From the NCBI RefSeq assembly GCF_026151205.1, contig NC_087079.1:18160945-18224944 (forward strand): a stretch of DNA of 64,000 nucleotides, written 5' to 3'. Below are positions 1-64,000 of the stretch, in pieces (the first letter of the stretch is position 1; each line of letters opens with the position of its first letter). The notes under the pieces were generated by a model that was given only the letters and a program-made list of their open reading frames with translations, did not search any database and was not told the origin of the DNA. The position numbers and the translations under genes are program-made. The DNA is from Bolinopsis microptera. Lineage: Eukaryota; Ctenophora; Tentaculata; Lobata; Bolinopsidae.

Positions 1-137
1 TATTATTATGTGGAAGATGTAGAAATGTGTCTTAGTCCGACTGTCGTACACAATTACTTAACAACAGATATGTTTCACAACAATTAATTAAGAGAATTGG
101 GAGGGCTTCACAGATTGGGCGTATTCGTCTGGTCATC

Positions 138-348
138 AACCTCAGGAACCTGGTAAACTCAAGATGTTGCCAGGAGGTTTCCATGTTATCTTCAGCAGTA
201 AACTCAAGATGTTGCCAGGAGGTTTCCACTTTCCATGTTATCTTCAGCTGTACCTCAGGAACCTGGTAAACTCAAGATGTTGCCAGGAGGTTTCCATCTT
301 ATCTTCAGCTCGAACCTAAGGAACCTGGTAAACTCAAGATGTTGCTAT
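138..348. repeat. Minisatellite, about four copies of a 50-60 bp unit
   Basis: A unit containing the core aaactcaagatgttgccagg recurs about four times with partial deletions between copies. Reading frames across it are repeat artefacts. It abuts a second, unrelated short-unit array. Confidence 0.85.
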
Positions 349-352
349 GTTG

Positions 353-556
353 GTAAAACATATTTAGAAACTGTAAAACATATTTAGAAACAGTAAAACA
401 TATTTAGAAACAAGTAAAACATATTTAGAAATAGGTAAAACATATTTAGAAACAGTAAAACATATTTAGAAACAGTAAAACATATTTAGAAAAAGTAAAA
501 CATATTTAGAAACTAGTAAAACATATTTAGAAACAGTAAAACATATTTAGAAACTA
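353..556. repeat. Tandem array of a ~20 bp unit, about ten copies
   Basis: The unit gtaaaacatatttagaaaca recurs with a period near 20 bp. Copies are nearly identical and have no variable spacers, so this is a satellite and not a CRISPR array. It ends exactly where the truncated LINE begins. Confidence 0.9.
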
Positions 557-855
557 TTCCTCATATTTACCTCCATTGTATTCACACAAATAGCTTCATC
601 ACAATACTTGAAGACTTTATTAAAAGGAAAATCGATAGAAATTACGAAGATCCCACTAAAATTAATTTTATAGTCTGTAATCACACTTCACAAATTATAA
701 ATTATTTTAATATCGTTGCGAAATGGTACATTAGCAAAAAATTCCAGGCAGGAGACTTGCCGATCTGGCAGGGGTATATCAAACTTCTTAAGCTTTCGCT
801 TACAGGAGATAAAATAGGTCACAAAAGTTCTATTGTATCGATCTTGGCCGATTAG
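550..855 (+). pseudogene. C-terminal tail of LINE ORF2
   Basis: About 100 codons are open without a start and end at TAG 853-855. The segment with AKWYISKKF resembles the tail of many L1/Tx1-type ORF2 proteins, where an AKF/AKW-x-I-x-K motif lies shortly before the stop. The reverse transcriptase itself is absent. The match rests on a short motif from family knowledge, so the clade is uncertain. What is seen directly is an open frame that ends at the right distance from an A-rich tail. Confidence 0.5.
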
Positions 856-1386
856 GGTCTAGGGTAATTTGTCCACTCCATTTTTATTGCTGTCTATGTT
901 ATTTAATTTTTACCGGTTATTGTTATAATCTTACAGTACTACTAGTAGCTGTCTTTTGTAGTACATGCCCTGCTTCCTTCCTTTCCTAAATTTCTTACAA
1001 GCTCCTACAGCCTCCTCTCTTACACCCTTTTCACTCAATTCATTTCACTCATTCACTTCATATTTTTTACCACAGTATCTGCCAAAACCAACATGGCCTA
1101 AGTAGAAAGAGGCCTTGACGTTGTTTCCCGCTTGGCCCTGCATCCCATGCTGACGGTTGGCCTCCACTCTAAAAAACTTACCTTCAGTGAAGGCCGATGG
1201 TCAACAATTAGCGATGTAAGAGCTTGGCGGTAACAAATCCTGACCTCCTTTTACACCTTTGGGACGACTTTCGCAAATGCGAGAGGAATGACCCCGAGGA
1301 GGGCTCCATTGGTTTTAGTAGGTTGCATTTTATTAAAAAAAAAAATAAAAAAAAAAAAAAAAAAAAAAAAATAAAAAAAAAAAAAA
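557..1386 (+). mobile_element. 5'-truncated non-LTR retrotransposon (LINE) with 3' UTR and poly(A)
   Basis: The fragment begins directly after a minisatellite. It carries the end of a reading frame (stop at 853-855), about 480 bp of 3' UTR, and an A-rich tail at about 1337-1386. Truncation at the 5' end plus a poly(A) tail is the usual signature of target-primed reverse transcription. No target-site duplication was resolved, because the left end is repetitive. Confidence 0.65.
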
Positions 1387-1804
1387 GATGTTGCTACCCT
1401 CTTCAGTGTATAGGTCCTTCGCAGTAGTGCCGGTTACCCCCAAAATAGCCGTTCTTTTGATCCGAACTTCGATAAAATTTCGCTGTATATTCATTTATTG
1501 CTTGTTTAATTTGTTTTTGTGCTTAATTTATGATTACTTGTATCTGAGATTCTGTGATTAAATTTATTTTGTTGATTATAATGTTGTGAATCTTGCATAA
1601 TTTATTGTAAATATGTTATATTTCAGTATTATGTAACGCGATGGAAATATTTTAAGCGGGTAATATCATGTCCAAACCCAGGATACATAACATGAAGACT
1701 TTGTTGTAACTTTGTATGAAAAGCATTAATACTATATCGCCTGATCTATAATATAAGTTTATCGCAAACCCAGTCCGATTGTCCTTATAACGTTCCTCTG
1801 TCAG

Positions 1805-4800
1805 GTTGAGGAAAGTAAGAGAGTTGCTGGAATATCAACATGAACAATACTACGGCAACAAGCACAATATCCACACCTACATGGCCCCTGTGTCTGCACT
1901 GGTTAGTCCAACCACCTCTTGTTCTTTTGCTGTCCTTCAAATAATTGGGGGTCGGTTAGGTACAATTTTAACGCTTTTTACCGTTTAGTTAGGGGAAAAA
2001 CAGGGAACTAAACCAGATCTTCTAGATCTTTCTTGAAATATCTACCGTTTAGTTAGGGGAAAAACAGGGAACTAAACCTGATTTTCTAGATCTTTCTTGA
2101 AAAATACCCGTGATATAACTACAGAAGAGAGTACCACAACATGTTCCTCCTCCAGGCGGTTGTGTTGGAAACAGACTGGAAGTTATCAGAACTATCAGAG
2201 AGGATATTAGCGGGAGATGAAGTGAGCTCAGAGTTAGATCAGCTGGAGCAGGTGTTATCTAGCACTCTGACACACAGTAATGTTGGGGTCGCAACCAGGG
2301 CTGAACTTCTCATCAGACTGGGTCAGTATTTGTTAGCTTGTTTTCGTAGTCATGTTGAATATTTTCTTAGCTACTGTATGTAGCTAAGAAAGAGCAAACC
2401 CCGGGAGAGATTAGCTCACAGCGGTATTATATTAGGTAATCGTACTGTAGTGCGACAAGTACTCTAGTGCGAAGTCCGACAAAAACACCCTCTGTCGCAC
2501 TACAGTACGTGTCGCACTACGATCCAGTTAGCGTACTCTAGTGCGACAAAATATCCTGTTTTATTTCCAAATCCGCACCAAAATAACCTGTTCACGTGTA
2601 CAGGTGTTGTGATGCGAGGGAAATGGGAGATAGAGCCCACTCCTGAACGGTTTGTAGCCCTCATTAACACCCTGTGTGAGTGTGTCTCCGCCACTAACTT
2701 CAACCTACCTATCGCTAGAGAAGCTTATTTGGAGATAGCGTATGTTACAGCCGCTGTTACTAATAATAACAACAGTGATGGTAAGTTATCTGATAAATTT
2801 AATTTAATTCCAATTATTAGTTCCCATTATTCAGATTGCTTATCTCAAATTCAAAATCTTCTAGAAGGTTCTAATTTAAGTCTCAAAGATAAACTAACAA
2901 ATTATTCGTCGATAGATTCAGAGAGCGAACTAACAAACGAGTTTTTCAGCGACAGCAGCCAAACAAGTGACTTTGGAGAAAAGAGCAACATGGTCAGCCA
3001 TCCGATCAGCCGCCCTGTGCAACATCTCTCAGGAGAGTTTGAAATGTTTAGAACAGAACCCTGCTTCTCAGGCTATCGTCTCTAAAAAGGACATCAAACG
3101 GCTCCCTTCTTTCACTGGTTAGTGTATTTATTGAAATTGTTCCGGTCATTTTAAGTGAAATTTCTACAGTAAAATCTTAGTCCCTTTTCGTCTGCAGTAC
3201 CATTTTTACATCAAACTTCAAATAACGAACCTATTCCCGTACCTCTAACGCAATTTGTCTGTGCAGGACTGGAGTTGAACAGAGAGTTGTCCACAAAACT
3301 ACTCCACCCCCAGAGTAAGACTCAGCAGCCTCAACCTCCTTCTAACCTCTCCTGGGTCAAACTTCTCAGCTACCTGGAGACCCTCAAACGGGACCTCCAG
3401 ACCCAGGGATTCAGTGGTTAGTTCATCTTCAGTCTTAAATTCACTGAACTTGCTCAGCAAGTTGCTGAATCATCGGTTTACGTTATTTGTAACTGCGAGA
3501 AAGAAAATAAAAGCTTAATGCTATTAAATGCATGCTCTGTTGTGATTTAAACTTTACCTAATATTGCATCTTAACAAGTTGAATTCTACCTAATTCCACC
3601 CCTTCAAGTCGTTTGAAAATACAATTTATAACTTTGAGAGAAAAAAGCTCAGTTTTATTAATGAGGCATTTAGTTTTTAGATTAAATAATTCTCCATTGT
3701 GATATTACCTACATCTGGTAACATTTTAATTGGCTTCTATATCTACTCTACCAAATTCCACAACTTCAGGTCAGTGTCCGATGAGTTCCCCAGGACTGTC
3801 TGGTAAGATCACCGTCCTACAAGACTACCTCGCCAGTACCATGCCTGGGTGGTCCAAGAAGTGCAATATCCCGACCATCTCACGGAACATATCATATCTC
3901 ACCGTAAGTCGAGATATTCCGTCTCATTATTTGAGTATTCTCAAGTTTAATAATTAGTGATTTGTTTTATGCTAATTGAAACTATTGATAGTTGCCCAAT
4001 TTAAAGTTTCAGCTAATAAATCTTCAGAGAAATTTACATAGTAATTAAATGACAGAACACTTGATTATCTTCTTTCATAAATATTGGCTAATTTTAGTAT
4101 ATTAGATAGAAATTAGAAATACGAAATGCTACCTAACACTCAATTGTTGGTAAAGATTCTATTCCCAATTCATGTCTAAGACCATGTCAGGTATAAATAT
4201 TTTGCCTTTTAACAGTGAGATAATATAAGTTTTTTGATCGACAAAAATACAAAACAACAAAAATGAATCAAAAACAAATCAAAAAATACAAAATTAAGAT
4301 GTGAAAAACAGAGAGTGTAGCAGGTTGTGCAGTTGTAAGTTGAGCCGCGACCAAATGCAATCTAGAGTTTATGTTATGACAGATTGAAAGGGTATGGGCA
4401 CATGGCCTGACAAAAATTAGAGGAGCCGGGTACCACCATGCTTGCCTCAACTTTAGGTATAGACTTCCAATCTTTATCTGAATTTAGTTCCTTCTTGGGA
4501 GATTTGGCGAGGTCGCTACAGTTCAGTTGCTTCTTTCTCGCGTCCTCTTCTTCCTTTTCCAACGCAGTCCTCTTTAACTTCAGTTTAGCAAGAAAGTCGT
4601 CAAGTTTAGTCATTTTAAACGTCTACTAGCAAATCAATAGGAACGAAGTATGATGCATATAATTTTCCTCAGGGGTATTCTTATCGGAATTTAATAGCGA
4701 TAGTCTTCGTTCCTCCAATCAAAACTTCTTTCTATAATGAGTAATTAACTTTTAATTGATATTGTCTGTTAAATATCACTTACGTTGATTACTATTCGAT

Positions 4801-6957
4801 AGTTGCGATACAAACCCAGGAAATAACAATTTCAATCTTGATTATAATATTTTATACATATTTATGTCAATTTATCATAAATCACTAAGTGAAAATGTAT
4901 ACAATTTTACTAAGTCGCAGTTTCAAATTCAATTGAAATAGTTAATTTAACTAGTCAGAGAAATGGAACAAGACGCCCCATAAAACAGGAAACAGCTGGT
5001 TCAGTAATGTTAGTATCTAGCTCTGGTTCAGGGCTCTCTTCTGGAAGATTCCCTGACCTTGACAATGATATAGCGTCCTTCATAGCCTAAACTATCGTTT
5101 CCAACTTCCAATGTCTTCTTCTGATACTTCAGTTTTGCGTAGTCATAGGTTTGTGTATTTCGACTTCATTGATCTTCTTAATCTCCTGATTTTTATTCTG
5201 TCACCTTCTTCTCCTGCTTGTGTTTCTCTTTGCGGTTGACGATGGTTAATTCCAGTTTCTTTACCTTGTCACGAAGAGCTGCTGTCTCTTCCTTTAAGGA
5301 ATTCAGAACGAACTGTAGCTTCTCTATCTCAACATAGGCTGCCCGCTTCTCTTCAATGGTCATGGTCTTGGTGTCCTTGTTGCTACGGTTTATGGCTCTC
5401 ATTTTAATTCTGAGCTCGTCTTGCGTTGACTTCAAGTGTTTCAGATTAGAGGACATGTTGGTGATCTGTTACTGCACGTGCGTGCGCGTCGTGAGTACTG
5501 AGTAGCACGTAATCCTATAGAGCTATAATAGAGCGGAGACTTTATTTCAACTTGTGGTTCAACATTCGCGCAAACTGAAGAGAACACAAATTTAATAAAC
5601 TAAATGTATGTGGTTTTGAACAGAAAAATAGTTAACAAATAACTGCTTAACTGATATCTATCTATGTATAAAGGTATAAGCTTTAAGGTCTAGTAACTAA
5701 AGAATGGGAACATGATCTGCTTAATCGATTAAATTAGTTAACGTAATTAATTGATTAATTAACGATGATTATAATCCCTCCAATCGTAAATTCTATCCTT
5801 TTATCTATTATTGATTAAATAAATCCCTAAAAGCTTGTTACTATGATAGCACCACTAACACTGATACTAGAGTCTAGATTACCTTCTATAACTGACCGTC
5901 TCCACCAGATGGGTAGAGTGCTAGCAGGGACCCCCTAGTTACCCCCTAGTTACCCCCTAGTTACCCCCTAGTTACCTTATATAACTGACCGTCTCCACCA
6001 GATGGGTAGAGTGCTAGCAGGGACCCCCTAGTTACCCCCTAGTTACCCCCTAGTTACCCCCTAGTTACCTTCTATAACTGACCGTCTCCACCAGATGGGT
6101 AGAGTGCTAGCAGGGACCCCCAATACAACTGTCAGCAGCAGAGAATCCAGCAGTCAGCCAGCTGAAAGTGTAGCTCCCTCTGATTCAGCCAGTGAGGGTG
6201 GAGTTGTCTTGCAGTGGGTCACTCCCCGACTGGTTACTAGGGTTCAGGTTAGTTGAGGGGTTCAAGTGATTTTTGGAATTAAAGTAAGAGTGGAAAAATT
6301 TAGAAATATAATCATTAAAATATTGTTTAACTATTTAAGCTATCTACCATCATGATGCTATAAATAGTTCAACGAACATTATGTTTAGGACACGTGAGTT
6401 ACTATAAGCTTCATTACCACAGGACTCTACAAAAGACACGTTGGCATTCTACGCGTTTAACATCAAGCCAGTGAAGACCAGCTCTCCAATGTTCACATCC
6501 AACTCCTTTACCGGCTTTAAAGCGGTGTCCTCTGCATCCTTTGACTCGGTTTGTCCTCATTGTTATCTCCAGCTTAATTATTAAAGTTTTCTTGTTAAAA
6601 AGCAGTAAGGACTGGTTGAAAATTTACAAAATCAGTTCTCCATGTGAAATCAAGGCACATCGTTATGATTTTATTAAACGATCAAGGGAATAATCTGGAA
6701 AATTTCAGCTGCACACGAAAATAGAATACGCGCACGCACGTGCGGTAATTGAAGATGATGCGCAGAAGAAAGAAGGGACGCCTCTTCCACCAGGCTCCGC
6801 TCAGCCTCAGCCACCAGCCTCTGTTCATCCCCCCTCCAGCAGAGCTTCAACTAAGACCAGCTTTAGTCCGGAGCCTTACGAGCCTGGACATGTTAAAACG
6901 GGCGTGGTTGAGAGCTTAGGTACCTTCCTTGGACTAGATCCTGCTGTTACTAAAGAT
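1805..6957 (+). CDS. Multi-exon protein gene, exons A to I (5' incomplete), possibly CFAP54-like
   Basis: Nine exons were assembled from splice sites with matching phases: 1805-1901, 2156-2321, 2604-2780, 2950-3117, 3267-3416, 3770-3903, 6065-6247, 6423-6548 and 6709-6957. The first starts after an acceptor, so the 5' end lies outside or is undetected. The product is mostly helical, with motifs such as TWSAIRSAALCNIS, SWVKLLSYLETLKRDLQ and DTLAFYAFNIKP, followed by a Pro/Ser-rich stretch in the last exon here. Repeated helical segments suggest a large scaffold. A ciliary/axonemal CFAP54-type protein is a guess from the general pattern, not a proven match. The last donor (6958) is in phase 0 and fits the exon at 14647. 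Exon 6065 has three tandem candidate acceptors because of a local repeat. No transmembrane segment or signal peptide is seen. Confidence 0.7.
1979..2105. repeat. Two tandem copies of a 64-bp unit in an intron
   Basis: The segment starting taccgtttagttaggggaaa is duplicated with a 64-bp period and two or three mismatches. It lies in the intron just upstream of exon 2156-2321. Confidence 0.85.
2442..2508. repeat. Perfect 16-bp inverted repeat (hairpin) in an intron
   Basis: gtactgtagtgcgaca at 2442-2457 is the exact reverse complement of 2493-2508. Further degenerate copies of the GTGCGAC core flank it up to about 2552. It looks like a small MITE or its remnant. Confidence 0.75.
4374..4613 (-). 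CDS. Small charged ORF (79 codons), hypothetical, intronic
   Basis: The frame begins MTKLDDFLAKLKLKRTALEK and is rich in Lys and Glu in its first half, as in a short coiled coil. It lies on the minus strand inside the 3904-6064 intron of the host gene. It may be an exon of a nested gene together with the coiled-coil ORF at 5193-5456, since both are minus-strand and helical, but no phase-consistent junction was established. It could also be chance. Confidence 0.25.
   Translation of the reverse strand: MTKLDDFLAKLKLKRTALEKEEEDARKKQLNCSDLAKSPKKELNSDKDWKSIPKVEASMVVPGSSNFCQAMCPYPFNLS
5193..5456 (-). CDS. Coiled-coil ORF (87 codons), hypothetical, nested in intron
   Basis: The frame starts MSSNLKHLKSTQDEL and is almost entirely heptad-like (KLQFVLNSLKEETAALRDK), ending in a Lys/Glu-rich tail. 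It lies on the minus strand within a host intron. Just downstream, around 5065-5160, another open minus-strand stretch (reading KLKYQKKTLEVGNDS) could be a further exon, and the small ORF at 4374-4613 a third. Amino acid use is clearly non-random, which favours real coding. Family not recognised. Confidence 0.4.
   Translation of the reverse strand: MSSNLKHLKSTQDELRIKMRAINRSNKDTKTMTIEEKRAAYVEIEKLQFVLNSLKEETAALRDKVKKLELTIVNRKEKHKQEKKVTE
5877..6117. repeat. Three tandem copies of an exon start plus embedded ccccctagtta array
   Basis: The segment actgaccgtctccaccagat and its flanks occur three times (near 5892, 5985 and 6078). Between them the 11-mer ccccctagtta is repeated four times. Only the third copy continues into open coding sequence. 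The first two run into TAG within the 11-mer. Each 11-mer copy ends in CTAG, so it can present an acceptor. Confidence 0.9.
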
Positions 6958-7132
6958 GTAAGTTTTATTTTAGATTTGATTTTACTGATTAGATAAAAAA
7001 TTCTAAAAAACATCAGAATTGATTATAAACAGCTATTCATTATCCTTCGTTAATCGACCTGATATCTGAGTAAGGAGAAAGTATTGAAAATGAAACACTT
7101 TCAAATCGTTAAGCGTATCATGAACCCGCAAA

Positions 7133-8541
7133 TTACCGGGTCACTGACTTCATTTCATTCAAATGCAAATATTGAGACACTTTGCAGTTGGCATGCTCTT
7201 TTTGTGCATTTTGGAGAATTTCTCTGGTCATTTGGATAACCTGTTCATCGTGGAAGCAAGATTGAGTCTTGTCAGTGAAAGTGATGGAATATGAAATTGG
7301 TGATTCTCTGTAGTGAAATGTTTGACTCTCTGTTATAATGTGTGCACAGAATGTGCAGTGTAAGGCCCTGCTTACCTGGTACCGGATCTGCTTCCCATGC
7401 TAGAACATTTATCTCCACCAAATATAGTTCCGTTGCTGAAAATGCATCCCTCGGCTTTTTCACCCTTATTTCGTTTCCTGGACAAGAAATTTCATCAAAG
7501 GTACTGCAGTTTTGAAAATCCTATCACACAATTACTCATCCAAGTTCTTAAAATCGTACTGTTCGTCGAATTTCATCCAACTTCTCACTAACAGCAAAAA
7601 TTCCAACTTTTACTGTGTTAAAATATAAACGAACCCTCTAAAACGGGGCTGCATGTTACAACGTATCTCTGTTGCTCTACTGTCCAGTTATCTACTACCG
7701 AGATAGTTCCGCACAGAGATTCTGCACTGTTGCCAGCTTTATCAGTAACATACAACCTTACACCGTCTATAGATCTGAAATTAACGTCGTGTTTGGAGAT
7801 TTGTTCATCACTTGGTTCTTAGTCCACTGCATATGGGCCATTTATATAAGGATTTGCTTTCGTTTACGCATCGATTATTAATTGTCCTACAATCTAACCT
7901 AGTGAGAGTGTAGGGATCGTATATATGACTTCATTATTTTCGAAGGTATCAAATATATTTATTAACTTAAAGACACCACCTACCTCATCTCTTGTTCGTC
8001 TAACCTAAACGTTTGATCGACATTCTGTACGATGATAGAATGGATAGCGTACCAACTTTTTAACGGTAGTTTCAACAAGTGTTGCTCCTTCTTGGATTCA
8101 GTGGCAGCGTAAGTGTCGTTATTGTTATCCACAGCTTTCTGAAATAAACATAGGTATCGTTATTGTTATCCACAGCTTTCTGAAATAAACATAGGTGTCG
8201 TTATTGTTATCCACAGCTTTCTGAAATGAACAGTCGATAAATTTATCATGCCATGGAGTACTGCACTGAGTCAGGCTGAGAAAAGCAAAGCTCATAGAAT
8301 CTTAAAATCTAAGGGATAGAATGACTGCAAGTATACTTTAGCTGCCTTTTACCATAGATAATCTTGAAGAATGATAATATTATTGTCTCAATATTCGTAC
8401 CGGAGGAGTATGTTTTAAGACAAGGGAAGATAGAGTGGGCTCTCCAAAGTCAGTAGTTTGATCAAGTAGAAAAGTCTTCAGTTCAGCGAGGTGCAGCAAA
8501 ACTGGAATCAGCCATATTGTCAGACCAAGGTGACAGTTCAT
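7133..8541 (-). CDS. Secreted discoidin (F5/8C)-like lectin, five exons, complete
   Basis: Five minus-strand exons join in perfect phase: 8401-8541, 7984-8138, 7663-7774, 7376-7520 and 7133-7329, giving 250 codons including TAA. The start MNCHLGLTIWLIPVLLHLAE is a good signal peptide. The body follows the discoidin/F5-8C or fucolectin-like layout: KAVDNNNDTYAATE near residue 48, a core strand WYAIHSIIVQNVD, a VRLYVTD strand, CGTI, and a closing LYLVEINVL. Cys pairs could form disulfides. The ~65-residue C-terminal exon is unlike the domain and unrecognised. An AATAAA on the minus strand at 6964-6969 could be the poly(A) signal. The gene lies inside the large intron of the plus-strand gene. 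Sugar binding is inferred from the fold only; specificity is unknown. Confidence 0.65.
8113..8233. repeat. 43-bp unit tandemly triplicated across an acceptor of the lectin gene
   Basis: The unit gtgtcgttattgttatccac plus agctttctgaaataaacat occurs three times with a 43-bp period. On the minus strand each copy contains TTTCAG followed by the first codons of the second lectin exon, so the 3' splice site exists in three versions. Confidence 0.9.
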
Positions 8542-8751
8542 CTGGTGAAATATAAAAGTAACATATTGTATTCATGTTTGACAGTCTGGTAAGTTGGTAT
8601 CTAGGCAGTTATTTACGTCGTGAATCTTGGGTGGAATGTGGTCACATATGATTAAAACGAGAAACATTTTTGGTTAGATTCAGACAAGAAACTTTTTAAA
8701 AGCTGACTGCAACCGAGCAGCTGTTAGAATGAGGCTGCCAGTGGTCAGGTG

Positions 8752-10271
8752 TTAAGGCCAGAGGGGGGGGTAAGGGGTCAAAAACATCGACCAAAATATT
8801 ATTTTCTTAATCAATATAATTTTTGATGACAAAAACATTGCAACTATTCACATATTTGTAGCTGCTTAACTTTTTTAAATAATTGAGGTTAACCGACTTT
8901 CACAAAATTGACTATACAACATTGAGGTTAATAAAATTGAGGTTAATATTTTATTACACTCCATAATTTTTTGTTATTTCGGTCAGCAAATGTTAACTCT
9001 AAATTTTAGGTTCATAATTATCAGAAAAAGTAATATCCAAACGTTATTAAATGAGGTTAACCTCTTTTTTTAGATGTAGCGAGAATAGATCAAATGATAG
9101 AGCTATTATTTTCATCGTTAGTTTACGGTATACACATTTCTAAATAGATGACGTGTTGATTGACTTTCTTTTATCTTGGGAAAATGAAAAAATGAGGTTA
9201 ACCATCACATTTTGGTACTGTAGGGAATATACATACGATTCTTACTTATGTAATGTACCACAATATCGCAGTGAGGTATCTATTGGTATCACAATGCCTA
9301 CAACTATAATCACGTGACAAAGGTGATTTGAACTGACCATATTTTAGTAGAAGATTTTATCCGTAAATGGCTAAAAAATGAGGTTAACCTCTCATTTTTT
9401 GAATATCTGACCAGTAAAATACATGTTAACCTCAAAAACTTAATCGTTACACTGTGCAAATGTTTTACTACATATATAATAACATATTAATAAACCAATC
9501 CCAGTGTTATATGGTCTAAAGCGAGGTTAACAACCAAATTTTTACTACTTTCGAGCAGTTAGTGTTTACAGGAAGTCTTGGTTAACCTCATTTTTTACAA
9601 TACAAGGACATTAACTACTGAAAGTGGCTAAAATCGTTTAGGGGATGGCTAGGTCTGATCAAGCAAACGTTGTTAGGTGTATAGAAAGTCCTAACTAACG
9701 AACTGTGATACATTCCAGTGAATATTCAAAATTTTGAAAACACTAAATTGCATCTATCTCGAAACACATTTTGTGACTTTCAGTTCCTTAGTTGAGAAAA
9801 CCAGCCACCCCCTGATAATGGGATTTGGTACAGTGGTTCCTTGGACAAGTATCTAGATATTAGATGCAGCGATTTTTTTTATTTGACTCGTTTCTCGAAT
9901 TATGAGGTTAACCAGCTAAATTTGTCGAATTTTTGACATGGTTAACCTCATAATTCAAGAACCGAGTCAAATTAAAAAAATCGCTGCATCATAAATGAGG
10001 ATAATTGTCCAAGGAACCACTGTACCAAACCTCAAGATCAGGGAGTGGCCGGTTTTCTCAACTAAGGAATCGAAAGGTCAAAAAAGTTACAGCCGTTTAA
10101 AGATCCAGTTTAACATGTAATTACAGGTAAACCTCAAAATTTAGCGCGCGATATCTCAGGAACGCAAGGTCTGATTTTGATCCGGTTTTTTTCTTCTTGT
10201 TCGTCTCCAGCAACTATTATCAAATATGTGAAAACTAGAAAAGTGCCATTTACCCCCCCCTCTGGCCTTAA
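8752..10271. mobile_element. TTAA-flanked non-autonomous element rich in GAGGTTAACCTC palindromes
   Basis: TTAA at 8752-8755 is followed by GGCCAGAGGGGGGGG. The reverse complement precedes TTAA at 10268-10271, so the ends are inverted repeats with a TTAA target duplication. The motif GAGGTTAAC or its complement occurs about ten times inside. From about 9779 to 10076 the right half is itself a long palindrome centred near 9930. No transposase frame is seen. A TTAA-specific (piggyBac-like) transposase acting in trans is inferred. Confidence 0.65.
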
Positions 10272-10328
10272 AACCGGGCAGGTCAGGAGGGGAGGGGAGG
10301 GGAGGGGAGGGGAGACGTGGTGTTGTAG

Positions 10329-10357
10329 TGACGTCACGTGGTGTTGCAGTGACGTCA
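10329..10357. promoter_or_regulatory. Two CRE-like TGACGTCA sites fused to CACGTG E-boxes, 21 bp apart
   Basis: TGACGTCA occurs at 10329-10336 and 10350-10357. Each overlaps into CACGTG, making the composite tgacgtcacgtgg. They follow a run of ggggag repeats. The motif matches CREB/ATF plus bHLH consensus sites. No nearby gene start was identified, so function is unproven. Confidence 0.35.
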
Positions 10358-10429
10358 CGTGGTCACTGGTCAGGTGTTAAAGCAGCTGATCCTACTACTG
10401 GGAAGGGAGGGGAGGGGAGACTTCACAAA

Positions 10430-12090
10430 TAGTTGATAACAAGCTCTCTTTGATCAGCTGGTACTAGTTCCAACAATTATTATTGAGCAGGGGAGTTGTA
10501 AGTTGTTTTAACTTTTATTGGAACTAAAGTTAACTAGATAAACTATTATAGGTTAATTGTTAAATTACGGTAGGGTGCAAGTCTGTAACTTTGTAATTGT
10601 CACTCTAATAACCGGTCCCATACACAACCCCCACCTTCAGGTAGTTGTAAGGTATGTGATTTAGATATAGCTGTACGTTTTCAGTCTTCAGCTATATGAA
10701 CCTGTCCGAAAAGTTCAATTACTGCGAAAGAATCAACTAGAAAACTTTATATCACATGGAAAATAGTTGATAGAATAAAAGATGACATCATTATTTCACA
10801 GTTTTAGTGAGCAGATAGATTGCAGATCTTATCTTTACGTATAAAATATTTAAAGTAGAGCGAAACACACCCCAACTGTCAATCTTTAAACCACGACCTA
10901 GAAATATGCCATATTGATAATATTATAATAATATACTGACACGAAATTAAATGGTCGCATGCGGCGAGCTGAGTACTGACATCAATGAAGTGAATAATTA
11001 TACTAAGATATTGGGGCTGTCATTACCTTTAATATATAACCTAAATTCCTTAATGGCTGAGTCGGGCATTATGTGAAAGGGTCATGACAGCCTCCTATCT
11101 TGATAATCATTAACTTCATCAAGATTATCCAAAACGTTAAACGAATCCCGACCGACAATCTATTATAGTCGATAATATATTCATACGAAATGACGGTTCA
11201 ATTAGGCGAGCCATTCCACTTGCTAAGGGACTAATAATAAGCAATGACACTCTCCCATCTTTGTGTGATTATTGAACTTATCAATATTATCACCCGTTAA
11301 CTTTTAGATGCTTAGATGTCGTCTAGTGCAATTCTAGTGCAATTCTAGTGCAATTGTCTAGTGCAATTGATAAATCTTCTGTTCAATAGCTAAATACTTA
11401 AATAGGTAGCAACCGGAAACTAAAACTTCTTTGTCCAATACAACTGAATAAGTGATTACGCAACATTATCTGAACAAAACGTTAGCGCAAAACAGACACG
11501 ACAGCTATCATCAGTACTTCACCGTCGGTTTTTGGCCGAGGTTAATTGACCAGCTGTGCAGGTTTTATTTCTTTGTCGGACCTGCTCATCAGTTTAGTGA
11601 AGTTCCTCCCATTAGTTGGTGAGATCTTTAGTCCACAAAGGGAGCTACCAGGATGCTCAATGTACCCTTTATAGAAAGTGGGCCTATCTTATCTTAAGGT
11701 TTTAGAGAGTAATGACCTCGGACGAATGGTATGCAGGCTTTTGGTGGAAATCACTCTGAGCTCCATTTAGCTCCATTTAGCACGCCAACGCGACCGTTTT
11801 GGACGAAGATCGAGGATATCTGAGTCAACAAGATTTATAAGGACAAACAATATTAAAACTCCACGTTCTTTGACAATCACGTGAAATAGGCGCTTTAATC
11901 CGACTATTTAGATTTTAATGGATATCCAACATAACCGCAGAAGAAGTGATTAAATATGAGTAACAAAAGAAACGGTACTCTCTGCAGCTGGTGGTAACTG
12001 GTAGATATGTAATAACTTTTCTGATGAAGATGAGATGTTCTGATAGTGATTGCGTGATGAAAATGATTGACGGTTAAAATTCTACACCTA
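10430..12090. other. Intronic/intergenic DNA without recognised genes
   Basis: No convincing coding frame is seen. A short array of ctagtgcaatt lies at about 11328-11368. The blocks around 10910-11100 and 11130-11290 look loosely similar to each other (AT-rich, each with a 'ttaatggctgagt'- or 'aggcgagcc'-type island) and may be diverged copies. Confidence 0.4.
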
Positions 12091-12091
12091 C

Positions 12092-12214
12092 CTTGTAGTA
12101 GCAACCAGTGAAAGACCTCACACAGATCAAGAACACATAGAATATTCCGCATGGAACGTGCCAGCAAAATAATGGAGAGAAAATGTAATGTTAAACCCTG
12201 ATCCTTGATAAATA
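12092..12214 (-). CDS. Possible third exon of the discoidin-like gene at 13066-13812
   Basis: A CTTTTAG acceptor (above 12214) and an excellent donor CTACAAG|GTAGGT (below 12092) bracket 123 bp. In the phase left by the previous donor, these are open for 41 codons. The encoded stretch is hydrophobic (LTLHFLSIILLARS, then a Cys-rich part). Splice phase is the only support. The exon could be spurious. Confidence 0.25.
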
Positions 12215-13065
12215 CTAAAAGGAGATAGAACTGGGAACAATGCAAGACAAGAAGCAATGCTTTAAATAGTTGGAATACTTTAGAGGTTATAAAAATAAAT
12301 TATAAATAAAAAACCTATTTTAAATAGTTATAAAATATTCGAACAGCTGAAACAATGAAAAATGTCTAGCCCAACGGTTACAATTACGCTGGTGAGTTAC
12401 TGAAATCTATAAAGTGAATTTTTCGTGCCAATTAGAATGATCGTGCCACCTGGGCCTCGACTTTGGGCGCTGTTATGACTTTATGAAACAAATATTGGCA
12501 AAAATACAGAGTATTAAATGTTTATTTAAATGTTCTCTATCTTATTTGACATGTTAAATGATGTAGAAAATTACCGGCCCGAAATTTCCAGTTTGAACTG
12601 TGGATGTAGTGAGGGTGTAACATATTAGAAATATTATAGTCGAGACATGATGAGAATTATTGCCATGAAATTGTTTTTATAGACCACTCGCAGAGACTTA
12701 TAAATAGTGCACAATGCACATAGGCGTCAGTTATCAGCTTAATGTGGCAGCTGTTCCACTTAAAAATGTCACGTGACCTTCTTTATTGGAGTTTTGTCTG
12801 ATACTTTTTTAAATTCATCGGACGTTAGGTAATTTGTGAGTCATTCGTTACTCAAGTTTATAATAAGGATTAGTTAAATGAATCTGGATATCTGTGTTAA
12901 GGGATCAAAGCTATCTGAAGAACTTGACTTGTTACCTCGTCAGAATTCACCCTAACCTATTTCCTCATAACACCTGCCACGTGATAATATTACAATCATA
13001 CAATAATTATTAGAATATTAATATAATTAGTTAATTAATAGTTAACTAATTAGCAAAACACTTAC

Positions 13066-13812
13066 CATACAACTTGGCGTAGACAGCCACCTCACAAACA
13101 ACTAGTTGTCCTGTACTCCCCTTCTCAGTTGTTATCAGAATCTCACTCCCTGTCACTCCACACTCCGCCTCCAACCTCCCAACTAATTGAGGTACTGGAT
13201 TATAATATCACTATAGTTACAGATATCCAGTCTTCTAATGGCTTAATTGATTACTAGGAATGATGTTATTTGAAAGTTGAGCTCACAGCAGTTTATTAAA
13301 AGTGAGGTAAATGAAACTGCTGGAAAAATACCTGTATCTGTTCTCCTCATTTTACAAATCGCGGTTTCCTCGTTTCCATGGCCATGGCGCACGAAAACCT
13401 TTGTCTTCTCAGAATTATCATCTCCCTCCATCACATGATCACCGTCTGCATCAGGTGTAGTCTGCACTGTTATCAGACGGAAGTGAAAGGACAACTCACC
13501 GAATCGCAGTATAAGGTTCTGATGGTTCTTGTTCTCTGCTGCTGTTATGAAGCAAGTTCCTGGATCACCATCGTAACTCTGTTCAGGAGTGGTGCCTATT
13601 TGGCTCATACCACCACTTGCCCCGGTGATTTTCACTCGGACGAGAGAGTCGTCTTTATCGTCATCAGATTGTAACGCTGCGTCGTCAGACGATACAGAGG
13701 TGACTGAGGAATCAGTTCTGGGTGGGTCTGGTTGAGGGTGGTGACTGTGAGGAATGTTCGTGGAACTGGGTAAGATGAGGAGGAGGAGGACTAACATTGT
13801 CTGCTTCTCCAT
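13066..13812 (-). CDS. Secreted discoidin (F5/8C)-like protein, first two exons
   Basis: Exon 1 (13332-13812) encodes a signal peptide (MEKQTMLVLLLLILPSS), a Ser/Asp-rich linker and the start of a discoidin-like domain, including YDGDPGTCFITAAENK and a RLITVQTT strand. Exon 2 (13066-13194) continues in phase 1 and closes the domain with TGSEILITTEKG and LVVCEVAVYAKLY. The donor at 13065 (GTAAGT) shows that more exons follow, perhaps 12092-12214. The arrangement parallels the complete lectin at 7133-8541, and both lie on the same strand within the same putative host intron, so tandem duplication is likely. Exon 1 could be read through for about 30 codons if unspliced, but the conserved domain end is only restored by splicing. 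Confidence 0.65.
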
Positions 13813-14646
13813 TTCTCCTGGTAGAGCTGTACGAAGAAGCTAACTGGTTTAGTAAGCTTACCAGGCGGAACATTAGCAAACAAATCTGCAAGATCGTACA
13901 GCAAATCAAGATATTATATGACTACGAGTGTTAAAGTTTTCGGAAATATCAAATTAAAGCCTCTGAATGGAAACATGAGTACACAATATAATTTAGCTAA
14001 GGTAGCGTTATAACGAGCTTAGTGTTCCGCTCGAACTACTCTACACAGCATCTAGAGCACACCTCTCGTTATGCTGCAAATACTATGAAATAATATGTTC
14101 TTCCATCTAGAAGTTTGAGACCCCCTTACTAACTTCTCGATAGTTAGTGCAGGCTGGCAAAATGAATCAAACAAAGAGAGCTGGTCCGGGAGATCAGAGA
14201 TAGAACTCGATATTGGGCTGTAATCGCAATTTCATAGTAACTACCATACCAGTTCCTAGGTAGTTTCTGAGTAAGTGAGTAGGTCATGCAATCAACACCT
14301 GCTCAATAACTCGTTAAAACCCTCAAAATAAGTATCTCGCAGTGGTTATCGAGTATTTGAGAAACCCTCCTCTGTCATTAGCATAGTTATGTAAAATCTT
14401 AGAAAACTGAAGAGAGCAGGTGCATGTTCCAGAAACTAGAAATTATATGACTCCGCAAAGATTAACCAACCATGGTTGCTGATCATGCAGTGGCACCATT
14501 TGGTGCGGCAAATTATGCGATTCCGCTGGACTTACAGAATCTGCACCCTCGCCCCTAAATGGTGCCTCCGTGCAGCAATGTATTTAAGTTGTAAATATGA
14601 ACATATTATATTATCTATTAAATTAACCACGTCCCTCCTCCCCCAG

Positions 14647-14844
14647 GTTCTAGAACAGCCAGACTCGCTCTCCTCGGAGAAACTCTCAATCCTAGAGAAC
14701 CTCTTCACAGTTACAAGTGTACCCCAGAACCAGACGGAGCTGTGTAGGTGGCTCCTCTCCTTCAAGAAGGTGCTCCCTAAAGCTGCTGCAGGTGGGCCGG
14801 GCTCTAAGAGGGCGACTCCTGGAAACAAGGAGCCTGCTACTTAA
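14647..14844 (+). CDS. Putative terminal exon of the host gene beginning at 1805
   Basis: A pyrimidine-rich tract and CAG at 14641-14646 precede 66 codons in phase 0, the phase left open by the donor at 6958. The product includes LSILENLFTVTSV and CRWLLSFKKVLPKAAAG, then a basic tail ending with TAA at 14842-14844. The last ~20 codons come from the first copies of a 64-bp minisatellite, so the C-terminus is made of repeat DNA. The internal CAG|GTGGG could act as an alternative donor. If joined to exon 6709-6957, the intron would be 7.7 kb and would contain two minus-strand genes. The exon could instead belong to a separate gene. Confidence 0.5.
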   Translation, partial: VLEQPDSLSSEKLSILENLFTVTSVPQNQTELCRWLLSFKKVLPKAAAGGPGSKRATPGNKEPAT

Positions 14845-15356
14845 AGCTGCTGCAGGTGGGGCGGGCTCTAAGAGGGCGACTCCTGGAAACAAGGAGCCTG
14901 CTCCCTAAACCTGCTGCAGGTGGGGTGGGCTCTAAGAGGGCGACTCCTGGAAACAAGGAGCCTGCTCCCTAAAGCCGCTGCAGGTGGGGCGGGCTCTAAG
15001 AGGGCGACTCCTGGAAACAAGGAGCCTGCTCCCTAAAGCCGCTGCAGGTGGGGCGGGCTCTAAGAGGGCGACTCCTGGAAACAAGGAGCCTGCTCCCTAA
15101 ACCTGCTGCAGGTGGGGTGGGCTCTAAGAGGGCGACTCCTGGAAACAAGGAGCCTGCTTCCTAAAGCCGCTGCAGGTGGGGCGGGCTCTAAGAGGGGGAC
15201 TCCTGGAAACAAGGAGCCTGCTCCCTAAAGCCACTGCAGGTGGGGCGGGCTCTAAGAGGGCGACTCCTGGAAACAAGGAGCCTGCTCCCTAAACCTGCTG
15301 CAGGTGGGGCGGGCTCTAAGAGGGCGACTCCGATCCTGGAAACAAGGAGCCTGCTC
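14781..15356. repeat. 64-bp minisatellite, nine copies, overlapping the end of the coding region
   Basis: Copies start at 14781, 14845, 14909, 14973, 15037, 15101, 15165, 15229 and 15293. Each contains gctgcaggtggggcgggctc and actcctggaaacaaggagcc. The period is not a multiple of three, so each copy shifts frame. The GC content is far above the surroundings. Each unit carries CTGCAG|GTGGG, which looks like both an acceptor and a donor. Confidence 0.95.
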
Positions 15357-15479
15357 CTGGGAGTAAGTAGGAGGGACTGTATGTCTGGTAGTGTTATCAG
15401 ATTGAGTAGTTTGGTAGTTTGAACTCGAATAAGATGTTTTTTTCTGAGCAATGTTTGTGTTCTGTGAATCAATGTTAGG

Positions 15480-16210
15480 ATTTTGTTAGTTATCTATTTC
15501 AGATATGCACCGAAAAGGTTTATCACGAAGGTTTATTTTGATATGTTACCTTGGTTACACTTTAAATTATTTTGTAAAATAGACTGTAATTGTACATAAT
15601 CAAATTCACATAATCAAATTTATATTGCACCACAATGAATATAAAACTGTTTTAATTTGAGCGGTCATTTTACATGTTAACAGATGTAAGTTATTAAACT
15701 TGAAAAGAAAGTGGTAAAAATCGGAAAATTTCAAAAAAAAGCGTACCACTGTTTTGACTCCGCTCAGAATTTCTCTGGGTAGAAAATCAGACTATATATA
15801 TACTATTTATTTATAAATACTACTAAATATTAAGAATCTTAAATCTTAAAGATAAACTTGTCATATAAAATTACATATTAAGAATCTTAAATCTTAAAGA
15901 TAAACTTGTCATATAAAATTACATTTATGCACTGAAGAATTAGAATGTTATCTAAAAGTTTATTTGATAATATGTTACCATGGTTAAATATGTAAAATAG
16001 AATGTAATTATACTGTCACACATATTGTAGAGTCAAACATAAAATATTCTACCACCTGTTGAATATAATATAAGCTGCTATAATATCTGCGGTCATTTTA
16101 ACAAATGTACTGTTAAACTTGAAAATAGAAAGAGTTTTAATTATGAATATGATGATTTCTAAAAACCGCGTACCACCGTTTTGACGTTGCTCAGAACTAC
16201 TCTAGACCGC
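15480..16210. repeat. Diverged tandem duplication of a ~450-bp block, with a 49-bp direct repeat
   Basis: The block around 15530-15790 (ggtttattttgatatgttacc ... gcgtaccactgttttgactccg) is echoed around 15955-16205 (gtttatttgataatatgttacc ... gcgtaccaccgttttgacgttg). Between them, 15838-15925 holds two exact copies of a ~49-bp AT-rich segment. No coding frame is seen. Confidence 0.6.
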
Positions 16211-17300
16211 AAATCATGCATGTTTTTGCAATTTTTTAAACAACGATTGACGCTGAAGCTCGAGATTGAAAATATCAACATCAATCAAACAATTATGCTC
16301 AGCTATCCTTTCTCACAATCTCAATTTAGACATCATTTAGATCTCTCGTCCCTGCCACCTCTTCCAGTTCACCTGAAATTTACATTTTTTTAAAAAGGCA
16401 GCAGACAGCAAAATCAGGGTAAATAACTAGTTTCTGAATAATCTGATTTAATCTGTCATCTATACTAATAATCTCGATAAATATGCGTGTGTCTGTCTGT
16501 AATTTACGAATGGTTAAATCAAGAAAACGGTAAGAGATATGGGACTGGGTTTTTTTTCGGTATAGTGCTGCCAAAACTCTGATGAAGCCAAATGATTAAG
16601 GTTTTTTAAATCGGCCAGTGGTAAGTGGTTTAATTGATCATTTTGTGACCCAAATGTGATACTAAAGTGTGTCACTTTCTCTCCCACTCTCGCTCTCTCT
16701 CCCCTCATAACAGATTTGCTATATGATTAGATAACTTGGCAGTTGACCTCAAGATTGCCTATCAAGTATTAGTATTATATACATGGGGGAACTCAGAATT
16801 AAATTGCAGTTTGTTATAAATTGGACTGAGCGAGTTCAAACTTTCGCACCGTTTTAACTACGAAAATGTAATGCGTGTTCTCGAATATACTAATATAATA
16901 GGCGGCTTGGAGGGGGATATTTAAAACATATAAGTGATACGAAAGATTGTATTAGCAGGAGCTTTCAAAATACTTGTGTAAATCGTTTTCAACTGAGGAT
17001 GATGTTGTGAAGGGTGATTATATATGATGTAGTGGTGTCAATGATGAGTGGTGTGACGGAGTCTAGAACATTTTTTAGAACATTTGAATATAATTTGAAA
17101 CATTACAGAAATGTTGTACAAATCGCTCAAACACACACACTCGGTTTTAATTCGGTAAAATTCCATTCGAAAATTAAATGATTCTCAAAATGTAGGTGTC
17201 TAATGAAAATATGATACTGTGTGACAAAGTTAAGTATGTCGTAGTGAAATAGAGTTAACTGTCGATAAAATCATGTGAGGTACTATCGAAGTTCAAAATG
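16210..17300. other. No gene recognised
   Basis: This is AT-rich DNA without convincing reading frames. A block at about 16450-16640 (containing aatatgcgtgtgtctgtctg) has the look of a short interspersed repeat, but its ends were not defined. Confidence 0.35.
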
Positions 17301-18086
17301 TTGTGATGGGTGACATGATAATGACTGATAAGAAAAAGTTTTCATGTCAACTGTGCCAAATCCATAACAGTGTGATGACTGTCAAAGTGTCTACCACTAG
17401 GTACTTGGACGAACAAGTGTACCCGAGGTGTTCTGAGAGAATAAGGGGACAGGCTCGGGAACACGAGCGCGCGCTAGCCGCTAGGGCAAAAAAGTGAAAT
17501 GCACAGTAAGCAAGTTAAAAAACGGAAAATTAAAATGCCGTTTGGGCCAAATGCAGTGAGCCAGTAAGGTACGGTTGTAGGAGCAAGTGGCTCTGAATAC
17601 TAAAACTGATGAGGCTGATGCTGAAAATGAAGACTGAAAGAGGGGGAAGCAAAGGGGAAGGACAGGATGCAGGGGGACAAGAAAAAAGAAACAAGAGTGG
17701 AGACAAACCACCTGCTGAGGTCTGGCTAAAATCAGAATGCAGTGAGCGGCCCATGTAACATAATCGTCCGTGGCAGTCTACCCCGTACGCAGACTACGGT
17801 CCAAGATTTCAGGCGCCAGAATACACCTTTTGGTGCAGAGCTGGTCACGACCAGGGTCCTCTCGGATACCCCGTCTCGGAGGTCGGGCCAATGGAGCGAT
17901 CCATTTCTGTACTGACAACCATTGTAACCCTATCACTCTGAAGGCCCCACAGTTCCTACATGGACGCACGGCCGGAAGCCCATGTAGGGACGGAAAGTCC
18001 CAAGAGTCGCTCATAGCATCCGTCACAGATCCAAAGCAAGAGGAGAAGGAAAGGAAGAACGAGAAAAGCAAAAAAGAGCTGAAGGA

Positions 18087-21000
18087 CTACTTTCCATCTT
18101 CATCACGAAGGCTGTCTTTGTGCTTGAGGTTCAGACTGTACATTTCTCTGATGGTTGAGCATGAAAGTCTAATCAAGTTCACATCCTGCTCGTTAAGGTT
18201 ACCGTAAAGATCTTGGGTACGAGAGAGAGTGTTGACAATGTTGGTCAGTCCGTTGTCATTGCTGTTTCCCAAGCTTTCACTAGCTCTGGTAAACTTGTCT
18301 CTGATAGCCTTCCCTTGTGGGCAGGAAGTGAGAAAGTGTGTTTCATCCTCTATGATCCCGGTTGATCCTTTCAGTTCACAAAAGGTGCAAGTTCTGCTCT
18401 CTAGAGGTGTGTTTTCGTATCTCCCAATTTCTATGCTGAGTCTGTGAGAACTGCACCTTATTTGAGCTGTTGATCTTCTGTCATCGAGAGTTCTTGCATA
18501 ATCTAGGTAAGGCTCCCATGCAAAGACTGTTTTGACGTCCTTGTAGAAAGTGAGTTTCCTGCTCTCGTTAATCTTTGATCTCCAGGAGTCTGTAAACAGC
18601 TTTTGAAAGTTATTAACCAGCTCGTCTGGACTGCAAGCGTCTGCAAACGCAGTTGCATTGAGTAAAAGCGAAGAGTTCCTTGCATATGTTCTAGGATCAA
18701 TGTTGTTGAAGCACTTGATGATGTTTTCTATTCCAGAGTACCACGAAAGATGCAAGTTTACTTGCTCAGTCATAGCAGCCTTCACCAGTTGAGACGATGG
18801 AAGACACATTATCCTTTTGAAGTATTTGACACTTAGTTTTAATACTTCGATCAGTAGTGGGTACGAACCTGTCTCACCCCATGCAGTTGCATTGGTAGCC
18901 CGTCTGTTTATCCCAAGGAGGAACTTCAGGTGACGTAGGTGAACCTGCTCGATTTGTTGCTTTGCCATGTGGGTCATTGAGTTGTTCAAGTTTTGATCCC
19001 TCATGAGGCACGAAAGAACTTTTGTTACCTCTGGAAGAGTGGGTGCCCAGACTTGGCAGCCGTACAGTAAGATGGGCTTAACCAGTGAGTTGAAAAGCTT
19101 GTGGAAGCATGAGGCGTCAACAAATCTGCGATCGATTGTGCTTCTGAGGCTGAAATATGCTCCAAGCCCTTTGCGGTAAAGAGAATCAGTGGCTTGTCGG
19201 AATTTACCATTGCTACTGATAAGAATACCAAGATAGCAGTAGTGGGAGACCATCTCGATGTCGTTGCCATGTGCTTTGGGACGCCAACTAGGGGTATCCG
19301 GAGCTTTACTGTTGAAAACCATAAACTTGGTTTTGGATATATTGATTTCCAGTCCCCAGTTATCGCAGTACGTCGTGATGATCGTGATTAGCTTTTGCAG
19401 TGATTCTTGGTCAAGGGCAAGAATGACTAAATCATCAGCCCAGGCTAGATGAGTTACTGAAAGTCCTGCAAGCATGGGGCAGTTGGCTAGGGCTTCGTTG
19501 AGGAGATCAGAGAGCTCTTTGAAGTACACCTTGAACAATTCTGGACTAAGAGGGTGACCTTGCTCTGTCCCTTTCAGGATACTGAAGGCTTCACTGATTT
19601 TGCCATTGATCTTTATATGTCCTTCCGACTTGCTGTACATGTCTTTGATGATGTTGTAGAACCCACCATTAACACCATAACATGATAGTTTGAATAGGAG
19701 GGCCTGTCGACATACAAGGTCAAAGGCTTTACGAAGGTCAATGAATATAGCAAAGACCTTCTGTTTCACTCTCTTGTACTTCTCAATGATCGACATCAGA
19801 GTGAAAATGTGATCATTACACTGGCTCCCTTTGGTGAATCCAGCTTGATTGGGGGGATCTGAATGTGTCGTTTGCCGGTGTGTGACAAGTCTCGATAGCA
19901 GCATTGTTGACAATAGCTTGCCAATGCAGCTGCAGACTGCAATAGCTCTGTAGTTATCGGGGTTTCTAATGCAGCCTTTCTTGTGTAACGGCGTTATCAC
20001 GCTTTTACTCCAAAGATACACACCTGTGGTCAAACAGAGATTGAAAAGTTTAAGAAGTAGATTTCTCATGTTCTCGTTCAGGCTTTTGATCATCTCGTTA
20101 CTGACATGGTCAAAGGATGACGCTTTGCCAGTCTTCAGACTGTTGATGGCACCGTTCAGCTCTTCAATGGTGAAAGGGCTGTTCAAAGCTTCGTTTGGCA
20201 CGGATCCTTTAGCAAACGTGTCAGCTTCTTCAAGAAGGGCTTTCTTAGTAAGACTGTCAACAGTTGGGTGGGAGTCGGAGTAAAGATCAGCATAGAAATT
20301 CTGAAAGGTTTGGAGCTGTTCGGGATCGGTTTGAACCTCATCTTTCTTAAAGTTCTTTAATTTCTTGAAATCCCGCCAAGAGATAGCTTTACCATTCTTG
20401 ATTTTTTTGTTCAGTCTTTTGAAGAAGTCATCCTTCTTCTTATTGATGATCTTCCTGTAACTTTTCGAGTTGGCACGGTGTCGGGTTTTGATCCTTTGAC
20501 TGTCGGGGTTGTCGCCGACAACTTTGATTGACCGCTTGAAGAGTCGCCTGGCTGCATGGCAATGACCATCAAACCAAGAATCGAACTTTGGTTTAGGATG
20601 CTTTGCTTGCTTAGAGACACCGAGTTCTCTTTTTGCCAGGCAATTGATGAGATCAGTTATCTTGTCACTCAGTTCTTTCACCCCTTGCTGGGTTGTCGGG
20701 ATAGCGTCAGCAGCATTGTGCAAGTTCGAGATTCTGTTGACTATATCTGGCTCCTCGAACGACTGGGCGAAGTTGAGTAAACTGTTGTCTGAGACCTTGT
20801 ATCGGAATGGAGCGTCATCATAACGGAGGGTGGGATCTCCAGGTGTTTGAGTGTTCATCACCGAATGCTGCTTCCGCAAGCTGAGAAGAACTGGGTTGTG
20901 GTCCGAGTACAAGGTGTGCTCACCGACTGTCAGACTTCTCACTCTATGAAGGAAGTTGGAAGATGCTATGAAATAGTCCACTACGCTGTTGCCATTCCAC

Positions 21001-21728
21001 TTGAAGCAGGTGTACTTTCCAGTGGAGTCCCCAATGGTACGTCCATTCAGGATGAGTAGGTTTTCTGATCCGCAAAGGTCAAGAAGTTGCTTCTTATGAC
21101 TATTAGTGCACTTGTCTTCACTCCATCTGCTCTTTGATATTGGTGCAGAATCAGGAACTATCATGGCCTGGGAAGTTCGGCCTGTTTCTGGGAATAGCTC
21201 GAATTCTTCAGCTCTGTCGTACAACAGCAGCTTGGTTGACGAGCCTATTCTGGCGTTGAGATCACCAACAAGAAGAAGTTCATCCTCGGGGGTCTCGCGG
21301 AGATTGCTAATTTCTGCTTGGAGAGCTTCAAAATTGGCCTCCGAGTTGTTAAACCGACCCTTCTTCGAGCTGTTTGCTGGTGGTATGTAACTGTTCACCA
21401 GAAAGGTGTTAGTTTTAGTTCCTGGGTTCGTGAATTTGACAATAGTCATATTCATAGAGAGATCTTTAGTTAGATTGGTGTCAACAGCTGAGCAGTACTT
21501 CAATATCGAGTTTTTCACCAATGTGGTGACACCACCACCTCTCCCAGTCTTGCGTGTGTTGTTGTATGATTTGTATCCTTTCAGAGACACTTCACATCCA
21601 GTTTCTTGGAGGCAGATAACGTCGTGAGGTGTGATAAAATCGAGAAAGTCTGGATCTTCTGTCTTGTTACCAAGCAGGCCATGGATGTTTGCTACGTTCC
21701 AGGAGATAATAGAGTTAGCAAAGTCCAT
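18087..21728 (-). CDS. LINE ORF2: APE endonuclease - reverse transcriptase polyprotein
   Basis: This intact 1213-residue frame begins MDFANSIISWNVANIHG. APE endonuclease motifs are ICLQETG (near residue 39), LLVGDLNARIG (near 149) and YSDHNPVLLSL (near 275). Reverse transcriptase motifs follow: NYRAIAVCSCIGK, AIFIDLRKAFD (near 657), GTEQGHPLSP and AWADDLVILA (near 763), with the catalytic Asp residues present. A CCHC-like knuckle (CTFCELKG ... HFLTSC) sits near residue 1111. The enzyme nicks target DNA and primes reverse transcription there. All catalytic motifs are intact, so the copy may be active. Clade assignment beyond APE-type non-LTR is not possible by eye. The motif LLGINRRATNA downstream of the RT is shared with many invertebrate LINEs. 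Confidence 0.93.
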   Translation of the reverse strand: MDFANSIISWNVANIHGLLGNKTEDPDFLDFITPHDVICLQETGCEVSLKGYKSYNNTRKTGRGGGVTTLVKNSILKYCSAVDTNLTKDLSMNMTIVKFTNPGTKTNTFLVNSYIPPANSSKKGRFNNSEANFEALQAEISNLRETPEDELLLVGDLNARIGSSTKLLLYDRAEEFELFPETGRTSQAMIVPDSAPISKSRWSEDKCTNSHKKQLLDLCGSENLLILNGRTIGDSTGKYTCFKWNGNSVVDYFIASSNFLHRVRSLTVGEHTLYSDHNPVLLSLRKQHSVMNTQTPGDPTLRYDDAPFRYKVSDNSLLNFAQSFEEPDIVNRISNLHNAADAIPTTQQGVKELSDKITDLINCLAKRELGVSKQAKHPKPKFDSWFDGHCHAARRLFKRSIKVVGDNPDSQRIKTRHRANSKSYRKIINKKKDDFFKRLNKKIKNGKAISWRDFKKLKNFKKDEVQTDPEQLQTFQNFYADLYSDSHPTVDSLTKKALLEEADTFAKGSVPNEALNSPFTIEELNGAINSLKTGKASSFDHVSNEMIKSLNENMRNLLLKLFNLCLTTGVYLWSKSVITPLHKKGCIRNPDNYRAIAVCSCIGKLLSTMLLSRLVTHRQTTHSDPPNQAGFTKGSQCNDHIFTLMSIIEKYKRVKQKVFAIFIDLRKAFDLVCRQALLFKLSCYGVNGGFYNIIKDMYSKSEGHIKINGKISEAFSILKGTEQGHPLSPELFKVYFKELSDLLNEALANCPMLAGLSVTHLAWADDLVILALDQESLQKLITIITTYCDNWGLEINISKTKFMVFNSKAPDTPSWRPKAHGNDIEMVSHYCYLGILISSNGKFRQATDSLYRKGLGAYFSLRSTIDRRFVDASCFHKLFNSLVKPILLYGCQVWAPTLPEVTKVLSCLMRDQNLNNSMTHMAKQQIEQVHLRHLKFLLGINRRATNATAWGETGSYPLLIEVLKLSVKYFKRIMCLPSSQLVKAAMTEQVNLHLSWYSGIENIIKCFNNIDPRTYARNSSLLLNATAFADACSPDELVNNFQKLFTDSWRSKINESRKLTFYKDVKTVFAWEPYLDYARTLDDRRSTAQIRCSSHRLSIEIGRYENTPLESRTCTFCELKGSTGIIEDETHFLTSCPQGKAIRDKFTRASESLGNSNDNGLTNIVNTLSRTQDLYGNLNEQDVNLIRLSCSTIREMYSLNLKHKDSLRDEDGK

Positions 21729-21799
21729 GATGAGGAAAGTTCAGAGAGGGACCTGGAGAGAAAAGAAAGAAGGTGAAAAGATGAAGAAAAGAAAAAGGA

Positions 21800-23110
21800 C
21801 TAACGAGAGCCTCTGGTGAAAGTGTTGTCGAGGCTGGTCCTGAAGTTGTCCATAATGACCCTGATACCCCTGTCGTTGAGCTGAGATCGGTTTGAGGTCA
21901 ACATGTAATTGTGAGGAAGTTCCGAATCTTCAGGAAAGAAGTTGGAGTTCTTGTTCTCCCGAGTTCTAGTCCAGAAGTCTGCTTTGTCTCTGTCATCTTT
22001 GAGAGTATGAATTGCCTCTGAGATAAGTTGTCTGGCTCTAAGTCCCCCTCCATCGGTTTGATTGCAGATGATTGGATGAGAGATGACCACCTTGCACTTT
22101 TGTGATGTTTCTCGGAGGATCTTTTCAGTGCTCTGGACAAAGGTGTTGATTAGGGAATCGCTCGGTTGGCCATTCGTGATGTCATGAGAACCAAGGTGGA
22201 TGTAAACTGCGTCTGGGTTTTTGTTTGATATCTCCTCAGCAGTTTCACCCAAACAGGAGCTGAGCTCGTCCCAGCTGCGTTTGTAGATCATGGAAACATC
22301 ATATCTCTTGGAGAACTCCTCTGACTTGAAACTCCGCATAGTTGAGTCACAAAGAAGGACCACTTTCGGTTTCTTCCGTGCTGATGATTTACTCAATCTT
22401 TTAGATCGATCAGATGAGTGTGTAGTGTTTCCATTTCTGGAACTGTTCCTGTGATCGGTGTTGATCCTCTCACTCCTTCTGTATGACTCTCTTTGGCCTA
22501 GCTCAGGAGGAAGACCGGGGATATCTCTGTTGGTCCTTGTCTTGCGCGGGGATCTCGGAACATGATTCTCATTCTGTTCGTGGGTCTCATTACTCGACCT
22601 CTTTCGGTAATTACTCCGATTTGATGATTTTGATGATGTTATGATGGCTAGGATCTCCTCAATTTTGTTGCTGTCCTCGCTTTTGAAGAAGCTATCATGC
22701 CATGCTTCTAAATCCCTTTTGATAGTCATAGTTTCGTTGAGGGTTCGAGTGAGGCCCTCTAAACTGCTTTGGGACTTTTCCAGAAGTAAGCTGGTATCTT
22801 GATTTGCTTTGGTTAGATTTTTCAAGAGGTCAACTCCGTTTGAACACGTTGTGGCGTTCTTGCAATCTCCCTTAGATTTATCAGCAGGCATATTGGTAAG
22901 CTTTAGTTCATCCAGATCTTTTTGCACTTCTCCTAGAGCTGAGCTGATAGAAATATTTGATTTTTCGATCACTGCTAGTCTGTTATCGATCAGACTCAGT
23001 TGTTCAGAGGACCCAGAAGTGGAAGTCTTGCGGATATACTGAGAGATTCTTTTTCTCCTAGCCTTTGGAGCACCTTCCGTACTAAGTTTCAGGAATTCAA
23101 GTTCTTTCAA
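21800..23110 (-). CDS. LINE ORF with SGNH/GDSL-hydrolase-like domain
   Basis: This 436-residue frame ends 71 bp before the endonuclease/RT frame. The N-terminal third is helical and charged (coiled-coil-like around residues 30-130). A basic Arg/Ser-rich linker follows. The C-terminal part, from about residue 247, looks like an SGNH fold: VVLLCDSTMRS (GDS-like nucleophile block), AVYIHLGSHDITNG (block III with Asp in place of Asn) and a late LNDRG in the place of the Asp-His block. The usual catalytic His is not evident. Esterase-like ORF1 proteins are known in CR1/L2-type LINEs, where they are thought to bind nucleic acid or membranes. Activity here is unproven. Confidence 0.7.
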   Translation of the reverse strand: MKELEFLKLSTEGAPKARRKRISQYIRKTSTSGSSEQLSLIDNRLAVIEKSNISISSALGEVQKDLDELKLTNMPADKSKGDCKNATTCSNGVDLLKNLTKANQDTSLLLEKSQSSLEGLTRTLNETMTIKRDLEAWHDSFFKSEDSNKIEEILAIITSSKSSNRSNYRKRSSNETHEQNENHVPRSPRKTRTNRDIPGLPPELGQRESYRRSERINTDHRNSSRNGNTTHSSDRSKRLSKSSARKKPKVVLLCDSTMRSFKSEEFSKRYDVSMIYKRSWDELSSCLGETAEEISNKNPDAVYIHLGSHDITNGQPSDSLINTFVQSTEKILRETSQKCKVVISHPIICNQTDGGGLRARQLISEAIHTLKDDRDKADFWTRTRENKNSNFFPEDSELPHNYMLTSNRSQLNDRGIRVIMDNFRTSLDNTFTRGSR

Positions 23111-23335
23111 GATATCACTGTTAGTTGCTTCGTCAAGGGATTTGATGTAACTTTCAATACCCTGAAAGCAGCTGTCCGATGTGATTCTATCCGACTCTCG
23201 TATCTTCCTCTTAACGTTAATAGACAGTTTTTGGGTTTTCCAAATAGTTTCTGATTATTCTGATTTGCGACAAATGATATTGCACTGTTAGGATAAACGA
23301 CGTTTCAAAGTAACAACTTCTTATTCATGCTCAAA

Positions 23336-24937
23336 TTATTTGTTATATAGTAGTGTTGAAAGTATTAAAAAAATCTTAACGTTAACCTTAGGCCGGGTAG
23401 TAGATGCCCTTGTCTTGAGAAAGTCCCCAGCGTTGGGCAGAGAGCTGGTAAAGTGGAACTCTGTCGGAGAGGTGCAGGTTTCTGGAATCGGGGCAGTCTT
23501 GGAGAGGTTATCCTCGGGGGCATTGGTGATGTAAGAAGTTTCGCTTGCTTCTGTAAGGTATCGACACAACCTTTGCTTGCAAATTGCTGCAGCACCGTCA
23601 ATAGCCTGTTTGCACGCTGTAAGTTCCTCCTTAACTTCTTTGTGCTTCATTTTGTTGATCAGCACACTCACAGCAGCGTAGTTTGGACTATCATAGGGGT
23701 CTTCAAGTAATACTTTTGCTCGGGTCTTCATGTCCTCAAGCGAGTCCTTGCTGGATGTGTGTTGCTCTAGAGCATCAAGCAGCAATGTGAAGTCCGCCTT
23801 GGTGAAGTTATCGAGTGTTTGCTGATAGATGTGAACCTGCCCAATTCTGTATCCAAGCTTGTTGGTTAACTGCGTTGGCCGGATACTGTTGTTGGGTAGA
23901 TCTTTTCCGTCCCAGGTCAGGGATTGCTCACGATAATCAGAGTCCGTAATAGAGCTGAAGAATAGGAGCCTATAGGATGGCTTGACAGCGTTTGTTTGTA
24001 AGTCAAAACCCACTTCTGACCGTACTTGATAACGTTTCAGAGTATCGCTTGACAGGAAAATAGCCGCTCCGTGATCAGGTGATAGCCGTCCTACATCTAC
24101 TTTTCCTAGATATGATCCAGTGTCGGTCCTTGGAATTATGTCGATTACATTCTGACGTCCAAGGCAGAGAATTGCAAGCGGAGAGTCTTCTTCGATGTAA
24201 GAATCGAGATCGGATGGGAATACCGATGTTTCTGGGATCTTGGAATTCATCTGAATTCTCTCGATGACGCAACTGTTGAGTAGATTTCCATTGATCAAGT
24301 TATTCTGTAGGATCTGGTTCATGCATTGAAGTAAGATAGGGATTTCCTTGAAGTCCTTAGTATCGTAAGTGTCCCATGGTTGGAATGGGTAAAATCTGGA
24401 GCTGAACAGGGCAAGCTCTCGTTGGTGAGGTCCATATTTACGAAATGGGACGTTACTTTCCGTTGACCACTGAAGAATGTCCGCTGGTTCCTTCATAAAC
24501 AGGGCTTTCTGGTGATATATGTCCCTTCTTGGTTCATCTGCGGTACTCTTTAGGTCAATTGAGATGTAACCCGGAGATGACGACAGATTCCTTATTCGCA
24601 TGCAGAGATCGAGATGGTTCGTGATTATTGGAAGCGAGTTCAGCTTTTTCACGATTGTGACCTCTTCACAAAAACTGAGACTCTTTTCTGTCGGTGTTAG
24701 TCTGCGAAGCAAATCCTCCTCCGGCTCTTCGTCATAATTGAACTTCAGATCTAGCTTTTCGACTTCGATAGGAGTTGGTGTTTCCTCGTATAGCTGTTCC
24801 GTATTGTTGTCACCCGGATCCTGTACTTCAGTTGAGCTCTTTCCCGCTTGCACAAGTTGCTGGTCTGCGGCAGTGTCATTCCCAGTCCCGGTGGTGGTTG
24901 TTATGACTTCGGAGGAAGTAGTAGATAAAGAGTACAA
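23336..24937 (-). CDS. LINE-associated ORF with a divergent AlkB/2OG-oxygenase-like domain
   Basis: This 533-residue intact frame has a Thr/Ser/Asp-rich N-terminus. From about residue 166 to 325 the order of motifs recalls the AlkB-like 2OG-Fe(II) oxygenase fold: RKYGPHQRELALFSS, LLNSCVIERI (near 220), PSDLDSYIEEDSPLAILCLG (near 240) and SYRLLFFSS (near 322). In active members the second block begins with His-x-Asp and a second His follows. Here the first His is Pro and no clear distal His is seen, so metal binding may be lost. The C-terminal ~200 residues are helical and unrecognised. The start overlaps the end of the membrane ORF by 37 bp. The similarity is a by-eye judgement; a structure-based search would decide. 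Confidence 0.5.
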   Translation of the reverse strand: MYSLSTTSSEVITTTTGTGNDTAADQQLVQAGKSSTEVQDPGDNNTEQLYEETPTPIEVEKLDLKFNYDEEPEEDLLRRLTPTEKSLSFCEEVTIVKKLNSLPIITNHLDLCMRIRNLSSSPGYISIDLKSTADEPRRDIYHQKALFMKEPADILQWSTESNVPFRKYGPHQRELALFSSRFYPFQPWDTYDTKDFKEIPILLQCMNQILQNNLINGNLLNSCVIERIQMNSKIPETSVFPSDLDSYIEEDSPLAILCLGRQNVIDIIPRTDTGSYLGKVDVGRLSPDHGAAIFLSSDTLKRYQVRSEVGFDLQTNAVKPSYRLLFFSSITDSDYREQSLTWDGKDLPNNSIRPTQLTNKLGYRIGQVHIYQQTLDNFTKADFTLLLDALEQHTSSKDSLEDMKTRAKVLLEDPYDSPNYAAVSVLINKMKHKEVKEELTACKQAIDGAAAICKQRLCRYLTEASETSYITNAPEDNLSKTAPIPETCTSPTEFHFTSSLPNAGDFLKTRASTTRPKVNVKIFLILSTLLYNK

Positions 24938-26442
24938 TCAAAAGGATCAAACGATTCTCTCCCTGGTCTTTTTGGATCGTCCTCATCGTCGTCACTGTCT
25001 CTTCCACCATTTGAGCTTCCAGTCTGAGACGAACCATGTTTTCCTTCACTACCAGAGTTGTGGCCACCACCTCCGCCGTTGTTCGCCGGTTGTTGGGAGC
25101 TGTTATTCTGCTCTTCCGAGCCATTGTGAGAGTTACCCCTTGAGTTACCATGATCTGGAACAGATTTCCCGCCTGGAGCTGAAGAAAGAAATGTGCAGGA
25201 AGAAGCAGGAAAGCTGCTGACTGGAGAACTAGAACAAGCAACAGAAATGACGAACGGAGATGGTACACGATGTCCAACACTAAATACTGGTCCACTGTAA
25301 TTGGTTTTTACCCGGCTTGCGCGGCGAGAAGAAACTTGATCAGCCGTGCTATCAGTATGAGTATCGAAAAAGGCACGTTCACGTTCGTTCTTGCGGCTAG
25401 GTACTGTGCTCGGTGTTTCAGACTTATACTCAAAACGGTAACGCCTGTAAGATAGCACGAACCAAAATTGGCGCGGATACGCAGCAAGCTCTAGTGGTCG
25501 ACACTTCAGCAGCTGCTCGAAAATAACGGTAAAAATGTGACAGTAAATGTTGGTAAGATCGGTGTTGAGGCAAGTGATGTGAAGAAAATATGAGTTGTTC
25601 GGGTCGTGAAGTAAGTCAAACTGCTCAAGAAAATTGTTGCCTATGTAGAAAAGTAAATAGTCGAAAAGAAGTGGCAGAAAGTGACTCCACAAAAAGCTCC
25701 GGCACTCGAGTATCAGCAAAATGAATGATCTAGTCTGTTCGAAAATGTGAGTTCTAAAAGTCTGGAGCTGGCCAGATAGGCCCGAAAGAGAGCGCGAAGA
25801 AGTCCGTTTACGTAGTGCTCGACCAAGTAGCAAGATAGCAAGCATCGTCAGGTACATCGAAGTTGACACGAATAGGGCAAAACACGCGAAATCAAACATA
25901 AAAATACACACAAAAATGTGCCCCTCGTGTAGCATGGTAATGGCTTGAGTTAATTGTCCGAATGTTCTAGATCTATGCCAGTGAAAGAGCTTATCAACAT
26001 CAGTGATAAAGGCCATAGATAAGCTGGCTAATTGTTCAGCTAGTAGGGTTGTATTCCGTTTCGAATTAGTTAGTTCACTGTCGTGGAAATGTTTTGTGCT
26101 CTTCCTTCGATTGCATGTGCCATGAAAATTGTATGGGTCCATGTTACAAGGGCCTGGTGGCACTAAAATGAGTAAATCGGAAGATTTAAACATATGTTCG
26201 AAATCATTTTCGTTGAGTTCTAATTGTTTGATGTAAAGTTTGATTTGTGAGTTAACCGTTAACGTCCGATGTGTGAGGAAGCTCGAGGGAAGAAATTCCG
26301 AGTAAAATCGTTGAGATTCCGATGTGTCGCCCCTGGTAGACAGTGCTACCAGGGCAAGAGTAAGTAGGGTAAGTAGCGACGTTGTTAGCTGATAAGAGAA
26401 AGCGATAAAACGACTCAAATTCAACTTGCAAATGATATACAC
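24901..26442 (-). CDS. LINE-associated membrane protein ORF, unknown family
   Basis: This 513-residue intact frame starts MYIICKLNLSRF and has a hydrophobic leader at about residues 12-38, consistent with a signal peptide. A ~35-residue hydrophobic block (residues 174-210, ending in LLLGRALRKR, a positive-inside anchor) and a second hydrophobic zone near 240-275 follow. A possible N-glycosylation site (NTT) lies near residue 130. The tail (from ~415) is Gly/Ser/Asn-rich and ends in an Asp/Glu run. It is the first of four collinear ORFs of the element. It could be an envelope-like or other membrane protein captured by the element, but no homolog is recognised. The alternative is a host gene fragment that the LINE happened to adjoin; the overlap with the next frame argues against this. 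Confidence 0.5.
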   Translation of the reverse strand: MYIICKLNLSRFIAFSYQLTTSLLTLLTLALVALSTRGDTSESQRFYSEFLPSSFLTHRTLTVNSQIKLYIKQLELNENDFEHMFKSSDLLILVPPGPCNMDPYNFHGTCNRRKSTKHFHDSELTNSKRNTTLLAEQLASLSMAFITDVDKLFHWHRSRTFGQLTQAITMLHEGHIFVCIFMFDFACFALFVSTSMYLTMLAILLLGRALRKRTSSRSLSGLSGQLQTFRTHIFEQTRSFILLILECRSFLWSHFLPLLFDYLLFYIGNNFLEQFDLLHDPNNSYFLHITCLNTDLTNIYCHIFTVIFEQLLKCRPLELAAYPRQFWFVLSYRRYRFEYKSETPSTVPSRKNERERAFFDTHTDSTADQVSSRRASRVKTNYSGPVFSVGHRVPSPFVISVACSSSPVSSFPASSCTFLSSAPGGKSVPDHGNSRGNSHNGSEEQNNSSQQPANNGGGGGHNSGSEGKHGSSQTGSSNGGRDSDDDEDDPKRPGRESFDPFDCTLYLLLPPKS

Positions 26443-26686
26443 TATGTCCAGTGACCGATTATCGAGTTCAGCTCAGTGTAGATAGAACAAAACATGATTT
26501 TGTTGTGTGTGACGTGAAAGGGTGGAGTGGTGAGGGTGGAAAAAGTGTTCAGATTACATTACAATAACATTAAAAAACTAGGCTTGTGAGGTAGATGAAA
26601 AGGAAATGCCAGATGGCCTGGTCTTGAGGGATGAAGCGATCTTGGGAAGGATGGGGTCCCATAGTGAGCTACATTTAGGGGCACGA

Positions 26687-27421
26687 TCAGTACGGTTCAT
26701 GGAGGGTTGTCTTATCTGGATTCTGGATAGCAGCATGTTCTGTCAGGTCAAGTTGAGATCGTGTGGTGAGTGATTTAAGGACTTCTATGTTGTTCCAGGA
26801 GATGGAATGTCCAGTGGTTAGGGCATGATGGGCGGGGGCGGATTTGATCCTGTCTGTGGTTTCGTCGAAGGCATTGTTGAGTCTGTACTTGTAGCTTCGT
26901 TCGTGTTCTTTCATTCGTTGGATGAGGGGTCTGTAGGTCTGTCCAGTGTACTTGGAGGGACATTGTGAGCAGGATATCTCGTAGATGGTGTTGGGGATGA
27001 GTTGAGTGGGGGGTGTGGTCTTCGTGTTGGTGAGAAGGTTGCGGAGAGTAGTGGCTGATGAGTGGGTCACTTTGATGTCGTGCTGTCCGAGTATCTTGGA
27101 GATAGGTTTGGAGAGTGAGGGATGGAAAGGAAGGGAAACGCTGATTGCGTGATCTCTGGTCTGTCGGTAGAATGAGGCTAAGGATTGATGTCGGGGAGGG
27201 TTGGTGAACTTGCGGTGAACTTCGTCCATGATGGTGGTGATGCGGAGGGGTGGGAAGCCGTTCTGAAGGCAAACGTGTCTGACAGTCTGTAGTTCGTCTT
27301 CGAGGTGTTGAGGTGAACAGATGTTGTAAGCTCTTCTGGTGAGGGATCGGATGACGGCGTTCTTGGAGGAGTTTGTGGTGCAGGATGATATAATAGGCGG
27401 GTTTATACTTTTGCATTTCAA
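26687..27421 (-). pseudogene. Penelope-like element remnant: linker and GIY-YIG endonuclease
   Basis: A 244-codon frame begins within the region C-terminal to the reverse transcriptase (RAYNICSPQHLEDEL, NGFPPLRI) and continues into a GIY-YIG nuclease: IYEISCSQCPSKYTGQTYR near residues 147-165, then RMKEHERSYK and TTGHSISWNNIEV. This order is typical of Penelope-like retroelements. The reverse transcriptase that should precede it is missing above 27421, so the copy is 5'-truncated. It sits immediately upstream of the four-ORF LINE, on the same strand, and the junction lies between 26443 and 26690. Catalytic Tyr, Arg and Glu positions seem preserved. Confidence 0.85.
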
Positions 27422-27617
27422 ATGCGATAGAGCTATAGTAAAGTCCCGGCCGTAGGCACGGGTTACACTAGTATGTTATATACTTACAATGGCATGAAAA
27501 ATCGGAAATAATTACAAGTAAGTGCTTATATTAAACCTAGTGCTTATATTAAACCTAAAGCCTAAAGGTACATAACAATTCCAAAATGAATAATAATACG
27601 CACCTAATTTTCTTGAA

Positions 27618-28535
27618 TCATTTCCCGTAACACTCAATCAGTTCTCCTTCTGTTCTACTGAGCTCTTGTTTAACATCTTCATGCTGCTTGGAAACATTTT
27701 CTAGATCCTGCTTCAGACTCATCTCCGTATCTTCAGTGTGATCATTCAGCTTATTTTCTGCTGCCTCCACTTCTGTTTCTTTATCTTCCCGCTTATCTGT
27801 ATCACCAGCCCTTAGTTTTCCGATAGCCTGTGCTATCAAAGTAGAAACACACTCCCCAGTCATATCCACCTCTGTAACAGTTCCACTCCGGGATTGTTCT
27901 AATATCTCCTCCCACCCTAGAATACGAGCATCCTCGTGCTCATCCAGAAACATGTTACCACACATCCCACCTGACACCATCCTCCTCACTTCCTCCGCAC
28001 TCCGCAGACATTTCTTTAGCGTAGAAGTTCAAATAGAATAGTTCCCCTCCAAACTGGTGGGTCTTGTAGTAATCTCCTCCCCAGTTCCCCACTGTGAGTT
28101 GTCCCCCTGTCTTCAGCAGCCTGTCCGATCTTGTTGGCAGAGTGCCAAGCAGTCCACGTAGTACTTGTGAGAACTGGAAGAGGTACTCCAGACAACGCAC
28201 GTGTGGTACCACGTGTTCTTGGTCACGTGGAACTTTCTGGACATGTGAGTACAGGATCCTAGGATACAGACCCATCTCCCGTTATCCAGGAGAGTCAGCT
28301 CGTAGTGACCATAGTGGAGAATTGTAGGGTACTCCGAGGATCCAAGGGACTTGATCCACCCGCAAACGGACATAACGCGAGTGAATCGGCTGAAATCTGG
28401 ACGAAATTGGATGTAGCTATTTGGATCCTCGGTGAACTTGAGTGCTGTGAATTTCAACTGCAAGTTGTCATGATCAGGTGCACCAGATGATAACGCTATG
28501 AGAACAGTAAGAAACACGAACGGTAGAATCATCAT
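27618..28535 (-). pseudogene. Secreted pentraxin/LamG-like gene with two compensating frame breaks
   Basis: The protein starts with a signal peptide (MMILPFVFLTVLIALSSG) and continues as a concanavalin-like pentraxin/LamG domain: YIQFRPDFSRF, SVCGWIKSLGSS, NTWYHTCVVWS, then, after a frame change near 28150, LTVGNWGG and FGGELFYLNFYAKEM. A second frame change at 27993-28006 returns to the original frame for VRRMVSGGMCGNMF and a charged, coiled-coil C-terminal tail ending at TAA 27618. The second break is a perfect 7-bp tandem duplication (ctccgca twice). The first is equivalent to a loss of one base. No introns are seen. Either this is a young pseudogene or allele, or the two breaks are assembly errors. 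Family identification rests on motif order; calcium-binding residues were not checked. Confidence 0.6.
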
Positions 28536-28559
28536 CCACGTTTACTAACTGAAACTTTA

Positions 28560-31300
28560 CAAGGACGACTAGTAGTAGTACGTACTGTGGAAGAATTAAG
28601 AATTAACACTGTTATAAAAGTATACATTTTAAATATTATCATTCTTTCCCTGCATCGTATTACAGTTTTTACTTGATAAGTTCAATCAGAAGAATTGTTC
28701 CATTATTTTTCATATTACAACGAATTGTTATCAGATGAATACCCAGAGCTTCATTCTTTTTTATATACTCATATTGAGTTTACGACGCTGTTGTGTTGTA
28801 AAACCAATAACCGAACCCCTCCTCTGCCAATCCTGATAACCTTATCTGCAGCAGCCCAATCTACAGTTCATTAGAAGTCACCTTAGAACACCTTAGAACG
28901 AACAGATAAAGTAAAGGTAAGGCTAAAATTAAAAAGATTAGACGCATCTTGAAATCTGAATAAATGTTTTAACAAAAGTCGTTTGTCAACATTTAGATAT
29001 TGGTGATCATGACGTGACAGTACCGATTCAAACACTTTATCAAGCTTTGTGACTCTCCTCTTATGACACATAACGTAATGTATCATACATGCTACGTTGT
29101 CATTATTCTATGACATGATGAGAGACTATCAGGCGGTCTCCAGTTCACGTGACAACATTTTTTATCAGATTTAGCAGATCATGAAAGCAGTGATCATGTT
29201 TTTAGATGACCTTTTTTGTCTTAAAAACGGTTATTTTTTCGAATCATATGACCTGCTCATATTTTCAAAACTGTGTTCAGTCAAGTAACGTGTTTCGTCC
29301 GATATTACCCGAGATTTAACGTTTTCCCAAGAATCACGTGACCACTCTTTGTAAGTTAGTAAGACGACAGGACGGAATATTTTATTTTTGTCCCGTTATA
29401 TATATATTAATGTGTTCACAATATTCACAATATTCAATATTAGAGCTCTGACAATGAATGATCATGACCGATGTAATTGATAGAAATTCAAAAGATTTTA
29501 GAGTGCATCACCAACAATTCGAGATCTTTCTAACCACTTTACTGCCAATACTTTACTCTTTTATTACTACTCCTACATTTAAAAGTAATACAAATAAAAC
29601 CACGCCGCAAAGTGCAAACGTAAGTACATCTTACTTACTTTATCTCGTCCTGCATAACAAAATCGCAAGATTACTTTGTTACCTTATAGCTACTTGCACA
29701 CTTAATTAAAATTATGCATTGTTTTGAATTGGCATTTATTAATGTCTGGTTATTACCTCAAACGGTCTCGTTCAGAATGAATCTCAAATGTTTTCAAATG
29801 TTTTCAAATTTCCATTACGGCTGCTAGTTTATCATTGTGCAAGTGAAGCAGATGACCGAAGGTTTTAAAGCTCTTCGTTTGTTTCAGTAGTTTTTAAAGG
29901 TTGAGGTGTGAGAATGATACTTAGCCTTCAAGTTCGCTATATATTCGCGCTTATTTCATTATCAGTTTTCCTTTTTTACATAAATTTCATTTATACAGTT
30001 TCTGCACCGTCTGATACTGATAGTGATATCGATATTTTTTGTAATATAAATATTTTATAAAGTAATATTATATGTGTCTACTGAATAGTTAATATTTTAA
30101 TGCGAATAAGTGGTCCTTTATCACGTCCCAGCTCTATTTTGCTTGTCAACATAGTCATGATGATAAGATTGAAGATTAGCCGGCTGGTAGCCAGATCCAA
30201 TAGATTTCCATTGCGAATGGGCAGTAACTCATTTCCGTTTCTATTTCAATCAAAATATAAACTCTTGACTGATAAGATTGAATATTTTGGATAGTCTCGT
30301 GGAAGAGTGCTACATTTGAACAAATATGGGTTACAAAATTACTCTTTTTCTACATCTGAGTATAATCACCCTTCATAGTTCACCTCCTCCTAGAATGAGT
30401 TTATTAGATGAAAGCAAATAAAATAAAACTTTCAGATGTTAATTGAAGAAAAGTAAGTTAAAATAAAGTTTAGCAAGGCAAGTTGATGAAGCTCTATCAA
30501 TGGGTATTTGACGCATTACTAACAGTTTACACAGTTACAAAAACATGTCAGTAAAAACACGTAGTTCCTTTGAAAATTTTAAATACGAAAGCCATTGTCT
30601 CCTTACAGCACGTCAAAACACGGTTAAGTATATAGTTTAGTTTGGTTAGAAGAGTCCTCGTCAGTAAGCTTTACTATGGCTGCCAGCCCCCCCCCCCTCC
30701 CCTCCTAAGCTAAGTCCTGGCTGCTGGGAGGTTACCAACCAAATATTGGTAAGGTTTCCACGAAAGATAATTCGTATTCGATCTTGTTGCTTATTTCATG
30801 TTACATCGAATGTTACATCAAATGATAGAATGGCTAAGAATACAAGTTTTTGTACATGCCATTCGTTGAGATTTAAATTTGTCGAGGCTATCGTTTTTGT
30901 ATCCTCAAGTTTAACTTTGTCGCCCAACTGTCGCGACTTGATATCTCTTTAGGATACATCTTTTATTTTCGAATTGTCTTTCGTTGATTGTGGTTGATTG
31001 TGTTTGATTTTACATAGTTTCTAACTCTTATTTAATCATTTTCGTTGTTAAATCAATTTGGTGATTTATTTAAACGATTTATCATTGATAAAACAATGCT
31101 TTGACATGTAAAAGTGGAGCATAAACTCTGTGCAAAAGAGTAGTGATAGTAATGTCGTATCTAAACACATGTGGATTGTGGGCCGTGGACGTAAATACGT
31201 ATTTTTTAAAAATTATAATAAACAAAAACATGTATAAAACAATCAATAAATACAACAAGATACTTCGAACTAGATTAAAATAACTAATGACATGCACATT
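28560..31300. other. No gene recognised
   Basis: This is AT-rich DNA with short frames only. It includes a C-rich run at 30686-30706 (opposite-strand G-tract). A number of cacgtgac-type words occur around 29145-29345, but no structure could be supported. Confidence 0.4.
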
Positions 31301-31305
31301 TACAG

Positions 31306-31374
31306 AAAGAAGACATCGTTATGAACCTACACAAATGTTGGAGCGAACTGGTCAACAAGTCTAACAAACTTCAG
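31306..31374 (+). CDS. Candidate exon (23 codons), phase 0/0, possibly of the gene at 47272
   Basis: TTTACAG (ending 31305) and CAG|GTAAAA (from 31375) bracket 69 bp open in one frame, reading KEDIVMNLHKCWSELVNKSN. Both ends are phase 0, which fits the phase-0 exon beginning at 47272, and both peptides are helical and charged. That would imply a 16-kb intron filled with mobile elements and the SH3 gene. The link is an inference. Confidence 0.35.
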
Positions 31375-31673
31375 GTAAAATCTTTGTTTTTATTAAATTA
31401 AATCCGTAACATTCCAACACAAGTACACAAGTCTTGGTGTTGGTGACCGTTACCTAAACAGCATGTGTTATTGTTGTGTCAGACGTTCGTTTTGTGTCAA
31501 ACTGAGCTGAACTTATATGGTAGAACAGGTGTGTGAATAAGAAATTCAGTAATTTCTTAATCTTCTTCTAAATTAAGGATCTTTTTCAACTTGTGTCCTG
31601 TACCCAATCTCGTATATTGTGTACAATACTGCTTGCAGCAGCAACACAACCTTAAATACCCGTACCACATAAC

Positions 31674-32008
31674 CACATAACCACTACTCTCCTGATATAA
31701 TGAACGCCATGAGGTTGAAGCCCCTTATGTCAGTCTCCCTCCGTCCCCCACCACAGAGCACATAACCACTACTCTCCTGATATAATGAACGCCATGAGGT
31801 TGAAGCCCCTCATGTCAGTCTCCCTCCGTCTCCCACCACAGAGCACATAACCACTACTCTCCTGATATAATGAACGCCATGAGGTTGAAGCCCCTCATGT
31901 CAGTCTCCCTCCGTCCCCCACCACAGAGCACATAACCACTACTCTCCTGATATAATGAACGCCATGAGGTTGAAGCCCCTCATGTCAGTCTCCCTCCGTC
32001 TCCCACCA
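31674..32008. repeat. ~85-bp minisatellite, four copies, containing the last codons and stop of the SH3 gene
   Basis: Four near-identical copies contain gatataatgaacgccatgag. On the minus strand each encodes the same C-terminal end (RGFNLMAFIISGE, then TAG). Only the copy nearest the exon is in use; the other three lie beyond the stop. Confidence 0.92.
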
Positions 32009-33509
32009 CACAGACCGGTCACAAACCCCACAGAGCTGGATATGAACCCGGGCTCTGGCTCGCTGCCAGAGGTGGGGAGGCCCTTCTCTCTAAACTGGTT
32101 CAGGTTGTAGCAGTCAGTGTGGGTGTTGGTTCTCCACTGGTTACAAACGTCCTTGTCGCACGCATTTCTAAAGTGAAGGGTTTAGGGGCATATAGTGATA
32201 AAGAGTTTTACCGAATTTAATTTAAAAGTTGAAAAGCTTTTTCTTCAAGAAAATTAGAGGTAATTTAGATTTGAGCGATCATTCTTACTTTTTATTTTTT
32301 TCGGTTTCATAAGATTTTTTATATAGCGGATTGACAAAGTAGCCGTAGGATTTGTCCTTGCTGAAACCAAATGACACCTTTCTTTTTATTCGTGGGACTT
32401 TTTTGTCTGAATTTCGATCGTCTGAAACAAATTAAATCGGTAAACTTAAAATGTTGTTTCACTAAGTTTATCTTGATACTTAGAGTAGACTACAGATCAC
32501 AAGGTTTCTATGAGTAGTAAATTTAAAATTAGGTTTCTCAGACTAAAATAGGATAAGCTAGAATTACAAATCAAACTTTTTAGTATAATTACTTAGATAA
32601 ATTAAAAAATTAACCTTGCAGTATCGGTTCAGTAAAGTGAACCTTGCCCAGTTCTTTAATCCCTATTTCACTGTCTTTCTTGATAAGGTGAACCGTGTGC
32701 TCGGCTTTGAACTTTACCTTTTTGTCTGAACTTGATCTAGATTGAATTTACCACGTTATTTATATTACTTTACTAGCTCTTTCCATGAACCAGTGAAACA
32801 GACTGAGGCCTGAGCTCGTTTCGAAATAGTTCGTTTTAATTTATTTGTATACTACTGCTGGATACTGTGAGTGGTATTCTGAATTAGAAACCGGACAGAA
32901 ACAAATAGTTCAATACCCCATTGCCCTCTTATCCCCTTTAAAAGTTTAAAGGACATGTAACCAAGCTCGAACAATAACAATGAATTTGTATACCTGCTAG
33001 GTGAGCTCATTTCCTCATCACTCTCTGACTTTAGAATGGACGTTATATCCAGATCAACAGAGCTGAACTCTGATTCCTCCTCTTCACTCTCTGACTTTAG
33101 AATGGAGGTTATATCCAGATCAACAGAGCTGAACTCTGATTCCTCTTCTTCTTCTTCTTCACCCTCCTTCTGCTGAGTAACCAGGAGGCAGTGAGGAGGA
33201 AGGTAGCCAGTCTCAACTCCGTCCGTACACAGCCACCACTTTTCTGAGGTCTGGTCAACAGGAGTAAGAATGAGTTTTAATTATAATCTTTATCAATGAA
33301 TCAACATTGAAGCCGTCAGTATGAATTCATACAATGACTCATTTGTCAAAGATGCCTTCATATTATTTATTAATCTAGGTCGAGAGCTTTGCTTATTTAA
33401 AACTGACCTTTTCTATTATTTTAACTGTGTCCCCAACTTCAACAAACAGTGCCACCACCTTGGTATTTCTGCGTCCATCAAACGGAGTAATCACTACTGC
33501 CCACGACAT
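31939..33509 (-). CDS. SH3-domain protein, five exons, complete (280 aa), unknown function
   Basis: Exons 33408-33509, 32994-33250, 32615-32736, 32289-32421 and 31939-32167 join in consistent phases to 281 codons. The first two encode one SH3 domain split by an intron: AVVITPFDGRR, VEVGDTVKIIEK, then EKWWLCTDGVETGYLPPHCL. An acidic linker contains two copies of ESEFSSVDLDITSILKSES. The C-terminal half is basic in the middle (KVPRIKRKVSFGFSKDKSYG) and has Cys residues and a hydrophobic end in the last exon. SH3 domains bind proline-rich partners, so a cytoplasmic adaptor is likely. No other domain is recognised. The gene is antisense to, and may lie inside, the intron between the exons at 31306 and 47272. 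A possible minus-strand AATAAA is at 31389-31394. Confidence 0.7.
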
Positions 33510-33689
33510 GTTGATTTAGTTTTCCCTTAGTTTTTTAGTTACTCCAGCAATGACATTCACCCACATGCTATCTGACATTTACTGGACTGGCAGTTCCTGG
33601 CAATTTTATGTTTACGCTGGAGGCCCTTACGTTCATCTTAATGTCCGTTCAAATAAAGAACGTTCATTTAAGGTCCGTCCAAGTTAAAC

Positions 33690-36419
33690 TTGAAAAAAAT
33701 TCAACGGAATTTAACTTAACCCATTAGGGACGACGAGTTTTAAAGTTTGCCGATTTTGATGCCGTTTAACACACTAGGTCACATTACAGCAAAAATGAGA
33801 TATCCAAAAAAGCTAATCTGTATCTCGTTTACTTTAAAAGATACAGCTATGGTCGCATACGACCCACTCGTCCGGGTCACAAACGACCCATCACGGTTTT
33901 TCGGCTATTACTTCTGAAACAAAGACGTTAGGATAAAATAAAAACTGTTGCATAAGTTAAAAACATATGGTCAATACTGTGTGACTCTAACTTTTCAAAA
34001 ATAGAGAATTTGGGTCATTAACGACCCACTCGGCTCACTTGCTTATTACTACATTTGTCCATGTAACTTCTTGAATTCCGCCGAAAACATGACATCATAA
34101 GTGCAAAATCGCCTCTCAGCAAGTGATTATCATCATAAACTGCGAAAAATCGGTTAAATGGGTCATTAGCGACCCACTAGGACCACAAAATTGATTAATT
34201 AAATATAATGTTGTCAAACTATTACAAATATTAGTATAAAAACATGTTATATCTTGGTCATTACTCCTGTACGTTGATTTAAGTTTTAAAATCGATCAAC
34301 TGGGTCAATAACGACCCACTCGGAAGTTGAACCACGTCATTAATTATCAGTATCATGCTGTTCCACCATCAAGAAAGACACTCGTAGGTCTTAATTCCAC
34401 GCAAACCACGGGTGGATGACCACTAGCCCTCCTGAGATCTGGAGTCTCAAGGTGATCTGTGCAGATCACGTCACCCAATCACTGACGAATAATGGGCAGA
34501 ATTGGATTGATAGGTAGGTGAGTTTATCAGCTGTTAGTACACGACCGTAATGTCGTGAGACAACAAACAACGTGCCTATCTTTTCCCGATTCCTAAAAAG
34601 TCCAAGAAGAACTATACAACTGCTGGATTCAGATTTCAGATGGCTGCATCTACTCATTTCGCAGCTTCCTTTCTTTACTTCTTAGGGGCCGTTCACATTG
34701 ACATAATATTACGTAATCACTTATTGGACAATTTTTAGCCCCGCCCCCCCCCCCCACACCCCACCACACAGCTATTATGTCAAAATTACACTAGCGTAAT
34801 CATTAGGAAACCCCCCTCTCTCTCGGCCGATTACGTAATACTTGGTTTCGTTTTGAAAGCTGCCTCGTTGTTGCGGGGTTGTTACCCACAACGAAGTAGT
34901 TGTCTGAGAGATTGCAGGTTGCAGTACCACCAGCCAGATGGGGGGGGGGGGGCTTTTTCCTTGTCCTTCTTCACAGAGCTGTAGATTCAGCCATCTGAAT
35001 GCAGCAGTTGTTTAGTTATTCTTGTACTTTCTAGGAATGTCAAACAGATTGGCATGTTGGATTAGAATATGCAATTTGACCGCTCTTCTTTCAGTATTTA
35101 CCCAAGGTTACAGGATATCTCGTAAACTTCGTTCAGGGGATTTTTCTTGAGTGACATGATCTGATCACCGTGGGACCCTGGGTCTCAAGCGGTGAGTTGT
35201 AGCAGGTCGTTTACCAAGATTCGAAATTGACGAAAAAGGTAACAGAATCTAATAAGCAACAACAACAGCATGGCTATAACCTAGCAAGTTAGGAACGAGG
35301 GCCGATCTCCTTTTCTTTTACGACACGGCCACGGTCCTTTCGGTACAGATTTCCACACACCATAGTCAGGACGCAACTCCAGGCATATGCAGTCGTGTTA
35401 TTTTCGCAGCTCTTTGATCTTTTGATGAGTGATGACTGCCCTTCAGTTGGCCCTGGATCTCAGAAGGGCTAGTTGTCAGCCACCGTGGTTTGTGTGGAAT
35501 TAAGACCTACGAGTGTCTTTCTTGATGGTGGAACAGCATGATAATTAATGAAGTGGTTCAACTTCCGAGTGGGTCGTTATTGACCCAGTCGATCGATTTA
35601 AGAAGTTAAATCAACGTACAGGAGTAATGACCAAGATATAATATGTTTTTATACTAATATTTGTAATAGTTTGACAACATTATATTTAATTAATCAATTT
35701 TGTGGTCCTAGTGGGTCGCTAATGACCCATTTAACCGATTTTTCGCAGTTTATGATGATAATCACTTGCTGAGAGGCGATTTTGCACTTATGATGTCATG
35801 TTTTCGGCGGAATTCAAGAAGTTACATGGACAAATGTAGTAATAAGCAAGTGAGCCGAGTGGGTCGTTAATGACCCAAATTCTCTATTTTTGAAAAGTTA
35901 GAGTCACACAGTATTGACCATACGTTTTTAACTTATGCTACAGTTTTTATTTTGTCCTAACGTCTTTGTTTCAGAAGTAATAGCTGAAAAACCGTGATGG
36001 GTCGTTTGCGACCCGGACGAGTGGGTCGTATGCGACCGCAGTTAGTAAACAGCGTCTAGCTCTGTTTGTGAACATTTGATTATCACGGGCTTTTCATTTG
36101 TGCCAAGAAAATCGTTGCCCGCAACTATTTTGTTCTCAAAAAAATAAGCCTACATAAAGTTTTAATGTCCCAATCAAGGCAAGAAGTTAAGTGAAATATT
36201 TTCCAATTATAACGACTAATTAGTCTAATTATTTAATTGTTAGTGATTAATTGGGTCTCGACTGGAAAGTCAATAATGTAGCCCAATAAATTTTGAGCAT
36301 ATGTGAGAAAGATTCGTGGTGTTTAGTATTTTGGTTTGTCCTCTATAGCCTCTAGAAAAGGTGGGTCGTAAACGACCCTATCGTCCCTAATGGGTTAAAG
36401 TCCGTTGAATTTTTTTCAA
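33690..36419. repeat. 19-bp inverted repeat split by the TTAA element (target palindrome)
   Basis: ttgaaaaaaattcaacgga at 33690-33708 is the exact reverse complement of 36401-36419. Both lie just outside the TTAA copies. With the element removed, the two arms would form one palindrome with TTAA near its centre. Confidence 0.85.
33716..36398. mobile_element. TTAA-flanked non-autonomous element, copy 1 (2.67 kb, long inverted arms)
   Basis: TTAA copies at 33716-33719 and 36395-36398 enclose inverted ends starting CCCATTAGGGACGA. TTAA target sites followed by CCC recall piggyBac-type ends. The arms at 33850-34400 and 35500-36040 are near-perfect inverted repeats. A 16-bp palindrome (consensus GGGTCRTTANYGACCC) recurs at 33874, 34012, 34160, 34302, 35571, 35713, 35871, 35999 and 36363, with related copies at 33851 and 36023. 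The centre holds G/C runs and a small inner element with ends ggggccgttcacattgacat. No transposase domain is seen in the short internal frames. Confidence 0.8.
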
Positions 36420-36484
36420 ACATTTTTCCACTTTGAACTTTTTGTCCACAATATGACAACTATGAGAACTTTATTGTGCCTTAA

Positions 36485-36879
36485 GTTAACGAAGGAAAGG
36501 TTCTCCTTGGTCTGCCAGAGGCACAGAAAACTCTACTTATAGTATATGAGGTTTTCAAGGGTCACTTGGGGGAAAAAGTTAACGGAATTATGGCACTCAA
36601 CAACATAGTTCATGAGTTAGTCCCCGCCAACATGACAAACTTTTTCCAGTCTCTAGATATTACGGTAAATCGTGTTGCAAAGGACATTGTCCGACGTTGT
36701 TACAGTTCATATTACTCAGGGGAGGTAATGAAACAGTGCTAGGAAAACTGATTAAGGTTAACCTTAAGTTGTCTAAGATAAAACCACTTCACGCCAAATG
36801 GCTTGTAAAAGTTAACACTGAAATGCAGGACCGGGGTAGTTTGATAAAAAAAGGTTTCCATAAAGCTAGAAATCACTGA
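36485..36879 (+). pseudogene. pogo/DDE_1-type transposase C-terminal remnant, frameshifted
   Basis: One frame from 36485 to the stop at 36740-36742 reads LIVYEVFKGHL and VPANMTNFFQSLDITVN, which match the DDE_1 block 'D-F-G, VPAN-T-QPLD-VN' of pogo/Tigger-like transposases. After a frame change near 36735 it continues as KPLHAKWLVKVN and ends at 36879. The catalytic N-terminal part is missing. The fragment lies right of the TTAA element, which interrupted the same host element. Confidence 0.65.
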
Positions 36880-36999
36880 TGCTTTAAGCATGGACTATTT
36901 CATGCACGAAAACCCATTTGATGAAGATGATATGTGATATTAGACACTGATCATGTACACATATTTTAACATTTTTACTGCTTAACGACTGCTATTCTT

Positions 37000-37432
37000 A
37001 CTTACTGTATAAAAAATGGATTTAAAAATCATTTGCTGGAATAAAAACCGTCAGAAAATGAAAAAAATTCGGATTTTTGATGGTTTTGAATGCCTTCTAG
37101 CGTTCATATTAATGTCCGTTCATAATTATGTCCGATCATTTAATGTTCGTCCAAATAGGGTCTGATAAGGTATGAGAATACTCTATTTTAATAACCTTTC
37201 AAAAGTGGGATGCTCGGTTCACGCAGGTAATTTTCACTAGGAGTACCGGGAAGAAACATTTCTATATGGGACTCACACAATTGAGTACACTGATATTTGC
37301 AGAAAAGAATTGGACAATTTTCGTTAATTATGTAATCAAAATTTTCGTTTTTAAACCAATTTTCGTTTAGTAAGTGTTTTGCGATTACTAATCTTGATTA
37401 TGTAATATAGGAGGGGGGTTGGGTCTAGATCA

Positions 37433-37465
<33 letters not shown>

Positions 37466-39370
37466 CGGTCTTAATTACGGTTGATTACGGAGGGGGGGGG
37501 GGGGTAAAAATTGCCAAAATATTGATTACGTAATATGTGAACGACCCCTTAATAGTACAACTTTATTGAAATGACAACATAATAGAAGAGTATTAACATA
37601 TTTTTCTAAGATCAAAATGTCAATAAGTTCCGCGCAAAATGTCAATAAGTTCCGCTAGTATATAGTAGCAACAAATGATAAAACTAAGTAAGTAAATTTG
37701 ATAATAAATTTTTGAACTTAAAAAGGTTCTATACTGCGGTCGGCTGCTGTAATGTAATATATTGAGTGTTGAGTATTAAGATGCTAATATTATATGCTTT
37801 ATGCTATTGTTTTAGTAACAATAAATATTAGGTTTTAGTAACAATAAAATGTAACAATAAAATGTAACAATAAAAATTGTACGTTATACTTAAAACTGTT
37901 CTGTATTGCGGTCGGCTGCTGCAATATAATATCACAATGCTGGCAAGCATTACCGTCGCCCTTATATTCACAATACTATATTTACCCCCTATACTAGTAT
38001 ATCCCCTTTATTGTTTTCCAGGCATTAAGACTCATCGAAAGTAGTTCAACAGGCATATTTAAGTTCAAAACATTCTAATTCAATGTTAAAGATGACAGGA
38101 ATAAGAAATAGTTATGTGGAGGTTTTTAAGAAATTTGCGCAAAATACGCGCCAGCATGTTATACGAAATTAGGTAAAAAACCCAAAATCGCCATATTCAG
38201 GTGCCTTAAAAACCATGTTAAAATTGAGTTAGAGATCTGAAACTTTGCAGGGCGTCTAGACCTTGTCCAAATCGACTGTAAAAAAAATTTCATGTTTCAG
38301 GAGTATCGGGAAGTGGGTTTTCTGGAACCCCTATTTTACAACAGATTGTCGTGAAGCATATATATATAATATAGACGCTTTGGCAGTCAATTGGCAGTCA
38401 ATTGTAGCCTACATTTAAGTGTCCGTAGATTCAAAAGTATAAAAGATACAGTCATTTTGAACCACAAGTCTTGAAGATAATCGTTTATACTTCAGTTTTC
38501 ATTATATTGAAAAATAATTTAACGTCATCATAATCACTTGATGACGTCATCAAATTAAGTGTTTTTAAAACTTGTTTTTTGACAAAGTAACAACTTTTCA
38601 AATCGATTTTAAACCATTAAGGAGTAATTTTATTCAAAATCTGAGGACATTTTCATATTAGATAATTGTTCAAGCATTCTGAAAATCTACCGGAAAAGTT
38701 TCCTATCTTGCTCCTTCATAAAGATATTTGCTATTGAAGTTAGTGCTTTTTTGAAGAATAATTTTATAAAAATACAAAAGTTGTGAATTAGTATTCTCTG
38801 GTGTTGGGCCATCCCTTGGGTTGTGGAGCTCGATTGTGCTTCCTAAAGGTCTAAATTGTGTTATAGGCTAGTTTTAAAGTTGAAAATCGAAAAGTTGCAC
38901 ACGTGGGGACACGCCCAAATTGATAGAAAATTGCTAAAATTACTGAAAATTGCTGTTTTCACCATTTTTATCAACTTTGGAGTCCCGTTGTGATCCAAGT
39001 TCTATATGAAATCTTCTGAAACTTTGCTTGCTTATTAAATTATATATAAAATACTGATATGCAAAAATTTACGGTGATTCAATATTGAATGCGCACGCAA
39101 AGTCCGCTCAAAGTTTGCACGTGCGAAAGGTGAGAATTTTGCTCATTCGTGATCACGATTTCGAATAAATTCTGCTTTCTCGCGATATTTAAATGGAATT
39201 ATATATGAATTTAATGCCAACTTGAATGAGTAAAAAGTGCCATATTCAGTCAGGTAAAATTTCGAAATCGATGAAATTACCTCCTAATTATTAATATAAA
39301 TATTAATGAAGTTATGAGTTTACATTTCGGCTTTGTAAATTATCCTGACATTATAATCAAAAAGAGATGA
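37000..39370. other. Transposon ends and short interspersed repeats, G-tract, no gene
   Basis: A block at 37015-37170 is repeated at 40505-40650 (gcgttcatattaatgtccgt). A ~150-bp unit containing ctgtattgcggtcggctgct recurs near 37730, 37900, 39830 and 40430. A run of about 30 G lies at 37434-37463 and a second one near 37488. The rest (about 38000-39370) shows nothing identifiable. Confidence 0.5.
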
Positions 39371-39371
39371 T

Positions 39372-39700
39372 ATTTGACCAAAACCCATAATCATGGGTAG
39401 AGTGTACCGCTGCCAGTGTCTCTCTTTTCCAAACAAAAGGAAATGATATTAATTTGAATAACCGTCCGCAAATGCAAATTGATACCGAGAATGAAATCGG
39501 TCGCTCGCTTTTTCCATTCGATTACGGCTTACGAATTGTAATAAAGCTTATTGATTGGAAAAAGCGAGCGACCGATTTCATTCTCGGTATCAATTTGCAT
39601 TTGCGGACGGTTATTCAAATTAATATCATTTCCTTTTGTTTGGAAAAGAGAGACACTGGCAGCGGTACACTCTACCCATGATTATGGGTTTTGGTCAAAT
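39372..39700. mobile_element. Foldback element, near-perfect ~330-bp palindrome, copy 1
   Basis: The left arm starts tttgaccaaaacccataatc. The right arm is its reverse complement ending at 39700, leaving a loop of only about 35 bp near 39520-39555. No frame of interest is present; the apparent ORF is palindrome DNA. A diverged copy lies at 53023. Confidence 0.9.
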
Positions 39701-40649
39701 ATTGAGTATTGAGTATTGAGATGCTAATATTATATGCTTTATGCTGTTGTTTTAGTAACAATAAATATTAGGTTTTAGTAACAATAAAATGTAAAAATAA
39801 AAATTGTACGTTGAGCTTAAAACTGTTCTGTATTGCGGTCGGCTGCTGCAATGTAATATATTGAGTATTGAGATGCTTATATTATATGCTATTGTTTTAG
39901 TAACAATAAATAGTAGGTTTTCGTAAAAATAAAATGCAAAAATAACAAGAATTTCGCCGCGGTTACACCACGCACGATTAATTTTTCCTGCTTAAACCGT
40001 TAATATTAGCAACGAAAAGTTAATTTTATCGATTAAAAAGATTAGATATTGGATTATTTTGTTGTTAAAAAGTTGCAATATTTTCATCGTAATATGTCAT
40101 TGCAGGCGTGCAGGATTGCATGTAATCGAATATTTAGTACGCCGCGCACAAATTTTGGGCTAATTTAATTTGAACGGCATCGTTTGACAATTGAAATTCG
40201 CGTTGGATACTGCAATTAACTAACACATGCCGAGCGTCGCGCGCATTATAACAGACGCTTCCTATACTCATAATTATAGGGGAGTGGTCTATATTGCGAA
40301 GGAGCAGACTTTTGTCGACATCGCAGGACCGTCGGGCCACCTCATATATCCAAACCCGATTACTTATTCCCTACGATCTTTTTGCCTTCGGCAAGAGCAG
40401 GGAAAAAAATTGTACGTTGAACTTAGAACTGTTCTGTATTGCGGTTGCTGCAATGTAATATAATGAGTATTGAGTATTGAGACGCAATTATATTATATGC
40501 TATTGTATAAAAAATGGATTTAAAGATCATTAGATGGTATAAAAAAACGTCAAAGAAATGAAAAAAAAATCGGATTTTTGATGGTTTTGAATGCCTTCTA
40601 GCGTTCATATTAATGTCCGTCCAAATAAGGTCCGATAAGGTATATCCTG

Positions 40650-40880
40650 GGTACAAACTATAAAGTACATAACCATGTAACTAGCGGTACTAACCATTAT
40701 ACCTCCTTATTTCTGGGACCTAGTAAACTCCACATAACCATGTAACTAGCGGTACTAACCATTATACCTCCTTATTTCTGGGACCTAGTAAACTCCACGC
40801 AACTCTACTAAACCAGTCCCTCACCAGCAATTAGAAGGCTCGTGACAGGCTCCTGACAGGCTCCTGGCAGGCTCCTAGCC
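40650..40880. repeat. Two tandem ~70-bp copies followed by a short ctcctgacagg-type array
   Basis: The segment cataaccatgtaactagcgg with its flanks is duplicated in tandem (about 40670-40800). Downstream, ggctcctgacaggctcctgg-like 11-mers are repeated three to four times. Confidence 0.8.
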
Positions 40881-41506
40881 CCAGTGACGAGATATCACGC
40901 ACGTGTATAATAGTAAGACCGTGTAATTGTTAAGATCAGAGATTGCATGTCGATTTATAATAGAGGACTTATCGAGATCAGAGGAGTTTCAAACGTTTTT
41001 ACTTTGCATTCTACAAGGCTTTCCGTTATTCAATAAAACTTGCTTCATACATTGGATTTGAGACTTTTATCCTTATTGATTTTCTTATCGGACATCTTTA
41101 TATTATTACGACCTCAAGATTATGCCGAAACGTGTGATGATAATACCCAGTAGGGTAACAGCAGCTGTGTTCACTGACTGGTTGACATTATACCCAATAC
41201 TATTGCTTTTATAGTCTCCTTATCAATACCTCACCGGGTATCCTGTCGGCTTATCGTTTATGACTCATAACCGATAAGCCGACATTTAAAAAGATAAGGC
41301 AGTTTCTTTGTATTTATGCCAGGGTCAAAAGGAGCCCGTCCCTGATGCAGATTTCCTGATATATAACACAGGCTTTATTAAACTATTAAAGGAGCGATAT
41401 GTTAAAGATATTGACTGGTTGATAGTTGGGGTCGTATGAAGTACTAGGAGAGGTGCCTACTGTCTTAAACTTTAGAGTAACTATCATGCTGTCCGTTTAT
41501 ATTTGT

Positions 41507-44183
41507 TTAACCCATTAGGGACGATAGGGTCGTTTACGACCCACCTTTTCTAGAGGCTATAGAGGACAAACCAAAATACTAAACGCCACGAATCTTTCGC
41601 ACATATGCTCAAAATTTATTGGGCTACATTATTGACTTTCCAGTCGAGACCCAATTAATCACTAACAATTAAATAATTAGACTAATTAGTCGTCATAATT
41701 GGAAAATATTTCACTTAACTTCTTGCCTTGATTGGGACATTACAACTTTATGTAGGCTTATTTTTTTGAAAACAAAATAGTTGCGGGCAACGATTTCCTT
41801 GGCACAAATGAAAGCCCGTGATAATCAAATGTTCACAAACAGAGCTAGACGCTGTTTACTAACTGCGGTCGCATACGACCCACTCGTCCGGGTCGCAAAC
41901 GACCCATCACGGTTTTTCGGCTATTACTTCTGAAACAAAGACGTTAGGATAAAATAAAAACTGTAGCATAAGTTAAAAACGTATGGTCAATACTGTGTGA
42001 CTCTAACTTTTCAAAAATAGAGAATTTGGGTCATTAACGACCCACTCGGCTCACTTGCTTATTACTACATTTGTCCATGTAACTTCTTGAATTCAGCCTA
42101 AAACATGAAATCATAAGTGCAAAATCGCCTCTCAGCAAGTGATTATCATCATAAACTGCGAAAAATCGGTTAAATGGGTCATTAGCGACCCACTAGGACC
42201 ACAAAATTGATTAATTAAATATAATTTTGTCAAACTTTTACAAATATTAGTATAAAAACATATTATATCTTGGTCATTACTCCTGTACGTTGATTTAACT
42301 TCTTAAATCGATCAACTGGGTCAATAACGACCCACTCGGAAGTTGAACCACTTCATTAATTATCAGTATCATGCTGTTCCACCATCAAGAAAGACACTCG
42401 TAGGTCTTTATTCCACACAAACCACGGTGGCTGACAACTAGTCCTTCTGAGATCCAGGGCCAACTGAAGGGCAGTCATCACTCATCAAAGAGCTGCGAGA
42501 ATAACACGACTGCATATGCCTGGAGTTGCGTCCTGACTATGGTGCGTGGAAATCTGTACCGAAAGGACCGTGGCCGTGTCGCAAAAGAAAAGGAGATCGG
42601 CCCTCGTTCCTAACTTGCTAGGTAATAGCCATGCTGTTGTTGTTGCTTATTATATTCTGTTACCTTTTTCGTCAATTTCGAATCTTGGTAAACGACCTGC
42701 TACAACTCACCGCTTGAGACCCAGGGTCCCACGGTGATCAGATCATGTCACTCAAGAAAAATCCCCTGAACGAAGTTTACGAGATATCCTGTATCCTTGG
42801 GTAAATACTGAAAGAAGAGCGGTCAAATTGCATATTCTAATCCAACATGCCAATCTGTTTGACATTCCTAGAAAGTACAAGAATAACTAAACAACTGCTG
42901 CATTCAGATAGCTAAATCTACAGCTCTGTGAAGAAGGACAAGGAAAAAGCCCCCCCCCCCCCCCCCATCTAGCTGGCGGTGCTGCAACCTGCAATCTCTC
43001 AGACAACTACTTCGTTGTGGGTAACAACCCCGCAACAACGAGGCAGCTTTCAAAACGAAACCAAGTATTACGTAATCGGCCGAGAGGGAGGGGGGTTTCC
43101 AAATGATTACGCTAGTGTAATTTTGACATAATAGCTATGTGGTGAGGGGCGGGGGCGGGGCTAAAAATTGTCCAATAAGTGATTACGTAATATTATGTCA
43201 ATGTGAACGGCCCCTAAGAAGTAAAGAAAGGCAGCTGCGAAATGAGTAGATGCAGCCATCTGAAATCTGAATCCAGCAGTTGTATAGTTCTTCTTGGACT
43301 TTTTAGGAATCGGGAAAAGATAGGCATGTTGTTTGTTGTCTCACGACATTACGGTCGTGTACTAACAGCTGATAAACTCACCTACCTATCAATCCAATTC
43401 TGTCCATTATTCGTCAGTGATTGGGTGACGTGATCTGCACAGATCACCTTGAGACTCCAGATCTCAGGAGGGCTAGTGGTCATCCACCCGTGGTTTGCGT
43501 GGAATTAAGACCTACAAGTGTCTTTCTTGATGGTGGAACAGCATGATACTGATAATTAATGACGTGGTTCAACTTCCGAGTGGGTCGTTATTGACCCAGT
43601 TGATCGATTTTAAAAGTTAAATCAACGTACAGGAGTAATGACCAAGATATAACATGTTTTTATACTAATATTTGTAATAGTTTGACAACATTATATTTAA
43701 TTAATCAATTTTGTGGTCCTGGTGGGTCGCTAATGACCCATCTAACCGATTTTTCGCAGTTTATGATGATAATCACTTGCTGAGAGGCGAGTTTGCACTT
43801 ATGATGTCATGTTTTAGGCTGAATTCAAGAAGTTACATGGACAAATGTAGTAATAAGCAAGTGAGCCGAGTGGGTCGTTAATGACCCAAATTCTCTATTT
43901 TTGAAAAGTTAGAGTCAGACAGTATTGACCATATGTTTTTAACTTATGCTACAGTTTTTATTTTATCCTAACGTCTCTGTTTCAGAAGTAATAGCCGAAA
44001 AACCGTGATGGGTCGTTTGCGACCCGGACGAGTGGGTCGTATGCGACCATAGCTGTATCTTTTAAAGTAAACGAGATACAGATTAGCTTTTTTGGATATC
44101 TCATTTTTGCTGTAAAGTGACCTAGTGTGTTAAACGGCATCAAAATCGGCAAACTTTAAAACTCGTCGTCCCTAATGGGTTAA
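41507..44183. mobile_element. TTAA-flanked non-autonomous element, copy 2 (reverse orientation)
   Basis: TTAA at 41507-41510 and 44180-44183 bracket 2669 bp that is the reverse complement of copy 1 over its full length, with few differences. The ends are again CCCATTAGGGACGA. The same ordered palindrome arrays are present in both arms. High identity and intact target duplications suggest recent activity of both copies. Short frames at 42546-42737 and 43242-43433 mirror those in copy 1 and are not known proteins. Confidence 0.8.
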
Positions 44184-46040
44184 ACTTTCTTTATTTTGAT
44201 ACGTTTTATCAAAATTTTAGTATTCATTTCCTTCTTTTAGTTATATATTCCCTTATTTAAAAGCATAGGCGACAATACTGATAAGGGATAAGGTAAGGGA
44301 AGACAGGTTCGTTGCACTAGTTATGCCCTGATATCTATAGATCAAACAAGCCCGTCCTATAGTTACCATAATCCAGCATCCTGATGTATGATGCAGGCTC
44401 TTTTTTTATCGACAAGGTTATATTAATTAAGCCAGCCTCTTTGTATTTATGCTTAAATTTTTTATATCAAATATCAATTGCATCCGTCCTTGATATTTTT
44501 GATTATCCTTGATATCATTATGCTTTAATTCCTGGTATGACATAAAATGCAGGCTCCAAAGGAGTGGTATCTTTAAAATATTGATTGATGGACTGACTGG
44601 TAGCACATTGTCAAGTCAACGCATATTCCCACACATCGAAGCATTGACATTGCAATATTAAAGTCGTTACATGACATAAAATCCGTGGTTATTAAGTTAT
44701 TGATAGGTCATAAAGATATTAATAGGAAAATAATGAGTAAATAATAATTAAACGGATCAGATAAACAAAAGAACAGTGTTAAGTCACGTCAGTTCCTGGA
44801 CACTAACAATAATTACAGACGGACAGTCCACATAACTCAGCCTACACTTTTAACAGTAGTTACAAGACGCTAAGTGAGCTGATGACGTCACGTTATGTTG
44901 TGATGACGTCACGTTATGTTGTCATGACGTCACGTGGTGTGAAGATGACGTAACGTGTTAACTGTTAAGATATCACTTTTAACAGTAATTACAAGACGCT
45001 AAGTGAGCTGAATCCACGTTATTCGTCACTCATATTTGCCACAACTTACACGTGTATACTGTATAACTATAGCTGGTTATCAGTTTTTAGTCCGGACAAT
45101 ACTTACAAAAGGAGGAGGAGTTTAACTTCTTTCTTGGCGGATACTTAGCTTTATTGTTCAGTTTAATTGCGGGGCTCTCTTCTTTCTTGGCGGATACTTT
45201 ATTGTTCAGTTAAATTGCGGGGCTGAGGTGGATTCGATGTGCACTAAATAATTAAGTTGTTCCTTTCTTTTTACAGTGCTTGCTGTGTTTCACATTGTTA
45301 CTCATTTAACGATATGCCTTTGCTATTATAGTGTTGTCGTTTTGAGTTGACACATGAGAGCTCTGATATATAATGGCGCCGTTTCTTATTATATGTTTTG
45401 CCCATTTGAATGGCCATATTAAAATAACAGCAATATACAGTTCTGTGTTGTAGAATATAGGTTGAATTGTAGAAAACTAAGTTTTTGCTATATAACTATA
45501 AGTACTCTAACGTTACATGATCACGATATATCCTACCTTACAATATTATTCATTTCTAACAAAATATATTTGTGTGCATTGATTTAATATAACCTTACTT
45601 CTACACATTTAAGCTTAAGACATGCTGATGAACTTATCAAAGTTATAGACAGAAACCAAGTGGCGAGCATTACTTAAATGACTTATTGGTTTAACAATAA
45701 TTTATATTTAACCTCAACATTATGCTTCCTAAATGTTACAGCAGATCAGGTTTAATAAACGTAAATATATAATATATATTTGTGTGTTTTTTATATTTAA
45801 TCAGGAAATGTTTTTTGCCGAATGAATCGTATATCATTAGTTGAGTGAATTACATGCTGGATATTTTATAAAGCTGCACGTACAAATATTCATTCTGTTT
45901 TTAAATTAATGCTGTGCATTATTTTAATGATATTCAAAACAAACGATCCAGCGGATATAGCTCGTCTACCTTTGCTTGCATAATGTTTTTATAATTATAT
46001 TGTGCCTGTAGGACGCCTAATTTGGGTTCAAGGCAGAGAA
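44184..46040. other. No gene recognised; contains CRE array and a 50-bp tandem pair
   Basis: Apart from the CRE-like array at 44883, the stretch holds a tandem duplication near 45128-45225 (core ttctttcttggcggatactt) and a direct repeat flanking the CRE array. No coding exon was supported. Confidence 0.45.
44883..44953. promoter_or_regulatory. Array of four CRE-like sites at exact 21-bp spacing
   Basis: TGACGTCA occurs at 44883-44890, 44904-44911 and 44925-44932. TGACGTAA follows at 44946-44953. Starts are 21 bp apart, two helical turns, so all sites face the same side of the DNA. The array is flanked by two copies of a ~36-bp segment containing tacaagacgctaagtgagct. CREB/ATF binding is the established reading of the motif; the target gene is unknown. 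Confidence 0.45.
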
Positions 46041-46053
46041 GACCACCCGTTAC

Positions 46054-46251
46054 CTGTTGTTCGTGTTACCGATGCAACCTCAAACCTGTGACTTGCAAAA
46101 AGGGTCATCCCGACTTTTAAGACGTCATAGCCAAACCAATCGATTCCGTTATTACTTGTCAGTCTTAGTGACGCCGTTATATCGTAAGTTAGTGGCCGTT
46201 GGAGAGTGAAATCCATCAGAACTTCAGAAGTGTGATTTACTGGAGTCATTG
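46054..46251 (-). pseudogene. Discoidin-like exon, N-terminal half of a domain
   Basis: CTGCAG acceptor (above 46251) and CAG|GTAACG donor (below 46054) bracket 198 bp in phase 1/1, reading EVLMDFTLQRPLTYDITASL and DWFGYDVLKVGMTLF. The pattern resembles the first strands of the lectin domains at 7133-8541 and 13066-13812. The matching second half lies at 46792-47000, which on this strand is upstream and not downstream. The pair is therefore either scrambled, or parts of two different domains. Confidence 0.4.
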
Positions 46252-46791
46252 CTGCAGTTAGTGTATACATTGGAATGGTGCCAATTAAGATCATTCCTAG
46301 TATTCAATTTGGCACTGCTCAATTATATTTATAGGGGCATGAACATAAGGTTGTATTCGTAATGACTCTTCTAGGTTACTACAGGAATTCTTCTATTTCC
46401 GAGGTTATTTCTAGTCATCTTTAAATGTTTTGCAATATATTCTGTATTTATATTTTATAGTTGAATTGCAATCCCCGACCAGCAATATATCGTACAAATG
46501 CCGTTCTCTTGAGATAACAGACGATATGGAAAAATGGTACAATTCTAAACGACAGGTTACTTTCTTTACATATAAATATTACATATTTTATGCATTTTAG
46601 TAACGTGTGGAGGAAGGAGGCCAGGAGGAGATGTGAGGGATGGAAGGGGGATATGATGATCAGTTTGCCACAAAAAACAGTAGGACTTAATCTCGGCAAA
46701 GTGATTCCAATAATTTATCCTAAAATTTAAAACTGCGGCAATTAGTGGCTACTGATATGGCTGATAATTAAAAATAAATTACAACAAACCT

Positions 46792-47000
46792 TTAATACCA
46801 GAACTTGTAACTGAAACTCAGATGACTAAGATAAATAAGTTTAACTAACACTATCTCCACAACTGAAACACACACCATGTCATTGTGGAGCTTCTTAGTA
46901 CTTATAGCCACCACTTTATTGGCACGTGACATTGTGGTGAGGTCACTAGAGAGCTCGATTGTGTCGCCAACTTCGGCTAGACATGTATAAACCAAGCACG
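46792..47000 (-). pseudogene. Discoidin-like exon, C-terminal half of a domain
   Basis: After a CTAG acceptor at 47001 the frame reads LAEVGDTIELSSD and MVCVSVVEIVLV, the closing strands of the same domain type (compare TGSEILITTEKG ... VCEVAVYA at 13066-13194). It starts in phase 1, the phase left open by the exon at 46054-46251. The frame runs to TAA at 46792. In genomic order it precedes the N-terminal half, so a simple gene is not possible here. Confidence 0.4.
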
Positions 47001-47271
47001 CTAGAAATGGAAGTTAATCATTCTAGTGAAAGTTAATCATAATTATGTTTTACGATTGGAATACATATTCTATTCTAGTAGATAATGTACTCATGTAACC
47101 ATAACATATAATTAACTTTCAGGCATCAATTATATAATATTATTGAGACTCCATTTTGAAGGACTTCCAGACCAACAATCGCTAATGAGTTTGGCAGGCC
47201 ATTTGTATTTTTCACAGCTTGGAGAAACGCACCTGTTTGTCGCTAAATAACCATAAACCATATGATTTCAG

Positions 47272-50200
47272 GATCACGCGAATAGAAGAAATGCAGGGGA
47301 GGAGATATCGTTAGAAAACAAACTGAAGCAGTTTGAAGCACAGAAGAAAGTTAGCGAGAGGAACCTGGATATGGAGATCAAATATGTGAGTATATAATAA
47401 CTTGGATATGGAGATCAAATATGTGAGTATGTACTTATATAATAACTTGGATATGGAGATCAAATATGTGAGTATATAATAACTTGGATATGGAGATCAA
47501 ATATGTGAGTACTTAATAACTTGGATATGGAGATCAAATATGTGAGTATATAATAACTTGGATATGGAGATCAAATATGTGAGTATATATACTAGAATAT
47601 ACTTTATATATAATATATACTCACATATTATGTACTTCCGCTCAACTCTGTTACTTGTAGATTTATTCTTGAAGTGTACAGAAGGAGTTAAAACTATGGC
47701 AAGATGGCAAACCTATTTACTGTGTTCCACGCATTCTGAATGTGCTTTATCTCAAGTCAAAGCGCGAGCGTCAAACGTTATTTCAGGCATTGAACCTTAG
47801 TTTAGACCCATACCGAAACTTTGTTGAAAACTGATTCATCGCTGTCACGAGTCACAACGCGATGGATCCAAATGTCCAGAAAGTAAATAACACGTGACGA
47901 AAGTAAATAACACGTGACGAAAGTAAATAACACGACGTGACGAAAGTAAATAACACGTGACTAAAGTAAATAACACGACGTGACGAAAGTAAATAACACG
48001 TGACTAAAGTAAATAACACGTGACGAAAGTAAATAACACGTGACGAAAGTAAATAACACGTGACGAAAGTAAATAACACGTGTCATATGTAACAGGTAAT
48101 AGACAAGCAGCGGAGGTTGGGACACAGGACCTTCTGTCTTCCTCAAGAATTAGACTTGGTTCCAGCTCCGGGCACCCCTCTCAAGAAACGTATACTCAGG
48201 TAACCTTATAATTACAGTACTGTAAATCTATAATTACAGTACTATAAATCTATAATTACAGTACTATAAATCTATAATTACAGTACTATACATCTATAAT
48301 TACAGTACTTTAAATCTATAATTACAGTACTATAAATCTATAATTACAGTACTTTAAATCTATTACATTTATTGAGGTGATACTCCCTTAATTGTGGATG
48401 GTCATAAAAAGCCGGAACTAGTCGAGTCACAACGGGTCGCCTCGAGGTACACCGTTTTCATGCTTTCATGACTACTTTTAAATACTCAGGTAACAGAATT
48501 ACATTGAGCCACAGCTTCACTATGCATTCGATATTACGTAAAATAAGGAATAAAATGATTGTGATAGACGTTTGGTAATCAGATAATGATCGGGGAATAA
48601 AATGTGCTAAATTAGTAAATTGATCAACCAATTATCCGTCCACTCATGGCCTTGTCCTTATCAAACATTAACAACGAAACTTCTATTAAGTTATAGAATT
48701 AAAACTCGCCTAAAATAGATGAACTTCACGTTCGTTTTTCTAATCCCTATCAAAATAGCAGGAACAACTGAATTTTCCTTGACGACCAATATTTTTAAAT
48801 AAAATCCCACACTCTCCAGGGCGGGGAAAATAGACAGAGTAGACTTGGAGGTGGACACTAGAAGTGTCATGAGCGACCAGCCCCGGGCTAAACGAGCTAG
48901 GATCAACTCCGCTGCATCTACAGACTATGATTTAGCGTGAGTTAAATCATAGTTAAAATTTACTTTTTACAATTGTTCTAGATCTTACTTACTGTATATT
49001 AGTATATATTTATAATAGGGGGTGCACGATAAAAATAAACTTGCTCGGATTTTCAAAATTTTTGTTCCATTGTTTTCTTAAGACTGTGAGAATTTTCACA
49101 GTACCAAATTTGTCATACCTTTTGGGAATAATCAGTGAGTTTTGCCTAGGTGCCAAATTTAATGGTGCGCGGCTTTTGTAGCAAAATTAGGTGTAAAAGT
49201 CGCGTAATTTGACGAAATTCGTTGATTTTTGTCGTATTATTCTGTCATACCTTCGGTTCCTTAAATGAGATCATTCTGAAAATTTGTGAAGACCTTCCAA
49301 TAGGGCTTTTACAACTGTCCGAAAAATATGGTGGATGTCGGAGTTGATATTAAATGATATAGTGATGAAAATGCGGCAAAATACGCTGCTTTTAGCTGTG
49401 ACATAATGTTTGATGGTTGGATATGCTTTAAATTTTTCGGACAGTTTCCTTGTAAATCTATGAGTTACTGGGCGGCGCTCAGCCTGTCATTCCGCCGAAT
49501 CGCTTTTCACATGTTTACGAACATTATAGCCTGGGGAGTGGGGTAAGATCTTACTATATTTTACAATTATGAAATTTGGTAGGTTTCAGTAAGTAAGTAG
49601 GTTTCAGATTTTTGAGTCGACTTGGTTTTGGAACAAAAAATATGCTTTAACTTTTAAGGTTGACAAAACACAAAAGTTTTGCAATAAAACTAAAATTGAA
49701 CCGAAATACAAAAAGGATATCGATATCATACAATTTTCTTTTTATTCTTTAAAATATAAATGACAATGAATAGTTAACATCAATTTGCTAAAAAGCTTCT
49801 CTTTCTTTCTTTGGCTTGGACACAAACAGTAAAAAGCATCGTCTTCCTCCCCGCGTAATGTTTAATTCTTGAGTCCACCTCAAAGCCAGAAGTACTCCTT
49901 AGAGGAGAATTGCGGCTCTTGGTCAGATTATGTCGAATTCACGCTGTAGCTCGGAAGAAGCATTCCGGTGATCCGGGTTTCAAAAGATTCTGAGGAGAAA
50001 ATTGTTTTACTTGGAGACAACATTTTGTTGAAGTATTATGTGATGAGATTGACGTAAATATGTATTGTTATAATAGGAGAACAAGTCAGGAGTTAAATCT
50101 TACCTTATGCCAGTTGGTAGAGAGCTGCCGCCAGAGGTAGCATAACAGTAGACATTGCGAGGGCACCGTCACCTCCTTCACCTTCTTCTTCTTCTTCACC

Positions 50201-52235
50201 CTCTTCTTCTTCTTCTTCTTCACCTTCTTCTTCTTCTTCTTCTGTTTCACCTTCTTCTTCTTCTTCTTCTTCTTCTTCTTCTTCTGTTTCACCTTCTTCT
50301 TTTTCACCTTCTTCTTCTCCTCCGTCAGTTTCTTCGCCCTCAGTTTCTCCTCCGTCATCTTCTGAAAGATAGTAACGTGAGTTTTATTATAAAATAAAAT
50401 GAAAGCAATTACCCAAGAATAAATTATTAGTTGTTTAGGCCACGGTTTTTATCAGCAGCAAGCAAGCAACAATACGTTAATAAAATATTGTATATTTAAC
50501 AAGTTACGATTTCATTTTCGGTTGGTAAAAGTTGCAAGATTTTGCCAAAGTTTAGGGTGGAAAATAAAAATTTTTCAGCTCAAAATTTTGATCTTGAGAT
50601 AAAACAGGTGGTGATCTCAAGAAAAAAGAAACGTTAGGTCCAGATTTGAAAGTATAATACAAGTTAAATTTAAATAGCAATACTCACGGGTGAAAACTAC
50701 ACAGACCATGAGTCCCAGAAGTAAAAACAGCTTGAAGTCCATTTTTATTTATCTATCAAATAGTACGATTTGAATACTTGGGAGGTATAATATGATGATC
50801 GAACTGTATAAAGTACAAATATTTAAAAATCTGATAATAAGTATAAATATGATGTGACATAGTCAGAATATCTATCTGAAGCAATTCTACTGAACTGCGA
50901 TGAAAAGTTTTGCGCAGAAAGCACATTGGTCGAACATAATAATAATAATTATAAATATGACGTGACATAGTCAGAATATCAATATGAAGCAATTCTACTG
51001 AACTGCGATGAAAAGTTTTGCGCAGAAAGCACATTGATCGAACAGGAGTAAAACACTGCCATGTCTCAACATTCGTAACATAAGATAAGAAGATAAGTAG
51101 AACGAAGGAGAGACAAACTTTCCAATTGCCAGAGTTACTATGGAGAATCAATGTGAGTTGGTGGATCTTTTAACAGACAAAGGAACTAACGCGACGCCCA
51201 ACCTCACGCCTCTCCGTGATTGTTCTGTTTCAGTCATGATCACTTTCACTTTCATTTGTGCAGTATGCAGCCCGCCCAATGATGAAAGAGAAACTTCGTT
51301 GATTATCGAATAAGCTAACAGGGCATGTAATTATTTCTGTTGAGGTGGTGTCTAAATTGATAAACTGGTAAAATGAGTCACGTGATCGTGCCAGGCAACT
51401 GGGAGTGGCTTAACTAGAATAATCAAATTTACCAGCTCTGCTGTAATCTTGGATTGAATTTCATTAGTCTTTGACTCTCAATTAGGCTTGGACCAACTCC
51501 GAGTCTAATTGATCAATGGTATGATGACAAACGTTGTTAACAAATATCTTAGTTAAAATTTAAGACCGGCTTCACTGCACTTATAATTTTCCTCTTCAAA
51601 AGCTATTCAGTCTTCGATTGTCTTATGTGTTTTACTATTTTAAGATCTCTATAAAATAAACTTTTTGGACTTGAGCAGTGTTAAGAGAAGAATTTAATAA
51701 AAGGACGACTTACTTCTTTAATAAAATATCAGAACCCAAATTTACAGAATTTCAGAAAAAAGAGTACTTGATGAACATCGTAATCTTTATTTCCATTAGA
51801 ATCTGTCTTCACTGAGTCAATTCAGAAACAATCAGAAATTTGACTGAAAGAACCATCAAATCATAAGACTCAATAACATTACACGAGTCTACCAGATTAC
51901 AATGGTACATTGTATTTGATCAAAAATACGCTAATATAGTAATACTCTGATCAAAGTGACAGAGTTGCAAATTTTAGTTTAGATAAGCATGATAAACCTG
52001 CTTTATTGATAATTAATAACCATCTATTATAAACTTTAATCGTTAATTAATTAACCATTATTACAGGCGATACAACACGATGGAGGTACTTGCACCTGAA
52101 ACCACAGTAATGAACGTTATTTCGAGTGAAATGACGAGACCAAGAGGAGTCATTACCAAACCAAGAAATGGCGTCATATCAGAATTTGTGGAAAATCAGG
52201 AAACGTATAAACAGGAGATAAACATCCAGAGATGA
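47272..52235 (+). CDS. 3' part of an unrecognised multi-exon gene (nuclear-type, charged)
   Basis: Exons 47272-47385, 48096-48199, 48820-48936 and 52067-52235 (stop TGA) join in phases 0, 0, 2, 2. The first is coiled-coil-like (LENKLKQFEAQKKVSERN). The second contains ELDLVPAPGTPLKKRILR. The third has KIDRVDLEVDTRSVMSD and a basic cluster RAKRAR that could be a nuclear signal. The last ends in TKPRNGVISEFVENQE. AATAAA at 52510-52515 is a plausible poly(A) signal. A shorter alternative last exon (49830-49872) also fits the phase. An upstream exon may be 31306-31374. Exon 1 ends in a minisatellite that copies its donor. The intron 48937-52066 contains a minus-strand gene. No family is recognised. 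Confidence 0.55.
47362..47590. repeat. Minisatellite copying an exon-intron boundary, six copies
   Basis: The unit cttggatatggagatcaaat plus atgtgagtatataataa repeats six times. It contains the last 20 or so coding bases of exon 47272-47385 together with its GTGAGT donor, so six identical donors lie in a row. Confidence 0.92.
47878..48080. repeat. ~20-bp minisatellite (cacgtgacgaaagtaaataa), ten copies
   Basis: Perfect or near-perfect copies occupy the intron right up to the acceptor of exon 48096. Each contains CACGTG, an E-box. No spacers are present, so this is not a CRISPR array. Confidence 0.92.
48203..48362. repeat. 22-bp minisatellite (tctataattacagtactata), seven copies
   Basis: The array starts a few bases after the donor of exon 48096-48199. 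Every copy contains ATTACAG, which resembles a 3' splice site. Confidence 0.92.
50105..50742 (-). CDS. Small secreted poly-Glu protein with C-terminal GPI-type signal, two exons
   Basis: Exon 1 (50688-50742) encodes the signal peptide MDFKLFLLLGLMVCVVFT and ends in phase 1 at GTGAGT. Exon 2 (50105-50361) follows TTTCAG and continues in phase as QDDGGETEGEE, then long Glu runs broken by Gly and Thr, and ends GALAMSTVMLPLAAALYQLA before TAA. A hydrophobic C-terminus without a basic tail is typical of GPI attachment. Mature protein would be about 60 residues, nearly all acidic, suggesting cation binding at the cell surface. The Glu tract is a GAA/GAG microsatellite and probably varies in length. 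The other frame of the repeat would be poly-Lys but lacks the signal peptide. A minus-strand AATAAA is at 49741-49746. The gene lies in an intron of the plus-strand gene. Confidence 0.65.
50756..51151 (-). CDS. Hypothetical 131-codon ORF with hydrophobic start and internal duplication
   Basis: The frame begins MILHSNSGNWKVCLSFVLL and could carry a signal peptide. It is extended by two tandem copies of a ~105-bp DNA segment (each reading MCFLRKTFHRSSVELL), one of which is interrupted by an aataat run. It lies immediately upstream of the acidic protein gene and may be its 5' flank. Codon content is not convincing. Confidence 0.2.
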   Translation of the reverse strand: MILHSNSGNWKVCLSFVLLIFLSYVTNVETWQCFTPVRSMCFLRKTFHRSSVELLHIDILTMSRHIYNYYYYVRPMCFLRKTFHRSSVELLQIDILTMSHHIYTYYQIFKYLYFIQFDHHIIPPKYSNRTI

Positions 52236-52239
52236 GGAA

Positions 52240-53020
52240 AACACAGCCGACAGATTATATGCAATACAAATCAAAATGAACATTGTAATGTCTGGTTTTG
52301 GCTAAAACTGAAAGTTTCTACCATTTCATGTCGGTATAAAAGAGGCAAACAGCAAGAATTATCTGAGACAACAACATTGAAGAACAATCGGTTAAAGCGT
52401 TATTGGTAGCGATGTTGCCATTCATGAGAAAATATGTGTATTGTTGTACTTGAGAAACTAAAAAAGATGGGGTATGGAATCGAACATAGGAATGATATTT
52501 TTGTGAGTGAATAAAGTTACCCATTGTGCAAACATATATGAAGTTAAATTGCAAATTAATCGAAATGATTTTACTATATTACCTTAAAGTTAAATTGTTA
52601 CAGTCGATGATTTTGATAAAGATCTTTATTTTATTTCTCGTTCCCCGAGCTGCGCATGAAAACTGAAAGTAACATTAAATGAGAAATTGTTGCATCAAAG
52701 AAAGTTCGCTCAAATGCCGACTTTAGTCCACGAGCAGATTCCAGATAATATGTCAAGTCTAACACTTTCTACTGTATTGGTTCTTGCACAAACATCATTC
52801 GGTTTAACATAAAGTAATTCAGGTTCTGTACAACACCTCGGAATCCTACTTCTTTCATCAGGTTCATCATAGTATCCCGTATAACTATATTAAACTATTT
52901 TATCAACTAGCCAGGTTATTCTGCATAATATAAAGGACGTATTTTAATTCTAAATGAAAAGGCATGCCTATTATATTGATTTTTGCTAGTGTCTGGAATG
53001 TTCCAGCACCACTGTCACTA
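52240..53020. other. No gene recognised
   Basis: Apart from AATAAA at 52510-52515 for the gene ending at 52235, this AT-rich stretch shows no supported exon or repeat. Confidence 0.4.
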
Positions 53021-53022
53021 CA

Positions 53023-53232
53023 TTTGACCAAAACTCATAATCATGGGTAGAGTGGACCGCTGCCAGTGTCTCTCTTTTCCAAACAAAAGGAAATGATATT
53101 AATTTGAACCGTCCGCAAATGCAAATTGATATCGAGAATGAAATCGGTCGCTCGCTTTTCCCATTCAATAAGCTTTATAACAATTCGTAAGCCGTGAATA
53201 AATGGGAAAAGCGAGCGACCGATTTCATTGTT
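53023..53232. mobile_element. Foldback element copy 2, right arm truncated
   Basis: The left arm matches 39372 onward (tttgaccaaaactcataatc). The right arm stops after cgagcgaccgatttcatt, so only about the inner 55 bp of the right arm remain. Divergence from copy 1 is low. Confidence 0.85.
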
Positions 53233-53239
53233 ATTTTTA

Positions 53240-54320
53240 ATTTTATTTAGCATGCCACTACCTGGGGACCCCAGGCTATTATATTACTTCTATGTGCTGT
53301 GCATTCCAGTTTAGGTATCGCGCCGTCTCGATATTAAGCTTGTCATCAGCCACGGACAGATCAATCTTCTGAACAAACTCATGTGAGCTGTAATATTCCC
53401 TTACAGCGCACTTAATTGAGCGCAGTGCGAGTATTGAATTTGATATACCCTCACGAATGGCACGTCACCGATATCAGATATTGATATCCCGACTCGCTCA
53501 AAGTCCCAGATCACTGATCGTAATACTAAATCATAAATAGTTTCTGTTCGTTGTGAAGGTTGTTGTAATTTTCCACACTAACTGTAAAACTTTATTTTGA
53601 CATTAATTCGACGTTATTACGTCAGTGATATTCAACATAATCAAAATTGATGATATCAAAATGGTAATTTACTTCGATTATACAATTAATTCAAATCTTT
53701 CGTTTCTCAAAATTGCATGCATTAATTATATTTATGTAATTGGTAATGTGGCAACTGGTGGTGAAGTTGAAAATATAAAAATTAGATATTTTAATAAGTA
53801 TACTGTATACGTTATCATCGCTGTACACTTGTCAAGGCATTTCTTGGTTTCTCTAGTCCATTTTTAGAAATTCTATACAACATTGATATTGTAATAAATT
53901 CTGATGATAATAATTGAAAGATTTCAATAAAAGAAATGAAACGTCTAAAAATTTTTAAAGCCCGCAAAAGTTGACTGCTACCCTGGCCCTGGTCTCGTCA
54001 TCGACAGAAGCCTTAAATCCCGTGTAATCATTGTTTAAACTAGGATATCGTGTTCGAATCTTGATAAGAACACATCAGGGGTTGGTTGTTAGTGTTACTT
54101 GTTGATTACGAAATCAAAATTTCCTTTTTTCATAGAATAATAACAATTTGACATAATTTTAATTCAAATTCCACTCAATTTTACTCTGATAGTGATAAAA
54201 TTTAGAAATTGATCGGATATCCGACTATAGTAACTAGTTTCAAAGGTGTTTGGCCGGATATCAATCAGAAATTTCATTAATTTCCAGGACTTAGACTGTC
54301 TTAGACTTCTGTAACAATGC
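53240..54320. other. No gene recognised
   Basis: AT-rich DNA with short frames. The 80-codon frame at 53625-53867 has no recognisable features and ends in random-looking hydrophobic sequence. Confidence 0.35.
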
Positions 54321-54329
54321 TCTATTGAA

Positions 54330-55700
54330 AGGTGAGAAACCAGACTAATGGTCAACTGCCAACATTATACCAATTCCAAAGAAGGGCGACCTTAACGAAC
54401 TAATGAACTATCGGGGAATAAGCTTGTCATCCCTAGTTGCTGCCAGCTGTTCTGACATTTATAGACTTTAAGAAGGCTTTCGACAGTGTACATCGTGGGA
54501 AAATGTTCAAGATTCTAGAAGCTTACGGAATTCCAGTCAAAATCGTACAGCTTATACGGCTCATGTACGAGAAGACAATGGCCAAAGTCCTAACTCCAGA
54601 CGGAGAAACGGAATTGTTCGAGATACTCGCAGGTGTGTTACAGGGTGATACCTTAGCACCTTACCTCTTTGCAATAGTTATCGACTACTTTATATATGAG
54701 GCAAGCCATAGGTGATGATGCGGAGCAACTTGGACTCACTCTCGAAAGAAAAAGCAGAAGAGTGGGGCCCAAGATCATCGATGTGGACTTTGCAGATTAT
54801 ATAACACTTATATCTGAGGACATGGACAAGGCTAACGAGTTCCTGCTCAGAGTAGAATCGGCGGCAGCAAGCGTGGGACTACACATAAAGTTAAACGAAG
54901 GCAAGACCAAGGTCATGACACTGAATATGGAGAATCGATCTAGCGACCTACAAAGTCGAGCCGGGGATCCCATAGAAAATGTGGATGATTTCATCTATTA
55001 AGGCTCCTAGATTGAGAGCACAGATAGAGAGATAAGGGTTAGAAAGGGAAAAGCGTGGGGTGCCCTATATAGACTGAAGAATATCTGGAAATCCAAACCC
55101 GCAAAGAGCCTAAAAATATGATTGTTCATAACGGCTTGTGAATCAGTACTGCTCTACGGATCAGAAACCTGGACACTGACAAAGGCTCAAGAGAAACGTT
55201 TGGACGGGGCATACACAAAGATGCTGCGTATGGTGCTGGGTATCTCATGGAAGGACAAGGTCAGCAATATAACTTTGTATAAACAGGATTAAACAGGATT
55301 AAACAGGATTAAACAGGATTAAACATAAATTTGTCAATGAGAGCCCTAACACTCACGTCTTGACTATACATCAATATGATATAAATAAATAAATAAATAA
55401 TGTGCAAGAGTGTTCTTTAAATAAATTGTATGGTAGCCTACCAAGGCTGTCAAACAAGTTACGAAGCGGGAGATTAAAAATGGCGGAACACTGCATCCAA
55501 CATTCTGACCTTCTTGCCGGTGACTTAGTCTTATGGGAACCTACGCACGGTAGAGCACAGCAAGGCCGACCAAGACAAAGCTACTTGTCTAATGTCTATG
55601 TTACTGAAGGAAGTTGGGACAAAATCTAAAAAGGAACTGCGAACCCTGATGCAGGACAGGGATATATGGAGGAAATTATCTGGCGTAGATCGGACTTAGT
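54330..55700 (+). pseudogene. RTE-like LINE reverse transcriptase, decayed
   Basis: Reading across three frames recovers the order of RTE/BovB-like reverse transcriptase motifs: PIPKKGDLNELMNYRGIS near 54370, FIDFKKAFDSVHRGK near 54465, AGVLQGDTLAPYLF near 54635, VDFADY near 54785 (the catalytic second Asp has become Tyr), and LLYGSETWTLTKAQ near 55150. A tail matching PRLSNKLRSGRLKMAEHC and GRPRQSYL follows at about 55440-55600, separated by a taaac-rich microsatellite (55283-55325) and an aaat run. Stops at about 54714, 55002 and 55121 and several frame changes show it is dead. The endonuclease half is missing. Confidence 0.8.
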
Positions 55701-56280
55701 TCTGACATAGTATGTAGTAGGTACAGACACAGTATGCCATCTGCAAAGCAACAACTCTCAAATATAAAACACGGCGGAGGTATAAGACCCAACGTAGAGG
55801 TACTGACTTATGGCCCACCCTGTGGCAGTAGTTACAGAATGTTCAACGATTCAACTTTCTTGTGATTTCTTACAACATTGTTTATATTTCCTTTATTCCT
55901 CTACTACTTAGATGTATTGTTCTTGTAGTTGTCTAGGGTTCTCCAGGTACCATGTTTCCTTCCTGTAAGTCTACTAATTGCCACTTTCGAGAATAAACCC
56001 CTTTTCGGCTAGAGTTTTCTGATTAATATTGGCAAAAAGGAGCTCATTGAGGGAGCAATTTAATTTAATTGTGCAAAACGACCGGTCAAATTATTATATA
56101 TGGCCGGTCAAATTATCACACATGGCAGACGAATGAGAGTTTTAATTGTTCTGACCATCGCGAATCGAGATATATCAATTTTCCAAAACTTGAAATATCT
56201 TAACGGGTGATGCTCGTAAAATATTTGTTTCAAATATTAGACCGTCGACGAATCCTACTCGGCGCGCGTCTTGGTTGGTT

Positions 56281-56562
56281 ATAAACCTACAAGAAATATC
56301 TCCTTAAAGTGGACTTATACTTTGGCCAGACAGTTACACCCATGCACATACGGATGAATGGCCATAGGGACAAATTTATCATTAATGAGAGACCTAAATT
56401 TGAGCAATCGGCCCTTTCTATGCACTGTTTTTTAAAACATAAAAATGACTTTAATATTAGGATTTTTAAATTATGGATTGTGAGGAAAATGGCCCTCTTA
56501 GATTTAGATAGAGAAGAGGAAAAGTTCATATTTACATTCCGTACCAAAATTTTTAAATAAAA
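56281..56562 (+). pseudogene. GIY-YIG fragment of a second Penelope-like type
   Basis: The frame contains YFGQTVTPMHIRMNGHRDKF, EQSALSMHCFLKHK and DREEEKFIFTFRTKIF, which matches the GIY-YIG module with NGHR and 'SALS-H' typical of some Penelope-like elements and related mobile endonucleases. It differs strongly from the GIY-YIG at 26687-27421, so two families are present. No reverse transcriptase precedes it. The first 'GIY' tyrosine block lies before the apparent start and is not clearly kept. Confidence 0.65.
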
Positions 56563-57252
56563 TTGTAGTTACTAAATAATTTGCTTTTATTAATATTATT
56601 TTTCTTCCTAGTCGACCCGGGTAGGTCTAGATACTACGTCTGCAGCTCTTACATTGCCCTCTTTTGTTTGTCTTCCGCCTTCGACCTTTTCTCTTAGGTT
56701 GCTCTGCTTGTGATATTTATAATAATGTTAAATTTTCTATCATTTGTAAGAATTACTGTTGTTTCTAACCATTTTTCTTTTTTTGTAGGCTAGAGATGTA
56801 ATTTTATTTACGAACATATCACCTACTTGATGCCGTTTCGTTGCTTATCCAATTTAACAACTTTAAGATTGATAACTGATCGATTTAAAACACATTTCTT
56901 GCATAATCCGAAAATAACAGAAATGTCAAATCAGGGTTCTACGTCTTAGGGCTTTATCATTACGAATATTTTCTGGGAATTAATTTGTCAAAAGCATTTC
57001 TGTGCAGGAATATTTTGTCAATAGTCTCATGAACCACCCTGCATGAAAGAGTTACTTGTAAAGGTAGATCTGATGGGCACAACCAGCAAGAGCATATTTT
57101 CTCCAGGCGCCTTAAAGTTAATAACGAATTACTTTGTGTCAAAATAGACCGAAAGTTTTGGTTCAGGGCATGTTATACAGCAAGTAATCCACCGAAAGAG
57201 TGGAAACACCGCAGACTAAATCCGAGTATATAGTTTTGAGAGTGAGGGGTGG

Positions 57253-57396
57253 CCGACAACTGAACCCAATTGAACATAATCCCCACTTACCAATCAGCTT
57301 AATTGGTTAGGGTTAGGGTTAGGGTCAGGGTCAGGGTTAGGGTTAGAGTTAGGGTTAATCAGAATCTAAATGTCTTAATTGGGTTCAGTTGTCCGG
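57253..57396. repeat. Interstitial telomeric repeats inside a 19-20 bp inverted repeat
   Basis: 57307-57357 is (TTAGGG)n, about eight units with some TCAGGG and TTAGAG variants. It is bracketed by ccgacaactgaacccaatt (57253-57271) and its near-exact complement aattgggttcagttgtccgg (57377-57396). The array is internal and flanked by unique DNA, so it is not a chromosome end. The symmetric flanks suggest a MITE-like unit with a telomeric core. Confidence 0.85.
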
Positions 57397-57740
57397 TAGC
57401 GGTACTAAGTACTCTCTTTATGAAATTGAATACGTATGATTTGATCATGAGCCGCTGTTATCCAGTGTCGTCAATACTTAGATCCGCAAAGTCAAGACTT
57501 AGGTTTAATGAGCCTAATGTTTCAGCCAGTCAGCCAGAAATCTGAACAGTTAAAACTCGTGACTTGTCGATAATCTAACAAAAATAATGTAATAAAAGTT
57601 AAATTGCCCCCTAATGACCAGTCTCTTTAACAGCACCAATAGTAAGTACACTAGCATTGCAGTACATTTGAGTGTCGTTTAGAATTAACTTTATCAGCTT
57701 CTGTGATGACTTTGTAATGATCTTAGAGAATCCACTAACT

Positions 57741-60700
57741 ATGTCAGTTCAAGAAAATGTTGGTCAGACCATTTGTAATGGTGCTCTCCCGAATAATGAG
57801 GTTCGCGTCTTCTTTTTTATCATTAAAACTGATCCGCAGCTCGATCTGACTACTGATATATACTGCAGATTCAAATAATTAGTCAACTATTATAGACGCA
57901 TACTTTATGTTTTTTAATAATAATCCCGGAGAGATTTGTGTCTCATTGTCACGTGGTGTCCATCTGAACCACTTCCTTTTTTAGATACAATATCAACCAC
58001 TTTAACCAGATTTCACTCCTAACTCGTGACCTATTTTACCTGGAGACTTGGGACCCCAAGCTTAGTGTTCAGGATGGAGATATGGCGGAATGACAGGTTA
58101 ACCGAGTTCCAGTAAATACCATTATGGGTAAGGAAATTTGGAGGTGGCGCACATAAGAAACCGCAACTTGCACTTGTTGAATTTTTCTTCTCTTTCAGGA
58201 GCTCCCTAAAAGAGAATGGAAACTTGGCAGTTTTAAGGAGTTCACAAATGAGGCAGGACTCAGAGCGCTGTTTGCTGAATTTCTTGGAATCTTCATGCTC
58301 GTACTTTTCGCTACAGGTGCTATTTTTTTTGTTTGAAAATTAAATTAATTATTATATATATGTTTGTTTGTTTGTTTGTTTATAGAACCCGTCCCCAATC
58401 TCGTATCGGAAAATGACTAAACTCAGGTCTGAGTGTGAATACAGGTGGTACCTGCAAGAGTGTTCATTAAGCATTTAGAGTTCTGTAAAACTGCAGTTAC
58501 AATTGTGCTAGAGTATTTTTAGTATATACGATTGGTATCAGATATATATCCCTACATGCTTCCAAAATTTGTAAAGCCGTAGTACATACATATCACATTA
58601 CACCGGAGCCTACACAGTGCAATCTCCTCCAGTCGATCTGCGCCGCATATGTTTATATAATTATAAGCGCGCGGCGCAGACTGGAGGAAACCACACTCTG
58701 CAAGTTCGATCCAGTGCAATGCTACATGTACGTACTACGGCTTCATCTCCAACTTTCTGCACAATGTACTGGAATGTTTTGAAGGAAAAGAAAGAACAAA
58801 AAAAGTGATATATATAAATAAAATCAGCAATTTAATGTTAGCCTTAGGAGGGTAACTTAAATTCCCTGGTTTCTATAATCAGCTTTTTAAAAAAAATAAT
58901 AAAGTATGTAACGTCGATACCAAACCGATTATTGAGCGATAATAACTGAATAGTTGATTCCTGGGTTGCGGAGTCATTCAGATTTTCGTTCTAGAATGCC
59001 TCTTCATGCTCGTACTTTTCGCTACAGGTGCTATTTTTTTTTATTTGAAAATTCAATTAATTATTATATATATAAATCAAGCGTTACATTTCAGCCATGC
59101 AAAATTACACTGACATATTTTGAAAAACTAATTGATAAATGGTACTGCAATATAAGTTGCTTAATGTTTGGCCGGATGACAACTAACTAAAAGAGAAAGA
59201 TAAACTTGATTACATAATAATTAATTCGGCTGAACCAACACATAGAAAGAGCCACATTAACGTATGTTACTGCTGAATTATATTTATAAATCGAAACCAT
59301 AGCATCATTGACACCTTCAGTGCAACCATGAACCACTGTTGTTCTAATTCTATATCTACTTCTAGACTTCATGTTTCAAATGAAGCCTTGGACCGTGATG
59401 TAGCTAGAGTTTATAAATACTTCCAAATTATAATAACTATTTTATAATTAACTTACGGTATCACCCTTCAGGTGGAATAAACCCCAGGATCATAGCGAGA
59501 TTAGATGACAGCGGAACCACAGATCTCTTTAACTTTTCCACATCCTTCGGAGTTGGGATGAGTAAGTAAATGTAACAAATATTCTTAAGACAGACGCTCG
59601 GTAATTCATGGTAGTTCTAATTGTGTCAAAATAGTCATTGGTCATGTTTAAAAATCTTTCTTCCATTGCTACAGACTACTTATTGTCGTCAATATTAAGG
59701 ATTATGATGATACTATGATAATAACTGGTACCCCCTCCCCTGCAGCTGTGTGTTTAATGATCTACCTATGTGAGGACGTGTCAGGAGGTCATGTGAACCC
59801 CTCCATCACTCTCATGTTCTTCCTGGATACTCAGATCTCCTTCGTCAGGATGATTTGTTACATTTTCGTGCAGTTCTGCGGTGGTTTCACTGCAGCAGGT
59901 ATGAAACTCTGCTGTTTGGGCATACTTTAATGAGGCAATTTATTTTATTATTAAATCATATTAGAAGACTTGAGATGCCATGGTATGTGCAACCACTGCT
60001 TGATTTCAGGTTTGCTGTGGGGAATTGGTGATTTTGAGGGTCTTCCAGATTTCGCACCTCCAACATTCGAAGATTTTAATGTGATCAGAGTGAGTACTCT
60101 TTATCACCGTGATTATTGTTGTGCAATAGACTAACTGAAATCTGGATCATGGAAATCAGACGATCTTTTTTAATTGGCGCAGGTGATAGTGTTACCATGG
60201 GAACTCCACATTGCAGGTAATAGTGTTCATGGTGGCTGGAAGCTGGATGATGATACTGGTCACTCTGGCAGCAATTGACGCTAGAAGAGGTCATGCCGAT
60301 TGTTTCCTGCAACCCTTCGCTATCGGAATGAGTATTCACATTGCTCTTCTCTTCATGGTAAATACACTTAACTCGCTCTGATCAGTATATACAATGTACT
60401 CAAGAAAATAGGCTGGACTTTAAAAAAATACATAACTTAAGGTTAATCTAGGCTTCAAATTTCCATGCTGTATGATATGCAGTAACAAGAATTCCGCAGA
60501 CCGATTTGAATAAAGCTTAGCAGAAACCTTGATTGTTTACAATATCAAACTTTACCTCCCATCAGGGACCCTATGTCGTGACTGGTCTTAATCCAATAGT
60601 GATTTGCTGGTACATAGTCTGCGGAGCTTGGACTCACCATCTATGGGTAAAAATACACTTCCATAAATCATTCAATTCGTTTCCATATTTTGGGCCCGGT

Positions 60701-60888
60701 AGTGTAGCTCTTTGCTCATTGAATCTATACTTTATGTTTCAGGAATCCATCATATTTTATCTTCTATTGATTACTACGACACCACATAACAACACTCTAC
60801 CTCTCAGGCCTTCGGACTTCTTCCGTTTTTGGGGACGGCTACCGCGGTCGCTGTATACAACGGAATCCTGCGTCCTTACAAGGCGTGA
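57741..60888 (+). CDS. Aquaporin-like MIP channel, eight exons, complete (267 aa), altered NPA boxes
   Basis: Exons 57741-57800, 58199-58316, 59472-59561, 59746-59898, 60010-60089, 60217-60357, 60566-60646 and 60808-60888 join in phase to 268 codons with TGA, the usual MIP length. The first helix reads LRALFAEFLGIFMLVLFATG. The first half-helix has GGHVNPSIT (NPS in place of NPA). The second half shows IVFMVAGSW ... CFLQPFAIGM and then VTGLNPIVI (NPI, and the pore arginine of NPAR is replaced by Val). The C-terminus is short (NGILRPYKA). These changes alter the filter, so water transport cannot be assumed; a wider or different pore is possible. The first exon (MSVQENVGQT) has a weak donor (GTTCGC) and is the least certain. 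AATAAA at 61249-61254 may end the transcript. Confidence 0.85.
58998..59072. repeat. Partial duplicate of aquaporin exon 2 end and donor
   Basis: The segment cttcatgctcgtacttttcg through gctacaggtgctattttttt is a near-exact copy of 58291-58365, including the CAG|GTGCTA donor. It lies in the intron about 700 bp downstream. The interval between holds a tgtt microsatellite and unrelated DNA. Confidence 0.85.
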
Positions 60889-61248
60889 GATACTTCTAAC
60901 TCTTTAATTCGAGTGGTTCTCAATTGACACACGCTGTAACCCATTTTGATCGCGCGCGAAGCCGGCGTGCACGAGAGGTATACAACGTGTAGCAATTTCT
61001 AAATTGTTCCATGTTTTATCTGATGCGGATGTCAGGTCATTTAAAACGAGGAGACGAAGAATTTTTGAATTCATATTTCAAACAGATTTAAAAATGAAGA
61101 AACACTCATGACAAACAAAAACCTAGAAGAATGTACAATCAATTCAATTAAAAACCAAGCACGTTTTACTGGAACGTATCTTGACTGCATGTATTCTTTG
61201 CTCCAATTTTTAATGCGAACTCTGGGCCCAAGTATGATATCTGTGTTA

Positions 61249-61254
61249 AATAAA
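61249..61254 (+). terminator. Candidate poly(A) signal of the aquaporin-like gene
   Basis: AATAAA about 360 bp after the TGA at 60886-60888. It is the first clear match downstream on this strand. Confidence 0.3.
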
Positions 61255-61639
61255 AAACTTTGAGTTATCAGTTACGTTATACCCCCATTAATCTTATGGG
61301 TATGATATCAATATAATACTAATATTATCTGCTTTTAACTGGATGTGTATTAGCACTTCGATACAATTTTAATTTTAAATGTTAGAATTTATATTATTAA
61401 CCGATATCTGTTGTTCGTATTTATTAGTTTCGTAGACCTGAAATCTGGTAACACCAGTCATATATAACATTAAAATTATGATGTTTATTTGGAGAAATTC
61501 AGTTTCAAGAGTTCTACCCGGGAGGGGAGCTTTGTACAAATAAAACGGCGATTCAACAAACTTTAAGTTTCGTGCAATAAATACCGAGCGCAATCATCAG
61601 TGTTAGCTAGTGTTAGCTAAAATAACTTACTATTACTAA

Positions 61640-63387
61640 ATTTTTTTTAATTTTTTTTATTTTTTAAAAAATCTTTTTGGAAAACGAAATTAGATATATA
61701 CAGAATAGTATTACAGGTTATATATTATGAAAATCATCATTGCAAAAATAAAACCCAGTCCATGGGACTGAAAAAATTAGTTGACTTTCGATTCGAAAGA
61801 GTTAAATTCTAAATCATCCATGTTAGATAATTCGTAAGTTGTGTTTGAGGTATTTCTTGATCCTCTAATACACAATAAAATTAATTTCCTAATTAAAAAT
61901 GATAATTTACACCGATAATAATTTATAATATCGTTGTAATTCTGCTTCTTCTTATAAGCAAGTTTGTTGCAAAGCAGTTTCTCAAATGTCCTGGCTTGAG
62001 GTCCCATGCCACCCGTTACTGAATATATTAATGGAGCGAATGACCCGTGCTCTACATTAAGTATTCTCTCGTTGTAGCATCGTGTTTTCTGTCTCTCGGC
62101 GTTCTCCATTGTCTTCTTTGTCGAATGTTGAAGGTAGGAATTAGAATTAGGATTAATTACCTTAACATCGAAAAAAGCCACTTGGCCCGGCCTATAGAAA
62201 CCACGAGCTCTAATATCGGGTCTTGCCTGGTCACCCGTTAGTGTTGAGGACCTATTGAACTGCTCTCCTTCTAGTTCTTGAAGCTGAGGTTCAACTTCCA
62301 CGTCCGAGCAAACAGTGTTCAGCAAGCCAGCTAAAAAATCCCTAATTTCATTGTGTCTGATAATGATGTAGCCACCAAGATGGCAATTTAGCGAATGGTT
62401 CACATCAAACTTTTTTCCGCATGGACATTGTGATGGCAAACGATCCAGATCTAAGTTGTACCGCAATCTGATAGAATCCCTGAATTCAGATTTATTTAGA
62501 ACGAAACCATGTTTTCTAAGTGGTAAACATGAGAGCCAATTTGAGCTCCCTGGTTCGCTAATCTGCTCCAAAACCCTTGCAGTCTTCTTATCAACCTTTT
62601 TAAGTATCTCCTCTTGTTGTTCTTTATATTCCAAAACACGCTGTTTTAACATGTCTTGGAGCTCTTCTGTCGATTCCGTGTCAGTTGCAGCAAGAGATTT
62701 CATGGAATTTACCAGTCCCCGGGTTACCAAAAGCGATGCAGCATGTTCTCTTTTCGCTAGATACTCCAACTGTGGCATTCCCATACCTCCGTTCTTTAAT
62801 GGTAATGACATAAGCTCTCGGTGTATAGGAGATACTGGACAACCAAATATAGTTGGAATAAGCTCATGAGTGATTATTTTGTCAAGAGGGCCCATATAAG
62901 AGCTGATATCTAGTGTCCTCATAAAATATGTAAATCTGTGGCGGACACCATGCGTAAAACAAGCGTAGGCTGCCTGAGGCTGTGATTTGGCAAACTGTAC
63001 TAACTTTTTTAGCATATCACTCCACTCAACTACAAGGTTGTTAATGTAGGTATCCTTGAATTCAGGAGTCCCCAGCACAGCTCCTAAATGTCTTTGACCA
63101 TCTATTCTGATATCTATATTGCATTCGGAAAATATTTCCTGAGCTGAATGTAAATGTTCAGGATTTTTCAGGATTAAGCAAGATTTCTCCTGGTTCACGA
63201 AGTAGCCATACTTAAGTCCTTCTTCAATGATATCTTTCCACCAGCCTAAAAGTGCGTGAAGAGTACCCACTCCTGTGGCGTCATCTGCTAACCATACTTG
63301 TGCCACTTTTTCGTGATCTTCTAATTTCCGTAGTACTGGTAAAGTTGCAATGGCGAAAACGAAACGAAAAACAAAATACAACATCAT
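61640..63387 (-). mobile_element. 5'-truncated RLE-type (R2-like) retrotransposon
   Basis: The coding frame 61777-63387 is followed on the minus strand by a short 3' UTR and an A-rich tail (61641-61680, seen as T runs on the plus strand). The 5' side is cut inside the reverse transcriptase and abuts a segment (63391-63460) that is also found at 37936-38005. Confidence 0.65.
61777..63387 (-). CDS. C-terminal RT palm, CCHC and restriction-like endonuclease (536 codons)
   Basis: This open frame starts within the palm of a reverse transcriptase: QVWLADDATGVG (near residue 32) and KYGYFVNQEKSCLILK, then a long thumb/linker (RTLDISSYMGPLDK, LPLKNGGMGMPQ). A CCHC-like cluster (CPCGKKFDVNHSLNCH, near 320) precedes RHNEIRDFL, and the nuclease core RPDIRARG (near 389) ... 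AFFDVKVINP (near 404) fits the PD-(D/E)XK restriction-like endonuclease of R2-type LINEs. It ends CIRGSR and a unique tail. Fingers and most of the RT are missing. The start Met is probably accidental. Similar RT-RLE fragments are common in fish and coral genomes, though naming the clade needs a tree. The frame has no internal stops, so the copy is recent. Confidence 0.75.
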   Translation of the reverse strand: MMLYFVFRFVFAIATLPVLRKLEDHEKVAQVWLADDATGVGTLHALLGWWKDIIEEGLKYGYFVNQEKSCLILKNPEHLHSAQEIFSECNIDIRIDGQRHLGAVLGTPEFKDTYINNLVVEWSDMLKKLVQFAKSQPQAAYACFTHGVRHRFTYFMRTLDISSYMGPLDKIITHELIPTIFGCPVSPIHRELMSLPLKNGGMGMPQLEYLAKREHAASLLVTRGLVNSMKSLAATDTESTEELQDMLKQRVLEYKEQQEEILKKVDKKTARVLEQISEPGSSNWLSCLPLRKHGFVLNKSEFRDSIRLRYNLDLDRLPSQCPCGKKFDVNHSLNCHLGGYIIIRHNEIRDFLAGLLNTVCSDVEVEPQLQELEGEQFNRSSTLTGDQARPDIRARGFYRPGQVAFFDVKVINPNSNSYLQHSTKKTMENAERQKTRCYNERILNVEHGSFAPLIYSVTGGMGPQARTFEKLLCNKLAYKKKQNYNDIINYYRCKLSFLIRKLILLCIRGSRNTSNTTYELSNMDDLEFNSFESKVN

Positions 63388-63390
63388 AAT

Positions 63391-64000
63391 ATGCTGGCAA
63401 GCATGACCGTGCCTCTTAAATATTCACAATTCTATTTACCCCCTTTACTATTTACCCCCACCCCCCCCCCCCCCCCCCCCTACACTCCATTTTTTATACA
63501 GTAAGTAAGAAAAGCAGTCATTAAGCAGTAAAAATGTTAAAATATGTGTACATGATCAGTGTCTAATATCACATATCATCTTCATCAAATGGGTTTTCGT
63601 GCATGAAATAGTCCATGCTTAAAGCATCAGTGATTTCTAGCTTTATGGAAACCTTTTTTATCAAACTAGCCCGGTCCTGCATTTCAGTGTTAACTTTTAC
63701 AAGTCATTCGGCGTGAAGTGGTATTTATCTTAGACAACTTAAGGTTAACCTTAACATCACGTGGAGCTTTCCTAGCACTGTTTCATTACCGCTCCCGAGT
63801 GATATGAACTATAACAACGTCGGAAAATGTCCTTGGCAACACGATTTACCGTAATATCTATTATCTAGAGGCTGGAACTAGTTTGTCATGTTGGCGGGGA
63901 CTAGTTCATGAACTATGTTGTTGAGTGCCATAATTTCGTTGACTTTTTTCCGCCAAGTGACCACTGACCCTTGAAAACATCATATACTAGTAGAGTTTTC
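63391..64000 (-). pseudogene. Second pogo/DDE_1-type transposase remnant, running off the window
   Basis: This is the reverse complement of the region at 36500-37000, with many small indels and several stops: ctcaacaacatagttcatga, then VPANMTN-like and KPL-like blocks. A poly-C run at 63459-63480 separates it from the RLE retrotransposon. The same short flank (ctggcaagcat ... tatttaccccct) occurs beside the first copy, so they belong to one family. Confidence 0.6.

Follow-up and report, generated by a model that had tools for sequence, protein, structure and literature searches.

The window, a stretch of 64,000 nucleotides from the Bolinopsis microptera contig NC_087079.1, was found to carry a LINE on the minus strand (17064..26439), with the 5' end at 26439 and the 3' end at 17064. 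Comparison of the window copy with other copies gave a length of about 9.4 kb and two ORFs. The limits differ from the 17500-26560 proposed in a sequence-only reading of this DNA. A common 5' end before the first frame, for which that reading had proposed a check, was found in three copies located on different chromosomes, and 5' ends are shared among the copies within each of two families, the window family and a sister family. The copies C10, C13 and C29 are 5'-truncated and have a common 3' end. The element terminates in a short-repeat tail (ATGTTCT and an A-run), which we take, in place of poly(A), to fit the CR1/L2 group. Long terminal repeats were absent, the longest direct repeat between 16000 and 30000 being 24 nt, and inspection of the flanks by eye revealed no obvious target-site duplication of the LINE itself. 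An APE endonuclease and a reverse transcriptase in ORF2, the lack of LTRs and the 5'-truncated copies with one 3' end identify the element as a non-LTR retrotransposon.

Four long frames lie on the minus strand in the window copy. Frame A spans 24901..26439; it had been listed as 24901-26442 (513 aa), where the GTG at 26442 is just outside the 5' limit of the element, and its first in-frame ATG is near 26193. Frame B (23336..24937) is open for 533 aa and frame C (21800..23110) for 436 aa, the latter with a weak GDSL/SGNH match. Frame D, which is ORF2 (18087..21728), encodes 1213 aa and is intact. The 37-bp overlap of A and B and the gaps of 225 bp (B/C) and 71 bp (C/D) are present as described earlier, and the assignment of D as an APE-RT was confirmed with Pfam (Exo_endo_phos 1e-10, RVT_1 1.3e-33). 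The four frames exceed chance, since the sister family, at about 65-70% nucleotide identity, preserves their coding pattern.

In the other copies, A, B and C are not separate. C7, which is 97-98% identical to the window copy, reads A+B+C as one open frame of 1385 codons and is alone in the window family in doing so. Two of the six sister-family copies, C4 and C5, each have a single 1392-codon ORF1 and an intact ORF2; of the rest, C6 contains a stop, C11 is 5'-truncated, and C12b and C10b are broken elsewhere. The junctions are open in all other copies that cover them (A-B in 2/2, B-C in 4/4), and the layout of the intact ORF1 recurs in P0002, a gene model of 1387 aa in a public database. We conclude that A, B and C are one ORF1, split in three in the window copy, and that the LINE has a two-ORF anatomy (probability about 0.8).

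The split was traced to two lesions. At 24930..24932 (minus strand), copy comparison showed that 55 bp are missing, which puts A and B out of frame with each other; the segment is present in both other copies covering the place (C7 and C12). The A/B overlap results from this loss, and a programmed frameshift or overlapping genes were rejected on this ground. The B/C gap is caused by a dispersed repeat of 153 bp on the plus strand (23221..23373) with an A-run at its right end, flanked by a 12-bp target-site duplication, TCTTAACGTTAA, at 23209..23220 and 23374..23385. The resulting gain of 165 bp, repeat plus duplication, is absent in the four other copies covering the place (C7, C13, C29 and C10). 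Copies of the insert occur throughout the genome (526 first-look candidates, of which 40 were scored); with its duplication and A-run, it led us to reject a short intron at 23221-23373. The earlier argument that all frames are open, and each hence selected as a part, fails since one ORF1 is broken by two lesions found only in the window copy. This is a warning against ORF counts from a single transposon copy, where two small lesions made three plausible genes out of one ORF1.

The order of features in ORF1 is a hydrophobic helix, an acidic linker, a degenerate AlkB-like domain, a SAP-like motif, a probable coiled coil and an SGNH domain; RRM or CCHC motifs were not among the Pfam results for ORF1. 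The helix in A (25861..25917, minus strand) has a mean hydropathy of 2.29 over 19 residues and is kept in both families. The proposal that A is a membrane protein is supported to this extent, the helix being predicted by hydropathy only. A had no Pfam match, and its first ~100 codons are weakly constrained, with a stop there in C7. The putative SAP-like motif of B (23555..23653, minus strand) was located by alignment with a relative, P0003, which matches PF02037 at 1.5e-4 (21.8 bits, under the cut-off of 23.9). By eye and position, a probable coiled-coil stretch was assigned to C at 22691..23011 (minus strand).

The SGNH-like domain of C (21803..22366, minus strand) keeps the serine (CDST), and its DxxH is replaced by NRSQ. 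At the DxxH place C7 and C13 read NKSQ, and C5 and C11 read DQPH. The Pfam match to GDSL/SGNH was 7e-4, its 20.6 bits falling short of the 32.9-bit cut-off. C had been taken for an esterase-type (type IV) ORF1; the SGNH part is below the Pfam cut-off but can be aligned to L045, and of the catalytic Ser and DxxH of that type the window family has the serine and has lost the DxxH. Selection was estimated from dN/dS of the window copy against C7, which was 0.364 for A (377 codons), 0.142 for B (518) and 0.25 for C (469), and against C13 for ORF2 (0.206). The values for A, B and C, from a comparison among copies such as that reading had suggested, are below 1 and describe portions of one ORF1. The most constrained portion is B.

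The relation of B to AlkB was examined by HMM-HMM comparison. The match covers 149 columns, approximately 24023..24511 (minus strand), and in the two broader comparisons reached P values of 4e-5 and 1.5e-4; the raw score of 34.8 exceeds the highest of 100 shuffles (21.1) and of seven unrelated profiles (17.3). BLASTP of P0002 against the AlkB of L056 gave 2.5e-4 in a 12-protein set. In L045, the closer relative by its ORF2, AlkB is likewise followed by a SAP-like stretch, then a coiled coil and SGNH. B could instead be an unrelated domain within the same anatomy, matched to the AlkB profile by chance. B alone had no Pfam match up to E=10, PF13532 included, and no PDB match, and two AlphaFold2 models were poor (mean pLDDT 37.2 and 34.0). 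A narrower comparison of B with four near-identical L045-type AlkBs gave P=0.037 over 38 columns, and the AlkB part of a whole-ORF1 comparison with other AlkB-SGNH ORF1s gave P=0.25. Set against the broader profile scores, the BLASTP match and the layout of L045, we regard a chance match as unlikely. From the profile comparison and the Pfam-level AlkB of the nearest relative, L045/L060, B is probably a distant and degenerate AlkB relative, so that the earlier description as AlkB-like holds for the kinship and not for the first iron-ligand histidine or a Pfam match.

The HxD motif of B reads PSD, and its first histidine is a proline in all seven profile sequences, compared with an HxD in 30/30 Pfam-selected loci inspected. 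No distal iron-ligand histidine was seen at the expected place, which falls outside the aligned columns, and B does not show the HxD...H ligands of the AlkB 2OG-Fe(II) oxygenases (PF13532). A working demethylase with non-canonical ligands would agree with the strong constraint on B and with the HxD aspartate kept in the window family, but the proline, together with the change of the aspartate to glutamate in C5 and C11, makes this very improbable.

It is more improbable still that the element is a true four-ORF LINE, as had been proposed, with each of the four frames translated on its own and the overlap and gaps as designed features. All four frames are open in the window copy, but both lesions are missing from the other copies covering the places (2/2 and 4/4), and A-B-C is read as one frame in C7, C4 and C5. 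That A and B, which have no Pfam match, are host or foreign sequence adjoining, or transduced by, a LINE starting at C is likewise very improbable, since three copies with a common 5' end before A lie on different chromosomes, A and B remain in frame with C throughout the sister-family ORF1, and none of the five whole matches to a frame C query (window, C7, C13, C10, C29) starts at C, all continuing upstream into B. The sixth match ends within C. Copies beginning at C, which the earlier reading had named as evidence against its view, were therefore not found among these matches, and the claim that the LINE includes A and B was borne out, both being kept upstream of C in other copies.

AlkB-SGNH ORF1s recur in the Bolinopsis genome and also occur among Mnemiopsis proteins. 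The nearest relative is the LINE family L045/L060 of the same genome, whose ORF2 is 36% identical over 1109 aa and whose one ORF1 likewise has AlkB, a SAP-like stretch, a coiled coil and an SGNH-like end. In L045/L060 the AlkB is detected by Pfam at 2.8e-23, has human ALKBH3 as its nearest solved structure (1.6e-14) and, unlike B, retains the iron-binding motif (EHSDNE); the ORF1 frame is 777 aa long, compared with ~1390 codons in the window family. The SAP and SGNH parts of L045/L060 are not called by Pfam and are based on the alignment with the window family, in which the SGNH part aligned to L045 at P=2.3e-6.

Full-text literature searches turned up no described LINE ORF1 with an AlkB domain. 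In the excerpted text of PMC3905857, the esterase-type (type IV) ORF1 of CR1/L2 elements such as zebrafish ZfL2-1 has a coiled coil followed by SGNH, with an APE-RT ORF2, an arrangement that the window family probably shares; the window family adds a hydrophobic N-terminus and AlkB-like and SAP-like parts over ~1390 codons and has lost DxxH. Esterase ORF1s are found only in vertebrate groups according to excerpts of PMC4120745, Table 1 of which does not contain AlkB. A retrotransposon with an AlkB domain is described, in excerpts of PMC9289625, in Phalaenopsis orchids; this is a Ty3/Gypsy LTR element of a plant, and its AlkB is an extra separate ORF, active and ALKBH5-like, that binds and demethylates RNA in vitro. 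Bdelloid LTR and Athena elements have captured SGNH/GDSL ORFs, some without catalytic residues; they belong to other element classes, and the excerpts of PMC5408684 do not mention AlkB.

The ORF1 protein may serve as an RNP scaffold, a tentative role that we place somewhat under even odds. Its N-terminal hydrophobic helix and C-terminal SGNH domain would locate it at membranes, the coiled-coil-like stretch would multimerise it, and the SAP-like motif and degenerate AlkB-like domain could hold nucleic acid without demethylation. The APE-RT of ORF2 would carry out target-primed reverse transcription. In the window copy, the 55-bp loss and the short dispersed repeat broke ORF1 in three.

LINE ORF1 proteins are diverse and little understood. 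With almost an even chance, AlkB-SGNH proteins form an undescribed, widespread class of ctenophore LINE ORF1s in which an ALKBH3-like demethylase clears the template RNA, and the window lineage is a later branch with a dead enzyme. m1A and m3C block reverse transcriptases, and AlkB is used as a reagent against such blocks; m6A erasers are reportedly linked to L1 control. In such a class, RT-blocking m1A and m3C, or methylation that the host reads, would be removed before target-primed reverse transcription. In the window lineage the AlkB, and partly the esterase too, would have become a selected, catalytically dead binding module within a giant membrane-anchored ORF1. If LINEs do have an ORF1 class carrying its own AlkB-type demethylase, retrotransposition would be tied directly to RNA methylation. 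The sister lineages, with AlkB intact in one and degenerate in the other, form a natural pair for comparing an enzyme with a binding module.

The four minus-strand frames described in the sequence-only reading were all present in the window. Pfam identified ORF D as an APE-RT and gave a weak SGNH/GDSL match for ORF C, and for ORFs A and B no Pfam match was obtained. Further copies were searched for in the genome assembly carrying the window (264.65 Mb, 232 contigs). With positions 24000-25000 as a query, close copies were found on five contigs, those on C10 and C29 being shorter than those on C7, C12 and C13, along with diverged relatives at 65-68% identity. The ORF C region (22300-23150) gave six matches, five of which were whole (window, C13, C29, C10 and C7) and one of which ended within ORF C. 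Rather than starting at ORF C, all five whole copies extended into ORF B, showing that the element includes A and B, as had been proposed.

The four frames did not hold up as separate genes. In C7, A, B and C were spanned by a single frame of 1385 codons. Compared to C7 and C12, 55 bp are missing from the window at 24931, so that B is no longer in frame with A; compared to C7, C13, C29 and C10, the window has gained 165 bp. The extra 165 bp consist of a 153-bp insert (23221-23373) flanked by 12-bp duplications, TCTTAACGTTAA. The split of A, B and C in the window is caused by this loss and this gain. The A-B junction was also open in C12 (927 codons) and the B-C junction in C13 (958 codons), C10 (737) and C29 (730). 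C7 and C12 have large internal deletions at other places and therefore neither is a whole element. The 153-bp insert alone is a dispersed repeat with 526 first-look candidates in the genome; the 40 scored gave at least 41 matches, many of them 97-100% identical and with ends in common.

The limits of the LINE were set at 17064-26439 by alignment of the fetched copies. With the 5' query (25900-26900), the matches on C12 and C7 ended at window position 26438/26439, and matches past this point belonged to a neighbouring Penelope-like element. The end of that element (26502-27421) lies 62 bp upstream of the LINE 5' end, with a sharp repeat boundary at 26502 and a GIY-YIG-like frame matched weakly by Pfam (0.024). 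From the 3' query (17300-18300), at least 44 matches were obtained, with 40 of 129 candidates scored, and the reach of the copies was examined in the six that were fetched. The window 3' end was 98-99% identical to one copy set but only 95% to C7, C12, C13, C29 and C10, whereas ORF C was 98% identical to these five, possibly reflecting a mosaic or subfamily structure. At its 5' junction (L014), the truncated C13 copy abuts tandem repeats with a GATCAGACTCTG-like unit. At 27618-28535 (minus strand), multi-exon frames resembled by eye a secreted LamG/pentraxin-like host gene.

The undivided ORF1 was also found in a sister family, which is 65-70% identical to the window family in long matches. 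Its copies on C4 and C5 have a single ORF1 of 1392 codons and an ORF2 of 1209 codons; in C6 ORF1 contains a stop, C11 is 5'-truncated, and C12b and C10b are broken. C4, C5 and C6 share a common 5' end, and the layout of this ORF1 is also that of P0002, a public gene model of 1387 aa. Third-position excess indicated coding constraint that begins at the hydrophobic helix of A and continues downstream, the initial part of A being weakly constrained. Since synonymous sites are mostly saturated between the families, dN/dS was taken within them. As bare ratios, the window against C7 gave 0.364 for A, 0.142 for B and 0.25 for C, and C5 against C12b gave 0.174 for the AlkB-like plus SAP part and 0.518 for the N-terminus. 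About 66 bp of the sister-family leader (L017, 2554-2619) recurred at 91% identity at six or more other places where the rest of the element is absent, and could be a 5' UTR shared with other families.

The AlkB likeness of ORF B was not assigned directly by the databases searched (Pfam, PDB), and two AlphaFold models gave no usable structure. In an HMM-HMM comparison with AlkB domains of the same genome, B aligned over 149 columns (probability 70, P=4e-5; reversed control 0.9, 20 shuffles 0.07-0.67). Against 65 unique AlkB domains P was 1.5e-4 with a raw score of 34.8; the maxima were 21.1 for template and 20.6 for query shuffles (n=50 each), and the highest of seven unrelated profiles reached 17.3. 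However, P was 0.037 with four L045-type AlkBs alone and 0.25 for the AlkB part when whole ORF1s were compared. A BLASTP search of P0002 against a 12-protein set matched the AlkB part of the fetched locus L056 at 2.5e-4. The histidine of the iron-ligand motif HxD is proline in 7 of 7 compared sequences, so B is not expected to bind iron in the canonical manner. The AlkB-like enzyme of the window family looks dead yet constrained.

A genome search for PF13532 gave 587 first-look candidates, of which 150 were scored; the entries listed from these all exceeded the cut-off. Eleven of 20 fetched loci (L032, L034-L041, L044 and L046) carried frames of a single, nearly identical family, which marks them as a repeat. 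AlkB was followed by SGNH in L035 (Pfam, 8.3e-6) and, below the cut-off, in L042 (0.0027), which also matched PHD; in L045 AlkB was the sole Pfam call. APE-RT frames lay downstream in all three AlkB families looked at, beyond L041 (L059) and L045 (L060) by Pfam and in the L042 sequence itself as judged by eye. The nearest relative of the window LINE is L045, whose ORF2 is 36% identical over 1109 aa, compared to 25% over 428 for L059. Its SGNH aligned with that of the window family at P=2.3e-6, and its SAP-like stretch is collinear but weak (P=0.004). For the AlkBs of L045 and L035, the nearest solved structure was human ALKBH3. A protein search with the L035 ORF1 (4649 candidates, E<=1e-8) found at least 50 proteins; among the 50 listed, PF13532 occurred in 47, PF13472 in 14 and PF13532 together with RVT_1 in one. 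All 12 organism-named proteins among the matches listed were hypothetical proteins of Mnemiopsis leidyi, which makes a ctenophore the probable host.

Among the papers listed from a library of freely accessible full texts, none dealt with AlkB in a LINE ORF1. The accessible part of PMC4120745, on 448 elements, names no AlkB among ORF1 domains and places esterase ORF1 in vertebrate groups only. In ZfL2-1 ORF1p, the coiled coil dimerises and the esterase binds liposomes (PMC3905857); to this layout the window LINE adds a hydrophobic helix. We infer the roles of the ORF1 parts as follows. The helix may anchor the ORF1 protein to membranes, and the SAP-like and AlkB-like parts may contact nucleic acid. 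Where a relative retains an intact ALKBH3-like domain, the simplest role would be to strip the template RNA of base methylation that blocks reverse transcription. An AlkB encoded by an orchid LTR element binds and demethylates RNA in vitro (PMC9289625).

AlkB domains were also found in L033, L043 and L047 (contigs C12, C1 and C10) within frames reaching 812-3388 aa, which look like another transposon class, at a guess Helitron-like. In L033, SGNH precedes AlkB (Pfam), opposite to the order in the LINEs.
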